Shown in pieces: positions 1 through 64,000 of a stretch of DNA of 64,000 bases. Made by a program: the position numbers and the translations under genes. This stretch comes from Prostheceraeus crozeri (Eukaryota > Platyhelminthes > Polycladida > Euryleptidae): the NCBI GenBank assembly GCA_907163375.1, contig CAJQUW010007273.1, positions 425,001 to 489,000 of the forward strand, in the 5' to 3' direction. Positions within the stretch are counted from its first letter, which is position 1; every line of letters starts with the position of its first letter. The notes beneath the pieces were generated by a model that worked only from the letters and a program-made list of their open reading frames with translations, ran no database searches and was not told where the DNA came from.

Positions 1-3000
1 AAATGCAATTACGATGAATATCTTTGCACAAGTTCCGCAAGTAACTTCATATTTCACACAATCCTCAAAATCAATGACAATCAGAATTTTATAGCTGTCG
101 GTTTGCCTTCATTCAGTTTTCAGTAGGATGCACATCAGAGCCGTTAGCAGTTTGAATAATACTAAATAATTTGTTGTAGACCAGGGTTGTCCAAAGTTTA
201 CACGTTCGTGGGCTGCATTCAGCACGGAAATAAGACCGGGGCTGCTGTGCACATTATTCAACTTTTGCACTAGCGTTAAATTATCTTGATATTCATCATG
301 AGAGCATATGACGAAATCTTAAAAGCATTTGGGATAAGAGCTTTCCCAAATTCATTCATAGAAACATGTTTTATAAAAATGGTACAGGTTACCTACAAGT
401 AAATGGTAGTACAAGTACAAGTAGTGTACCTGCATTTTGGACGTCAACTTTTTCGTGTTAATGTCGACTGATGCTAGGGTGAAACGAAGACAAACCTCAA
501 GAGATGTTTGATTCAGATGTCTTATATCTGGATTTGATCGACTTTATTGAGGAAAATGCTAACTCACAAAGGTGAGTACTTCCAAACAATGAGAGAAGGC
601 GCAATCCAAAGCGGCGCAAATTATGGCACTGGTCTTCAGAAAGAAGAGGCCAAAATTTATTGATTGGCAGAGTGGCTTTGGTTGGGAAAAGTGATCATTT
701 TGTAAGTCACACAATTGTAGTTGTAAACCATCTGCTTCTGATATATGCATTTGCTTTCAACGGAGTACTGGATGCATTGAACTTTTCTCAAGGTGCTGGA
801 AATCTTGGAATCGTTTGCCGAAGTCTTCAACCAGGGTATCAAGGGCTTCAACAAAGCAACAGAAGTCATCAATATGAAATCGAAAATTGCAATTCAAACT
901 TGAAATGCGTGCTTTAGAAAAAACATAAAAAGCATAACTCTAAAGATGTCCTAAATGAAATGATTTTTGAATTTTTCTAGAAGAGGACATAGGCCACGTT
1001 GGAGGAAAAATTGAAAGATTCTCTAGACAATTTTATCATTATATTTCGAATGACAGCCAAATCATTTATCTCCAAAGACTGATGATCATGATCGTCCTCC
1101 TGTCTTTTATTTTGTAGTGTTTTGTTTTTAAGCATTCAGCAACAAAAGAATAATGATCATATCATTTTAGTATCTTATTCAAATCGGAAATACTCAAGTG
1201 ATGCTCAAATGAAAGAGAATCAATAAGTGAAATACTTATCCAAATAACCATGATTAAATTTACCAACAAAAGCCATGGGAGCTTTTTTTAATACTGCGTC
1301 CATTGTCAGGGACAAGAAGAAATGAGAACTATTTAATACATATTTAACTGTAATATTATATACTTATATACTAGTATATATATGCTCAATATTCCCCGAG
1401 GAGTTGTTTCCAATAAGTAACTTAAGAACTATGTATAGGCAAGTAGCACCTAAGCCTAGTTTAAATTATCAAGTTGTTTTCTTCAGTTATCGGCAAGGTG
1501 ATGCAAGAAATATAGATATAACCTACATATTAATATTATTACTAGTTTCTAAAATATTATAGAGTAGGGCTGTGCGAGGTGCACCGGTGCACCGGTTCTA
1601 GGGCCGGTGCACCAATATGTGAGAATTTCGATCAAATTGATGTTTTACTCAATTTCAATTACAGCTAATTCATTTCATCTGCTATTTTAATCACAGCAAA
1701 TTGGAAGAAAAGTAATTTAAGTATGAGCATGCAGCACAATTCATGCAATGCTAGAATGCAGCACATAAAGATTCCATTCTAATCCTGCTAACTGAAGTGA
1801 AAGTAAAAAAAGTCGGATATCTATGTTTAGAATTTACAACGTGTTCTTAGTTCAATGCAATCAGTCTGCATTATTGCTGGGTATTCGAGTCCCATCAGAC
1901 AGTCATCGTCTACATGACAGTCAGACAGAGACTCTATTATCTTATCTCAAATCTAATTACTCCTTAACAAGTCTGCACATGAGAGTGGATCTCACACCTG
2001 AATGACATACGAAGGCTCACAGCATTTTAATGAAGCAAATTAATATTTCAACTTGTCTACATCAGTTCTGACACTCTAATGATAGTTGAGTTTCTTTCTA
2101 ATTATCGCACGCTTTTAACAATGCAGAAAATAGTCATACTCTTAGAATGATGAGTCTGCTTAGATGATTCCTGCTCATCTAAAAGGATCTTTACTAAGCG
2201 ATTATTGACTAAATTATCTGTGCCTTGTCAGGGTTGTGAATGACGTGACACAGAGTGAGTGCAAAAATAGTAGTCGCTTCCAAGCAGACGCTTCGAAGAA
2301 TCGACAAACGATTTAAATGCCTCCGACTCATACCAGCAAATGCGCCATCTTTCTGTAGGCTTATTATATACCGTAATTGGCATTTTGTTTTGTTACATTT
2401 TTGCCATGTATCATTTTATACGAATAACCAGATAAATATATTGTTACACATAATTTGAAAGTGGCATAGAACCCAACGCATTGATAACCTTTCCAATAAA
2501 ATCAAGGTTCCTGAGCGTCTGGTCAATTACTTTGTCCTACGCAATAAAATTTACGAGCATCTGAATTAAATTTTCTTTGTATCACATGGAAAGGTATAAT
2601 TTCAATGATTCTCGATCCATACGAACACTGGAACATTTCACAACTGAATCATAGATATGTGATCATAAACTACACTTCAATGACACAAATTGAAATATGT
2701 AATACAACTATACCGACTGACTTTTACATACTCCAAAAGACCAAGGATTTAGTGTCTACCAATACTGACGCTTATTGGGATAGCAAAGGAGGAAGTAAAT
2801 ACTTGGATTGGAAGCAAACTTTTGACGCACACCCTATGTTAATCTAGCAATCTGTCTCTCATGGTGCAGATTGAATTAAAACTGTTACAATAATTTCAAC
2901 TTTTCTGGTCACCTGTCATTCAACTTTGATCTCTTTTTCAGTCTCTACACACTTGCTATACGCCCTCACCACTTAATTAAAATTGGGATAAGTGCATGTA

Positions 3001-3549
3001 TTCTTGGCCTTTAAGTCTGTAAGCATGACGATCTGCGACCAATATTCAGTGGCTAATCGCGAGCAGCTTTACCTACAACTTTTGCATATAATAGGGTATT
3101 AATGACACGACCTCATTAAGGAGAAAACAGACTTGTGCAATAGGCTCCATAAGTTAGTAAATGACATACATATACAGTCGGTACGAAACAACTAGTCCTC
3201 CAGGTTTTTACTGACAAGCTGAAACGCTTTGCAAGCAGACACACACGCCAATATTCAGCGAGACACTTGGTCTTGGCTAGCATCGCTTTTCATCGTGAAG
3301 ATATTTAAATGGAAATAAAATAATAACGAATCGAAGGAATGAAATACAGAGCTATATTGTACACTCAGTAATCAACTGATTTGATTACTAATTTGTGATA
3401 GTAAGCTAAATATAGGAATGTGATGAACGAGGAAATAAGAAAAGGCATCTAAAAAACGCAAGCTTGCGATAAACTATGGAGAGTCGACTTACACAACTCA
3501 GAATAAAGATAGACATAATCATGTTTAGCTCAGAATAGAAATAACATAC
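1..3549. other. Unassigned AT-rich DNA
   Basis: No coding region, RNA gene or repeat is supported, apart from two isolated transposon-like ends. At 182-225 the text begins CAGGGTTGTCCAAAG and continues into a GGGCTGC stretch, which looks like one terminus of a hAT-type element. At 1566-1612 a GGGCTGTGCGAGGTGCACC start is followed by a GC-rich GGTGCACC hairpin, also hAT-like. I found no matching opposite end or target duplication for either. Short open frames here have no recognisable domain. Confidence 0.5.
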
Positions 3550-3768
3550 AAATAAATCTTGTTTATACTCAAAAGCACATCAGGTACGGAGCCCTTCTTC
3601 CATATGACCGAGATGTTATTTATCTCACTTTCATTCTATATGCGCTGAGTGTATCTGCAGAGTAAGAATGCTGAGTGCATTTGTTTCAAAAGTCACAAGT
3701 TTGACCTGACTTAGGTTTGAACCAATGTCTTCCGGACGCAGAGCGAACACTCTACCACAAGGTCACAG
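3550..3768 (-). repeat. SINE2 copy (tRNA-derived)
   Basis: Read on the minus strand, the head has an A-box-like GACCTTGTGGTAGAG and a B-box-like GGTTCAAACC. A body and a 3' tail reading GTATAAACAAG follow. The copy at 60459-60660 aligns along nearly its whole length, so this is a dispersed family. The tRNA-like head and internal Pol III boxes are the usual SINE plan. It is not a functional tRNA: after the B box there is no acceptor 3' strand. Confidence 0.75.
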
Positions 3769-3891
3769 CGCCGATAGAAAGAGACACGATCGTACACAGC
3801 TCAGATGGAAGAGAGTCAGGATCGTATACAACCCTAACCACATATTCTGCGGCGAACATGAGGCACGTTTGCTACCAAGCGTTTATACTTG

Positions 3892-4112
3892 AAAGCGTTT
3901 ATTATTATTTATTTACTTAGGAAGCATCTGAGAGCTGATAACCATGCTGCTAGTCCTGAAAGCTCTTTACTTTTCTATCAGTCTCCTGCAATTACTGAAG
4001 CGAAATAAAAGTAAGCTGAATTTGCCATGCAAAAGATGCGCGCTGGTAGGACTCGAATTTACGACACCAGGTTGTCTTGACTTGTTGCTTTAACAACTGA
4101 ACTACACGCGCT
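3892..4112 (-). repeat. Possible third SINE family (SINE3)
   Basis: On the minus strand the sequence starts with a tRNA-like segment (GTAGTTCAGTTGTTAAAGC, then ATTCGAGTCC as a B box). It runs into unrelated body sequence and ends in a simple TAAATAAATAATAATAAA tail. This is the head-body-tail order of a tRNA SINE, but only one copy is visible. An eroded tRNA pseudogene is the alternative: the acceptor pairing is imperfect and the T-arm stem is poor. Confidence 0.4.
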
Positions 4113-4214
4113 GATGTGCAACCGCTGTCAGTTGGAAAAGTCTCAAGTGAATCTTGTTGTCATCAAAGCACTAAACATTCCTATCAGTCTTAATGCAGCA
4201 CTCAACCCCTGATG

Positions 4215-5140
4215 TTTTTGCTGAAAGTACATGGTCCGGCAGTCAGAACGAGTTTTTGCATGGAACGAGACCGAAATGAGACTTTCGCAGAATGATGTGC
4301 ACCCGATGCCTTCTATGAATCTGTGCGTTACCGAGTTCTACCAGGTTCCTCTTCTTGTCAGACTAGAACAAAGAAAAGCACAATAGGACGCAGATTGCAG
4401 TTTTTTTGACAAAATTGAAACTTTTATGTTTCCACTTATCAAGTTAAAAATAATAAGTCTAGAGCAATAATTTTGGACATGGAATGTCTTCAGCTCAGTT
4501 TCTGTTATGTGTATTTGTTATTGCCATGTTTCTGATCGGTGATGTATGCGAGAATGTGGTTGAAGGTTGATCAAATTGGCGAAAATGTTTATATCGTTGA
4601 CCAGGTGACGGGAGATCATCTTTCTGAGAAAGTTATACAAGGTAATTAAAACTCCCCTTTTCAGTTTAGGCCAATATAATCAAGTTAAAGTTAAAAGTAT
4701 GGCAGACAGGCCTTCGGCGTCCAGCGCCTTCAACGGTCGATGTTTGGATGGCGAAAATGTTTAGCTTGCCGACATGAAGAGGCTTCTCAAATCTAAATGT
4801 GCTTAGCTTCATATACAGGGTACATATACGTGATCGGAAATGACCTGAAGATATTCCATGCCAAAAACTGTGACTTTAGACTTAGTGCTTTTCACTTAAT
4901 AAGCGAAAACATGAAAAATTTCCTTTTAACCAAAAACTTCAATCTGCGTCCCTTTGGATTAAAATGTGTTTTTTATCGTGTCTGACAAGAAGAGGAACCT
5001 AGTAGACCTCGGGAACGCGTAGATTCCTAGTAGGCAGATGGTGTTTGTCATTCTGCTTAAGTCTCATTGTCGACCTCGCTCCCTGCAGAAACTCGCTCTG
5101 GCTGCCGGACTTACATGACCTTTCTGATAAAATAGAGGTC
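4215..5140. mobile_element. Foldback element, ~320-bp inverted arms
   Basis: The stretch from about 4220 to 4540 is repeated in inverted orientation from about 5135 back to 4800. Both outer arms carry GTCCGGCAG followed by a CGAGTTT(T/C)TGCA block, and both carry GGTTCCTCTTCTTGTCAGAC deeper in. A spacer of about 250 bp separates the arms. No transposase frame is present. Arms this long are typical of foldback-like non-autonomous DNA transposons. The outer ends are fuzzy and I could not define a target duplication. Confidence 0.75.
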
Positions 5141-6564
5141 GGCTAATATTTCAATCGTCTTACAAATTCGTGACAACGTTGCCTTTCTACGGCTATCACT
5201 ACCATTTGGCTCGTTCCATATTGCAGCGCTTATCGTATTGTAATAATACTTCCTCTAACCCGAGACACATTCATGTTTTTAACTTAAAGTTATGACTTTC
5301 GTATCGTGAACCTGACCATCTATTTGCACAATCTGTCTTTTGCATGCTTCATTGAACCAATGCCATTTCTCATCATCTCATTCAAATTTCATTATTTAAC
5401 TTTTCCTGACACTTCTTGACTTATCCTTTTCAATTCCCATGCAGTGGAAGAAGCATGACTGAAAATTGAAAGAATTGTGTATTTTTCTAATTACCACTTA
5501 TCAGTTGCTTCAAAGGCAATTTTCCGATACACTTCCTATAATCCTATTGTATATTCATTCAAGTATTGAAGCGTTAACACCAGAAGTACAAACGCTACCA
5601 GCTGTGCAGTTAAAGATTACCTTGTAGTAACGTCTTAAGACTTCAATAACAGCTGTTATTACCAGACGATCATTGCTTTCGCTTTTCTCTCCAACTAAAC
5701 AGCGAAGCCTTATACATTTACAATTGTGAAGTACTTTCATTTCAACAAACTCCTGCGCATGTTCCCGGAGGAAGAGAATATTAACTTCAATAATTTCCGA
5801 TAAAAATGCCGTTTTTGTTGTCTCCAGATCAGGATGTACCTCAGACATGTAGCACGCAATGCACCCACGATTTATACCGAAATTAGAAACACACAGACTT
5901 GCTAGGCTCTCAGATTGATTCTGTCACATACTTGCGCTGACTTTATTGTGACATATCTCTTAACAAAGTCATGGCAACTGAGAAAAATGTAAACGATCCA
6001 AACTAATTCTCTAAAAATGATTCATGGTATATGCTGATGTATCGTTTTTATGAGTGAAGTATATGTGCATTAGAAAACACTTATGTATATGGGGAATATC
6101 GCTGAACTGTCATTGAGAAAGCTGGAAACCTGTCATGAACTTTGCCGCGGCGGTTTTACAAAGCTGGAAGGGTTGCCGATTTTAATACAAGTTACTGGAT
6201 ATAACATGCGGTATTTTCTCGAACATGTCGGCGGGTTACATTATGTCAGTTCTATACTATGGCGGAAATCTTTTCTCCGGCAACATTTGCAGCAAGCAGC
6301 ATGTTGCTCAATCTTTTTGCCTCTCGTCATGAGCATCTACAATGCTTATTAAGCCATGGGAAAGCTGCAGCATATCACTCGATATGTCCTTTTCCAGGAC
6401 AGCTATTAGAAAAGTATTCATCCATCCTGCGATGGAAAAGAGGAGATATTTTGCTGCTTGATTGAAAAGTATTTTCTATACAGTGAGTAATAGAGGCAAA
6501 ATATAACAAAATACGTAGACGTTTATACGTTGATAATTGTGAAGCAATCTAATAATAATTTGAG
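5141..6564. other. Unassigned DNA
   Basis: Nothing recognisable. Open frames of 97 codons (minus, 5555-5848) and 89 codons (plus, 6083-6352) have no family signature and no detectable flanking gene structure, so I leave them as chance frames. Confidence 0.4.
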
Positions 6565-6765
6565 GAAGTGACGGAATCAAAAAACAGGAGAAGACCCACA
6601 TTAATACCCTGAGGAGCACCATTTAGGACGCTAGTCCAATTTGAATTCTTGCCATTGATAGAGACACATCGACTTCTATCACAGAGGAAGCTATCGACTC
6701 ATCTAGTGAGTGTATGGATTCGGAAGATTATTGAATGCTTTTCTGAAATCTATATACAATGCACG
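6565..6765 (-). pseudogene. Non-LTR reverse transcriptase scrap
   Basis: Minus-strand translation gives LYIDFRKAF, the RT motif holding the first catalytic aspartate. In another frame it gives a segment ending TSVLNGAPQGINVGLLLF, which matches the GxPQGSxLGPLLF block of non-LTR retrotransposon RTs. The distance between the two blocks is shorter than in intact RTs and the frame changes, so there has been an internal deletion. The G-S of PQGS has decayed to G-I. There is no YxDD motif. It is a dead fragment; the clade cannot be named from this length. Confidence 0.7.
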
Positions 6766-8742
6766 CACAAGGTCTGAATCATGGCTCAGTCCAAGAAACT
6801 GAGAATCCGATGGTTTATTAGAACCAAACCATATATATTATATTATATGAACATCTCAACTACAAATATAATTGCGAGATATAATGCTGCTCCAGCTATA
6901 CATGAAGCGGGAAGCAATGCAAGAATGCAATTAAGCGGGAAGCAATGCCCTTGACAGTTTAGCCACTATTGACAGCCATTAGTCGAATGCTTGGACAAGT
7001 GTCAAGTAATCTTTGGTCAGTCAATACAAGTCGAAAGAAGCAAATAATTCCATCTCCTCAGATAGTGCTTAACTCCCACCTGTGTGATTATTTAGCTTAC
7101 TTGATTACAAGCAGAAGAACTGAGCTTAAGAAATATATTTATACCGTTCGCTCGCTTTGTATGTGAAAGCTTCAGATTGTTTAGTAGAAAGTACATTAAA
7201 TATAACTTAAGATATTTCTTTAGTTTTCTGGCATTTTCAACGCTTATCAATAATGATGAAATTGAAAAACAAAACAATTTAATTTTCAGCGTCACAATTC
7301 ACGCGAACTTCAATTAACGTTTCTCACCTTTTTATGTATCAGTTTTCAATAGTAAAATAATTAACTTTTGTCTAGAAGACTTCCACAGTTTCAAAGTGTA
7401 CACAACACGTTTGATTTCACAAGCGGAAAGTCTGTCAGTCATTTCAGGGATAGAATATAACAGAGAGGCGGCGCAGGAACATCTGCGCCCCACACAGTTC
7501 CACCAAAGGTTGAAACCTAGTTCCCAGAAAATGGATATATTTTTGTCGTCCGAAATCTATGACAGATACACTGTGAACTCTTGTCGCATTTCTTACTCAT
7601 TAGAAACACGTTTTCAATTTTCACACCATACTCTCGTGATATACAGTATGTAATCCCCAAAGTGCTTCCTGAAGAGAAAATTTCAAACAAAGAGTAGAAA
7701 TTTCATTATGATCGTTTGCTTGAAATCCAGTAAATACCGCATGTTTTGGGCTTTACAGAAATATAAGTTCTTTTGCTGCAACAAAAGCTTCTCAGTCAGT
7801 CGTAACTTCGCATGTTATACATAACATCACGCCGACAAATTACATGTAAATACGACAACAAGAAAATGTATATAACTTATGTATATTCAACCCACATTTA
7901 CAGAAAAAATGAACTTGTGTAATATTAATTTTTTTATACATGCATGTATACACGTATTATTGAACATCATCTCTTGAGAAGGCTGTTTGGCGATATACTG
8001 AGTTTCAATTCAGGCAAATGCTTGCCTATTTTTTGATAAAAGCAATCAAATAGCCAGTTTCAGACAAGCGAAATCATTTTTCATATGTGCTGATGTGCTG
8101 GAAGTAACCCCGGGTGAAATCGGACGTCTGCTTTAACCGCTACAGGTTCCTGTCGAACACTAGCCGTTCGCTCATTAAAACAAAAGTGATCATCTGATTG
8201 TCAGCTTTAGAGAAAACATAACTGTATTATTCATGAGCATTATTACTAGAGAAGAATAGAATAAGCATTTATTCAATATCAAGTGAAAATCATAAACAAG
8301 CATAAAAATTGCAGATCACTTCGATAGGATGCTGTTGTGCATCAAGCGTTTGGTGAAAGCCTGTGACACACCGTTGTTCTGCACAGCAAATCGATGTTTA
8401 TCTGCAACAATAACACCGGTTGTCATGACGTTTTCATTATCTTTAACAGCAATTCGGCCAAGCTACCGGTTACGAAAAATGTCGTATTTCTGCCTGCTTT
8501 TGGAGAATTGTGCCCTAAAAGTGGAATCGTAATCATAAAAATGACAAATTTTATTTTAAATTTTAAGTGAGTTTTGGATCATTACGTTATTGAGTGCATC
8601 AAACTCGGAAGTGCATGGATCTACATAAACAAATGATTTTTGACCCTCCATAACTTGCAGGACGAATGGAATCATAACTTAAGAATTGTCGCTTTACTGA
8701 TGTTGAGTAACAATCTACGAATTAAAATAATAAGAAGCTCGT
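6766..8742. other. Unassigned DNA
   Basis: AT-rich sequence with no supported gene, RNA or repeat. Short open frames (for example 6969-7166 and 7396-7653) look like noise. Confidence 0.4.
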
Positions 8743-8790
8743 TCGCGAATTTAGGAAGAAAATGTCAGTAGCTCCCATATTAACTGGAAA
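8743..8790 (+). repeat. Solo end of the 10.25-kb foldback family
   Basis: The stretch reading GCGAATTTAGGAAGAAAATG and ending in TCAGTAGCTCC matches the termini of the palindromic element at 10252-10967, whose ends read GGAGCT(G/A)CTGACAC in the other direction. Only about 45 bp are shared, so this is an isolated terminus or a remnant. Confidence 0.55.
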
Positions 8791-10035
8791 GAATGAAAAC
8801 GCCATCGATCGTAGAAATTTGATTGCCTTGATAATTTTGCAACTCTCGTAACAATAAAAATCAAAATATTCAAACTAATAACCGACTTAATAAACTTCGG
8901 TAAAAAGCTTCAATTATTAAAGTACAGCATGTGTAATACTTCGACTGTATAATTCATACCTTCTCATCTTTATCACTTGGCATTGATCTACCTAGACATA
9001 AGACACCGAATTCAAGTCTGCATCATGTACGTTATGCATGTACATTGAGTTTTGCGTCAACCTGCAAGGACCATTAGACATACTGCAGACATTTTTCATT
9101 ATCCTATTAACTTGCTCTCATGACTGAAACTCTGTCTGAAAGCAAGGCAGATTAACTTGAAATTAACTTCTGTTACGGAAACATTTGCATTAAGTCCTGA
9201 CGAAGTATTTGAGACTGTCCGGATTGAAAATAAACGACTTAAAAGACATTCTTTCAGAATTGACACAGGCATTTTATGATCAAATAACTTGATGGGAATA
9301 ATTGCCAAGAAACTACTTTGTTTATGGCGTCTGTCTGATGCTTTGTTCACTTGCATGCTGACATCAATAGTCAGACTAAGTTATTTTCCATCACAGCCAA
9401 AATAATTGTATAATTTGAGGGAATTGAAATTCAATGACAACTTTAGCGTTCAAGTAAACATTCAAACATCCTAAATTAAGCCTGAGTTTGTGAACACAAA
9501 CAGACATTTCCTCAGGATGACTGCTGAAGCTTTTGTGTTAACATAACTCAAAATCAACAATGAACAAATATCAACCAGATAATTTTGGTGAAAAAATTCT
9601 TCCCACTGGTGTTCTTGTGATTGTGATCAGATAAGAGAATTATATTTCATCAATTCTTCATCAAATATCTAGAATCACTGCTATTCAAAGTTAACGTTTG
9701 ATATCATCATTCTTTGTCATTTTGATGCCATTGATCAAGCTGAGATATCATAATAACTGAGACACTGCAAAATAATGTCTTTCCATTTAGTACAGATTGC
9801 AATTATTAGAGTGAAAATTATTGAGTGACATTCTTCAGGGCATTTCACAAGAGCGAGAACAATGCGGATGATGCAAGTGATGTAAATGAAGCTGATCTCA
9901 CATTAGAAAATCTCCTAAGTATTTAGTCGAATTGAGAGTTGATATCATGGTCATTTTTATACTTTCATTTAATTTTCATTGATTTTGATTATTCTAATTG
10001 ATCGATCGAGTAATTTAGAACATCATGACAAAAGC
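8791..10035. other. Unassigned DNA
   Basis: No feature supported. An 85-codon minus frame at 9099-9356 has no recognisable domain. Confidence 0.4.
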
Positions 10036-10247
10036 AATATTGAATATCTAAAGAGAATGACAAGTATTAAGTCAATAAAAGACACCAACACCCTTGATTC
10101 CCCGATCGCACACGCCTGACCCAGGAATTGAACCGAAGTCCGCGGTGGAGACGAGCTCGCACCTTCTTCACTAAGACACGCTGACGGTACAGAAGAAATG
10201 CGAGTAAAGGCAGGAGTCATCTACAAGCGATATCGACAGCATATTGC
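10036..10247 (-). repeat. SINE1 copy (tRNA-derived)
   Basis: On the minus strand: a 60-65-bp conserved leader (from CTGTCGATATCGC), then a tRNA-like head with a B box GGTTCAATTCC, then a body ending CTCTTTAGATATTCAATAT. The copy at 15001-15217 matches over the full length, and a partial copy flanks the Tc1 element at 12.3/14.0 kb. The foldback at 10252-10967 sits at its 5' edge and appears to have inserted into the leader. The A box reads GTGTCTTAGTGAAG here, against TGGCCTAGTAACG in the 15-kb copy. Confidence 0.8.
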
Positions 10248-10251
10248 TCCG

Positions 10252-10967
10252 GGAGCTGCTGACACTTTCTTCCTAGATTCGCGCACAAGGGGCTTAATGC
10301 TATGGATTTGTAGATCTTGAAACGCTGAATACAAAAATCAAATTCATAATGTCACAACCAGTCGCTTAATAGCAAAGGTTAAAAGATTCCCATTGGAATC
10401 CAATGGTAAAGTTCAAGAAATATATATGGATTTTGAGACACTTCGCAATTTTCGTACATTTTCTTTTGCAGAAAAGAAATTATCAGAATGCCGTGAAATT
10501 TGAAACATGATTGAGTTCAGAGCATCAACTTCGAAGTCTTCGATATCAAAGTTGAAGTGAGTCACATGATTCAGTATTTGATGTTTGAGAGCCTCTACAA
10601 ATACAAAATAAGTAAAATCGCCAAAATCAAGTCAAAACATGAAATTTACTCATTTTGTAGAGGCATCGAACATCAAATGCTGAATCATGTGGCTCACTTC
10701 AACTTTGATATCGAAGTTGATGTTCTGAACTCAATCATGTTTCAAATTTCACGGCATTCTGATAAACAGTCTCTTTTCTGAAAAAGAAAATGTACGAAAA
10801 TTGCGTAGTGTCTCACAATCCATAGATATATATTTCTTGAATTTTACCATTGGAATCCTTCAACCTTGTCTATAGGCGAGATCGACTGGTTGTGACACTT
10901 AAGAACTACAAATCCATGCTATTAAGCCTTTTGTGCGTGAATTTTGGAAGAAAGTGTCAGTAGCTCC
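10252..10967. mobile_element. Palindromic foldback element, ~330-bp arms
   Basis: The two halves are inverted copies. The left arm runs inward from GGAGCTGCTGACACTTTCTT; the right arm, read backwards, starts GGAGCTACTGACACTTTCTT. Shared landmarks include the stretch around ACATTTTCTTTT and the one around CATGATTGAGTTCAGA. The arms meet around 10610-10640 with only a short loop. There are small indels, for example an extra block in the left arm near 10532-10545. There is no coding frame. It interrupts a SINE1 leader; a 3-bp TCC duplication is possible but not secure. Confidence 0.85.
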
Positions 10968-11095
10968 AGTCCTATTTTGTACTATTGTTATTGCCAGAAT
11001 GCTACCAGCATTCATGATCGTATTGTAGCGAGATAGCATAATCATCATGTCATTCGACTACGTCACACAGAAGATTGGCAAAAAGATCTGTCGTA

Positions 11096-12286
11096 CATAG
11101 AAATTCACTTCAATAAAACCTCTAGAATGGAAGTTAGGCTTCATGCTATACACAATAGTGGCACAAAAACACGTATTTCTACTTGGCATCACTTGTCAAC
11201 ATCTTGTACAAATTCTTTGTGCATCAAACCGCAGTTGTCGAAGAAGGCTATCAGCATTGTCTTCACTTTTGACTTTTGAAGTCGACTCTTTTGTGGGTCT
11301 TGGCTAATATGACGAACACTAAGCCATCGATTGGCGCTTGGTTCCTGATTCGTATTGGTAGCATCATGATTCGTCTTCAGTAACGATGGTGGTGAGAAAG
11401 GAAGGATCATGTTGACATTGTTGATGAAATCCTTGGAGCATTCCAGTCGGCTCTGCTTTTGCTCCACAGTTAGTTGGTGTGGCACAAAACGTGAACAAAT
11501 CTTCCGCTTTCCAAGGTCTTCCCGAACGATGGTGTGGACAGTGTCTTTACTCATTCCCAACTCCTCCGCTATCAACTGAAGTGTCATCCGCCAATCTTCA
11601 TACAAAATGTCTCGCAATTTTGCAATCATGACGTCAGTTCTGCTTGTCGATGGACGACCGGAACGTGTTTCGTCCTCCACCGATTCTCTCCCGTCTTTGA
11701 ATCTTTTGAACAAATCGTAAACCCACTTTTTGCTAACTGCTTCCTCTCCATAGGCTTCAAGTAGCATCTCATGTGTCTCCGCTGCCGTCTTCTTTAACTT
11801 GAAGCAGAATTTGATGTTAATGCGTTGCTCCATTTGGACAAAGTGAGATGTTAATCGATTGCCTGCTACGGCATTATTCAAAGGTTGACGAACACTCCAC
11901 ATCTGATTGCACTTTTCAATGCGTCTGCAGATAGCTATGATAGTACGCGCGCGTCATGCCCTGCGCTATATTTACTGACACCTCATTGAACATTGATGTG
12001 GGCTTGTGTGTACACAGCTTCTTCTTTTTCAGAGATATCTAATCATTCACCGAACTTTTAAGACACACCTTGTACATATGACAAATCAGCTCACTTGTTT
12101 ACACTTCACTACAAGATTAAGGCCACAAAGTGCTTCAACAGCTGCATCATTGGGTCATAATCAGTCACATGAGTAAATCTAATCTGTTTTTCATTGGTAC
12201 TTCATGCCCTAACTTAGTTCCCCCAGGTGTGCCGCGACCTTGAGTCAATTTCCATCCTAGTCAACTTCAGATAAACAATTTCTATG
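11096..12286. mobile_element. MITE-1 copy with perfect 8-bp TSD, split by a mariner remnant
   Basis: The ends are CATAGAAATT (11096) and AATTTCTATG (12286). They are flanked by the identical octamer CTGTCGTA at 11088-11095 and 12287-12294. The outer about 110 bp on the left and about 155 bp on the right align to the uninterrupted 256-bp copy at 61694-61949. The middle, about 11207-12130, is foreign and includes a broken mariner. An 8-bp TSD is known for the hAT and P superfamilies, among others. The CATAG terminus does not decide between them, so the superfamily is left open. Confidence 0.9.
11189..12074 (-). pseudogene. mariner transposase, 3'-truncated and broken
   Basis: The minus-strand frame (11902 to 11189) starts with the mariner HTH region, including the block SGRPSTSRTD and the following HTH around LIAEELGMSKDTVHTIVRED. 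Downstream, the reading of the first catalytic motif, TEDES, lies in a different frame and is followed by a stop where mariners have Trp. Two further in-frame stops follow before the frame returns at KSKVKTMLIAFFDN and HKEFV. The element is then cut: the second and third catalytic aspartates (mariner is DD34D) are absent. The 5' terminus is visible at about 12049-12072 (CAAGGTGTGTCTTAAAAG on the minus strand) next to TA. It is inactive and sits inside a MITE-1 copy. Confidence 0.9.
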
Positions 12287-12330
12287 CTGTCGTAGCACTA
12301 TATCGAATATCTAGAGAAGAATGTTAACTA

Positions 12331-13987
12331 AGTCCGTTTCATAAAAAGTGGATCATCCTAAAATTTGACTAAATAAAACATAAGTATGATACAGAAAGCA
12401 TTTTTTTCATGTTATTTCATGTCCCTAATATATTTAAATGTCTTTATATAATCTGATAAGCTATGATACATTAACGGTTCTTAAGAAGCTAATATTTTGT
12501 GGCCCTACCCTTATTGTCAATGACATTACCAATTCGTCTAGGCATTGATTCGATGATATCGTTGATTTTTGACTGATCTAACTTTCTCCACTCTCTTTTT
12601 AACAGTGACGTAAGTTGTGATACGCCATCTGTAGGTAGCAGTGAACGACGAACATTACGTTTTAGAATACTCCATACATTTTCTATGGGATTCAGATCAG
12701 GAGAACGAGCTGGCCAAGATAATGTCCTAAGCCCTAATTGAGACTTGCATAAGTTGACTCTACTACTCCTGTGACACGTAGCATTATCATCCATAAATAA
12801 CCAAGTCGATGGATCACCAAGTTGATCTGTCATTTGGCCAATGTTCATTCGTAAAACATTCACAAAGCGTTCAGAATTCATGGTTCCTTGCTGTATGTGA
12901 AGTTCAGAGCGGCCATTGGTCCAAATGCCAGCCCAAATCAGTAGAGTCGCACCACCTTGTACCCGGGGACGATGTAAATGTCTCGGAATTTCCTGATCAG
13001 ATTTTATCCATAATCTCAATCGACCATCACTATCCTTCAGACGGACTGATGCCTCATCAGACCAGACAACCCGATCCCATTGATTTCGCCAGTGACAATG
13101 ACTCATTGCCCATCTGAGACGTCTTTTTGTATGCTGATCTGATAATTCGATCTGAGAGGGCCTCTTACAGCTCTTGAAATTCGACTCAATAAGTCTTCTA
13201 CGAACAGTGGACTTAGAAATAGACGAGTCTAGTGCAGCCATCTCAGTTAACGAGAGACTTGGATCAACTTTAGCAAATCTCAAAATTAGGCGGTCTCTAC
13301 GTTTGGATGTTTTGCGTGGACGGCCAAAGCCCGCTTTACGACAGAGTCGAAAATCATCATTATGCCATCGATGCACATTTGTGTAAGGGACATTTAGTCG
13401 CTTGCTTGTAGCTCGCAAAGAAAAGCCTAGTTCTAGCAAGACTGACACTTTGCCTTTTGTGAATGCGATCTCGTTATTGTTCATCTGTGCTTTGTATTGT
13501 TATCAACCGGTGAGAGATAGATTTCTAGCTGAAAGCAATCAGGAGTGCTGCCAACACCACGGCAACGAAGTCAGGAAGCTATGGAACATGAAGTCCAGTT
13601 AATCACATGTAGCAGTTACATTATTGTTGATGAATAATGGTGCTATACTGGCTCTGATTGACCGATTTTCTTTATTTTTGTTTTGCTTGATAGCTTTTGG
13701 CTTGTAGAACAACATATTACATAACAAAGGAAACAAATGTAATTTTATAAGAGTGAGGTATGATTCTGTGTAAAATTGCTAAATGAAGATCAAATTATCT
13801 ACTACTTTTTTATCTATAACAGGAAAACAACTCAATATTCATGCCTGAAATTTCCAACAATGATATTAGTAAGCACAACTGACATATCTTCCAAATTTCA
13901 GAGAAATTCGTTCAAGTTTGGCGGAGTTAGACAAAGTTGAAGTTAAGGCGATGTTTAAGGGTGATCCATTTTTCATGAAACAATCTG
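12331..13987 (-). mobile_element. Tc1-like DNA transposon, near complete
   Basis: The terminal inverted repeats are imperfect. After slightly different outermost bases, the left end reads GTTTCATAAAAAGTGGATCA and the right end, reversed, reads GTTTCATGAAAAATGGATCA. TA dinucleotides flank both ends (12329-12330 and 13988-13989), the Tc1/mariner target duplication. The flanks join into a SINE1 copy: the left flank resembles its 3' end and the right flank resumes at TTAAGTCAATAAAAGACACC. The element is 1657 bp with an unusually long (about 500 bp) segment between the start codon and the right TIR. Confidence 0.9.
12489..13484 (-). CDS. Tc1-family transposase, intact DD34E
   Basis: This 331-aa frame catalyses cut-and-paste transposition of its own element in the nucleus. 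Residues 1-110 form the paired-type DNA-binding region: two helix-turn-helix units separated by the GRPR AT-hook-like motif at 54-57. The catalytic core has Asp143 in WSDEASV, Asp233 in MDDNATCH and Glu268 in SPDLNPIENVW, with 34 residues between the last two, as expected for Tc1. Length is normal for the family (about 330-345 aa). There is no internal stop or frameshift, and the frame sits between recognisable TIRs. Whether it is still active cannot be judged: the TIRs have diverged from each other, and the outermost base may be missing from the left end. Confidence 0.95.
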   Translation of the reverse strand: MNNNEIAFTKGKVSVLLELGFSLRATSKRLNVPYTNVHRWHNDDFRLCRKAGFGRPRKTSKRRDRLILRFAKVDPSLSLTEMAALDSSISKSTVRRRLIESNFKSCKRPSQIELSDQHTKRRLRWAMSHCHWRNQWDRVVWSDEASVRLKDSDGRLRLWIKSDQEIPRHLHRPRVQGGATLLIWAGIWTNGRSELHIQQGTMNSERFVNVLRMNIGQMTDQLGDPSTWLFMDDNATCHRSSRVNLCKSQLGLRTLSWPARSPDLNPIENVWSILKRNVRRSLLPTDGVSQLTSLLKREWRKLDQSKINDIIESMPRRIGNVIDNKGRATKY

Positions 13988-14043
13988 TATTAAGTCAATA
14001 AAAGACACCAGTACCCTTGATTCCACGAACGCACTCGCCTAAC
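13988..14043 (-). repeat. SINE1 fragment, right part, interrupted by Tc1
   Basis: From the TA at 13988 the sequence follows the SINE1 body (TTAAGTCAATAAAAGACACC, then the CCTTGATTCC block), then diverges before the tRNA-like head. The missing 3' portion lies at about 12303-12330, on the other side of the Tc1 element. This copy is 5'-truncated, more diverged than the two longer ones, and predates the Tc1 insertion. Confidence 0.8.
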
Positions 14044-15000
14044 CGAGCGTTCTGTCAATAATACAGGTTTTCCCGGACAAATTCATTTCTACGTCATCCA
14101 ACTTCAAGTTACAGCATGCAGCTTCAATCAACGTCAAGCTACTTCAAAGAAGCGTCACAGATTTCTATGTTAGATCAAACAAGTTCAAGATACGCCACAA
14201 AACTTCATGATAGCGCTCGCATGTTCGTGAAAAGCAAAGCAGATTTAATTGTTAATCAATCAATTTCAATTATCAATAAATTCTATCACTTTTTGATAAT
14301 CTGACATTGATAGCGTGAAATATGTTCATGGAAACGATTGAGATCAAAGAATGAACCAATTTCAGCCTATTGCTTTTCCACCATTAAGTTGCGGTTGAGA
14401 GAGAAGCTGCGCGAGGCAGCAACAGTGCGAAGGATTGCAGATGTTCCAACTCATACCTCTGTTTCAGAGCACCGCATTTCTGTTCTACAAGGCATTGTGG
14501 AAGAAATCCTACAAGACCAAACCATTTCTGGTGTGAAGGTAGCAGTAGCACGCATGCAGAATCACATTATTACTTACTTGGACAGGTGCCTAAATTGTCG
14601 CGACATTGTTGTTTGATTATGAAAATAGTGCTCCTTTTCTGACTCTGCGTTCTGAATACGAATTTAATGGGTTTTCATTGTACGAATTTAGTGGGTTTTC
14701 ATTGATATCTTGTATTTCTATACATAAATCTAAACACCTTACCCTTTGAAATTGGAAATGAAAGGGGTTTCCGTTCCTAAATCATAAATGTTATTTCTGC
14801 ACATGAATCTGCACACCCTATTTTTGAAATTGGTTGCACTATCTTGAACTTGAATACTTTAACACGAACCTGCTTTCATTAAAATTGAAGCTTAAGTGAC
14901 GTATAATTGAAATAGGTTGCACTGTCTATGGTCTTTGAAATTGCTTGACGTATCTTGAACTTGTATGCATTATGATTGAACTAGCTCGGGAAAATCTGTA
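14044..15000. other. Unassigned DNA with weak internal repetition
   Basis: From about 14640 to 14970 there are loose local repeats (TACGAATTTAATGGGTTTTC beside TACGAATTTAGTGGGTTTTC, and several TTGAAATTGGTTGCACT-like stretches). They do not form a regular array. A 92-codon plus frame at 14338-14616 is Lys/Arg-rich near its start and matches no family I know. Confidence 0.4.
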
Positions 15001-15217
15001 ATAGGACAATTTGCTGTCGATATCGCATGGAGATGACTTCTGCCTTCACTCGCATTTCCTTTGTATCGTCAGCGTGGCCTAGTAACGAAGGTGCGAGCTC
15101 CTTCTGCACCGCGGACTTCGGTTCGATTCCTGGGTCAGGTGAGTACGGTCGGGGAATCAAGGGTGTTGGTGCCTTTTATTAACTTAATACTTGTCATTCT
15201 CTTTAGATATTCAATAT
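15001..15217 (+). repeat. SINE1 copy, full length
   Basis: The conserved leader is at 15001-15070. The A-box-like TGGCCTAGTAACG is at 15075-15087, the B box GGTTCGATTCC at 15120-15130, and the body ends TTTAGATATTCAATAT near 15217. It aligns end to end with the minus copy at 10036-10247. The leader upstream of the A box is conserved between copies, which is unusual for a simple tRNA SINE. It implies either that the transcription unit starts earlier or that the SINE was copied inside a larger repeat. Confidence 0.8.
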
Positions 15218-16242
15218 ACTACGATAGATTTTTGTTGTCCAAAAGTATTATGACAAAAGTAGTTAGGATTGTGCGAAAGTGTAGCTAGAAGGTAAAATAC
15301 ATCAAATCTGTCCACCAGCTAACATACCAATGTCAATGACTGCTTCGTCAGATAGAGAGTAAGACTTCAAATACAGCTTCGACTTTCACGAAGCCTCAGA
15401 TTGACAGCCCGGAAATTCGCAAACTGATGGCCTGAATGCGCACCCGATGCCAATAGCTTCTAATAACTTGACAATATTTGGCTTTCTAGGCAGCTGCGGC
15501 CCGATTAGAAAAGGCTACTCAGTTAAGGGCCGCATACAAAGAATTGATCATAAAAACTGGACCACCTAAATTATGTTAAAATTCAATCGATTTTCATCCC
15601 TTTCGTGTCGCCCATCAAAGTGCTATGCATCATTCGAGAGCTTGTGTTCTCAGGTTTGAAAAGAACTATGACAAACTTGAATCCGCTGTTTTGTTGGTCG
15701 GACAGTGGTTAAAATATCATAAACGTTCAATTTACAAAACGCAATTTTTCAATAACACTACATGTGAGTATCACAGACAATATTCCCACGTAAAAGACCA
15801 ATCCAACAATGCGATTTATTCGCGACGTGTTCAATACCATACAGTAGCACTACTTCGTCGTCAGGATCACGTGAGTGTCACAATGAATCGAGAACGAGCA
15901 TTTTCTGACTTTTCTTTTGACATATTGTCATTGAAATCGATGGACTAGGAAAGAAGTTATGATGTCGTGAATTTATCACAAAATCGTAACTTCAATGGTG
16001 AATGTCATATTCTTGCTGCATGGTGACACAAGGAAATTAGAATGTCTTTCCTCTCTAGCAGCACTTGCCATAGAAATTGATAATAATAATAGTGGTGTAT
16101 ATTTTCATCAGAAATGAAAATCATAGTTACAAATAGATGATAATTTCAAATATGACATGTACAGAAAAAACTGTTTGAAATAACATAAAGTCACAAATGA
16201 ATGAAAAACTAGAAAGTAAGTTACTGCTGAGTGATGTGGAAT
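15218..16242. other. Unassigned DNA
   Basis: No supported feature. A 107-codon plus frame at 15625-15948 shows no recognisable domain. Confidence 0.4.
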
Positions 16243-16745
16243 TCAAGACTTTTTCGACATTTCACAGTTCATGAGTGAAGACACAAACGGAAAGAAGGAG
16301 GATTTTACCTTCTTATAATTACAGAGAGGCAGTCTATAGTGGGAAGAGTAATGAAGCCTTTGAGGCAAATATTTATGAAGAAGGTGACCATTGTTCTTCG
16401 AAATCTTCTTGAACAATCTCTTGCTTATTTCAAATCGTCTCTCACGAAGATCCTGTGCAAATAATGATTCATCCTTGCCATCTTGATCACTCGTGATAAT
16501 CTTTAGTGCTCTTTTCTGTATTCGGTTGATTTTACTCTCCAACATTTTTGGCAAGGCTACGAAAACCGGACAGGCATATTCCATCGAAGATCTAATCAAA
16601 GCATAATATATAGTCATAAGATCTTTTCTTGTTGTATATCGCTTTGCCTTCCTTAAGATATAAAATCGCCGATTGCACTTTGAAGCAACATCTCTGATGT
16701 GATCATTCCATGTGAGCTTGCTGTTAATCGTCACACCCAACACAT
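16243..16745 (-). pseudogene. Non-LTR RT C-terminal region (LINE 3' part)
   Basis: The minus-strand frame contains LGVTINSKLTWNDHI and then YYALIRSSMEYACPVFVALP, followed by RIQKRALKII. These are the thumb-side and post-RT segments of CR1/jockey-like non-LTR elements, in which a LGV...L.W..HI motif precedes ...R..LEYA.PV. The stretch is open for about 165 codons, so this tail is less decayed than the other RT fragments here. The catalytic palm is absent: 5' of LGVT the sequence runs straight into a MITE-1 remnant. It is dead for lack of the catalytic domain. Confidence 0.85.
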
Positions 16746-16844
16746 TTATTGATAACAATAAAACCTCTATTATGGCAGTGAAGCTATAATGGCAGTGGGT
16801 CAATTTCCATTTAGTCAACTTCAGATAAGCAATCTATTTCTATG
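16743..16844. mobile_element. MITE-1 internally deleted remnant
   Basis: The left side reads AACAATAAAACCTCT as in the MITE-1 A end. The right side reads AGTCAACTTCAGATAA and ends TTTCTATG as in the B end, with almost all the middle missing. It abuts the 5' edge of the RT fragment. Flanking octamers do not match, so this copy has no readable TSD. Confidence 0.7.
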
Positions 16845-16943
16845 ACACTGACTGCAGACGATCACTATTCATGAATTGTGCATCCATTGAGTGAAATTTT
16901 GCGGCCAAGAGAAAATTGTTGAAAAAATTTGAAATTCTGAATA

Positions 16944-17536
16944 AGGATCGAGTTCCATGTTTCAAGAAGGATCAAGTTCCACGTCTGAAGAAGTATCAAG
17001 TTCCACGTCTGAAGAAGGATCGAGTTCCACGTCTGAAGAAGGATCGAGTTCCATGTTTGAAGAAGGATTGAATTCTTTGCATGCAGAAGGATCCAATTCT
17101 ATGTCTGAAGAAAGATCAAGTTCCACGTCTGAAGAAGGATCAAGTTCCACGTCTGAAGAAGGATCAAGTTCCACGTCTGAAGAAGTATCAAGTTCCACGT
17201 CTTAAGAAATATCAAGTTCCACGTCTGAAGAAGTATCAAGTTCCACGTCTGAAGAAGTATCAAGTTCCACGTCTGAAGAAGGATCGAGTTCCATGTTTCA
17301 AGAAGGATTGAATTCTTTGCATGCAGAAGGATCCAATTCTATGCCTGAAGAAAGATCAAGTTCCACGTCTGAAGAAGGATCAAGTTCCACGTCTGAAGAA
17401 GGATCAAGTTCCACGTCTTAAGAAATATCAAGTTCCACGTCTGAAGAAGGATCGAGTTCCACGTCGGAAGAAGGATCGAGTTCCATGTTTCAAGAAGGAT
17501 CGAGTTATATGTCTGACGAAAGATCGAGTTGTATGG
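16944..17536. repeat. 24-bp minisatellite with 240-bp higher-order period
   Basis: About 24-25 tandem copies of a unit close to GATCAAGTTCCACGTCTGAA plus GAAG. Variant units (one with GAATTCTTTGCATGCAGAAG) recur at 17064 and 17304, exactly 240 bp or ten units apart, so blocks were duplicated after the unit array formed. The unit length is divisible by three and stop-poor, so long frames appear on both strands (GSSSTSEE, KKDQVPRL and VELDPSSD repeats). I treat these as by-products; no start context, signal peptide or flanking exon is visible. Confidence 0.9.
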
Positions 17537-17539
17537 TAC

Positions 17540-19153
17540 CTGTAAAGGCGTCGATGTATCATGTTTGCAAAAGAATCGATGTCTTTTGTGGCTTTCCATA
17601 CAACTCATGCGTCTGCCATAACATTCTTGTGTCTTAACTCTACTTTTCTTTCCCTTGATACTTATGTCAGTCGCTGTTCGACACCTTTATCAAAACGTCT
17701 TTTTTTATCTTGTCCTCCTTCTCCTTGACTGGCACTTGTCTGTGTTCCGGATGAGAGGAAAAGAACGCATCTCCTTTGTCACTGCGCAATCTCTTTGCCC
17801 TTTCCTTACCGTCAGTACATTCCTCACCGACTTTCGTCCCTCCTCGGACTCAAATTCTGCTGAATTTACTCCGCATTGGGATTCCATCGCTAAACGGCGC
17901 ATCACAGCAACTTCGTCTCGACTCATGGGAAATTAATTCACTGGCCGACTCCTGTGGAGCAGCACGATCTTCGATAATACGAAAAGGAAACGGAGAAGGA
18001 ACAAGACTCGAGGGAGTCTGAAGGATTATAAAAGAAGCAAAAGCAAAAAATTAAGAATGAAACTTCACAATGATATATCTACTTCACCTTTGAATCACAG
18101 AAGGAGAGAATTTTGAGGTTGATAGTAAATGGCAAGTTTCACTGTAACTTATAGTTGATTGTATTCTATTGAGGGAGTACTGTAGAACATGCAGCAACAG
18201 TTGCAGTGAAGACGTCGTGGCTGTTGAGTAAATGAAATAAATGAAAGCCAAAGCAATGGGCAGTTTTATAATAACATACAGATAAAGAAGCATGTTGTAG
18301 CTTTAGTTTTCATAAATTTTAATACTGTCCTAAACTATGAAACGGAATTTTACTTTATTTGATTTAATTTCAGAGTGCTACGCAATTTTAGTAAATAGTG
18401 TTGAGTCATATTTTCTCTTAACTTACATATTTATTGATGATTACTAGCTTTTTCAATGCATTTTTCTAAATGCAATGAAAACTTCTTTGTATTTTGATAA
18501 ATGAAATGCGTAAAATTCAAAGTGTAGTAGGCCTACCTATGACTGGTGTCGTAGGCCCGCTTTTCATGACATGCCGAGGACTGTTACTACTTTATCCGTT
18601 CGGCTTCTAATTTCTACCCACTATGTTTTTACTCATGCCTTTACATACATGCTGGCCTGAAAGTTCTTGTGCATTACATAGCATTCAGCGTTTTCTCCAA
18701 GGAATACGAGACAGCAATAAACAGAACGACTTATTCGCCAATTCATTGCACATGAGGAGAGGAGAAGCGTTATTTGTCCTTCTAGTAAGTATTTTTAAAA
18801 TTTTTAGACATTTTAGGATATAAAACTTTTCTTTTAAATCATACTTTGTACCTGTTGAAAATTAACTAGTCATTAGCTTGTTTTTTAACTTTGTTACCTT
18901 GACGCACTTTGCTACGTTGAATTGGAAGCAATTTGTGCAACGCTTATTCATCTAAAAAGCTGGCCTGATGAGATAAGTTTTTAGCTTAATAGCAATAAAG
19001 CTATTGGCAGCAAAGGTATTTGTCTTCACAAAAAAAGGGTTTCACGATTAACTTGATTTTGGTGTGAAAGTTGTCTAACGGCAAAATGCTTAGTGTTTTT
19101 CTGAATTCTGACTTGAATTGGTATTCGAAATTTTTAGATTATTGAGTCGCTTT
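17540..19153. other. Unassigned DNA
   Basis: The part from 17650 to 18020 is somewhat GC-richer, with overlapping open frames on both strands (93 codons plus, 73 codons minus). It contains no domain I recognise. The rest is AT-rich and featureless. Confidence 0.4.
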
Positions 19154-19161
19154 GCTCCATG

Positions 19162-19947
19162 CAGACTTGTAAGTGGGCCGGGCTTGAACCTGACATTTTG
19201 CAACCAACACGGGCCGGAAAATTAGTCACAATTGCACAACTTGTCACGATCCAGTAAATAATGGTGCTTTTCTCATTTCTGATGGTCATAGCCAGAACTA
19301 GTCGCGAAGGGTCAGAAAAGCATTTTTTCATTGAGTAGTGTAATTTCAAGTCTGAATTCTGAATAATCAGGACATTCACATCACTTCAGGTGTGTACGGT
19401 TAGTAAAATTGAGATCGTGAATGTAAATTTCAGAAGCGAATTAAGAAAATCGAAAATTCTTGGAATAAATTGAGTTCGTGAGAAAAAAATTTCAATTTGA
19501 CGAATGTTTTTGATGCTACGTAATAAAGCAGACAGTTGAAGCCTGTGTGTGTTCTATAATTCTGCTGAACTATGCTTCCTTGACCTTGACCAGTCGAGCA
19601 AGACAAAGGGAGACGAATATCTCCTTGTCAATCCCCGGCTTGTTGATGTTCGACTTTTCTAAAAACCAGGTGAATGAGTAATCCAACTCTAAATTACGCA
19701 TAATTTCTATAAAGCTTATAACAAAAATCTATTTCAGAATCGCAGATTTATAGATCAAAAGTCAGATATCCATGAAATTAATCATGATGTGTAACAAATA
19801 CAGTATTATAAAGGCCTATGTATCATATATTACAAAATCCGAGCACCTCGAGATGAGCGGGCCGTCCAGGGTCTGAGCCTGAACATTTCCGATGTAGCGG
19901 GCCTGCGTCGGTCCAGGCCTGAAAATTCAGGCCCATTTACAAGTCTG
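19162..19947. mobile_element. Non-autonomous hAT-like element with perfect 8-bp TSD
   Basis: The termini are CAGACTTGTAAGTGGGCC on the left and, reversed, CAGACTTGTAAATGGGCC on the right. The octamer GCTCCATG flanks both ends exactly (19154-19161 and 19948-19955). A CAG start, a GGGCC-rich subterminal region and an 8-bp TSD are classic for hAT. Length is 786 bp, with no transposase frame. An internal section (about 19275-19440) has a diverged relative at 37775-37925. Confidence 0.9.
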
Positions 19948-19955
19948 GCTCCATG

Positions 19956-22915
19956 CCACTATTTATTTTAGAGATTCTGAGGAGCAATTCAAATCACAAA
20001 AAGACACAGCTGACCTTAGCTGAATTTATGCCGTAAAGAAGCAGAAGAAAACATAATAGCCTCAACACTGAATGTCATTTAATAGATTTTTGTTTTATTC
20101 GCAATTCAAGTGATTTCACTTTATAATGAACTTTGTGTCTACATGTAACATTCCTTCGTTTAGCTCGGTCGAGTATTGAACTGTCTTCAAAAGTAGTGAA
20201 ACAGCGCCATCACCGGTGTCCTGACCTAGATATTACTGTTTTCTGTATAACTTTACAGTAATTTTGCCAATGTTACTGTGTGTAGATAAGAAGAACATTG
20301 TTTGTCCTGAATTGAGAATTTGAGAACAACTTTAAGCTAGGGATTGCATGAGTCGAGACGAAATGTCACGAAAGTGATGAGAAGATTTTCTGATTTGTTC
20401 ATTGAACCGTCAAAGTACTGCAATCAGCTGTCAAGAATTTGATGTGCATTTGTATCCGCGGTACTATTTTCATTACGATAATCCTCTTGACATTTTTCAT
20501 TCTTATTGATTACGATTATTTCACAGCTGGATATTTATTACAGCGGACGAAATTCAATTCAACTGACAAATAACAACATGAAGAAATATGGTTTCTATCA
20601 ATCCATACATTGGATTCTACATAAATGCATTATTGAGTAATCTGAACTAATAAATTCTCTGAACAGATGGCAAGAAGTCACTCGTTAACAGTGTATACAC
20701 AAGCTCAAGAAAGGTCTCTACAGAAGTGCGCTCAACATAAACCTACGAACGTGCTATTATCTTGTAGACAGTATTATGTTCAATCAAAGAATGGGGCAAA
20801 TACGGATTTTCTGAGATCAAATCTGTAAAAGAAAATATTTGCTTGCATATTCGAACGACTCTTCCTTTGCTACAAAAGATCGTTATTGTTGCAAAATGGA
20901 ATAAAGAAATAAAATGGAATTCACACAATGGAGTTACTGTTATTGAAGAAAGTATTTGCTTTAAGTATTGAGGGGCTTGCTAAGTCATATAAAATTGCTG
21001 GGTGCCTGACATAGTTAGGGTATGGTTTACTCCTTATTGCTAAATCCAAGATCCTTATATTCATAATGATCTCTTCATAATGCAAATGTCCATTGTCATT
21101 ATAGGTATATATAGATGAGATTTCAAAGGTTTCAGATATATAATATACATGTAGTCATTTTTACTTGAGAAGCGAACGTGCTAGCGTAAAGATAAGTTCT
21201 TTCTATTTGACTAAATTGATATTTTCAGAGGGTTGCTATCCACTGAAAATAATAGAATCAACAATGATCTCTTACATGAAACATTCAGTTGATTTTGAGG
21301 TGATGATGATAACCAGTGCATTTGGAGAGTCACCATGTTCATTAATCCAAGACAGCGCCCAAATCAGAGCAATGCATGCATAAATTTATTGCTTAACAGA
21401 CTCGTTTCAGTCCATCGTTGAACAACAAAACGTGGAATCAAACGATGGGTTGTATACTCGTACAGGGCAGACCTCATTCTCAAACAGCTGAATTTACATT
21501 AACAAATGAAAGGGATAAACAAAATAAAGATAATTGCTCAGATTGAGTCTAAATATTCTGGTAAAGTGTCTGGTATGGAGGAGAATGGCGAACGATTGCT
21601 GGACGGTAAGTGAGTATGCAACGAAATTTCAGAGGCTGGTCTTTTTTCAGGTGTTCTTTTATGCGAGCAAAAATATGACGCCGAGTTTCCCCGATCAGTC
21701 ATGCCGAATTTCTTGATATTTTCCCTGTACGTCCTCTTAAGTCTCACATTCCTTTTCCACTATGTTGATGCAAAATCGAGTGTAATTTTCTCGGTTTGCA
21801 CTCATGTCTAAAAACTTTAATATTATGGCTAAGATACTAGCACCCTAGGAATTCTCCCCAAGAGTTTTGTTTAGCAATGGATTGTAAGACCAGCGCGCTC
21901 TGCACAGAACAAACATTAAAAGCTATTTCTGCGAGATATTCAAAGTTTCAAAGCATTCATTTGTGGAATATGTAATTGACAAAACGGCACAATTTCCTTT
22001 TCAATGTATATGTCATTTTTTTACAAAGTTCATGTGTTTTTTAATGCAGGTATTATGGATTGTTGTATTTCTACGCATACTTACAGCAGTATTCCAAAAT
22101 GTAGGACGCGGCGAAACCGCTCATACTTTATGATCAATGACTAACCCGAGATATCTAACTTGATACATGTAAAGTGCATATAATTAGACCTCTATAACCG
22201 CTTTATACTACTGTTCTTTATTACTTCAAAGGGCATCTAAATGTATTAAACCGTTCTATGTCTCAAGATGTGACAGCTTTTTATTGTTATGCTAAATATA
22301 GACAAGCATGTATATGAAATGTCAGGAGTACAAAAATATCAAAAACGCTATTGGGTTTTGAAAGCAAGTCGGCTAAAGTGACACTCGAATGTAATATGCA
22401 AAAATTGTTTTTGGTCTAAAATTCATTTTAAGTCTATGTTTCTTTAATAAAGTTTCTGCTTTCTGTTTACTATGAAATACAGGCTCATCGTTCCGTCAAT
22501 CAGAAACTTTTTGTGACTCGGCATCATGGAATACTGTTTTAGGATTTTGAAATAGTATTTTGTTTTTTCTTTTAGATTATTTACCGGTACATGTATACCC
22601 TTTATTCGATGGACGCCACTGCATTCTCCTCAGTTCAAGTCAAAATATCAAATAAGTGACTGGACAATGGACACCAAATGTTTTGGTTGTCTTGACCTTC
22701 CTCAAGGGCTTCATCAAGTACTTGAAGTAATCCTCTGGAAAGGTCAAGAAAAGTCTGTTTAACGTTCGGGAGATTGGACATCGACGAGAACGATGTTTGG
22801 AAGCTACATCACTTATATTGTTATTAGATATGGTCGCACTAGTAGACGAACAACCATAGCGTGAATTGATGTCTAGCGAGGAGTACGACAGGGTTATGTT
22901 GCATCTCTGTTTGAT
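19956..22915. other. Unassigned DNA
   Basis: About 3 kb with no supported gene or repeat. Open frames of 60-97 codons on both strands have no family signature. Confidence 0.4.
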
Positions 22916-22919
22916 TCTG

Positions 22920-23600
22920 TTTGATTGTTGCATCTCCTAAGAAATTAATAACCCGTTGTCTTCATGATGACAAAAGAACTCGTCAGCATAGAAAAGAGTC
23001 GTACGAGCAGAAAGTCTGCCTTAACTTGCCATTTACTTCGGAAAATGATTGTGGGGAAATCAGACAATTCATCGGCAATTGTAATCTATCGAAAAATTAT
23101 ATACAGTGTTCAAAGCTAGAAATCTATGTTTATTATTGAGAGAGAAGAAGCACAAAGGTTATTTAGAGAAGTCATGTGAATATTGTGCCACCTTCAATAA
23201 CATGTGATTGTCATATAAAGAACTGTGTCTACCAAATCAACTGCACACACTGTCAATCATTCTGCATTGGCGAAAGCAAAAGAACAATGCGTTCAGGACT
23301 TCATGAACATATTTCATCATCATCATCTTTCGTCTACCGTCATCTATCTGAAGTGCACCGAATCATTCCTCATGTAAGTGACATTCGGTGGAATATTTGC
23401 ATTCCGGGGTCCCGAATCTAGTCGAACGTAGAAAGCTAGAAACGAATAATATTAATTCTGTAGGGCTTGATGTAAATATCCAGTTTTACTGAAGTTTATT
23501 GTAAGTGCATGAATGAGCCAAAGGCGAAACGTCGCGCATTGTCTTTTATTATTAAATACAATTTCGGTCGTAGACAAGGTTTATTTCCTTTTGAATTCGC
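22920..23600 (+). pseudogene. Penelope-like element 3' part, GIY-YIG remnant (family B)
   Basis: Two plus frames carry the PLE layout. At 22921-23139 the post-RT linker contains CLNLPFTSENDCGEIRQFI, the conserved LPF...C..IR.F block of Penelope elements. At 23176-23421 the GIY-YIG endonuclease reads NCVYQINCTHCQSFCIGESK and then RTMRSGLHEH. Here the GIY half is VYQ and the YIG half is CIG, with the Arg and His of the catalytic helix kept. Stops separate the frames (ERRSTKVI is followed by a stop), so it is dead and 5'-truncated. The endonuclease is an unusual PLE trait among retroelements. The 3' UTR contains a hammerhead-like motif and runs into the (CT)n array. Confidence 0.8.
23505..23539 (+). 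ncRNA. Hammerhead-ribozyme-like motif in PLE 3' UTR
   Basis: A GTGC/GCAT outer stem (23505-23508 with 23536-23539) encloses an ATGAATGA box, a perfect GCC-AAA-GGC hairpin, GAAAC and GTC. This order (CUGANGA box, stem II, GAAA, then a GUC cleavage triplet) is the hammerhead plan, and hammerheads are known in PLE terminal repeats. The first core box is degenerate here, so activity is doubtful. Confidence 0.4.
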
Positions 23601-23649
23601 TCAAATCACATCATAATCACCCGACCGATGACCTCGTCTCTGATTTCTC

Positions 23650-24556
<907 letters not shown>

Positions 24557-24619
24557 AGTTGGTTGAGGTAGGCTGCAATAAGATTGCATCAAGATTTTGA
24601 CAGAAAGAATAGGTTTTTG

Positions 24620-25048
24620 ACGTTGCTGAGTACTTGAAAACAAAAAACAACGCAAAGTGCATGCGAGGCCTTTCGATCGGTTCTCTTTCAGACATTACAC
24701 CGGTGTGAAACAGATACACAAGCATTTGAATTGTTGACACTGTAGAAATGATAAATCACTGACATGTTTAAATAAAGATAAGAAAACGTTTTGTCTTTAG
24801 CTTTACTTTGGTAATTAACTTGAACCATTTTTGCTTTTAATGATTTCTTATCTTTGTTCAAACATGTCAGTGATTTATCATTTCTATAGTGTCACCAATT
24901 TAAATGCTTGTGTATCTGTTTCACACCGGTGTAATAACTGAAAGAGAACCGGTCGGAAGGCCTCGCATGCACTTTTCGTTGTTTTCTGTTTTCAAGTTAT
25001 GCAAAGGGTCAAACTTCTTTCATGACATCAAGCAACGTTGCTGAGTAC
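24620..25048. mobile_element. Foldback element, ~165-bp arms, 14-bp flanking repeat
   Basis: The left arm 24634-24790 is repeated inverted at about 25005-24845. Both carry AAAGTGCATGCGAGGCCTT, CATTACACCGGTGTGAAACA or its TATT variant, and ATGATAAATCACTGACATGT. The loop is about 55 bp. The 14-mer ACGTTGCTGAGTAC occurs directly at 24620-24633, abutting the left arm, and at 25035-25048, about 25-30 bp beyond the right arm. It could be a target duplication or part of an older repeat. No coding frame. Confidence 0.75.
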
Positions 25049-26549
25049 GCTCTCATTATTTGAATTTTACTTCGAAACTTTCTCTTGACGGTTTTTTCAA
25101 AAGTATTTTGATTTGATGCGGTAGTGATAAAGTCATAGCAATGATATAGGAAAAATGATTAGCATTGCGGTAGCTGCTTGTCTATTTCTCGTTTGTGGAG
25201 CGAATCGGTTCACATAAATATTTCGTCTGTGGCAGGTTAAGTCTTAAAAACAGGTGCCAGTGGGACTGTGTGATGTTGCTTAAAAATCACCTACCGCTAA
25301 CAACAATGGACTTTTGTGATCTCCCGGGAGTGGGTTTGGCCCCTCTCATTGCCTTAAACTCCGAATTAAATCAAGTTCATAATTGGCACATGAATTTTCT
25401 ATGGTGGTATTAGTTAGCGCCATCTTTTTCTTTGTTACAAATAGCTATTCAGAATTTAAAATCACCAATTTCTGTTTATTCTTGAAAATGTCTTTGTTTT
25501 ACCGAATTCTAACGAAGTTCGGTATCCTATAAGTTCTCCAAATGCTTCCTAATCAGGAAGTAGTTCACAGTCGCTTTTCAGTACATAAGATTGATTTGTG
25601 CGTGAAAGACATTTCAAAAAATGAAGAGCCTGAAATATGGAAGAATTTTCTTCAAATGTAACTATTGCAATGAATCGGCGAATTGGTAGGTACTCTACAA
25701 TTTCAAGTAAATATAAATGTGATCACTTGGAGGAAGGATGACTTGCAGACAGAGTTCAAATGATTAGGAAAATGCTAAAAAATGACTGCAGCCTTTGCTA
25801 CAAGTATTGTTAAAGAGAAGCATTTAAATAATATTCGGAATTTAGATACTCTATTTTATGTCTATGATAAAATGTGTGATTCATAGACACACATGCACAA
25901 AATGCTATCCACATATTGAAAATCAAGGCGATTTTTTTCGTGTCACAAAAAATGCTTGCAAAAAGTTCTTCCACACTGGGTCAAATACAACATTTCTTGG
26001 TAAAATTTCAAAAATGCGCTGTAACTAAGTCTCAGAAGCAGACAGTAGGTCGGGCGACTCAGTTTGAAGAGTACCATAGTAAAAATGCGCAGGACACGGA
26101 CGGATAGCATCGACAAGGAACATACAGGAACATACCGATCGACAGCCAGCTACTGCGGCGCTCACTGAGTGCTGCTACCGACTACCCAAATGATGGTTGA
26201 TGCAAAAATGATCGTTGTCTGAAAAGTGTGACATTAGATCAGGACCTGCAGCATTAGACTTTCATTAGATCAGGAAGATCAGGAAATAGAGGCAAATTGC
26301 GGAAAGAAGTCTGTCTTAGTTATTATTCAAACATGATCGATTGCTGCATTACCGGTGATTTTACATTGTACTTTACTATACAGGTTTACCTCTGCACTCA
26401 TGGTGATCCTTCAGGAATAATTGGGAATAAATCTTCATTTGTCAAAATGGTTACGTTTAGGTAAGACTCGACCACGTGCCAAACATCCTCCAGAAATAAT
26501 TCATGAATATTTGCAAAACTATCTGATAAGTTACGCTAGGTCAATAAGT
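25049..26549. other. Unassigned DNA
   Basis: No supported feature; short frames only. Confidence 0.4.
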
Positions 26550-27080
26550 CAATAAATGTTTATTTCCAAAACTTTTGGAAAGCAATTGTAGAACATTCAA
26601 TTGTACATATTGAACACACTAAAACACATTCATAGAAAAAGGTAGAAAGGGAGTGCGTGTGGTCAATAAAAAAGAAGCAATTTTAATTAAGGATGGAAAG
26701 GTGAATGAACTTTTGATCCATTTTTTGGATGCTAATTAGTTATTTTCTGTGGATATCAAGCGCATGCTGCTTGCTTTCTGAAGAAACCTAGCGTTTTATA
26801 TTTTTTGGGATCAGGTTATTCTTTAATTCATAAAACTCAAGTATGTTGTCGCAATAACACGAACTATTTCTTGTCGTATTTTCTTATACCCGGAACATTC
26901 AATTATTAAGTGATGCAGAGTTTCTACTTTTGAATCATCAGATCACATAGCTCACAGAGATGATCTTCATACTTCAATTTATTATTATAACTCCCTGTGA
27001 CGACATCCAATTTTTGATTTTTTGTTTAACTTTCAGGATGATACTGACATCCTTGCAGTCAATATCAAAGTTTTCGTATC
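26550..27080 (-). pseudogene. LINE 3' tail with Cys-His knuckle
   Basis: Minus-strand translation, with frame changes, gives DVVTGSYNNKLKYEDHLCEL followed by C, then TLHHLIIECSGYKKIRQEIV. A C..C then H...C spacing followed by Y..IR is the zinc-knuckle region near the C terminus of many non-LTR retrotransposon ORF2 proteins. Downstream are stop-rich sequence and a probable 3' end near 26550 (GGAAATAAACATTTATTGAC). It is a badly decayed, 5'-truncated copy. No catalytic domain is visible. Confidence 0.55.
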
Positions 27081-28099
27081 GTTTTCAAACCAGCACAATT
27101 CTAGATTAATTTCACTCTGGAAATCCAATGAACTCTAACATAATGAATCAACAGAAAATTTTTAATATGACTTTTTATCAGCTGCCAACTGCTCATCCCA
27201 TTATTTTGATAGATTAAGTCCTGTGAGCAATATTGTTTCATTCGCCAGCACCATGTGTACATATCATCATATCCATTTGAAATTCATTGAACTTATTTTC
27301 TATTGTTAAGCTGGATATTTGATAACGATGCTTTATTCACTATTAACCATATTTATCCACGGTTAGTCAAATAAGCAGACTGGAGCTTCTTTGGATTCAT
27401 TTTTTCGACAATGTCATAAAATGTTATGTTATATGTAATCGGCGAAAGTTGAATATGCCACCGTGCCGGCTACTTGCAATATAGATAAATAGGCCTATGC
27501 TGATAAATGCTCATAATGCCTTTCTTTGATCAGTTTTTCTTTTGATTCGAGGATACATTAAATAAAGTTAATTAAATGTGATTCAACATTTCTTATCTCA
27601 TCTCAGAATAACTGATCTCTATTAAGAGTTAAGAAAAACGAAGAGAATGTGAACATATCAATCACAGGAGAGTGGTTAAATGACCAACACGGAGACGCAA
27701 ATTTGATAACTTCCTTCTGTTGATCACTGATTTTATCTTGGTTCCCGAAACTTAAAATATTATATCCCGCACACCGCAAACGTCGCCATTTGTTAGAGCA
27801 AGCAGGAAATAGGCAGTTAAGATTTAAGTCTCGACCGATGTTTTCCATCATGAAATTGTCTGTCGATCGAGTTTAATCAAAAGAGGCTTGATATGACCAA
27901 AGGTAGAGTTGAAATGGACACAAGAGTGTTCTATGTTCTTTTCATCGAAATGGAAATGTTTGAAGGAAATATTTGAATCCAAATCAAATTGCCTCCTAGT
28001 GACTGTAAATATCTTAAATGAATCTCCATTCTCTCTCAGAATCAGCAGAAAACTTGTGACTATATAATTAGATTGTTTAAGCGTGTCACTTTGCTAGAA
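27081..28099. other. Unassigned DNA
   Basis: No supported feature; an 82-codon minus frame at 27603-27851 has no known domain. Confidence 0.4.
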
Positions 28100-28570
28100 T
28101 TACAAACTGATTCAAAGCGATGGCACATGCAGGAACTTACTAAGTGAGCAAAAAGAAATTTTCAATACCTTGCAGAAATAGGAAATATAGTCGTGAGCCG
28201 CAGAATGATCCGATCACCACGATTTCTTCAGAGTCAAAGAAATCGGATCATTCCGCAAAAGTTTTCTCGATAATGTTGGTTCTTCCGATCATTATTAAAA
28301 GAAGTTAGTAGGCGCACCAAAAAGCGTTCGCAAACTTCCCTGTAGAACTTGACATCGACTGTGAATCTTTCCTGTGTGGTCCGGTTGATAGCAGTCACTG
28401 AAACTTCGCACAATTTGGCGTGTTTAAGTTGAACTGGCTGCGCATTGTTCGATTGCTATGGTATTATGTCAACAGATTGTGCCATTTCATTAACGTTACA
28501 TGTTACAAAATGTTTCCTTTCTAGTCAAACGGAAGAAGAGACGACCGGTCTAATTCTGTGCTTATGACAG
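28100..28570. repeat. Dispersed repeat R1, copy 1
   Basis: The stretch 28100-28330 aligns to 51545-51790 in the same orientation (shared blocks GGAACTTACTAA, ATAATGTTGGT and CCGATCATTATTAAA). Weaker similarity continues to a GGTCTAATTCTGTG-like block near 28550. On the minus strand the two copies share a protein-like pattern: both read HD(Y/F)xS...CKVL.I.FC..SKF..VPS. Copy 1 has an in-frame stop. Confidence 0.6.
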
Positions 28571-29249
28571 TTCACTAATAAATTCAATACAATCGATACA
28601 GTACTCCCTAAACCGCAACAGATTTCAATGTCAAAATCGCACAAGGTCATAACAGGGCAATTTTAATCGCTATTCGCATTGCTCGAAATACTTGAAATAG
28701 GAAAGTGAGTCTGATTTTTGAAGCATGTTTTAAACTGTGGTTGTCCAAGTATCGCATGCCATATTTTATTGATTCATTCATATGGAAGGAGAATACTCGT
28801 ATTACTGAGATGATTTTAATATGTTGACAGCGGTCATCGGGGTATATATAGATGCATTTGCAGTACATGTGTTTATTTTGACATGTTGACCACTTATCAA
28901 TCCTTTAAGTTTCCGCAAATAAAAATCAAATCGTATACGTTTTGCTGCTGTGCAGATTCATAAAATGTCAACGAAGTTACCGGCGAAGGGTTAACTCAAA
29001 TTGCTCATGCACACAGGTCTATTTGTGTGCCAGAAATAATGCGCAGAATTTGCTTTTGAGCTCGTTTTTATCAAACTTTCAAATAAATATGTTTGTAGAA
29101 GCCACAGATCTCACTTCAGTCCTTTAGAATTTTCAAACATGAACTCAAGTAACCTATCGCAACATCAATCATTTCAGTTGGCAATCGTTTTGCTGCGACC
29201 AACGATGAAGAGCTAATGTGAATTAAACACCAATCCAAGATTTGTAAAG
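28571..29249. other. Unassigned DNA
   Basis: No supported feature. Confidence 0.4.
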
Positions 29250-29495
29250 ATCAAGAAAGCTGGCATGGTTCGGGCAGGTCCATCGTCATGAGGAGATCCA
29301 CCCCCTTACAAAGGCATCGTGCATGCGAGTGGATGGAATAGACGACGTGGCCGTCCGAGGATAACTTGGATAGCAACTATGGCCGACGACATGAAGTGAA
29401 AGGGTGTGAATACCTCTATGGTGAACGACCGGACAAGGTAGAGGAGGACTGGACCGACGGCATGCTGTACAAGGGTCATTAAGGTGCGCAGTCGT
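29250..29495 (+). pseudogene. Non-LTR retrotransposon C-terminal tail
   Basis: Plus-strand frames give KKAGMVRAG, or in the adjacent frame LAWFGQVHRHEEIHPLTKAS, then RRRGRPRITWIATMADDMK. This is the familiar R(M/L).WFGHV.R......RRRGRP..RW.D.....D(M/L) tail of non-LTR retrotransposon ORF2 proteins. A frameshift separates the halves, and stops follow DDMK and DRTR. A 163-codon minus frame covers the same DNA but is only its antisense. The source element may be the same type as the one at 44.4-45.6 kb; this cannot be shown because their surviving parts do not overlap. Confidence 0.8.
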
Positions 29496-32400
29496 TCTGC
29501 TGCTACCCATGCAAACATGAAACCTTGCAAACTGTGATCTGCAAGAATTACTTTTATTGAAGGATGTTGGTTTCTCAATTTCTCAAGATATCCGTTAGAG
29601 AACATTATGCGAAGGAATGTGCAACAGCTTATTCCCGAGCTTGTTGCAAATGACATTAAAATCTTTACTTGCAATGGCAATGCTTTTGACAAGAGCCTTT
29701 GCAACTTTTGTGAGGCCGATTCTTGAACGTGACAGTCCATCCTTTTTGAAAAACGTTTTTTTACGTCTTCAGTGAGTTCATAAATACAGTTACACAAACA
29801 AACTTTGAACCATTGAACTATCGTAGAAGCATCGCATTATATATAAACTCTTTTGAACGATTGTGAATGATGTGACACATTCACTGCGCCATCCTCTGCA
29901 ACTCATGCCAAGAACCCGCAATTTCCAGCTTCCTTTGTGCGCTGCTGCAGCTAGGTAAAATTCTCTCTTTACTAAATGTGCCGCTTATTTAATGACGACT
30001 TCACGTTGCATGTAACATTGCTTCATGAAGGGACTTTTCAATTGATGTTTATGTTATCTTCAAATACATGCAGAATAAAGTTTTGCTTTGCTTTAATTTT
30101 ACCTATGTTTCAACATATTTTGGTTAGCACTCTGTATGGTGCCTCGCGATTTTTATTGCAGTGGCTTTTTTGATTAAATGAATGTCACTCATCCTATTTA
30201 GATAAATTGTCTATCAAATTATAATGAACAAAATGGTTGACAGCTTCGGGATTTCAAGCTTTTTCGACTTCAGACTTAACCAATTTTGTCCCTTGCTTTC
30301 ATGGAATCAATCTTTTTGCTTATATTGACCGACTTCTTTTTCACTGATGTATTTTTCAAAGTCATCCACCTATTTTTAATTTCATCGACCGACAATTTTT
30401 ATTTCAATGACCAACCTTTTTAGAAAAAGACGAACAATACTTGCATCGGATTTGTGCCTTTGAATGCAAATAACATTTCATCTATATTATCTTCATTAAT
30501 ATCACTTGAACTTGTGACGTGTTGCAAAACATGTCAAAACTTCATGCTACATTGCTCCCACTGGAAATGTGATATCGCGTGCCTTTGTCCATTAAGCTCT
30601 TTGTCTAGCGAGAAATTGAGCATATCATGTAAATCTGAAAATGATATTATCTTTAAAACGGAGAGAAAATCGTTGGTCGAAAACGAAAATCTGGTCTCTG
30701 AGTTTGAGAGCTTTTGTCTTGCAATTCAATCCAACTCGACAAAGAAAGGAATTTGAATAAAATGAAGTTTTTATGTTCTTCTATACAGAATGACGTTGAC
30801 TTTATTATTCTCACCGTCTCCACCATTGATGAATATTTTTCAGAACATTTGCTTGGAAATATGAAGTGAAGCCTCAGAATTTTATTTTTTGAGATGATAA
30901 ATATCATCATTGCATGATAAATGATCTTAAAAAGTATGAAAGAGTGTTGGGCTTGCTGTTACAATAAAGTCGTATAAACTTCATAAGAATATACAGATCA
31001 TACTTGAGCATTTTCAATCTTTTAATAATTCCTACTAGTGCGTGCAATGTTTCAAATACATGCGATAGGATATTTATTCGATACTCAACGAGAGTTTAAT
31101 TGCTGAATGTCACCAATAGGGGTTTTATAGGTTGGGAATGAACAGAGCTGAAACTATCATATTTCAAGGCATGCTCGTACATGTGTTCATGTTCATAACA
31201 TGAGATAAAAGTGGTGAATCCCAGCGCATTGAGATGCCCGGATGTGGGATTTGCAGACTCGGAATTGCCAAAAGTCTACATAACTATCAGTCAGTATTGG
31301 AATTGATAGGAATCACATGTAAAAGCAGTCTGCATACCAGGGTTGCAGAGGGCCGGGCCGCACCGGCCAAAAATGCTGAAGACAGGCCGGCCGACCGGTC
31401 ATTCTGTTAGGGCATATGTCGACGATTGACGACAGACATTCTAGCATTAGTTGTCTAGTCAGTTAAAATAAAAGTGCAAATTGTAGGAATATGATAACAC
31501 AACTTTTATGACTCAAACGTATCGAACCGTTTCTTGAAAATCATCCTTCAAATCATTACTCAAAGCGGCTGGCCGAACTGTTTCAAATTTATTACTCCTT
31601 GTCTCATGAGGTCTTCATGCTAGGAGATAGGAATCCGAAATCCCGAAAAATCTCATTTGCAGGATCATGGGAGTGAAGAATCTGAAGAAGCCTTTTACTT
31701 TGAACTGGGCCTATTATTGAGGGCTTATGCGAAGAATTTTTTCCTGGATATTTAAACCCTGTATTACATGTATGTAGCTAGTTCCTAGAATTCGATTTTG
31801 ACCATAAACTAATGCTGTAAATAAAACTTTGTTCTAGTGAGCGATTTTATCCCTAAAGATCCCAATCACTTCGATTCCTTAACCAAGTGTTTCAGTTCAG
31901 ACTAGTGGAACCCGGTTGACTAATTCTGTGGTTTCACCATAGAAAAATTATGTCAATGTTCATCATTAAATTTTCCTTCATTGCAAATAGCAACTTTAGC
32001 AAATGAAACAAAACTCGATTTCCATTCTCGACCATTATTCAAAAGTTTCATCAGTCGATTATTGAAAGCGTTGACGATTATGCTGAAGTGTGAAGAGCAG
32101 ATATCTGTTGTGTGTACAGTCTCTCCAGATGTTCTTGTTTAGACAGAATTACACTATTTTGTTAAAATCTCAAGCTCGAATTTATGACCTTAAAATGCAC
32201 CTATCAACAAGACTTTATCCTACACATCAATTACTGGGATCTAAATTTGTATTGAAAAACATTCGCATTTCAAAAATGAATAGAATCATGGTTTCTTAAA
32301 ACCGGCTATAAAACCATGTTTGTATCGCAAGCTCATAAAAAAGTGACTATGGTTCCCATGCAATTGTTTGGCTTTGAAAGCAGTTTCAGAAGAGGAAAAC

Positions 32401-35400
32401 TAGTGCTAATGTATGGAAAATTAGTTTTGCTGCCTAAAACCAGTTACAGAAATTCACTAAATTTTTGTCATAGCTTTTTTGGCATCACCAATATTGCTTC
32501 TTTATTTCATAGGCTACAATACCGTTACCAAATTGATATTAGCACATGTACAGTAGGAAGTTTCAAAAATTTAACTATAAAATCATGAAGCATCAATGTG
32601 ATGTCGACTTTTTGACGAAGTGGTTACAGCGAACGCATGTTCCAAGTTTTCTCAGTCTTAAAGCAATTACAAAATTCTGACTCTGCCATCTTTGAAAACT
32701 GATGACTAGTGAGTACAATTTACATGATCACCACGGCAGTGATAGTTGCAGCACAAGTTCTTACTGCGAACAGGAAATCGGCTTCTGACTCTGCCATCTT
32801 TGTTATTGTCAGCCGCACGGCAAAGCCAGGATAACTAAACGCAGAGGAGCATGTTGTGCAGTCTGCTAGTTTGAAGTTAGACCATTCCGCAGTGGCAGTC
32901 CAAGTTACAGTGATAATGCTTAAAACATTCCACATGCTGCTTCGAAACTGAATGTAACGATACTGAATGTGCTCGTAGTTGTCCAATTGCATTATAAGTC
33001 TTTGGTTGTAGGGGAAAGAAAAATGCACTTGGCAGCTGACTCCGTTTAATGAATTCGGCTAAAAGATGAAATAATATTAACTGAACAAAGTCGGGGCTTT
33101 ACGCTGGCCCCTTTACGTTTACAGCTTCATACAGACGATGGTGAGTACATCTTGACCCGCGTCCAAAAAAGCATGGATCACATGGGTCAGCTTTCTGATC
33201 CGTGATGCGTTTAATCCGACAGGAGGACATCTAATGTGTAACCCATTGCCGGCAGACCTGTTTCTTTCTCTGTTCCCCACAGATACTTCGTGCCTAACAT
33301 TGGAAGATATGGATTTGCTGCAGGAGAAAGAAATATTTTCAACCGATTGCTTTATGGAAATGGATTACTTTGCCTTCCTGACATTTGCATCAGTGTATTG
33401 CTTTTCGCAAAATGCATTTGTCTATTGTCATCGTTCGTAGCGCAAAGAATTTACGAATTTTAGAAAGGAGTGAAATAAATGGCACTTCTGCTAGAAAACA
33501 TAGCCTAATGCACCTGTGATAAAACAAAATTGGGCTATATAAATTCTTCCAAATCTATTTGTCGCTAGAAATTTGATATCTTTGTTTTGAACTGAAATTT
33601 TGAGAAAACCCTCAGAACTTCAAGTTAACAAACGGATCAACTATTGACATGAATATCTATTTAACCACAAGACAGAGTCTGTAATCATTTATTAGAGACA
33701 AAGAAGAGACATTCTTTAAGTATTGTTGCGATTATCGACCTATAAAAGTGAGGTCAATAAAACGGCGATATCTTGATGTTTGGTGGAACAAACTGGAAGA
33801 ACTCCTATTGGAATAACACATTATTATCAATAAGTAGGTCAAACATTCATTGATCAAAGTTTGATTTCCATGGATTTTTCATTTAATTTCTGTATATTAT
33901 TGCATGACGATTCTATAAGATTCATAAGATTCAACCTTTTAAGACTCAAGCTTATTTCAAAGAACAGATGAATAATACAGAGTATATTCATCCGTCAAAA
34001 TTTTCAATACATGTGCTAGACGCAAGTCTTTGAAATTTCGAAATTCACCGTTCGCATTTCCTAATAATTCGGTCGGCATTCAAACTAGTCTATCGGTCGT
34101 TGCCAACATGCGTAGTAGCAATGGAAATAATATTTATGGAATAGTCGAGCGATGTCAATAAAATTGATAACTAGCGGCCAATTTACTAGCAATTAATTCC
34201 AATTTTGCCGTTTAGATGCCTGCGGTTGTTAATCGGCAATTTAACATCAATAATATTATGTATATAAAAAATTTCAAGATGTGCTTATTCAGAAACAGTT
34301 CACAATTCTAGTTCAAAATGAATTAAGCTTTGTAGCTTATTGATTGAATTGACTTTAATAAATGATTCTATTTGACTCTCATTTGACTACAGAGTACTCC
34401 AAAAGTTTTTACTTTCTTTTTTGAGTCAGAGGAGGAGTCTTCAAGATACTGCTCCAAATGCTCATCACTAGAAAGCTTTTGAGACATGTCAAGCAGCTTT
34501 CGAAAGACAAAAATTAAGCACCTGCAGCTTTTCTGAGGAAACAACAGACTATTGAAGTAACCAAAGCTTCTGAGCATATTTTATGTCGTACAGTGAGGAA
34601 ACTCATTTCAAGATCCTCATGATTCAGAAACTCTTTCTAACTCAGGTTACAGCAGATAGACTATCTTTTGTGTTTTGTGCTGCTTCGCAAATTTCAAATT
34701 GTCAATCATTCAAATTTGAATTTAAATTCGTTCGATGCGTAAAACATCTCAGTCATCTGGGAAATGTCCTAGCTTCAAGTTCTACACGGTCTACAGTATT
34801 ACTCACATAACATTCTCTTTGGCTATCGACAGTGCATGCGTATTTCCATTGTCCTATTTTTGATTTTCATAGATATGGTAAATACGTATATAGAAATTAT
34901 TTAATTAATTTCCAAGAAATTATGATAAGGATGCTGAATTCAAAGATCATTTCAATGCGACATATACTCCGATAAATATTAGTAACGCAGAAATCCAAAC
35001 ATTTCCTGAATAGTGTCATCCTTGAAAATGACACTGTCCCTTTCTTACTCTTTTGATCATCGAAGGCTATACTGTACACCAAGGACGATGTAATATTCAC
35101 TGTTATCGTCTTTGCTGTACACGTGTGCGAATTGTGCGTGCATATATATGTACATGAAGTTTGAGCAATGTCCATTCCAGTTAAAGCTATAAGTACAATT
35201 TGAATGCAACGATACATTATACGTATTGTTAATTAATACTCCTATAATGAAAAGCTACTTACTAGCATAAATTGCTAGTATTCGCATGAAGGATTTCCAA
35301 ATGAAAATTTCATTTGATTGCAATTTCCATGGAAATATTCATGAAAATTTCCATACTTTTTCCGTGGGAATGGAATGAAAATGGAGGTCATCCGAGTTTC

Positions 35401-36566
35401 TCAGGACGGTAACCCTGTCCTTCGTAAGATATTCAAAAGGTCAAAGATTAGAATGAATTGAAGACCTGCAAGTTAATCATTAAAAGCAAAAGTACTTGGA
35501 TGTATTCCAACTTCATGAGTTTGACTCTCATTATATTTAATTGTTTCATGTTTGACATGGTAGGAGTTGACATCAAAATGATTGAAATCACAGCCAACAG
35601 TCAGGATTTTGTCGAATATTTTCGACCGATTATCGGAAGAGTTTTGATTAATTCTGACATTCTTTTCCGTCATGAACATTTTGGAATTAAAATTCTCAGA
35701 AAGCCAACAAGGCATGTCATACTGAGTCATTGCCGTTGATGAATTTTTGCGTTGCATAATAGCAGAAAAGTAACAATTAGTAATTTTTCATCCAGCTGCT
35801 ACAAGCGAAAACCGCTCGAATTGAGCAATTTGAAGAGAAAAAACATGAGGATAGTTACTATTGCATGTGACACGTGGTTAATGAAAAACATTTGGAACTT
35901 TATGGGGTCGCCGTCGAGGTTTGTCATCTGTTCAATGAAATCATTAGTTATCAGTAGGCATGCCGAATTATTTCTCAGAACTGTTGAAAAGGTTGAAGCT
36001 GATTTGGATTTCAAGTTCTGTATGACTATTCTGTTTCGACGAAATTTGTGAAAATATTTGAAGGTTTGTAAAGCAGATACACGGTTTTCGATATGCTTTT
36101 TAATTTTCTGGTTTATAAAACTAGATACATTTCTATGACCCCAGGCATTCCAACATCTTTATCGTTGACTGTTTTCGTGTATCAACACCATAATCAAGCA
36201 GCTTTAATCATCGCACTTAAAGTATGGTATAACACCTAGTGCATCAAAAGTGATAAAATTCAGAAAATGCACTTGCGCGAAAAAATGAGGCCCAGTCGGA
36301 TTCACAACATATCTATAACGAAACATTGCTATATTGCAAATGTACCGTTGATTAAGCAGTCAAGTATTTGGCTAGCTTCCGTAGGTCATTTCTACTCCCA
36401 TTACGTGAGCAGCTATTGCTCCCTACAAGCTTTTGTAGTATTTTGCTATTCTCGTTTTGTAGGTGCATTTACAGTCGTTTTACTGTAGTCTGCAGCTTTC
36501 AGTGCAAATTAGAAAGTAGCACTAAGTTACAAAACACTCTCACTTTGGCATGAATTAATGTTATGC
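29496..36566. other. Long stretch without supported genes
   Basis: About 7 kb of AT-rich DNA. Small observations only. A hAT-like single terminus (CAGGGTTGCAGAGGGCCGGG) begins at about 31342 with a GGCCGG-rich continuation. A direct repeat TTCTGACTCTGCCATCTTTG occurs near 32676 and 32785. Loosely repeated GACCGAC-type text lies near 30330-30410. Open frames up to 106 codons (minus, 34897-35217) carry no recognisable domain. Confidence 0.4.
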
Positions 36567-36673
36567 TGCTCAGTGATTGGTTGATGTTCTGCTGTTCAGT
36601 GATTGGTCAATGTTCTACTGTTCAGTGATTGGTCGATGCTCTGCTGATCAGTAGTTGGTTGCCGCTCTACTGA
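36567..36673. repeat. 26-bp tandem repeat, ~4 copies
   Basis: Four imperfect units built on TGTTCAGTGATTGGTCAATG plus TTCTAC. They contain ATTGG, the reverse complement of a CCAAT box, in each of the first three units; that is probably incidental. Confidence 0.85.
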
Positions 36674-37774
36674 TATTCTCATATCGAGCAATCCCGCCCG
36701 TAGACGCCGTTTCAGATATCAAGCCTCAAAATCACAGAATCGCATCTTCAACTTGATCATTAATGGATATGTACTTACGGCGAAATGCACTTGCTGGAAG
36801 AAGACAAGGGTGACAACATGATATTAGCCCCACAAACGTCATCTATTTTGTAAGTGAGAAATTGCAGGCAGCTTAAGAATATGCAACCGGAAAATTAAAT
36901 GGAGAAAAGCATAAAATGCATGTGTTTGTGTAACATGGAATTAATTTTTACAGTTTTACACGTTATTAATTTTCCTTCTAAAATCTTGAAGCATTGACGA
37001 CTGGATGCAGCAGAAAATTGTTCAGAATTGATTTGTTTATAAATGCATACTTTCAATGTAATGCACTGTCTGTAATATGTCGCAACATAGCACATTACTA
37101 TGAGTTGAGATCTTGAAATCTCCAAGCATTTCTCCTTGCGATAAAAAGTTCGAAGAAAAGTTCGTGGAGGAATGGGTGCATTCTTTTACTGCACTGATTT
37201 TTTACCAAATTCTACGCATCTCGCATTTCAAGCCACTTCTTTCTTACTTTTCAAGCAAATTTTGACAATAGAAGGATGGCTGATTGATTTCAGTAATGAA
37301 ATTTCGCAATTAATACGATGTCTTCCAAGCTCCGAATTCTTATGAATTGTCTGCAGATACTGTAATCCTCTTGTTTCTCAGATATTGAAATGTAAGAGGG
37401 AGAAGCAATGTATGACATCTACAATCTGAATGACGGCGATTTCAGCTCAGTGAATTAAAAGATATCTTATGCTTATCTATCATCGGTAGCTGTGGTTCAT
37501 AATCCGCGAAATCTATTAGACTAAGCTCAGTGAGCATTTTTGAAAATGTTAATTTAGGAACAAAGAGGGAATGATTTCCACAAAATGTGATTAAAAATTT
37601 CGAAACTTTTATGGATAATACAGACCTGATCTTGTCTCATTAACTAATTAGTTTCAGAGAATTAGAAGAGCATTTTTCATCCAAGCTGCGTGTATATTTT
37701 AATTTGTGACTGCCACAGAGAGATAAATTGCTTTGTCTGCGTTGTTTGGTCTAGAGATGACATTTTTTAATACT

Positions 37775-37925
37775 GATGGTCACGCCAAGAACTAGTCCTG
37801 AAGGGCAGAAGGATCAATTTTCCATTGAGCGTATTGCAAATTCAAGCCTGAATTCTGACGAACGGAATCATTAACACTGCATTGAACGTAGGCAGTCAGT
37901 AAATTTAGATCGTGAAGAGTCGAGC
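37775..37925 (+). repeat. Diverged relative of the 19.2-kb hAT-like element interior
   Basis: The blocks CTGATGGTCA, AAGAACTAGTC and CTGAATTCTGA, in that order and similar spacing, match 19275-19400. The terminal CAGACTTG sequences are missing here, so this is either an internal fragment or an older repeat that both carry. Confidence 0.6.
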
Positions 37926-38124
37926 GATGTGAATAATAATTGCATTTGATGAATTTATCGCGGAGAAACATTGAGTCAAATATAGGTACTGTTGACTTGA
38001 TGTTCAGTCTTCAATGTGACAACGATAGCTCTTATGTTCCCTAGTATAACTTTCCTTACGCATTTCGCGCGCTTGGGCAATCACGTGAGTCAAAGGGAGG
38101 CGGCTCTTTCCACATCTCTCTGCG

Positions 38125-40429
38125 GGACTTTTGCATTTGCGCCACTTGGCAATGCATTTGCGCCACTTTTTTCGGTTATGTAATTTTGTAGCAATGCTTT
38201 TGCGCCAAAAGGAATCATGCATTTGCGCCAAAAAAATAATGCATTTGCGCCAAATGTGTTATCTATTCATAAGTTATGTGATCTCTGTCTTGTAATTCGC
38301 TTGTGAAAAATGATAAAATGATAAGCAGATAAAATCGCTCACATTACTTACGGTTATTAAGTATCTTTTGTCACGAAAATGTATCTAAATTATATTTGGC
38401 AACCAGTAATCTATGGATATAGTTGTATGGTAATCTATAGAATTACATATTATGTACATTGTACATGCATGTATGAAAACATCTATCAAATTCACTAAAT
38501 AAAATAGACCTATTATCCCATATACTAGCGAAGAAAAATACATTGTAATACAGACATAACATTTATTACACGCACCGTACAGTACATTACATGAATAATA
38601 AAATTGAAAATGGTGAAAGGACTGACTACACTCTGTGGGTATAACCTAATAATTTCACGTATGCAAAAGTTTCTATCTCACCAGCATTACGACGAGTGAT
38701 GAGGTCCATAGTCCGATTCTCCAGTTATTTCGTGGCATTATCTTTGTATGACACCTTTCCCATATTAGCACTTCGCATTTTCGCAGAGGAAGCGGTTTGA
38801 TATTTCACAAGCACGTCTATGAATGAATAAATATTCGGGTGCGTTGAATAAAATTCTTTATTGAAATGTCCATTGAAGGATTCGCACCCATTGTTCGTTC
38901 GAAGGGAGGCGTCATCAAATGCCCAAAGGGATGGGGGAAATTTGCTGTTGCTATCAACGAAATTGACCAGCACATAGTCGGCGAACTGATCGCATCTTTC
39001 ATCATTTGGAGTGATGGCAAATAAGTCATCCGTGAAGCAGTCGCTCACTTCTCCCGGTCGCAAGAATGGAAGTCCAAAGAAGTATGATAGCCATTTCGAC
39101 ACCTCACTTTCCTTGGCGTTGTACTGAGATGATAGTCCGAGACTTTGAATTTTTCGAAACCATGCCTGAGCGAGATGGAATCGGCATCCGTGAAGCTTGG
39201 CTGCAGAAAATGCGGAGACTGCAGAATTCATTGCCGCCTTCTCAAAATCCATCATAATAATGGATGGTCGCAGAATCAGATCAGCACTCTCACAATGACC
39301 TTTCAATTTGGACCACATGCAGTTGTACTTCTCCTCAGTTCGCTCTGTCATCAAGACGAAAACTAGAGGAATATACCATCCTTGGCGATGTCCGACAATA
39401 ACATACATTTGTTCGAAGTGTTTGGGGACACATTTAAATGTCCCATCGCAGAGAATATCTTCGCAAGAAGATAGAAATTCCAGATTCTCTTTACATGAGA
39501 ATAACACCATGGAGTTGCCTGCATCCAATTCAAGTATGAAATCTTCACCCTTGGCAGTTTTAAGTGGAATTGATTCCAAACATTGAAACACCTCTTCGTG
39601 TGATTTTGGAAGAACGGGATATTTCTTTCGTCGTTCACGGTAAATAGCTTCGCGGATGCGTTTGTAATCACCGGCTTCAATTTGAATGTCACCACTTTTG
39701 AAGTGTTCAGTCTTTATAATTTTGCTCGGTTTACACGTCAGATCGTCGAGCGCTTTTCTCTTGCATGTACGTCTCAAAACATCTGCCTGTACATTTGGTT
39801 GCTCATGCAATGTGGACCAGTAAAGTTTATTACTTCTCGACGTATAGTATAGAGTGTTGCTGAACAATTCTTCTTACAGCATCTCCATCGGGTAGTACCA
39901 GCTTTCGATGTACTTCCCACTCGAAACTTGTAATTGTCGTGGATAAAATAGTTTTCAGACGTGTTCGCTTCCATAATAATACTTCACAATAAAAATTGCT
40001 TCGAAAATCTTTCCTTTTAAGGGTTTGAAAACCACAATTGACTTCCTCTAATTTGGCAGCTGCTGTATTATGTTGCAAACTAATGTTATTTTACTCTTAT
40101 TTGTATAATTGCATCACATTTTTCGATTTGTTACAGACCATCGGTCACCGGGTGGTTACGAGATTCATGCCATTCATTAAGAAAAATAAACAGATATGTT
40201 CAGACCAATTGAAGCAAACCACAGTGATCTCTGATACAAACACCTTTATCTCGCTTTTGTCCATGCAGAAAGTAAACAAGAAAATGTGACACGCTGTCTT
40301 GATAAGAAACTGGCGCAAATGCAAGATCTGTTTTGGCGCAAATGCATTACGAGGAAAATGAATCTGTGGCGCAAAATCATTGCACCTACATTACATAACC
40401 GAAAATTGGGGCGCAAATCCATTATGTCC
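38125..40429 (-). mobile_element. Complete MULE with TIRs, motif arrays and ~9-bp TSD
   Basis: The inverted ends start GGAC and share TTTGCGCC blocks and a TTCGGTTATGTAAT block over about 140 bp. Flanks are CTCTCTGCG (38116-38124) and CTCTCTGCT (40430-40438), eight of nine identical; 9-bp duplications are usual for Mutator-like elements. The motif GCATTTGCGCCA or a close variant occurs five times in the left end (about 38132, 38153, 38193, 38219 and 38241) and four times inverted in the right end (about 40313, 40334, 40369 and 40409). These are plausible transposase binding sites. Total length is 2305 bp, with one transposase gene on the minus strand. Confidence 0.9.
38725..39974 (-). pseudogene. 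FLYWCH-MULE transposase, one frameshift
   Basis: The N-terminal piece (39974 to about 39800) is a FLYWCH-type zinc finger: NYKFRVGSTSKAGTTRWRC, C..NC and a terminal GPH. It then shifts frame; the continuation HEQPNVQADVL supplies the second His, so one base appears to be missing near 39808. The long second frame (380 codons, to 38725) is the MULE transposase core: Asp in LCDGTFKCVP (residue 141), Asp in IIMMDFEKAA (207), CRFHLAQAW (C..H at 228-231) and Glu in NNGCESFNG (329). That is the full MULE DDE set, with no stop. Apart from the frameshift the element looks young. A sequencing error at that base would make it an intact gene. Confidence 0.9.
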
Positions 40430-40438
40430 CTCTCTGCT

Positions 40439-42142
40439 ATTGCATATAATGGCTGAGATAGAATCGCGTCAACTCTAGAGCAACAGCGACAGACTAATCC
40501 ATCTCTGTGGTGACTTCAAAACGATTTAATCAATCTGATTAAATGATCTCTTGACAGTGATCAAAGAGTTTTCCATTTCTGTGTGAAGGAAACGGTCTTC
40601 AGGATGGCGAAACCAGCGCAGTACAGCCACTTTCACTTCATCATAGTCCTCTGGGTGAACTCCTTCTTGAATCATTCAAACATAAAACGATCGGATAAGT
40701 TGATGCATACGCCATGGCTATATAGGAACTCCGGTGCATTAGACTGATCTCTCAGGTTGCCAAAAGATATTTATTGCTCTTCTGGCATGATCAGCACAAC
40801 TGCGTTACCTGCTAATATATTGATAAACCTTCAATTTGGTTGTGGCTCATAAGTACTTGCAAATAATATGGTGCGGTGGAAAATCATTAAAGAAGCAAAG
40901 TTTTTCTGACTTAAAAGTTGCATCTCTGCCGCAATTTCAGCATTAACAATTAGGTCGGAGGCACGAAAGCATAAGCTACAAGGCTTATTGTACCTTTTGA
41001 CAGTGCATAAATATGTATGCTTAGTTTTCATGACAGCTGATAAAAGCATGTATAGGTAGAAGAATATGATTAGATGAAACTTTTCAGCCACCGTAAGACG
41101 CAAACATAGAGAGTGACATGAAATGCCACAAAAGAATCAAAGACACATGTGGTATCTGCCATGAAAAATACACATGCACATTTTGTATGCACTCAAGAGA
41201 CACAAAATGCTTCATAGCTTGTGGCTTGTGACTTATGGTTTGCGACTTACAGCCTACTGGCTTTTGATTTACGGCTCATGGTTTGTGGCTGATCCTGTTT
41301 GCCAATGTAATGAATGCCGGCTTATGACATATTCCACATGCCAGTCATCATTTAAACTTATGTGCTGAACTTGCAGTCGGCTTATGACGCATCCTGTGTG
41401 CCTGCAATCTTATGTTTAGGAGGTCAGGTTGTTCTGCTGCTGTGTAGCATATTCATGTATACATGTACATGTAATAAAGACATAATGTAGCACATGTGAA
41501 GTGCAGATTTTTTTGCATAATTTGCAAGTTCATTCTTAAAAAAATGGAATTCGTCACAACTCATAATTTTTAGGTATCAATATCATAATAGATTTTGTTT
41601 GAATAACTGTGAAAGTGAAACTTGCAAAGTAAGCTAGTGCGTCACTTTTACCGAAATTGTACGGTTTGTGAATAGACTTCTCCCTTCAAAATCAGAAAAT
41701 ATGCCTTCAAATAAAACATGGATCAATATATTTGCCAATTGTGTCATGATAACACTTATTTTCTGATTTGCTTTGTTAAAGTTCCCATTCAATGAAGCCA
41801 CAATGGTGCATGTATTATTTGTCTGACGCTCTATCATGAACATGTTGCAAAGATCCAATAATTAATAAATAAAAAACAAATTTTCCATGGCCTCGCTTTA
41901 TCTCTATGTGAAAGATGTCAAGTGAATAAAACATCGAATGCTACAGCTAATAAAGTTAGAGGAATGAAGTCGATAAATAATACTCAGTTGCATACAGTAA
42001 CGTAAGGAGATGTCCGTTATCCAGGCCTCAAACTTGTAGGGTAACAAACTAAGCATGCAAGATTTCTGAAACTCGAAAATAACATGGTGAAATAAGTTCA
42101 AATGTAGAAAGATGTAAAAAATATGTAGACAGTTAAATGAGC
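40439..42142. other. Unassigned DNA
   Basis: No gene supported. 41210-41400 has a loose, irregular run of TGGCTTATGACTT-like words, a decayed simple repeat. A 90-codon minus frame at 40831-41103 has no known domain. Confidence 0.4.
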
Positions 42143-42487
42143 TTAAGTAAAAATAAACGTTCTTTCTGACCACAAGTCTGGTTTCAGTAGGCGAATGGTG
42201 ACGCTCTCCTGTATGGTCAGCTTAAAGCTGCTTTTGGATATCACGTGGACGGAAAAGCAATAATTCTCGCCTTGAAGTGCCCCTTCCTTAAGTGCACATT
42301 CATGTCTTGAAGCGGCTGAATGGAGTGTTTGCTTTGATTTTGGACCGATGTTGGAACTTAATAGCCATTTTGGGACGTGCTCTTTGATACGGGTGGATAG
42401 ACATCGCTCGCTTTTCCCAGCGTACCTCTCTCCGCAAAGACAAGAAAATTGATAAATGATCATTGACTTTTTTGGGAGGTGGAACAA
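42143..42487 (-). pseudogene. Penelope-like GIY-YIG endonuclease fragment (family C)
   Basis: The minus-strand frame of 114 codons reads MIIYQFSCLCGERYAGKSER and then RIKEHVPKWLL. This is the PLE-type GIY-YIG domain, with IIY for GIY, YAG for YIG, and the helix Arg and His kept. After SAASRH the expected sequence is replaced by unrelated residues, then resembles the PLE end again at ESVTIRLLKPDLWSERTFIF, so there is probably a compensated frameshift. The RT is absent. It differs clearly from the copies at 53.7-55.6 kb and at 23 kb. Confidence 0.8.
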
Positions 42488-43329
42488 TGTCTTTCACTGC
42501 ATTGGGACAAAGAGTTCTTGTTTTGAATGTTACCTACTACTGGTAGAGTTTACCTCTACCATAGTACTGGATGTCGAAGAAGAATTGTTTCTTATTAATA
42601 TTAGTGTCTTATTATTTAGTCTACTAATCGGTTTGGTTAGCTGTGATAAATAGTCCAGTTATTTTATAAAGCTTCCAAACCAATGCATAATAGATCTGAG
42701 AATATGCTTCACGATATACATAATTCCAATCTTTTATAGCTGTTGCTGTCACATTTCTTCATAATCAACAAAAATACTTGGCAGACGGATATTTCGAGCA
42801 ATATTTTCACACGGTCATTTAGCCGCGTCTTAAAGTTAAACTATGCTGGTGAATATAAGTTCAGTATAACTCCCTGTCATTTAGAGACTTCTGTCCGATA
42901 TTTCCCTTTCCTATCGTTATTTGATCATGAAATCCTTATATTGATAATCAAAAGTAAAATTGAATTCACAATATTTCATCTTCTTGTGGTTGATTTAATA
43001 ATAAACTTGATTCAAGTTCCCATTGCACACAAAGAGAAGAAAGCTTCACACGTGCAGGTTTGCTTTCAACTAATGTACAGTCTATGTGCCAAGTTTTAAT
43101 CAAACAGATTCATTTGCTTGCAATGAATGCATCTCCAAACTAGCGAGTATATTTTATGTGTTGTGTATTTTATTTTCTGTGAGTATATTTTAAATCATAT
43201 GTGCTCTTTTCGATTGGCAAAAGTGCATACCGTTCCGCTTTGTTGTTCTTATAGAACATCAGCATTCTATTGTAAATGCGTACACGACAATGATGTGATC
43301 ACTTCGGCTGTATAGAGAAGTGCGAAAGC
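42488..43329. other. Unassigned DNA
   Basis: No domain seen. A 118-codon plus frame at 42743-43099 is hydrophobic and unmatched; probably chance. Confidence 0.4.
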
Positions 43330-43960
43330 AAAATTGTCATGTTTCATCGAAATTAGGCGACTGCATTCCATTAAACGATGTCCTTCAACGGATAAGTTGA
43401 GAAGAACTGTGAACAATGTACTTACTAAGCTGGATTACAGCAATAGCATTCTCAATGGTGCGCCAAATATATTAATAAGGAAACAGCAAAAAGTGCAAAA
43501 TGCATGCGGTCCGTTTGATTTTTCGAATCCGCCGTCGAAAGCACATTTCTTCATGCCTTAAGCAACTAAACTGGCTTCCTATAAATGAGCGTATAGCATT
43601 CAAAATCGGATGCTTATGCTATAATGGACTTTACTTGAATTCGTCTGTGTACGTTAATCAATTAATGAATGTGAATATTCCCTCCTGTTCACCTCGATTA
43701 TATGAAGACCGTTGCTTATTGAAGGTACAGCTCACAAAAGCAATATCCCGGGGAGTTCTTGCATTTTGCATCTATGGAGTCTTCGAGCATTCTGTTGACT
43801 CTTGAGCGTCTGCTTTTTCTTAAAAAAAAGCGTAATGCTTTTTCTTCAATTTTATGATAATTTTCTGTAAATTATGATTTCAATGTACGTTTTAACGCTG
43901 TGAGCCTTTTTGGGTACAGCGTTGCAAAGTTTGTCCAAATAAATAACTGAATAAAGCGGG
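43330..43960 (+). pseudogene. CR1/L2-type LINE 3' end
   Basis: The first frame gives LTKLDYSNSILNGAPNILIR and then KVQNA, the ...LDYCN.LL.GLP......LQ.VQNA block of CR1/L2 RTs. After a frameshift near 43505 the second frame gives HISSCLKQLNWLPINERIAF, the H....LK.LHWLPV..RI.FK block, and a degraded end. The 3' UTR carries CGCTGTGAGCCTTTTTGGGT and a short AAATAAATAA-type tail near 43940, as in L2-like elements. It is 5'-truncated and inactive. Confidence 0.85.
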
Positions 43961-44439
43961 AAGTATTGAGACCTTCATTTCACCTGTGAACTTCTGAAAG
44001 ATGTCATAATTAATTATAATAATTCATCTCGTTTTATTTACATTCTATTTTCTTTTTCACTTATAAATTCACATTCAAAATTCACGCGAAATTTGCACAT
44101 TGCTATTCCTAAAATAGACACAACACTTTATGAATATCACCATTCTCTGAATATGCTTGATGAATTGCATCAAAGCTGTCTTAAGAGTGAATACCCTTTG
44201 ACAATCTGCAATTAAAAGCTAAAAAAGTAACACGTGATGAGTTACTAAAAATGAGTCACTATAATTATCATATTAATAGTTATTGTAATTATGATTCATT
44301 ATTAAGAGGCCTTCAATCTCAACTTTGGACAAGAGAGTCGTAGATGTCAATTTAAAATACACAGCAATTGAAAACGATTTGAATATTTGTTCGATTATTC
44401 AAATTATATGTACAAGTATATCTCTGTTTATCCTTCACA

Positions 44440-45625
44440 TCTTTGGTCCAAAATTATCACTCGTTAAGATTGAACAAAGGGCTCGAGAAGGAATATGCTA
44501 AATCAGCTGTCCATCACGCTATGAAGAAAGCAGAGATTGAGAAGATGAATAAGCTGAAAAGTAAAGACCGCAAAAACTTCGTCTTTAAGTTAGAAAAGAA
44601 ATTGAGAGGGGAGACCGAAGAGGTTGCGAGTGTGGGCTGTGTGAGAAACGACTATGGAAATGTGACTCGCTCGTTCTACAGCAGAGCGTTTGAATGCATG
44701 GACTGCCCGTTACAGTGGGCTTTTGAACACTGAAAATCCGTAGGAAATCGCTTCCCCTTCTCCTCAAGAGCCCGTGCAAGGTCCTGCCATCATCATATCG
44801 GAAAGTGTGATGACTGCTGCCCAGGGCTCAATGAAGTTTAACAAAGCGTTTGGCCCTTCCGGAGTAGTCATAGAAATGATACGCACTGTATGGCGACACC
44901 AATCACCAAACTCATCACCCTCGTCGTCTGATGGAGAAAATCCTCGACGATTGGAATCTCTCCGTCATCGAGAGCACATATAAAGCCAGAGGAGATGCAC
45001 TTAGCTGTAACAATTACATGGGCCTGAAGATGCTTGACCAAGTTATGAAGATCACTGAACATGTCTTAGCAGATTCATCTGTGAATATGTCCTCATTGAT
45101 TCATCCTCAGGCAGCTTCAGGAGAAGTGCCTTAGCAAGAAGAAAGATTTATGCGATAATTTTGTTGATCTTGAAGAGGCATTTGATCGTGTGCCTAGGAG
45201 CGTGCTGTGGTGGTCCATGCGGAAGCTTGGAATCGATGAATAGATTGTCTCCACCGTTCATGTACGAGCATTCATAGTCCGTGGTGAGTTGTGACAACGC
45301 AACTGGTGACATTTTCACGGTCAATATTGGTCTTCCTCAAGGCTCAGTGCGAAGCGCTCTGCCCTTCAACACGCGGTTCAGTCGAAGATTCAAAGACTCG
45401 TTTCCTTTGCTGGAAGGTAAACCTGGAGGCAAAAGGTATGGTTGTCAACGTCGATAAGACCAAGGTTCTTTTCAGCCAGAATGGTCAGGAATTAGTCAGA
45501 GAAGAAAGAAAGTTTCCTTGTGGTATCTGGAGGAAGGGCGTGGGAAGGAACTCGATTGGAACGAAAATCGATGCAGCCCAAATGTCGCACCCTCAAACCT
45601 GCGGTCAAACCGACAATAAACGAGG
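44440..45625 (+). pseudogene. Non-LTR reverse transcriptase, decayed, catalytic loop deleted
   Basis: Successive plus frames show a basic N-terminal stretch (44443-44733), then KFNKAFGPSGVVIEMI, then DDWNLSVIESTYKARGDA and NNYMGLKMLDQVMKITEHVL, then VDLEEAFDRVPRSVLWWSMR (first catalytic Asp region), GLPQGSVRSALPF, and LEAKGMVVNVDKTKVL. A final CGIWRKGVGRNSI resembles the start of a zinc-knuckle tail. These occur in the right RT order, but in at least three frames with stops. The YADD segment between GLPQGS and LEAKG has been lost. The clade is not certain. Confidence 0.85.
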
Positions 45626-46769
45626 AGTAAGAGAGTAGGTAGCAATTAAATAATGTAACAGTAATGTAATTAATGCATATAATCCATTTCCATAGAATAA
45701 TTGCAATTGATTGCCTGCAGCCGCAAATAGATGATTCACTTGTTATGTCCAACTTTGTTGTAATTAATGAGCCCTTTTCTAGTCCAAGTAACCCAAACAA
45801 AAGTGAATTCGGATTTCTATGGACGGAATACTGGCGAGGTACACTGACCTGTTTGTGACGTCAATTTCGTCGTCTCTTAGGCTTCTCTCATTCTGAAGAT
45901 TATCTTCTTAAAACCGCTGCTGATATTGAAGACTGAAAATGATTCTGATCGCCCCAAGGAGAACAAGTCTGAGACAGAGAATTTGACATAAAATTTGGTC
46001 ACGTGTCATCCTCTCAAACCATGAAAAGTCAAATTTGTCAATTCTGTTTCAACAAAGTCAAGTGTCGGTGAGTGACTCTTTGATAAATGTGTCCTTCAGA
46101 CGCAAACCTTGTCTGTAGAATAATAGATGAGGATGCTGATCCATCATTTTGACGTGCAAAAAATCTTTTTCGTTAGCGTCTTTCAAAGCCGATTTTTTAT
46201 CTCTAACAAGTGTTTTCATCAAGTATCACTTTCCTAATTGCTTCTTCCATATCTCACGCACGTTCACTGATTAGCAGAAAAGGAAATATTCCCCTTTTCT
46301 TCTGGAACATGCAAAATGCATTGAAATCATTCTCGAACATCACGATAGAATGAAATATTGAGACCAAAGAAATCTAATTTTCACTTTTGTAAGTCAATTG
46401 TGTGGCTGTTGCAGAAGTTGTGTGCATTGAGCTCCTGCACAAAGACCAAAACATGTTTGCAATACAAGAATGGATATAACTTTGGTAAGAGCTAGTTTCC
46501 ATCAGTGCTTATACACAGAAATTTCTGTGATAGCGCTAACCTGATGATTGATTTGGGATAGCACCGTGAGATAAGCAATTTGAGCTGGGAGTCAACAGCT
46601 ACACGCCGCACTGATAGCCTTTCAATGCACAATATGCAATTGATCCGCAGTCACTTTTAATGCTGAATATTGCGCTGTATTGTTGGAATATTAATGAATC
46701 TATTAGTCATTAAATATCACGCTGACCAATGTATGTAGATTGCGTTAAATATCAACTACTATTTTAAAA
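45626..46769. other. Unassigned DNA
   Basis: No supported feature. Confidence 0.4.
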
Positions 46770-46880
46770 ATTTTGGATCATTTCAAGATTGTCGGAGTGA
46801 TTTTCAAATCAGATCTCAGTTGGAATTTCCACATTAATTTGAGGATGAGTATGATTCACTTTATTTATGCACCTTTGAGT
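46770..46880 (+). pseudogene. Small RT fragment (LGV...W..HI block)
   Basis: The plus-strand frame reads FKIVGVIFKSDLSWNFHI, resembling the (L)LGV.....L.W..HI block downstream of the RT palm in non-LTR elements. It is only about 30 codons long and isolated, so this is a tentative call. Confidence 0.4.
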
Positions 46881-47369
46881 TCTCCACCCTAAATTATCTT
46901 ATGTGTGTGACAGTTTCAATCGGCTGAATAATTGAATGTTTTTCTCCAATATTCAAATACTGATCAATATGTCATCTAACTCCAATATTATTCTTCCTTA
47001 AACCCTCTTCGTTAATTCTTCCTTTCACACCCGTTTCGAACACATCTTGGAAAGGCCGATTCGACCCCCTCCTCGTAGCGTCAACAGTATTGTTCCGAGT
47101 TACATGCAGTAATTTGCGGAACATTCTATACAAGCACATGGTGTGTGAACTTTCTAATAGTGTTATTCATTTGCATATGAAAAGCATTTCAAAATTTACA
47201 AACAGCAATTTTAAAATTTTGCGAAGTTTTGTCTACAGATCCCCTTAATGGTTGCTATTTTCGATGTTCAACTATAGATGAATAATAAAGATCAGTTTCT
47301 TAGCTACCTATGATAGCTTCGATGACTTTGATTTCAGATCTCTGGGTAAAGGGCGGTGATACTTATGAG

Positions 47370-49031
47370 TGCATATATGAGTACTCCGTTGTTAACAAAA
47401 TGGATGAAATTACACTATTCGTTTCCAACGTTTCCTCAGACTTCGCATGCATCGTCGAAAGCTGGTTGAATGACAGCATCTCTAACAGCGCTCTTAACAT
47501 TAATGGCCATAATGTTAATCGTGTAGTTCGATGTACGAATAAGAAAGGAGGAGGTATCTGCTGCTGGATAAAGTGTAACTTCAGTGTAAGCATTATACAT
47601 GCATCCTCTTCGGATAATCAGGACGTGGAACTCCTTCTTCTGTGGGTGTGCCGGACCCTTTTTCGTGTTTCTTACTCATTGTGTATTTTCCTCATGGTCA
47701 AAAAATGAGTTCCACCGCAAAGGAAACATCGAATCTCTTTCTCACGTCTCTAATTGATAATCAGGTGGATGAATTCCTAGATATCCATATATTCATCGTT
47801 GGCGATTCCAATCGCATTGATTCTTGTTTTTTGGAGATCAGCTTTTGTTTGAGCAATCTAATCAACGCTCTCACTCGCCAGGATGCTATCCTAGACCTCT
47901 TATTGTTCCCTGGAAAATTCGTCGCTTCGTACTTCAAACCAACTGTTCTTGCTCCTTTTGCATCATCTAGAACCTGTCAATCAGTTTTCAGATATTGAAG
48001 TTTTAACGAAGGTCTTGGACTTTCGTGATTCAAATATATCAATAATTGAGAATTTCTTTCAGTCGTAGGACTTGTATTCCATGATTTTAAACACTGACCT
48101 GAATGATACGTGTAGAAAATTCTATGACATCCTTAATCATTGCCTCTCTCTTTCCTGCCATAAGATCTTATAAAGCGAAGTTCGAGGGAAAGGCCATGGA
48201 TCACTTCAACACTCAAGGTGCTCCCATACTGGCGCGTATATTTGAGCGTCTGTTGTTCAAACGTTGCAATTCCGAATTAGTTAGGCGTAGTGATTCAACC
48301 CAATTTGCTTACAAGGAAGTTAGCTCTACTACTTGTGCCTTGATTTGTCTCACTAACTACGTAACCAAATGCCTATCTGATCCGTCTGTCTTTGCCTCTC
48401 ATGTCATGATGGCTGGCTGAAATGGAGAAAGGATTCGATAAAATGTCACATCGTCTATTGGTCAACAAGATGATTAGAGATCAATTTGATCCTTCTCTAG
48501 TCACGCTCATCAAAAGCCATCTTTCTGCTCGACTTCAACGCACGCGCTTCAAACTGATTAGAGCGACTTCAAACTAGTGTCTAGTGATGTGCCACAAGGT
48601 TCGTCCATTTGGCCCTTTCTGTTCAGATGCTTCGTGTCTGATTTGAAACTTTGTCCCTTGCGAAAGCAAGCTTTATCGAGTCCACTTCAGCGCGCTTATG
48701 ATGACATTTGTGATTGGATAACGGCCAACAAAATGAGCATCAAGATTTAGAAATCTAAGCAAATGTTTATTTCTCTCATGAATACTCTTAATTTTGACAA
48801 TTTAAGCTGTGTGATATTTTATCCGTGACCGAGCTGAAACTTCTCGGCATCACGCTTGACAGCACCTTAAAGATGAGGTCTCTCACTCTTCAAATGACCA
48901 AGAGAGTCTCGTCGAGGATCTATATTCTTAGGCAATTGAAACCTTTCTTGGATAAAGAACAAATGGTTTCCATATACTGTGCGTGCATCAGATCTATGCT
49001 GGAATATTTTGCTCCTGTTTTAGTAGGTATA
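47370..49031 (+). pseudogene. Non-LTR retrotransposon, endonuclease plus RT, many frameshifts
   Basis: In order: the APE-type endonuclease start (NKMDEITLFVS, IVESWLNDSI and GGGICCWI; 47398-47580); its second half in another frame (IFIVGDSNRID and AILDLLLFPGKF; 47640-47990); RT fingers and palm (LARIFERLLFKR, DSTQFAYKEVSSTTCALI; 48200-48420); EKGFDKMSHRLLVNKMI in another frame; then a broken VPQGS-like site near 48590; and finally ELKLLGITLDSTLKMRS and SMLEYFAPVLVGI (48825-49034). The YADD stretch is not found between 48660 and 48780. The coding homology stops exactly where a (TA)n run starts. This is the longest LINE copy in the window and is inactive. Confidence 0.85.
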
Positions 49032-49032
49032 T

Positions 49033-49100
<68 letters not shown>
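49032..49100. repeat. (TA)n microsatellite
   Basis: About 33 consecutive TA units, immediately after the last codon of recognisable RT homology. It may have expanded at the break point of the LINE or seeded the truncation. Confidence 0.95.
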
Positions 49101-49103
<3 letters not shown>

Positions 49104-49392
49104 TCTTATATTATGTCCTCTGTCGATAATCGAAGAAATATCAGTCATTCAGTGCATGAGTTAGTACTTCAGGGTGGACACTGAATATTTGTACACGCGC
49201 TCCATGGCTTCTACATTGTGAATGGTGGTTGGTAGGACAATATGCATCGATCGAGCTACGTCACTGCATTGCTACAACATCACGTCGATCTTCACAGTTC
49301 CTTTTCCTTTGTGCGACCGCATGACTGCTCTTGTCAGCTTGCTCGTTGACGGTCTAATACATAGTTCATGCTGTCAGCATTTGCAATTCTCT

Positions 49393-49534
49393 CCGGCTGT
49401 GTTTTGAATCCTGCCAACGTCTACCATCCCCTCGGCAGTGCTTTGAGTCCTGCCTACGTTTTCCATCCTCCCCGACTGTACTTTAAGTCCTGCCAACGTT
49501 CACCCACTTCACTGACTGCGCTTTGAGTCCTGTG
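49393..49534. repeat. ~40-bp tandem repeat, 3.6 copies
   Basis: Imperfect units start near CGGCTGTG or CGGCAGTG and carry TTTGAGTCCTGCCAACGT-like text. Unit length is 39-40 bp. No function inferred. Confidence 0.8.
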
Positions 49535-51544
49535 CATATTTTATTGATTCAAACTCATTTGTGCTTTATTGCCAAAGCAGTTCTTAGATTAGTTCTAAAC
49601 TGAGTGCTAATATTTTCGCATTCAAAGAGTATTAGAATTTGGGACTCATTCAATAGTCGCAGTTAGTACTTAGGTTCAGTACTCTTTCTAGTACTCATTT
49701 GGGATTTTATGAATATCAGTTTGTAGACTATGAAACCTGGACTATGAACTATAAAGAGAAGACTATAAACACCTGAGACTGATAAGTAATTATTGATAAG
49801 TAAATCTTCCCGCACATTTCTTCATATCTCCTTCACAAATAATGATCATTTAGAAGTAACAAATTTCAACATTTGAGACATGAAATTGTTGTCAAATAAC
49901 AGTTTTTCATGAGTCCTCATTTGATACTTTCATCAAGTCATATTTGCATATAACATTTCACAAAAATGAACAATCACATCTCCCTGACATTTGACGTTTT
50001 CTAAAGATTCCTGTAGCGATAGAAACAACGTCATTTGAAAATATTCAATAGAAGTTGTATGCTAAGAAGTCTGATGGGTGCAATTATACGTTCTTGTTCC
50101 TCGTTACATTCAGTATCAGAATAATTAGTCACAGACGCCTAACATTGATTTATAGGAAACTATTTCCCATATATTTTGCACCGAATTTTTCAAAGCGGAT
50201 AGAAAGAATTCGGATACTTTAATGTTTTGTATCAATGCTTAATTAAATTTCTGCTTGTCGGCTGAAGTTGATAAATTCTACAGAAACATGAAGTCGTTTT
50301 TCTACGAAATACTTTCGGAATGAAAAATACGAGTGGAAGCTTGATAGTTTTCTTAATCAATTTATGATAGAAATAATTTTACAAGAATGATCAGGATAAA
50401 TTTAAATGAGATACATCAGTGCTTCTCAATACTTGACGGGTTGGCCCGGCTTTTGTGCTTCTATGAGACCAGCATACATTTTGGAAGAAATTTGCATGTG
50501 CGTGAATTACTTTTTGTGAATGAAAGCAATATCAAGTATGTATTATGACACAGTAATACCCCGATGTGTGCAAAGGATGTGTTCCAGAAAATCTTACGTG
50601 AAGCAAATCTCTTATATCGGGACGAATATCAAATGAACGATTGAAAAATTCGTACCTAACTTCGTGGCTCTAAAAGCTAACTATGTATTTTCCTTTTAAA
50701 ATAGTCATTTCAGATTTTAAATTAAAAAAAACAATGCTGCTCAAACGTTGTATACATACTTGTGATCTTTACATCTTAAAATGCTCTCATCAATTACACC
50801 GGGCAGAACTGATCGCGCTTCTTGAAGCCATGTCGGACAGTGATCTCATATTATAGAGAAAACACTATAAAAAACATTTCCACGACGTTGTATGTTTTTT
50901 CTATTTTCTGAATTATATGTTTCAATAATTTTCAAGCATTTTATGGTTTCAGTCTTCCTTCCATTATATTTATATAATTTTCATCTATTGAATATATTTT
51001 TATCTACGGTCTTACTTCGTTATTAAGATTCATTAAATCTTCATATCTAAATTATCAAGGTACAAGTATTTAGTCAAGGCACAACTATTTAGTTAGTGTT
51101 ACGGCTTCATAAGAACATTTAGTGACGATGATTTTATTCTAAATAATCAAGCTCTTTATTCATCAATAATCATCATCCTTAACACATTGAAGAAGATGAA
51201 TGAAAGCAAGAAATATCAGCAAAATTAAATAAAGCCAAAATATCAAATGAAATCAAGCTCGTATGAAATGTGTTTTTAGCCTATAGTTGATATGTCTAAG
51301 TCTATATTACACATATTCATACATAAAGTCTGCATATCAGCGCTTGATCTTTTCGCACAAGAGAATGCGGTACATTAAGCAAGATAGTGCTACAGCAATT
51401 GTTTGATTGAAGCTGAATTATGCCGAAATCAACAAGCGAACTTAATTGGGGGGAACTTGAAATCCGATTCATATTTTCCGGTCTTTCTGAGCTAATAGAA
51501 CCACAGAATTATATATTTTGTTTATCTGCTTCGGTTTGCTAGAA
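49535..51544. other. Unassigned DNA
   Basis: No supported gene or repeat in about 2 kb. Confidence 0.4.
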
Positions 51545-52050
51545 GTGAGATTTATTCAAAATCGACGGCACATCACGGAACTTACTAAATGGGCAAAAAG
51601 GAATTCCTAATACCTTACAGAGACAGGAAAAAAAGTCGTGCGTCGCTTGCGGAGTAATGTGAATTCCAGCAAAGTGCTTCGGTTGCCACAATTCCTTCAG
51701 ATTCGAAGAATTCAGATCATTGCGCACAAGTTTTCTCCATAATGTTGGTCAATCCGATCATTATTAAAGAAAATAGCAAGCGTACGAAAACTGGTTCGCC
51801 TGTTGATTTCACCATCCTCTTTTCAGCATTCCTCACTGCATAATGCATGAATGTAGTCAGACAGCGATGTGTTTTGTTTTGTGCGAAGTGATATCACAGT
51901 ACGCACGCCACTCACTCATTGACTGGTGGCCAAAGCCAGTTGACAGCTTAGTGTTTGCCATTTCCAATATCAAGCAATATCTGAATTATCCATTCGAGAA
52001 GGAGCAAGTTGTCTAATTCTGTGATGTGCCATTTCGATGTTAAGGACAGA
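51545..52050. repeat. Dispersed repeat R1, copy 2
   Basis: Same-orientation match to 28100-28570. In this copy the minus strand keeps an open 62-codon frame (51727-51539) containing HDFFSCLCKVLGIPFCPFSK; copy 1 has the same pattern with a stop. Base differences between the copies leave the shared residues in place, which suggests the repeat derives from a coding sequence. I do not recognise the protein. Confidence 0.6.
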
Positions 52051-53734
52051 TACAAAACTTCCATTCTAGAAACCGGAGATCGCGCAGATGAATCTAATTC
52101 TATGATTAGAATGAATGCATCAGATGCCAGTCATTGGTTGCTGACCGGCACTCTCTGATTATTTATTGCGACCGGCAGTTAGACAAATGAAAGCAACCGG
52201 CATCAGAGTGGAAACAAAGCCCTGCATGGATCCGGTGAAACTTTATACTAAATAACCATTCGAGTACATGTAAATTATGCTTGAGTATTCACTTATCTTT
52301 AGCAAGCTTCACTCAGGATATTTTCTTGCTCAGAATTGAAGCATGTGAGTGTTTATGAACTCATGTGCACAGCCAAAAAGTACATGTAGTTTTTTATGTA
52401 TACAGTAAGTGAAATACTCAAAAATATTCGATGCAATGCGTATTCAGAATTCGCTGTTCTTTAGCCCAATTGATAGAATCATTCTTAGACAGACGAAATG
52501 TATGTACATGTGTCAGGGTCATTCTCAATGTCATAATCATCAATGCATAATGATACTTGGATTCGGTATGATAGACATGATTGCAAACCGAACTTATCGA
52601 ACTTGATTGTGCATCAATGCAGCATAACAGAGATGTCACGATGAAAAGCACGTCAAGGAAAACTATCTTAAAAGCCGCTGGTCCTGCCCAGCCGCCAAAA
52701 TCCCGGCCAGTTGCATTCTTGTGGCATGGAAGTCACAGGAAGTCTAAGAACTGCGTCACTAGTCACAAATCATTGAAGTTCCAATGGCCTGTTGACGGTT
52801 GATACAAACTGAGTTTACTGATTGATTTTGTCTAAATATCTAAAAGTTTGAAAAATCATTGAATCAAATTATTCCTCCCATTCAAGCATCAAACAAAATA
52901 CAACAGATGTAGGAAAGTGTATCACTCTGAAATACCGACGACGTTCATTCATTACAAGTCTCATATGAGGTAATCATATAGAAGCTTTGCATTTTCTCAA
53001 AGTTCTCGAATTTCGGTTGTCATGTGCATGCTTCAAATGTATGAAATCTCTCATGTCCTATTGATTCGTGCAATAATCAAATTCCAAAAATTCCAGAACT
53101 GCAAAAGCGTATTCGAATGATGAGCTCAAAAAGTTGGAATTTATAGAAGTGCACATGGAGAAGAGAGTTTCAGTACTGAATTTTATATCAAGTCATTGAG
53201 AGTCAATGCCTACCGTTGTACTCACTGACTTGAAACCTGCGCACTGTGTGCAGCTTAGATAGTACAATGCTTATACTAATAGCAAATTAATTTCTTTAGT
53301 TTCGCAGAATGCGGCTAATGTGTGATTGGTGTCTAATATGTTAATATATGCGTCTAGCTGTAATTAATTATTACTGTTAAATGACATCTATCATGCAACC
53401 AAGCCAGTCAAACCTCTGGATTAGCAAAGATATTCTTAAAAAAAGGAGGGCTCTTCTTGTATCAATTCATCATTTTTGTTCTACTTTCGTTTGATGAAGC
53501 TTAAAATGTGAAATACATCTTTTAGACAAAGCACGCAGCATATTTCACATTACATACTGTTTTCCCATGATCACATCTTGATTGAGAAAACATGCTACAC
53601 AAATTATTCATTTCATATATAGGTAATTATGTCAAGAACTCGCGATCATTATCAATTTTGCGGACTAAATCAATTATCATTTGTGGTCACATTTTATTTA
53701 AATCGGAGAAAATGTTCGATCCCTTGCAAATTTT
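52051..53734. other. Unassigned DNA
   Basis: No supported feature; frames at 52418-52651 and 52581-52802 lack recognisable domains. Confidence 0.4.
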
Positions 53735-53777
53735 ATACAGAAATATGAGAACCGCTTTCATTGTCGAAGATGTATTT

Positions 53778-53813
53778 AACGCGACATGTTTCGCCTGCTC
53801 TGCTTCACGCGTT
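53778..53813 (-). ncRNA. Hammerhead-like motif, PLE left copy
   Basis: On the minus strand AACGCG and CGCGTT bracket a TGAAGC box, AGAGCAG, GCGAAAC and an ATGTC site. This resembles a small hammerhead with a minimal stem II. The CUGANGA box is imperfect. The mirror copy is at 55511-55546. Confidence 0.35.
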
Positions 53814-54005
53814 ACACAGGAATGAAGGTACAAGATCTATGACTGGAGATGAAATCACATGAAGTCAAGCGGAACTGGAGATGACAATGACAACAATAAG
53901 CCGACAATTAATTATGCGTTCATGACACGAATTGAAAATCAATGGATAATGACACAGGTAAACGAGACAATACTAGGAAATTTACAAAATAATAATTAAA
54001 GTGAA

Positions 54006-54720
54006 CTACCAAGGTAAGTATAAAGAAATGATATGTTCATTCTGTACGCACAAATTAGGGCTAAACCTTCGAATAGCCAAAGCTTCCGTGAAGGACAAAG
54101 TAGTAGAATGTCTGTTTGAAAATAAAACTTTAAAAGAAGAACGAGCAGTGTCAGTATCACAGCTACAAGCTTGTAAATGCCGAGTAATAGCACTTGCCGG
54201 AGCGCGGACGGATCGAGGAGGTTTGCGGACGGAATTGTTCAACCACTTTGGCACGTGTTCTGAGATACGGTCCTCAAGTTTGCGGCCAGTTCTCCCAATA
54301 TATCTGCTACTGCAGATACACGTGAATGGGTAAATAACATTGGATTTTTGGCGAACAGGCACAAAATCTTTCGGGGACCGGATCGAGATACGTTGAGTGC
54401 TGAATATCACGGTCGGCGAAGCAGCAGGATACAGGCGAAAGGCCTTCTTGATTGACGTCCGAAAAAAGGAAGCTGACTTCTCACCAATGTATGGGACTTT
54501 AATGTACACCTTCTTCTTTTCAGGGCCGAACTCTTGTGCTGACTCGACAGGAGATTGAGTCATATACCTCTCTATGAAAAACGAGGGATATCCATTATCC
54601 AGCAGCACGCACTTTATACTCTCCAGCTCAGCAGGAAGCGTCTCAGGCAAGCATATTCTGTGAGCTCTCATTGTGAGTGACTTCACCAAGTTGACCTTAT
54701 AAGAGCGTGGGACAAAGCTG
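54006..54720 (-). pseudogene. Penelope-like RT C-terminus plus GIY-YIG endonuclease (left copy)
   Basis: The PLE-related reading starts at FVPRSYKVNLVKSLTMRAHR (near 54719), the end of the RT domain, and includes LLDNGYPSFFIERYM. A linker follows with YIKVPYIGEKSASFFRTSIK, then the GIY-YIG domain: NVIYPFTCICSSRYIGRTGR, with DRISEHVPKWL on the catalytic helix, then EALAIRRF and the stop. The domain is open throughout and all key residues are present. The RT catalytic region is missing, so the copy is 5'-truncated. The apparent N terminus (MLTRQEIESY) comes from antisense reading of the opposite copy and is not part of the protein. Confidence 0.9.
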
Positions 54721-54760
54721 TAGAAGCTTGAATAGATATATAGCTGTAGAAGCTCGAGGT

Positions 54761-55318
54761 ATGACTCAATCTCCTGTCGAGTCAGCACAAGAGTTCGGCC
54801 CTGAAAAGAAGAAGGTGTACATTAAAGTCCCATACATTGGTGAGAAGTCAGCTTCATTTTTTCGGACGTCAATCAAGAAGGCCTTTCGCCTGTATCCTGC
54901 TGCTTCGCCGACCGTGATATTCAGCACTCAACGTATCTCGATCCGGTCCCCGAAAGATTTTGTGCCTGTTCGCCAAAAATCCAATGTTATTTACTCATTC
55001 ACGTGTATCTGCAGTAGCAGATATATTGGGAGAACTGGTCGCAAACTTGAGGACCGTATCTCAGAACACGTGCCAAAGTGGTTGAACAATTCCGTCCGCA
55101 AACCTCCTCGATCCGTCCGCGCTCCGGCAAGTGCTATTACTCGGCATTTACAAGCTTGTAGCTGTGATACTGACACTGCTCGTTCTTCTTTTAAAGTTTT
55201 ATTTTCAAACAGACATTCTACTACTTTGTCCTTCACGGAAGCTTTGTCTATTCGAAGGTTTAGCCCTAATTTGTGCGTACAGAAGGAACATATCATTTCT
55301 TTATACTTACCTTGGTAG
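54761..55318 (+). pseudogene. Penelope-like GIY-YIG endonuclease end (right copy)
   Basis: From MTQSPVES the frame is nearly identical to the left copy: NVIYSFTCICSSRYIGRTGR, DRISEHVPKWL, EALSIRRF, ending SLYLPW. There are three residue differences in about 185 (Ser for Pro after NVIY, Ser for Ala in EALxIRRF, Lys for Asn before EHI). It is truncated 5' of the linker and has no RT. The first 18 codons of the open frame (from 54707) are junction sequence. With no stops and such high identity to its mirror, the duplication is recent, or the arms are being homogenised. Confidence 0.9.
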
Positions 55319-55510
55319 TTCACTTTAATTATTTTTTTGTAAATTTCCTAGTATTGTCTCGTTTACCTGTGTCATTATCCATTGATTTTCAATTCGTGTC
55401 ATGAACGCATAATTAATTGTCGGCTTATTGTTGTCATTGTCATCACCAGTTCCGCTTGACTTCATGTGATTTCATCTATAGTCATAGATCTTGTACCTTC
55501 ATTCCTGTGT

Positions 55511-55546
55511 AACGCGTGAAGCAGAGCAGGCGAAACATGTCGCGTT
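55511..55546 (+). ncRNA. Hammerhead-like motif, PLE right copy
   Basis: Plus-strand equivalent of 53778-53813: AACGCG and CGCGTT flank TGAAGCAGAGCAGGCGAAAC and ATGT. It lies about 190 bp after the stop codon, close to the element's 3' end, the usual place for PLE hammerheads. The core is imperfect. Confidence 0.35.
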
Positions 55547-55592
55547 AAATACATCTTCGACAATGAAAGCGGTTCTCATATTTCTGTATAAA

Positions 55593-57540
55593 ACATTTTA
55601 TTTAGTAGTTAAGTTGATCATCGTTGCACAACTTTGAAATTGATAAATGAGCTATGTCACACTCTTCACATATTTGGCTTCTTCCATTTTGTTGAACATT
55701 CATTATGTTTTCAAAATTTTAAACATGATGATGGCTTGATGAATGCAGAGGAAATAAAAGTTAAAAGAACCAAAATGACGTCAAAATAATAGAGTTTGTC
55801 AATGCGGTCAATCACGCACTACTGCAATGGAGTAGGCCTAACTACCGCAGCGGGTAGCTCATACATGAGGGATCTTGGTATGAAGCTCCAACATGAATGG
55901 AACTTGAGGAGAACATTCCTAAGGCATTTCCTTACCTAGTTCCATGAATCAGATCGGAATGAAAGAGAAATTAATCCATAGAAACGATGATGGATGGCAA
56001 AATTAAATTAGTATTTTCAAAGAATCAGAAGTTTTTGTGATTGCCTGTCTGTAAATCTGCTTGTAATACAGATATGAATATATGGTAATATTTGGATATA
56101 TTTTTCAACCAAGAACTTTGCAACAACCAAGGAGGTTGGACATACAATGGATAAGTGCTTTTTATCGCAATTGATGTGTTGCAATCAATGTTGATTGAAT
56201 TAAACTTGAAAGCTTGAATATCAGTTCCTTTCGAAACATATCAATGCTGCATGATGCTCTGAATTGCTAAAAACATTAATTGTGTGCTTACCTTTCGAAA
56301 AAGATCGCTGAGTCTATTATCGCTTATCTATTATTATGGTACCGCTTTGCATATGTTTGAGAGAAGCTTCATAGAAGCTAAAAATTTTGAAATCATCAAT
56401 TCAAACAGAGTTTTGAAAATTTCATTTCAATTTGCAATTATCACAAAAGCGCAGGTCAAGCAAGTTAGTTTTAAGAGGACCGACCTCAGCAGAAATGCGA
56501 CAGATGAGCGGTCCTCCCCCATGCAAGGTTGGACCTTGGATTTTGGGTCGACCTTGGGTAAGTGATACAAAACTTGGGTCTTCTATTAGTGCTGCATGTA
56601 TACAAATCATGCTAATTACAAGTTATAAAAATTAATATCTTGATTTGAACCTTGGGAGAACTACATGACAGCAGCATGAAGTTCTGATTTTTTATCAAAA
56701 TTTCACTGAATTCACAGAACATTTCAAAAATGAAACTCATTTGATTATTAGCTATTTTACTTTGGGATTGGCAACAACGCGCATTGAAATTTCGTACATA
56801 TCGTTTTGCTGTAACGTTGCATGTATTTTGTTACATTTGTTCATCTTGAATTTTCATATATTTCATGTATCCACATTTTATATCTTCGCAGTTATCTTCG
56901 CACCCAAAACTGTCTGTCGACATTTATCCAAAAATGAATTCATTCCAATTTCGCATTCTAAATATGTTTGAGCATGCACTCATTACGCAGCTACATAGTA
57001 TTTATTAAGTATGTTTATATTTCTGAATGATAAGATGAAAACAATTGCTCTGTTATAAGTAATGTGTAATTCAATCGTAATTAAATCAAAGATTTTCAAT
57101 TAGTCAGTATATCAGTATAGGTTAAATCAATAGAAAGTTTTATAACGTACACCGGTAGTAAATGTACTTAGGCTGCTAATTACAGTTGTTGCAATAAAAA
57201 GTCGTTTCCCACTAATACCACATTCTCATTGGCCCGATAGGAATTCTGGCCTATAGAAGAATCTTTATGTCAGCACAAAATACAGAAATGCACTTCGTTT
57301 ACTTCATTCTACTTATTTATTGAAACTTCGGCTTGAGTTTTGGGTTTTGACCCAAGTTTTAGCCAAAACCATGTATTGGGTATGTAAGATTTTTCCCAAC
57401 CTTGCTCCATGATGGATGATGTTAAACGCGTGTTGCCTTTGCCTTCGAGCATGCAGGCTCTTACACGCAGGTCCGACTGCATGTTTCATAAAACTTTGAT
57501 AATAGTTTTTAATAAAGTTTAGTTAATAATGTTATTAACT
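55593..57540. other. Unassigned DNA
   Basis: No supported feature in about 1.9 kb. Frames near 56284-56635 overlap on both strands with no domain. Confidence 0.4.
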
Positions 57541-58025
57541 TGGTGTGAACTTGGGATGATCATATCGAATATTTACGGTGCAAGGCAAGTCAGCGCATAC
57601 ATATCAAGCGCAAGTTGAAGACTTTAGTGTCAGCTGCAAAACTTCACGAAATTTATATTGTGCTCATTCGCACCATCCTGGAATATGCCTGTCCAGTTTT
57701 TATTTGCTTTTCTAAGAAGAACAGTAAAGTACTGACAGGAATTGACAGAAGGGTTCATCGACTCATATATAACGGGTGCACAGCATGTCAGAAATGTCTG
57801 CCAGACTCTTTATGTAGAGCACAGAAGAATTTTGTTGGTTATAGAATTGTTTCACCACATTGAAAATGGTGATCACATCCTTCATGACTTACTACCACCG
57901 AGGCTACCACGGAGTGATTTTTGCTCTTTTCCTTATGCTCGAACTGACAAATATGCGAATTCATTTGTCTTTTCTCTTTACGTTATCTTTGTGAAAACAA
58001 TGGAATCTAGACAAAATTTGCTGTA
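57541..58025 (+). pseudogene. Non-LTR RT C-terminal region
   Basis: The first frame reads GVNLGWDDHIEYL (the LGV..W..HI block), then IYIVLIRTILEYACPVFICF and IDRRVHRLI. After a frameshift near 57830 the second frame gives RRILLVIELFHHIENGDHIL and LLPPRL. The same segments occur in the fragment at 16.2-16.7 kb, so both come from related CR1/jockey-like elements. The RT palm is absent; it is 5'-truncated and inactive. Confidence 0.8.
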
Positions 58026-58784
58026 ACTTCTATGTACATATTGATTTTCATTTCAATATATGATTTTTTTCAATATATACAAAGCACACTGATAAACTGG
58101 CGGTATCTTCAAATTTTCAATTTTCAAACACTGGAAACCGCCAGATACCGTTGTCATGACAACGCATGTCCATGCCGCTACATTGTTTTCAATGTCCATG
58201 ACCGTTCTAATCCTTTATTATTATAGAGTGCCGGCATTCAATGGCCCTGTTATCAATGAGAACTAATGCAATATAAGACTTATCACCGAGAATTAGATGA
58301 TAAAGTCATTTTTAACCTCACAGCAATCATAAAATCATGCCGCTGAAAATTGAACTAAAAACATAACATCTCAGCCAAGAAGCTCTTAGAAGATCTCAAC
58401 GATTCCTTGAATACTTACAGGGACTTGCATTACAATGCATTTCATGAAATTTCCTAGATCAACAGCTTAATTTCCGCTTAATTAAGATGCTTGTTAGCAA
58501 ATATTCATTCCTTTTGATATCCAACTTGTTTCATATTACTTATAATGGGGCTTCATCTCGGTAGTATATAAATTTGCAAAAATTTAGCTTTTTTAAAACA
58601 GCTCAAATATATTTTTGGACCACATGAACGTAATCTCCTTTAAAAACTGAATATTTTCATACAAGAATTTTCACTGTATAAAGACACTTTTTTGAGTCGA
58701 CACTCTACCTATATATACTTCCTCTATGCTCTTGCAATCATAATAATAATGCATGTATTTATAACCCACTTTCACTATAAAGTT
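58026..58784. other. Unassigned DNA
   Basis: Nothing supported. Confidence 0.35.
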
Positions 58785-58960
58785 CTAAGTGGTCATATAT
58801 TTCTTGAACAAATGGTTTTCAGAGTCTTTTTGAAGTAGATGGTATCAGACAGCGAACAAATGTCAGCTGCCTCTTCATTCCAACCAGCTGTAGCAATAAG
58901 CGACAATGTGCAATCACCGTGAGTGATGTTGGTGATCCACGAGATCTCCAGAGAACTGCT
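58785..58960 (-). pseudogene. CR1/L2-type LINE extreme 3' coding end
   Basis: The minus-strand frame ends LSLIATAGWNEEAADICSLS followed by DTIYFKKTLKT. This fits the closing A..LWNSLP..IR...S...FKK.LKTHLF motif of CR1/L2 ORF2 proteins, partly scrambled (the LWNSLP part reads GWNEEA). A short 3' UTR with ATTATTATTATG-like text follows at about 58740. Only the last 50-60 codons survive. Confidence 0.6.
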
Positions 58961-58969
58961 GCTATGTAC

Positions 58970-60458
58970 ATTACTTTCATGTTTGTCCTGCGTTGTTGGT
59001 GAAGTTGAATTTGACATGAATTTTCTTTTGGTTTTTTCGATTTACACATACACATTGCTGTTTTTGTACACTTAAAAGTCTATCTCTAGTGCATGTAGAT
59101 ATATGCCATTGAAATATAATTAGATAGACCGCACAGTGACTCCCAAGCTGTGAGAGCGCTGCTAAGTATTCAACTATCAGCTACGAAGGCTAGACATCGA
59201 AATCTATATCTAGTATTGTTGAGCAGGCTGAAGGACTGGGCAGCAGTTTTATATTGTTTGGTTCAAGTCTGTGAACTTCAAGCGATCTTTAATGTATCCT
59301 TTTCAAATGATCTTTATCTGCCACATTTTTATGCTATTGAGGCGTTTGGTCAAGCAGCAAAAGTGTCAATCATTTGACGACATTGATTTATGCGGAAAGT
59401 CAAATATTGTACAGTTCTGAGAGTGACTTAGTGAATTTCTTTCCAATTGTCAATTATCGGACTTGTTGGTACATTTATCATTTGCAGTTCATAATCTCCT
59501 CTTCTTCTTTATTTTCACTATAATATGTGAACTATTCATATAAAGTTATAGGTGAATTTAGTCACAATTGGTGACGAAATCTTTTATTCAGCAATGCAAC
59601 TGATTATGTGAATGGTTGTTTTAAGTAGCTGCACTTTTCAATTGAATCCAAGATTTCGATTCTGATATCCATGTTCCATGGCTTATAATGATTAATTCAT
59701 AGTAGCATTTGTACACTGCATTTATCTTTCAACTATCTACTGCTTTGTGTTTGGAAGGATTAAAAAATATTCCTTCTCTGATCTGCTGTTTGTATCATTT
59801 TATTTGTATTTTTCATTCTTTTCTTCGATTTTTTTCAATTATTTCTGTTTCTTTTATGACATGTCTGTAATGCCAGAAGAGCAATAGATTGATACTTCGA
59901 CTTCTTTATTGAAACGCAACTTCAGTCAATCTAAAATTAAGTCATGCACATTTACATCAAACATAAAGAGATCACAAAGTCCAATTACCTTCAATTGTGC
60001 GGGATTAGCACCAGACCATGAAGAGTCACCCATGCACGCAAGTAAATCAGTGCGAATGAAGGGATGAACAGTGCATGAAATCATTTACAAATGTCGGATG
60101 ATGACTGATCAACTATCGATCGCTGTACAATGAAATGAATGCGTTCACAAACATTCATGACAGATGATGACAATAGTGACAAACAAACAATAATGAATAA
60201 TGAACCAACAATGTCAGTTTGGCAACATCCAGTCAGCAGCATCTATTTTAGTCGATAATTTGACGACAGTAATTGTATGTCCATGGCGCAATTTATATTT
60301 TGGCGTGAGTTGTTGAAATCTGGTGTACATTCCAGATTTACAGTGTGTTCATGCCGATACATACTGCCATTATAATCAACATGGTCCTGAAGAGCGGAAC
60401 TAAACTGAAGCCGCGCTCTTAAAGAAATCAACAAAAAAAGTAACCTCAAAATCTCATA
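58970..60458. other. Unassigned DNA
   Basis: No supported feature. Confidence 0.4.
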
Positions 60459-60660
60459 CTGTGGCCTTGTGGTAGAGTGTTCGCTCTGCGTCAGGGAGAA
60501 TATGGTTCAAACCTTGGTCGGGTCAAACCTAAGACTTTTATAAATAGGTGCACTCTGCTAAACGCTCAACACAAAAAGAATGAGAGTAGATAAATAACAA
60601 CTCGGCCACATGGAAAGGCTCCGTGACTAATGAGCTTCCAAGTATAAACAAGGTTCATTC
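60459..60660 (+). repeat. SINE2 copy, full length
   Basis: The A-box-like TGGCCTTGTGGTAGAG is at 60462, the B box GGTTCAAACC at 60504-60513, and the 3' end GTATAAACAAGGTTCATTC at about 60642-60660, followed by a T-rich stretch. It aligns across its length with the minus copy at 3550-3768, including the GATAAATAACA and GGCTCCGT blocks. Confidence 0.8.
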
Positions 60661-61578
60661 ATTTTTCTATTTTTTTTTGATAACCACGAACCGGCAAACT
60701 TGTATTTGTGCATTTTCAAGAAAGCGTCGTCAATCTATTGAGGACGGTATATTCGCCATGTTCAATAATTGGTATCAGAACTAGAATTTTGACATTTTCC
60801 ATCCGTTATATCAAACTTCTAGTTGATAATTCAGGTTGTCAACAAGCCACATTGAAGGACTGCTGCTTCCTTTAACATGCTTATATCATGTACTTGTAAA
60901 CATATCGTATTTATCCTACTAAAAGGTAGACAGTCTTGACATTGAACACCATTCTGTCTTATGAACATGAAGAAACGTGTTTCGCCATCAAATTAATCAG
61001 GATACGTTCAAACGAACTGGATCTCTGCCATCCATTTGAAAATTGAAAGTGACAGTGTGAATTTTGAACCGACGAGGATAAAGTGAAGTTGACTTCAAAA
61101 ACCAATTTGACTATCGGATTTCAACAAGTTTTTCATGTAACCTCAGGTGCCCTGTTAATCAAATGTTTGTCTATTCCGCATTAACCTTTTGCAAAACATG
61201 AAATCGTACACGGAAATTAATCACTATTCCATCTGACTTCTTCAACAGACTGTCAAAATCTGTCAACAATGATCTTGATGATGGAATGACACGTAGAAAT
61301 GTCTATCACCAAGTCTTAGGAAGTTAAAGAATTATTATAATTGTAATAAATGAGACACTTGAATGTGCAGATATGGGAACGCAGAGGAAAATACGAAAAA
61401 CTATGATGCTTTGATGCATTTCGAAGTGGAATCAAAAATCAGCATCATCATCATTAAATGGAAATTCACTTTCAGATAACTATCGTCGCATGCGAAACTT
61501 AGAACCAACGTGCACAGCACATGTCCTCGTATCAATGTTTTTTTTATAATGGCGCATGTGAAACGGGTTGCAGATAGA
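60661..61578. other. Unassigned DNA
   Basis: No supported feature. Confidence 0.4.
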
Positions 61579-61693
61579 GATGTACCCATAGAAATTGATG
61601 ACAATAAAACCTCTAAAATGGAAGTAAATCTCTATGCAATACACAATAGTCGCACAAAAATCGCATTCATTTTCACTTAGATGCACTTGTGAA

Positions 61694-61949
61694 CATAGAA
61701 ATCAACTGTTTATCTGAAGTTCGCTAGAATGGAAATTGATTCAAGGTCGCGGCACATCCGAGGGAACTAAGTTGGGGCATGAAGAACCAATTAAAAGCTT
61801 CGATTTACTCATGTGACTGATTCTAACCCAATGATACAGACGTTGGCAGGTGCATCTAAGTGAAAATGCGTGCGATTTATGTGCCGCTATTGTGCATTGC
61901 ATGTAGCTTAATTTCCATTCTAGAGGTTTTATTGTTGTCAATTTCTATG
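61694..61949. mobile_element. Inner MITE-1 copy, intact 256 bp, perfect 8-bp TSD
   Basis: The ends are CATAGAAATC and AATTTCTATG, with imperfect terminal inverted repeats of about 43 bp sharing a CTAGAATGGAAATT block. Direct octamers CTTGTGAA lie at 61686-61693 and 61950-61957. It is inverted relative to the outer copy. It defines the full length and both ends of the family. No coding capacity. Confidence 0.92.
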
Positions 61950-62430
61950 CTTGTGAAAGTCTGAATCATTGGGTTAGAATCAGTCACTTGTGCAATTCTA
62001 AGCTTTTCATTTGTTCTTCATGCTCCAACTTAGCTCCCCCGGATGTGGGTAAATCCAATTTATTCCACAATATTTCTGTCTTTTCAACTTTGGGTCTCAG
62101 ATTTCCGTGAAAATTTGCATATGTACTTATTTTTTTACGCTGAACACGAAAATCTTAGCGGCGACCACACCAAATAAAAACTTTCCATAGAAATCTACCA
62201 CTTTTAAAATGCCATTTTCTTCTACATCTCGGTCAGAGGACAATGATCTCGGTCAGATAGATGTCGAACAGGAACTCTTCGGCTTCTGCATTTGGGTTGC
62301 TGATGAGACTGGGAGCTTGGGATGAATGCTTGCATGCGTAAAGCGAAGTGACCAAAATGTAATGTATTGCATATGATGTTCTTTGACCGTGACCCGCCTT
62401 GTCCATTGACCGAGATCTTCAATTTCAACG

Positions 62431-62473
62431 TTGTCCTCTGACCGAGAATTTCAAGGTCTCGGTCAGAGGACAA
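62431..62473. repeat. Perfect 17-bp hairpin in the motif array
   Basis: Positions 62431-62447 (TTGTCCTCTGACCGAGA) pair without mismatch to 62457-62473, leaving a 9-base loop. The stem is made of two inverted copies of the array motif. As DNA it could be a cruciform or a paired protein-binding site; as RNA, a stable hairpin. Confidence 0.9.
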
Positions 62474-62643
62474 ATTGATGTCGAAAAGGAAACTCTTCGG
62501 CTTCAGCATTTGGGTTATGAGACTGGGAACTTAGGGCGAATACTTGAATGCGTAAGACGAAGTGATCTAAATGCAATTGCATACATTATAATGTCCTTTG
62601 ACCGAGACCCTTGTATTCTGACCGAGATCTTCCATTTTAACGT

Positions 62644-62685
62644 TGTCGTCTGACCGAGATTTTTTAGGGTCTCGGTCAGAGGACA
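62644..62685. repeat. Second motif hairpin, 16 bp with one mismatch
   Basis: Positions 62644-62659 (TGTCGTCTGACCGAGA) pair to 62670-62685 with one mismatch and a 10-base loop. It lies 213 bp after the first hairpin, at the same place in the second unit of the tandem duplication. Confidence 0.88.
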
Positions 62686-63490
62686 TTTTCGTGGTTTTTG
62701 GAGATTTTGAGAGGGTTAATTTATATAAATGAAAAATTTCTTTTGCATAGATGTTAAGAGCATGGATCCCTCCTATGCCGCGAAATTTCATCGATTCCTG
62801 ACAAAATTTCTGGTTTCAGCATCCACATGAAATTTTTGGGAATATTCAAATACTCTGGACGAAAAAACGGATAAAAATATTTTTAAATCAATATTGCTCA
62901 CTTGTAACGTCATCAAACTAATTTTTTTCTTCACGGATTTATAAACTAGCACACTAGAGGATTCGTTTGGTGCAAAACGTTTGATGGAAAAATCAATATA
63001 TCAATATTCTTCGAGAAAAGGTACCTCGATCAGAGGACAGAAAACGTCTCGGTCAGAGGACATTTTTTTCATTGGACAATGGAAACCCAGTGAAAATTCA
63101 ATGATTAATATTAATTACAATATTTAAAATTAGACTGTCTTAAAGAGCTGATCTTCTACTTTCAGATGATATAAATATTAGTGGGTGTATTTGAATGTAG
63201 CTGATCGAAAATCCGTGTTGAAGTGAGAATACTGTAACTTTGGACATGCTTTTTTGGTCTTTTTTCAGCAAAAAACGGCAACTTGTGAAGAAGGTCTTGG
63301 CTTTGTGACTTTTTAAAAACCATGCCATAATAGATGAGATCCTGACGGTTCGATTAAAAAAAACTACTGAAATCGGTTCAGAAATATGGATTTTACAAAT
63401 CAAAGACACATTTTCGTCAAATGTTGTGGATTAAATTGGATTTACCCATGTGCCGCGACCTTGAGTCAATTTCTATTCAATTTCCACTCC

Positions 63491-64000
63491 AGTCGCAAAG
63501 CAAAATGTGCACGTCATGCCATGTTCATAGGCGGTGCATCAAGTTAATATCTGCATTGTGCAAACTTGTCTTTAAGAATGCGATCGCTGATTGGTTTTCA
63601 TATCTCCTGTCATATTTTTTTGAAATTTGTCTTATCCGAAACAAGCTCACTTCAGATGAATGCTTCATATCTAATTCCTTACCCTGGATGCAGTTATGAC
63701 GTGGATTTTCAACAGGAACCGCTCTTAATCTTTGTTGATGATATCTGTCAACATTTCTACCTTATAGCAAAAGCCTGTCGAACACTCGAAGATATTTGTA
63801 ACTAAAAACTTTATCGATGGTTCAATGAGTTCACAGACGAGTCTTGTTGAACTCAAAGCAACAATCCTCATAAGAAAAGTTTCGTGCGCTTTCCCAAGTT
63901 CATTTATCACAGCGTCAATATCTACTATACTTTATGAAACAAACAAATGAAGAAAAAGTTTGTCAATTCATTATTATTTTGCCATTAATGAGGAAAGATG
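63491..64000. other. Unassigned DNA to window end
   Basis: No domain or repeat recognised; overlapping open frames of 61-92 codons on both strands are unremarkable. Confidence 0.4.

Follow-up and report, generated by a model that had tools for sequence, protein, structure and literature searches.

Positions 62047-63447 of the window, by which is meant the whole 64-kb stretch of contig CAJQUW010007273.1 of the flatworm Prostheceraeus crozeri that was analysed, are occupied by a non-autonomous DNA transposon of 1401 bp. It is delimited by terminal inverted repeats (TIRs), a target-site duplication (TSD) and two empty sites; no strand is assigned to it, and relative to the coding copies of its family, F1, it lies in reverse orientation. 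One TIR, GGGTAAATCCAATTTATTCCACAATATTT (62047-62075, plus strand), pairs at 27 of 29 positions with the opposite arm (63419-63447, minus strand), which bears out the boundaries that the initial annotation had drawn from 29-nt TIRs. Comparison of the flanks places the duplicated ATGT, likewise claimed there, at 62043-62046 and 63448-63451 (both plus strand). When the two flanks were fused by script with a single ATGT and aligned to the window, the fused sequence ran across the junction at 61727-62047 on the minus strand (CGGATGTGCCGCG) and at 12142-12255 (CAGGTGTGCCGCG), so that the empty site expected in related MITE copies was found twice within the window. By alignment, 61727-62046 (plus strand) is a palindromic, MITE-like host repeat that served as the insertion target of the element and whose opposite arm is the first empty site, and the other lies in a further copy of this repeat (12142-12255, plus strand). 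This host repeat (61587-62046 and 12136-12286) represents a palindromic MITE-like family in its own right, with stretches 83-85% alike between copies.

The interior of the element is studded with a 15-nt motif, CTCGGTCAGAGGACA. A motif scan allowing at most three mismatches returned 11 matches in the window, all within 62228-63062, where 0.87 would be expected by chance, and none of 100 shuffles reached this number. Twelve had been claimed; 11 of these are real, at positions correct to within 7 nt, and the one placed at about 62247 proved degenerate, agreeing in 10 of 15 letters (62248-62262, plus strand; the first 10 letters agree, with more than three mismatches). Exact copies lie at 62228-62242 (plus), 62432-62446 (minus) and 62458-62472 (plus), the latter two forming, by folding, the left and right arms of a hairpin at 62431-62473. 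Copies with three mismatches (62377-62391), two (62400-62414 and 62612-62626) and one (62592-62606) are all on the minus strand, and the other four matches are given below with their counterparts in the coding copies. As single-stranded DNA, neighbouring motif pairs can form strong hairpins (z -8.8 for 62431-62473 and -7.6 for 62643-62685). The density of motifs is in part due to a motif-bearing tandem duplication, two units of about 214 bp at 62260-62685 (plus strand; TRF, 81% match). The element had no match in Rfam at the gathering score and no relative in phages. A search with the hairpin pattern gave 0 occurrences in genome_contigs and 4 in viral_contigs, and the 7 and 9 stretches of viral contigs that hold exact 15-16-mers aligned with the element over short lengths only (lowest E in that set 0.004).

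The absence from the window of a transposase of this kind, as initially reported, agrees with a tblastn search of the 64 kb with four transposase relatives, which returned nothing at E ≤ 1. Pfam identifies transposase frames of other types in the window, namely MULE (38725-39873), DDE_3/Tc3-type (12489-13499) and Mos1-type HTH (11189-11953), all on the minus strand. Further features of the window are near-identical reading-frame stretches in opposite orientation at 54006-54821 (minus) and 54695-55318 (plus), which constitute an inverted duplication, and a stretch of (TC)n at 23652-24553, some 900 bp long and with 98% matches.

Copies in the genome and the origin of the short element

The assembly from which the window derives (2.05 Gb, 14165 contigs) was searched with the element. 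Of 1543 candidates, 40 were scored: the copy in the window itself and 39 more with identities of 91-95%. In 28 of the 40, the match reaches to within 4 nt of one end and to within 2 nt of the opposite one. Exact occurrences of the 15 outermost TIR nucleotides number 1460 (725 + 735 on the two strands), compared to 2 (2 + 0) for a control sequence, and this count suggests that the short form is present in hundreds of copies. The motif occurs exactly 4755 times (2303 + 2452; control 0). The first 100 motif places and the first 100 TIR places were compared by eye: 90 of these motif places lie within 1.6 kb of a TIR so listed, 5 (contig C314) fall in a copy with a one-mismatch TIR (L067), and 5 (C206 and C216) fit neither description. 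A separate satellite, which the initial annotation had named as a finding that would undo the element, is therefore ruled out, with 90 + 5 of the first 100 motif places tied to element copies.

A TSD tally was run over many copies, as had been proposed. Its material was the window plus 59 fetched stretches (L029-L087), and a TIR pair was accepted if neither end had more than one mismatch; excluded were 10 stretches without a usable pair, L043, L048, L057 and L059 (2-3 mismatches at an end) and L075 (no flank). In all, 46 pairs were scored. An exact 4-bp TSD flanks 30 of the 46, three of four positions match in 13, two in 2 and none in 1, and exact duplications of 5 bp or more are absent from the 46; swapping the flanks gave a rate of 1.3%. 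Differing ends or missing TSDs, which would likewise have counted against the element, are thus not what the scored pairs display. The exact TSDs are AT-rich and varied, with 23 kinds among the 30, of which 5 fit AWWT, 10 fit A..T and 13 consist entirely of A/T. The 37 short copies that were aligned, the window's included, diverge by 1.9-4.7% from their majority sequence (mean 3.0%), a figure that leans low because many were chosen as best matches. In one stretch (L071, G000:C1001:629560-639480), an F1 short copy heads an apparent tandem array, in which the right TIR recurs at 1540, 4230, 6929 and 9624, about 2.7 kb apart.

Among the first 100 listed TIR places, two TIR pairs lie 6.7 and 7.1 kb apart and define copies A (L068) and B (L069). 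Longer copies with the same ends and a transposase gene had been predicted, and such copies of 6.7-7.1 kb exist, with a multi-exon gene for a putative transposase: the interior of A and B contains exons of a single protein with homology to an uninterrupted frame in a copy from a related family (L098). The two ends of the window element correspond to the two ends of these copies. Its segment 62047-62257 (minus strand) is homologous to their right (3', array) end, being 91% identical to A 6696-6484, and 62506-63447 (minus strand) to their left end, being 87-88% identical to A 908-1 and B 925-1. Both ends being common to the short element and to A and B, the former is an internal-deletion derivative of such a copy; the window element is thus a non-coding, non-autonomous derivative of the 6.7-7.1 kb F1 DNA transposon.

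A genome search with a 154-aa exon of the transposase scored 150 matches of 984 candidates, 8 of which, at 96-100% identity, are F1 coding copies. Four of these eight, which share one orientation, align with the reference for about 3.4 kb at 98.4-99.0% identity, the other three being outside this comparison because of their orientation. The seven of the eight besides A were read at their predicted ends; both ends were found in four and one end in three, and the TSD was exact in all four of those with both ends found (ACAA, ATGC, GTAT and AAAA). A matching 4-bp TSD is absent from copy A, and in copy B three of four positions match. The flanks of A (L068, around 493-500 and 7197-7200) read AGTC-CCGG-element-AGTC, and one reading of its missing TSD would be a 4-nt filler between the TSD and the left TIR. 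The Repbase family rule demands, in the accessible portion of its description, TSDs of equal length and similar termini over positions 1-11 (PMC4455052); the short and long F1 copies share identical first 15 nt and a 4-bp TSD, and so belong together under this rule.

The motifs of the coding copies are arranged differently at the two ends. At the left end, the five coding copies with a left TIR found carry six motifs at about 388-, 411-, 755-, 782+, 814+ and 834+, whose positions shift by no more than 4 nt among these five and by 5 nt in B; four of the six lie within three mismatches in A. This set holds an inverted pair, which lies at about 755-796 nt from the left terminus. On the right, the motifs follow one another head to tail in an array that stops about 182 nt short of the terminus and has 5, 6, 6, 6, 6 and 26 units in the six coding copies with a right TIR found, 5 in A and 30 in B. 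Neighbouring units are 21 or 22 bp apart, the two longest arrays averaging 21.3 and 21.4, a spacing that amounts to two turns of B-DNA and puts them on one face of the DNA. By scan and alignment, the remaining motifs of the window element are positional counterparts of the left-end set: 62644-62658 (minus strand, one mismatch) of 782+ and 62671-62685 (plus, exact) of 755-, the two together being the inverted pair, and 63025-63039 (plus, one mismatch) of 411- and 63048-63062 (plus, exact) of 388-. The motifs are consequently not peculiar to the short form, since the long copies have them at homologous positions.

When the short consensus was compared with coding copies, motif columns had changed less than their surroundings, an outcome favoured by the way these columns were picked, namely for their resemblance to the motif. 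Against A, there are 0/74 mismatches in motif columns and 78/832 around them (p 0.002), and against the copy on C10692, 3/90 and 74/827 (p 0.07). Two of seven left-end comparisons, which are not independent, reach p < 0.05, as does one of five between the window copy alone and the coding copies; at the right end, 0/15 versus 12/183 is not significant (p 0.60). Among the 37 aligned short copies, conservation is no higher in motif columns (97.3%) than elsewhere (96.9%), and gaps are more frequent in them (3.7% versus 0.9%). The lack of excess conservation here is expected, as it fits passive copies, and gives no support in itself.

Arrays and transposases of related families

Four further families, F2-F5, were chosen from the matches to the 154-aa exon for their long open frames or their divergence, with their ends unseen beforehand, and represent a small fraction of the group. 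F2 (L098/L099) measures 6.1 kb, has frames of 762 and 761 aa, termini GGGCAAATCCATTTT and a TIR of about 40 bp, and shows exact 4-bp TSDs in both copies read (CATA and ACTA). The first 15 terminal nt of F2 occur 33 + 44 times in the genome (control 1 + 0), with seven pairs about 6 kb apart. Its left end bears six motifs (602+, 769+, 784+, 797-, 818- and 839-) and its right end an array of 21-bp units with the core GTTATGATCTA. F3 (L100/L101) measures 4.9 kb, with frames of 692 and 668 aa, termini GGGTAAATCCAGA, a TIR of about 29 bp and, again in both copies read, exact 4-bp TSDs (AACT and ATAT); its motif is found at 412-, 592-, 748- and 765+ on the left, and its right end has just two units, 21 bp apart. 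F4 (L121) has 30 units spaced alternately by 20 and 21 bp and the right terminus GGGCGTTTCC, set by the stop of homology in three other copies, with a fourth stopping 7-8 nt further; these comparison copies appear to carry shorter arrays. F5 (L122) has a 21-bp array and the right terminus GGGCAATTC, set by the homology stop in three copies, a fourth continuing into shared flank. The F5 copy contains an apparent mariner-like element (L122:1659-3051) with 29-nt inverted repeats and a transposase-like frame.

From the last unit to the right terminus the distance is 182 nt in F1, 181 in F2, 174 in F3, 165 in F4 and 169 in F5, each counted from the last base of the 11-15-nt core that was used; the F3 value was corrected by one base because the T preceding GGG belongs to the F3 TSD. 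In the three families in which left ends were read (F1, F2 and F3), the inverted motif pair starts 748-797 nt from the left terminus. The unit sequences differ among F1-F5, save for TCTGACCGA, which is common to F1 and F5 (iterons at L122:6378-6478 in the latter). In the 154-aa exon, F2 is the nearest to F1 of the four (47%), with F5 at 39%; iteron sequence does not simply track the relatedness of the transposases, since F1 shares its 9-nt core TCTGACCGA with F5 and its exon is nearer to that of F2. As a control, exact 10-mers repeated at 19-23 nt were scored in the right ends of F1-F5 and in 138 window tiles of 450 nt. Such repeats are present in the right ends of four of the five families (F1 32, F2 38, F3 8 and F5 10), F4 scoring 0 because its exact unit is 41 bp (20 + 21), and in 3 of the 138 background tiles, with scores of 1, 4 and 11, the last of which exceeds those of F3 and F5. 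The place of the array and its spacing of about 21 bp are common to the five families, and the sequence of the motif is mostly different.

Conserved stretches of the transposases include three blocks: DFSENY (DFSRNF in F4 and DYSENF in F5), SDSPSSQYRN, and E-x-GHGK followed by DG-x-GA-xx-KR. In the protein alignment, whose F1 row covers the later blocks only, the D, D and E/D of the transposase core do not vary among the sequences that cover them, the third block having both E and D (E-x-GHGK-x-A-x-DG). From pattern and spacing, we read the putative DDE/D triad as the D of block 1, the D of block 2 and the E or D of block 3. By eye, the N-terminal part is basic, contains a heptad-like stretch and precedes a cysteine-rich one, which makes a plausible candidate for the DNA-binding part. 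Pfam matches to the transposase all fell below the curated cut-offs and were scattered across unrelated families (best E 0.0006), and PDB returned nothing significant by sequence. Profile searches with the transposase found no relative in genome_contigs and, in viral_contigs, first none and then a single match of 18 residues in an unrelated frame (L102).

Known superfamilies and the proposed function of the arrays

Several known systems share properties with these elements. In maize En/Spm (CACTA), about a dozen short subterminal motifs in both orientations are bound by the element-encoded TnpA, and the window element similarly has about a dozen short subterminal motifs in both orientations; En/Spm has CACTA termini and a 3-bp TSD, whereas F1 has GGG termini, a 4-bp TSD and helically phased spacing. 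Academ elements have a 3-4-bp TSD and an Academ transposase. The TTAA target of piggyBac and Kolobok rules these out, as none of the 23 TSD kinds among the 30 exact ones is TTAA. The hAT superfamily, which duplicates 8 bp, differs from F1 in superfamily and TSD, and its Buster elements resemble F1 in their subterminal short repeats and internal-deletion forms. Subterminal tandem short repeats tell hAT families apart, and non-autonomous Busters arise via internal deletion, according to the accessible sections of PMC4298943, in which 21-bp phasing was not found. Chapaev (CMC), described in the accessible text of PMC4079192 as having a 3-4-bp TSD, CAC...GTG termini and, in one family, a spliced transposase gene, is like F1 in TSD length and spliced gene and is ruled out by the F1 termini, GGGTAAATCC...GGATTTACCC (GGG...CCC). 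Ginger, with its TGTNR termini, CCGG/CCGT (Ginger1) or RTATAY (Ginger2) targets and integrase-like transposase, as far as the available part of PMC2836005 describes it, is ruled out by the GGG termini, the varied TSDs and the lack of an integrase match in Pfam.

The nearest known system by TSD, size and TIR is Sola2, compared here by description only and without filing the element there. Sola2 elements have, in the portions of PMC10741241 and PMC3627910 at hand, an AT-rich 4-bp TSD (AWWT), a length of 2-9 kb, TIRs of 11 bp or more and an acidic-triad (DDD) transposase. F1 shares the 4-bp TSD, and the sizes and TIRs of F1 (6.7-7.1 kb, 29 nt), F2 (6.1 kb, ~40 bp) and F3 (4.9 kb, ~29 bp) fall within these ranges. 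Exact AWWT accounts for 5 of the 30 exact F1 TSDs, and the third residue of the putative triad may be E or D. In the accessible part of the literature searched, no Sola element was seen to carry phased subterminal arrays, nor were arrays that are phased, fixed in position and replaced in sequence found in the open-licence literature on subterminal repeats or Sola, as far as its text was available. The motif and the transposase motifs, taken as letters, have no occurrence in open-licence literature, and the matches listed there for the terminal sequences all look unrelated by title.

The best-supported reading of the repeated motifs is that they are multiple binding sites for the putative transposase, and of the arrays, most likely, that they are helically phased sites of this kind. 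F1 is probably a cut-and-paste family whose phased iterons would be bound cooperatively by its putative transposase and whose short copies are deletion derivatives. A spliced gene between 29-nt TIRs beginning GGGTAAATCC provides the coding copies with a putative DDE/D transposase, and insertion duplicates 4 bp of the target. Under the proposed mechanism, the repeated motif would act as an iteron, with phased units bound cooperatively on one face of the DNA, perhaps by the basic, heptad-like and cysteine-rich N-terminal part. The transposase would load on the right end, pair it with the differently built left end and then cleave at the TIRs, and the short copies would have spread because they kept TIRs and iterons. 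That their dense inverted motif set raises affinity for the transposase is a guess.

An unlikely alternative is that the arrays lie outside the transposition complex and are bound by a transcription factor of the host or serve the transposase gene in autoregulation, as a promoter, enhancer or insulator. Such a role would suit the left-end set, inverted pair included, which in F1-F3 is upstream of the gene, and array sizes from 5 to 30 among coding copies, a range that a transpososome need not tolerate. However, in all five families read the main array follows the gene and is close to the right terminus, most fetched non-coding copies retain motifs from both ends, and a motif that differs among families of one genome fits element-specific proteins better than a single host factor. 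Functionless tandem-repeat expansion by slippage is less probable still. It is consistent with the wide variation in unit number, the lack of excess motif conservation in short copies and the 19-23-nt repeats in 3 of 138 background tiles, yet the period and the right-end distance are similar in five families despite mostly different units, and F1-F3 have the same motif, inverted pair included, at the other end, to which slippage cannot copy it. A composite origin, with an unrelated motif-bearing repeat nested in a MITE, could draw on the inverted motifs at the edges of the 214-bp duplication but is rejected as scarcely credible, given that long copies hold motifs at homologous positions.

If the arrays are indeed transposase sites, this reading can be extended, tentatively and against our own expectation, to the group as a whole. 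These transposons, without a match in Pfam or PDB, would recognize their ends by iteron arrays that are helically phased and keep a constant distance to the right terminus; the 21-bp phase and the left inverted pair would be kept and the iteron sequence replaced in each family, so that co-resident families would not cross-mobilise, and array length may be a dosage dial. An unclassified short repeat is now a member of a coding family, and an array of 20-22 bp units about 165-182 nt inside the right end is suggested as a sequence-independent landmark for finding others. Should the arrays be transposase sites, this one genome would constitute a natural experiment, in which related transposases use the same geometry with different recognition sequences. 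It would show how DNA-binding specificity shifts while the spacing rule stays, would explain how many families coexist without cross-talk, and could offer orthogonal transposon ends for genetic tools.
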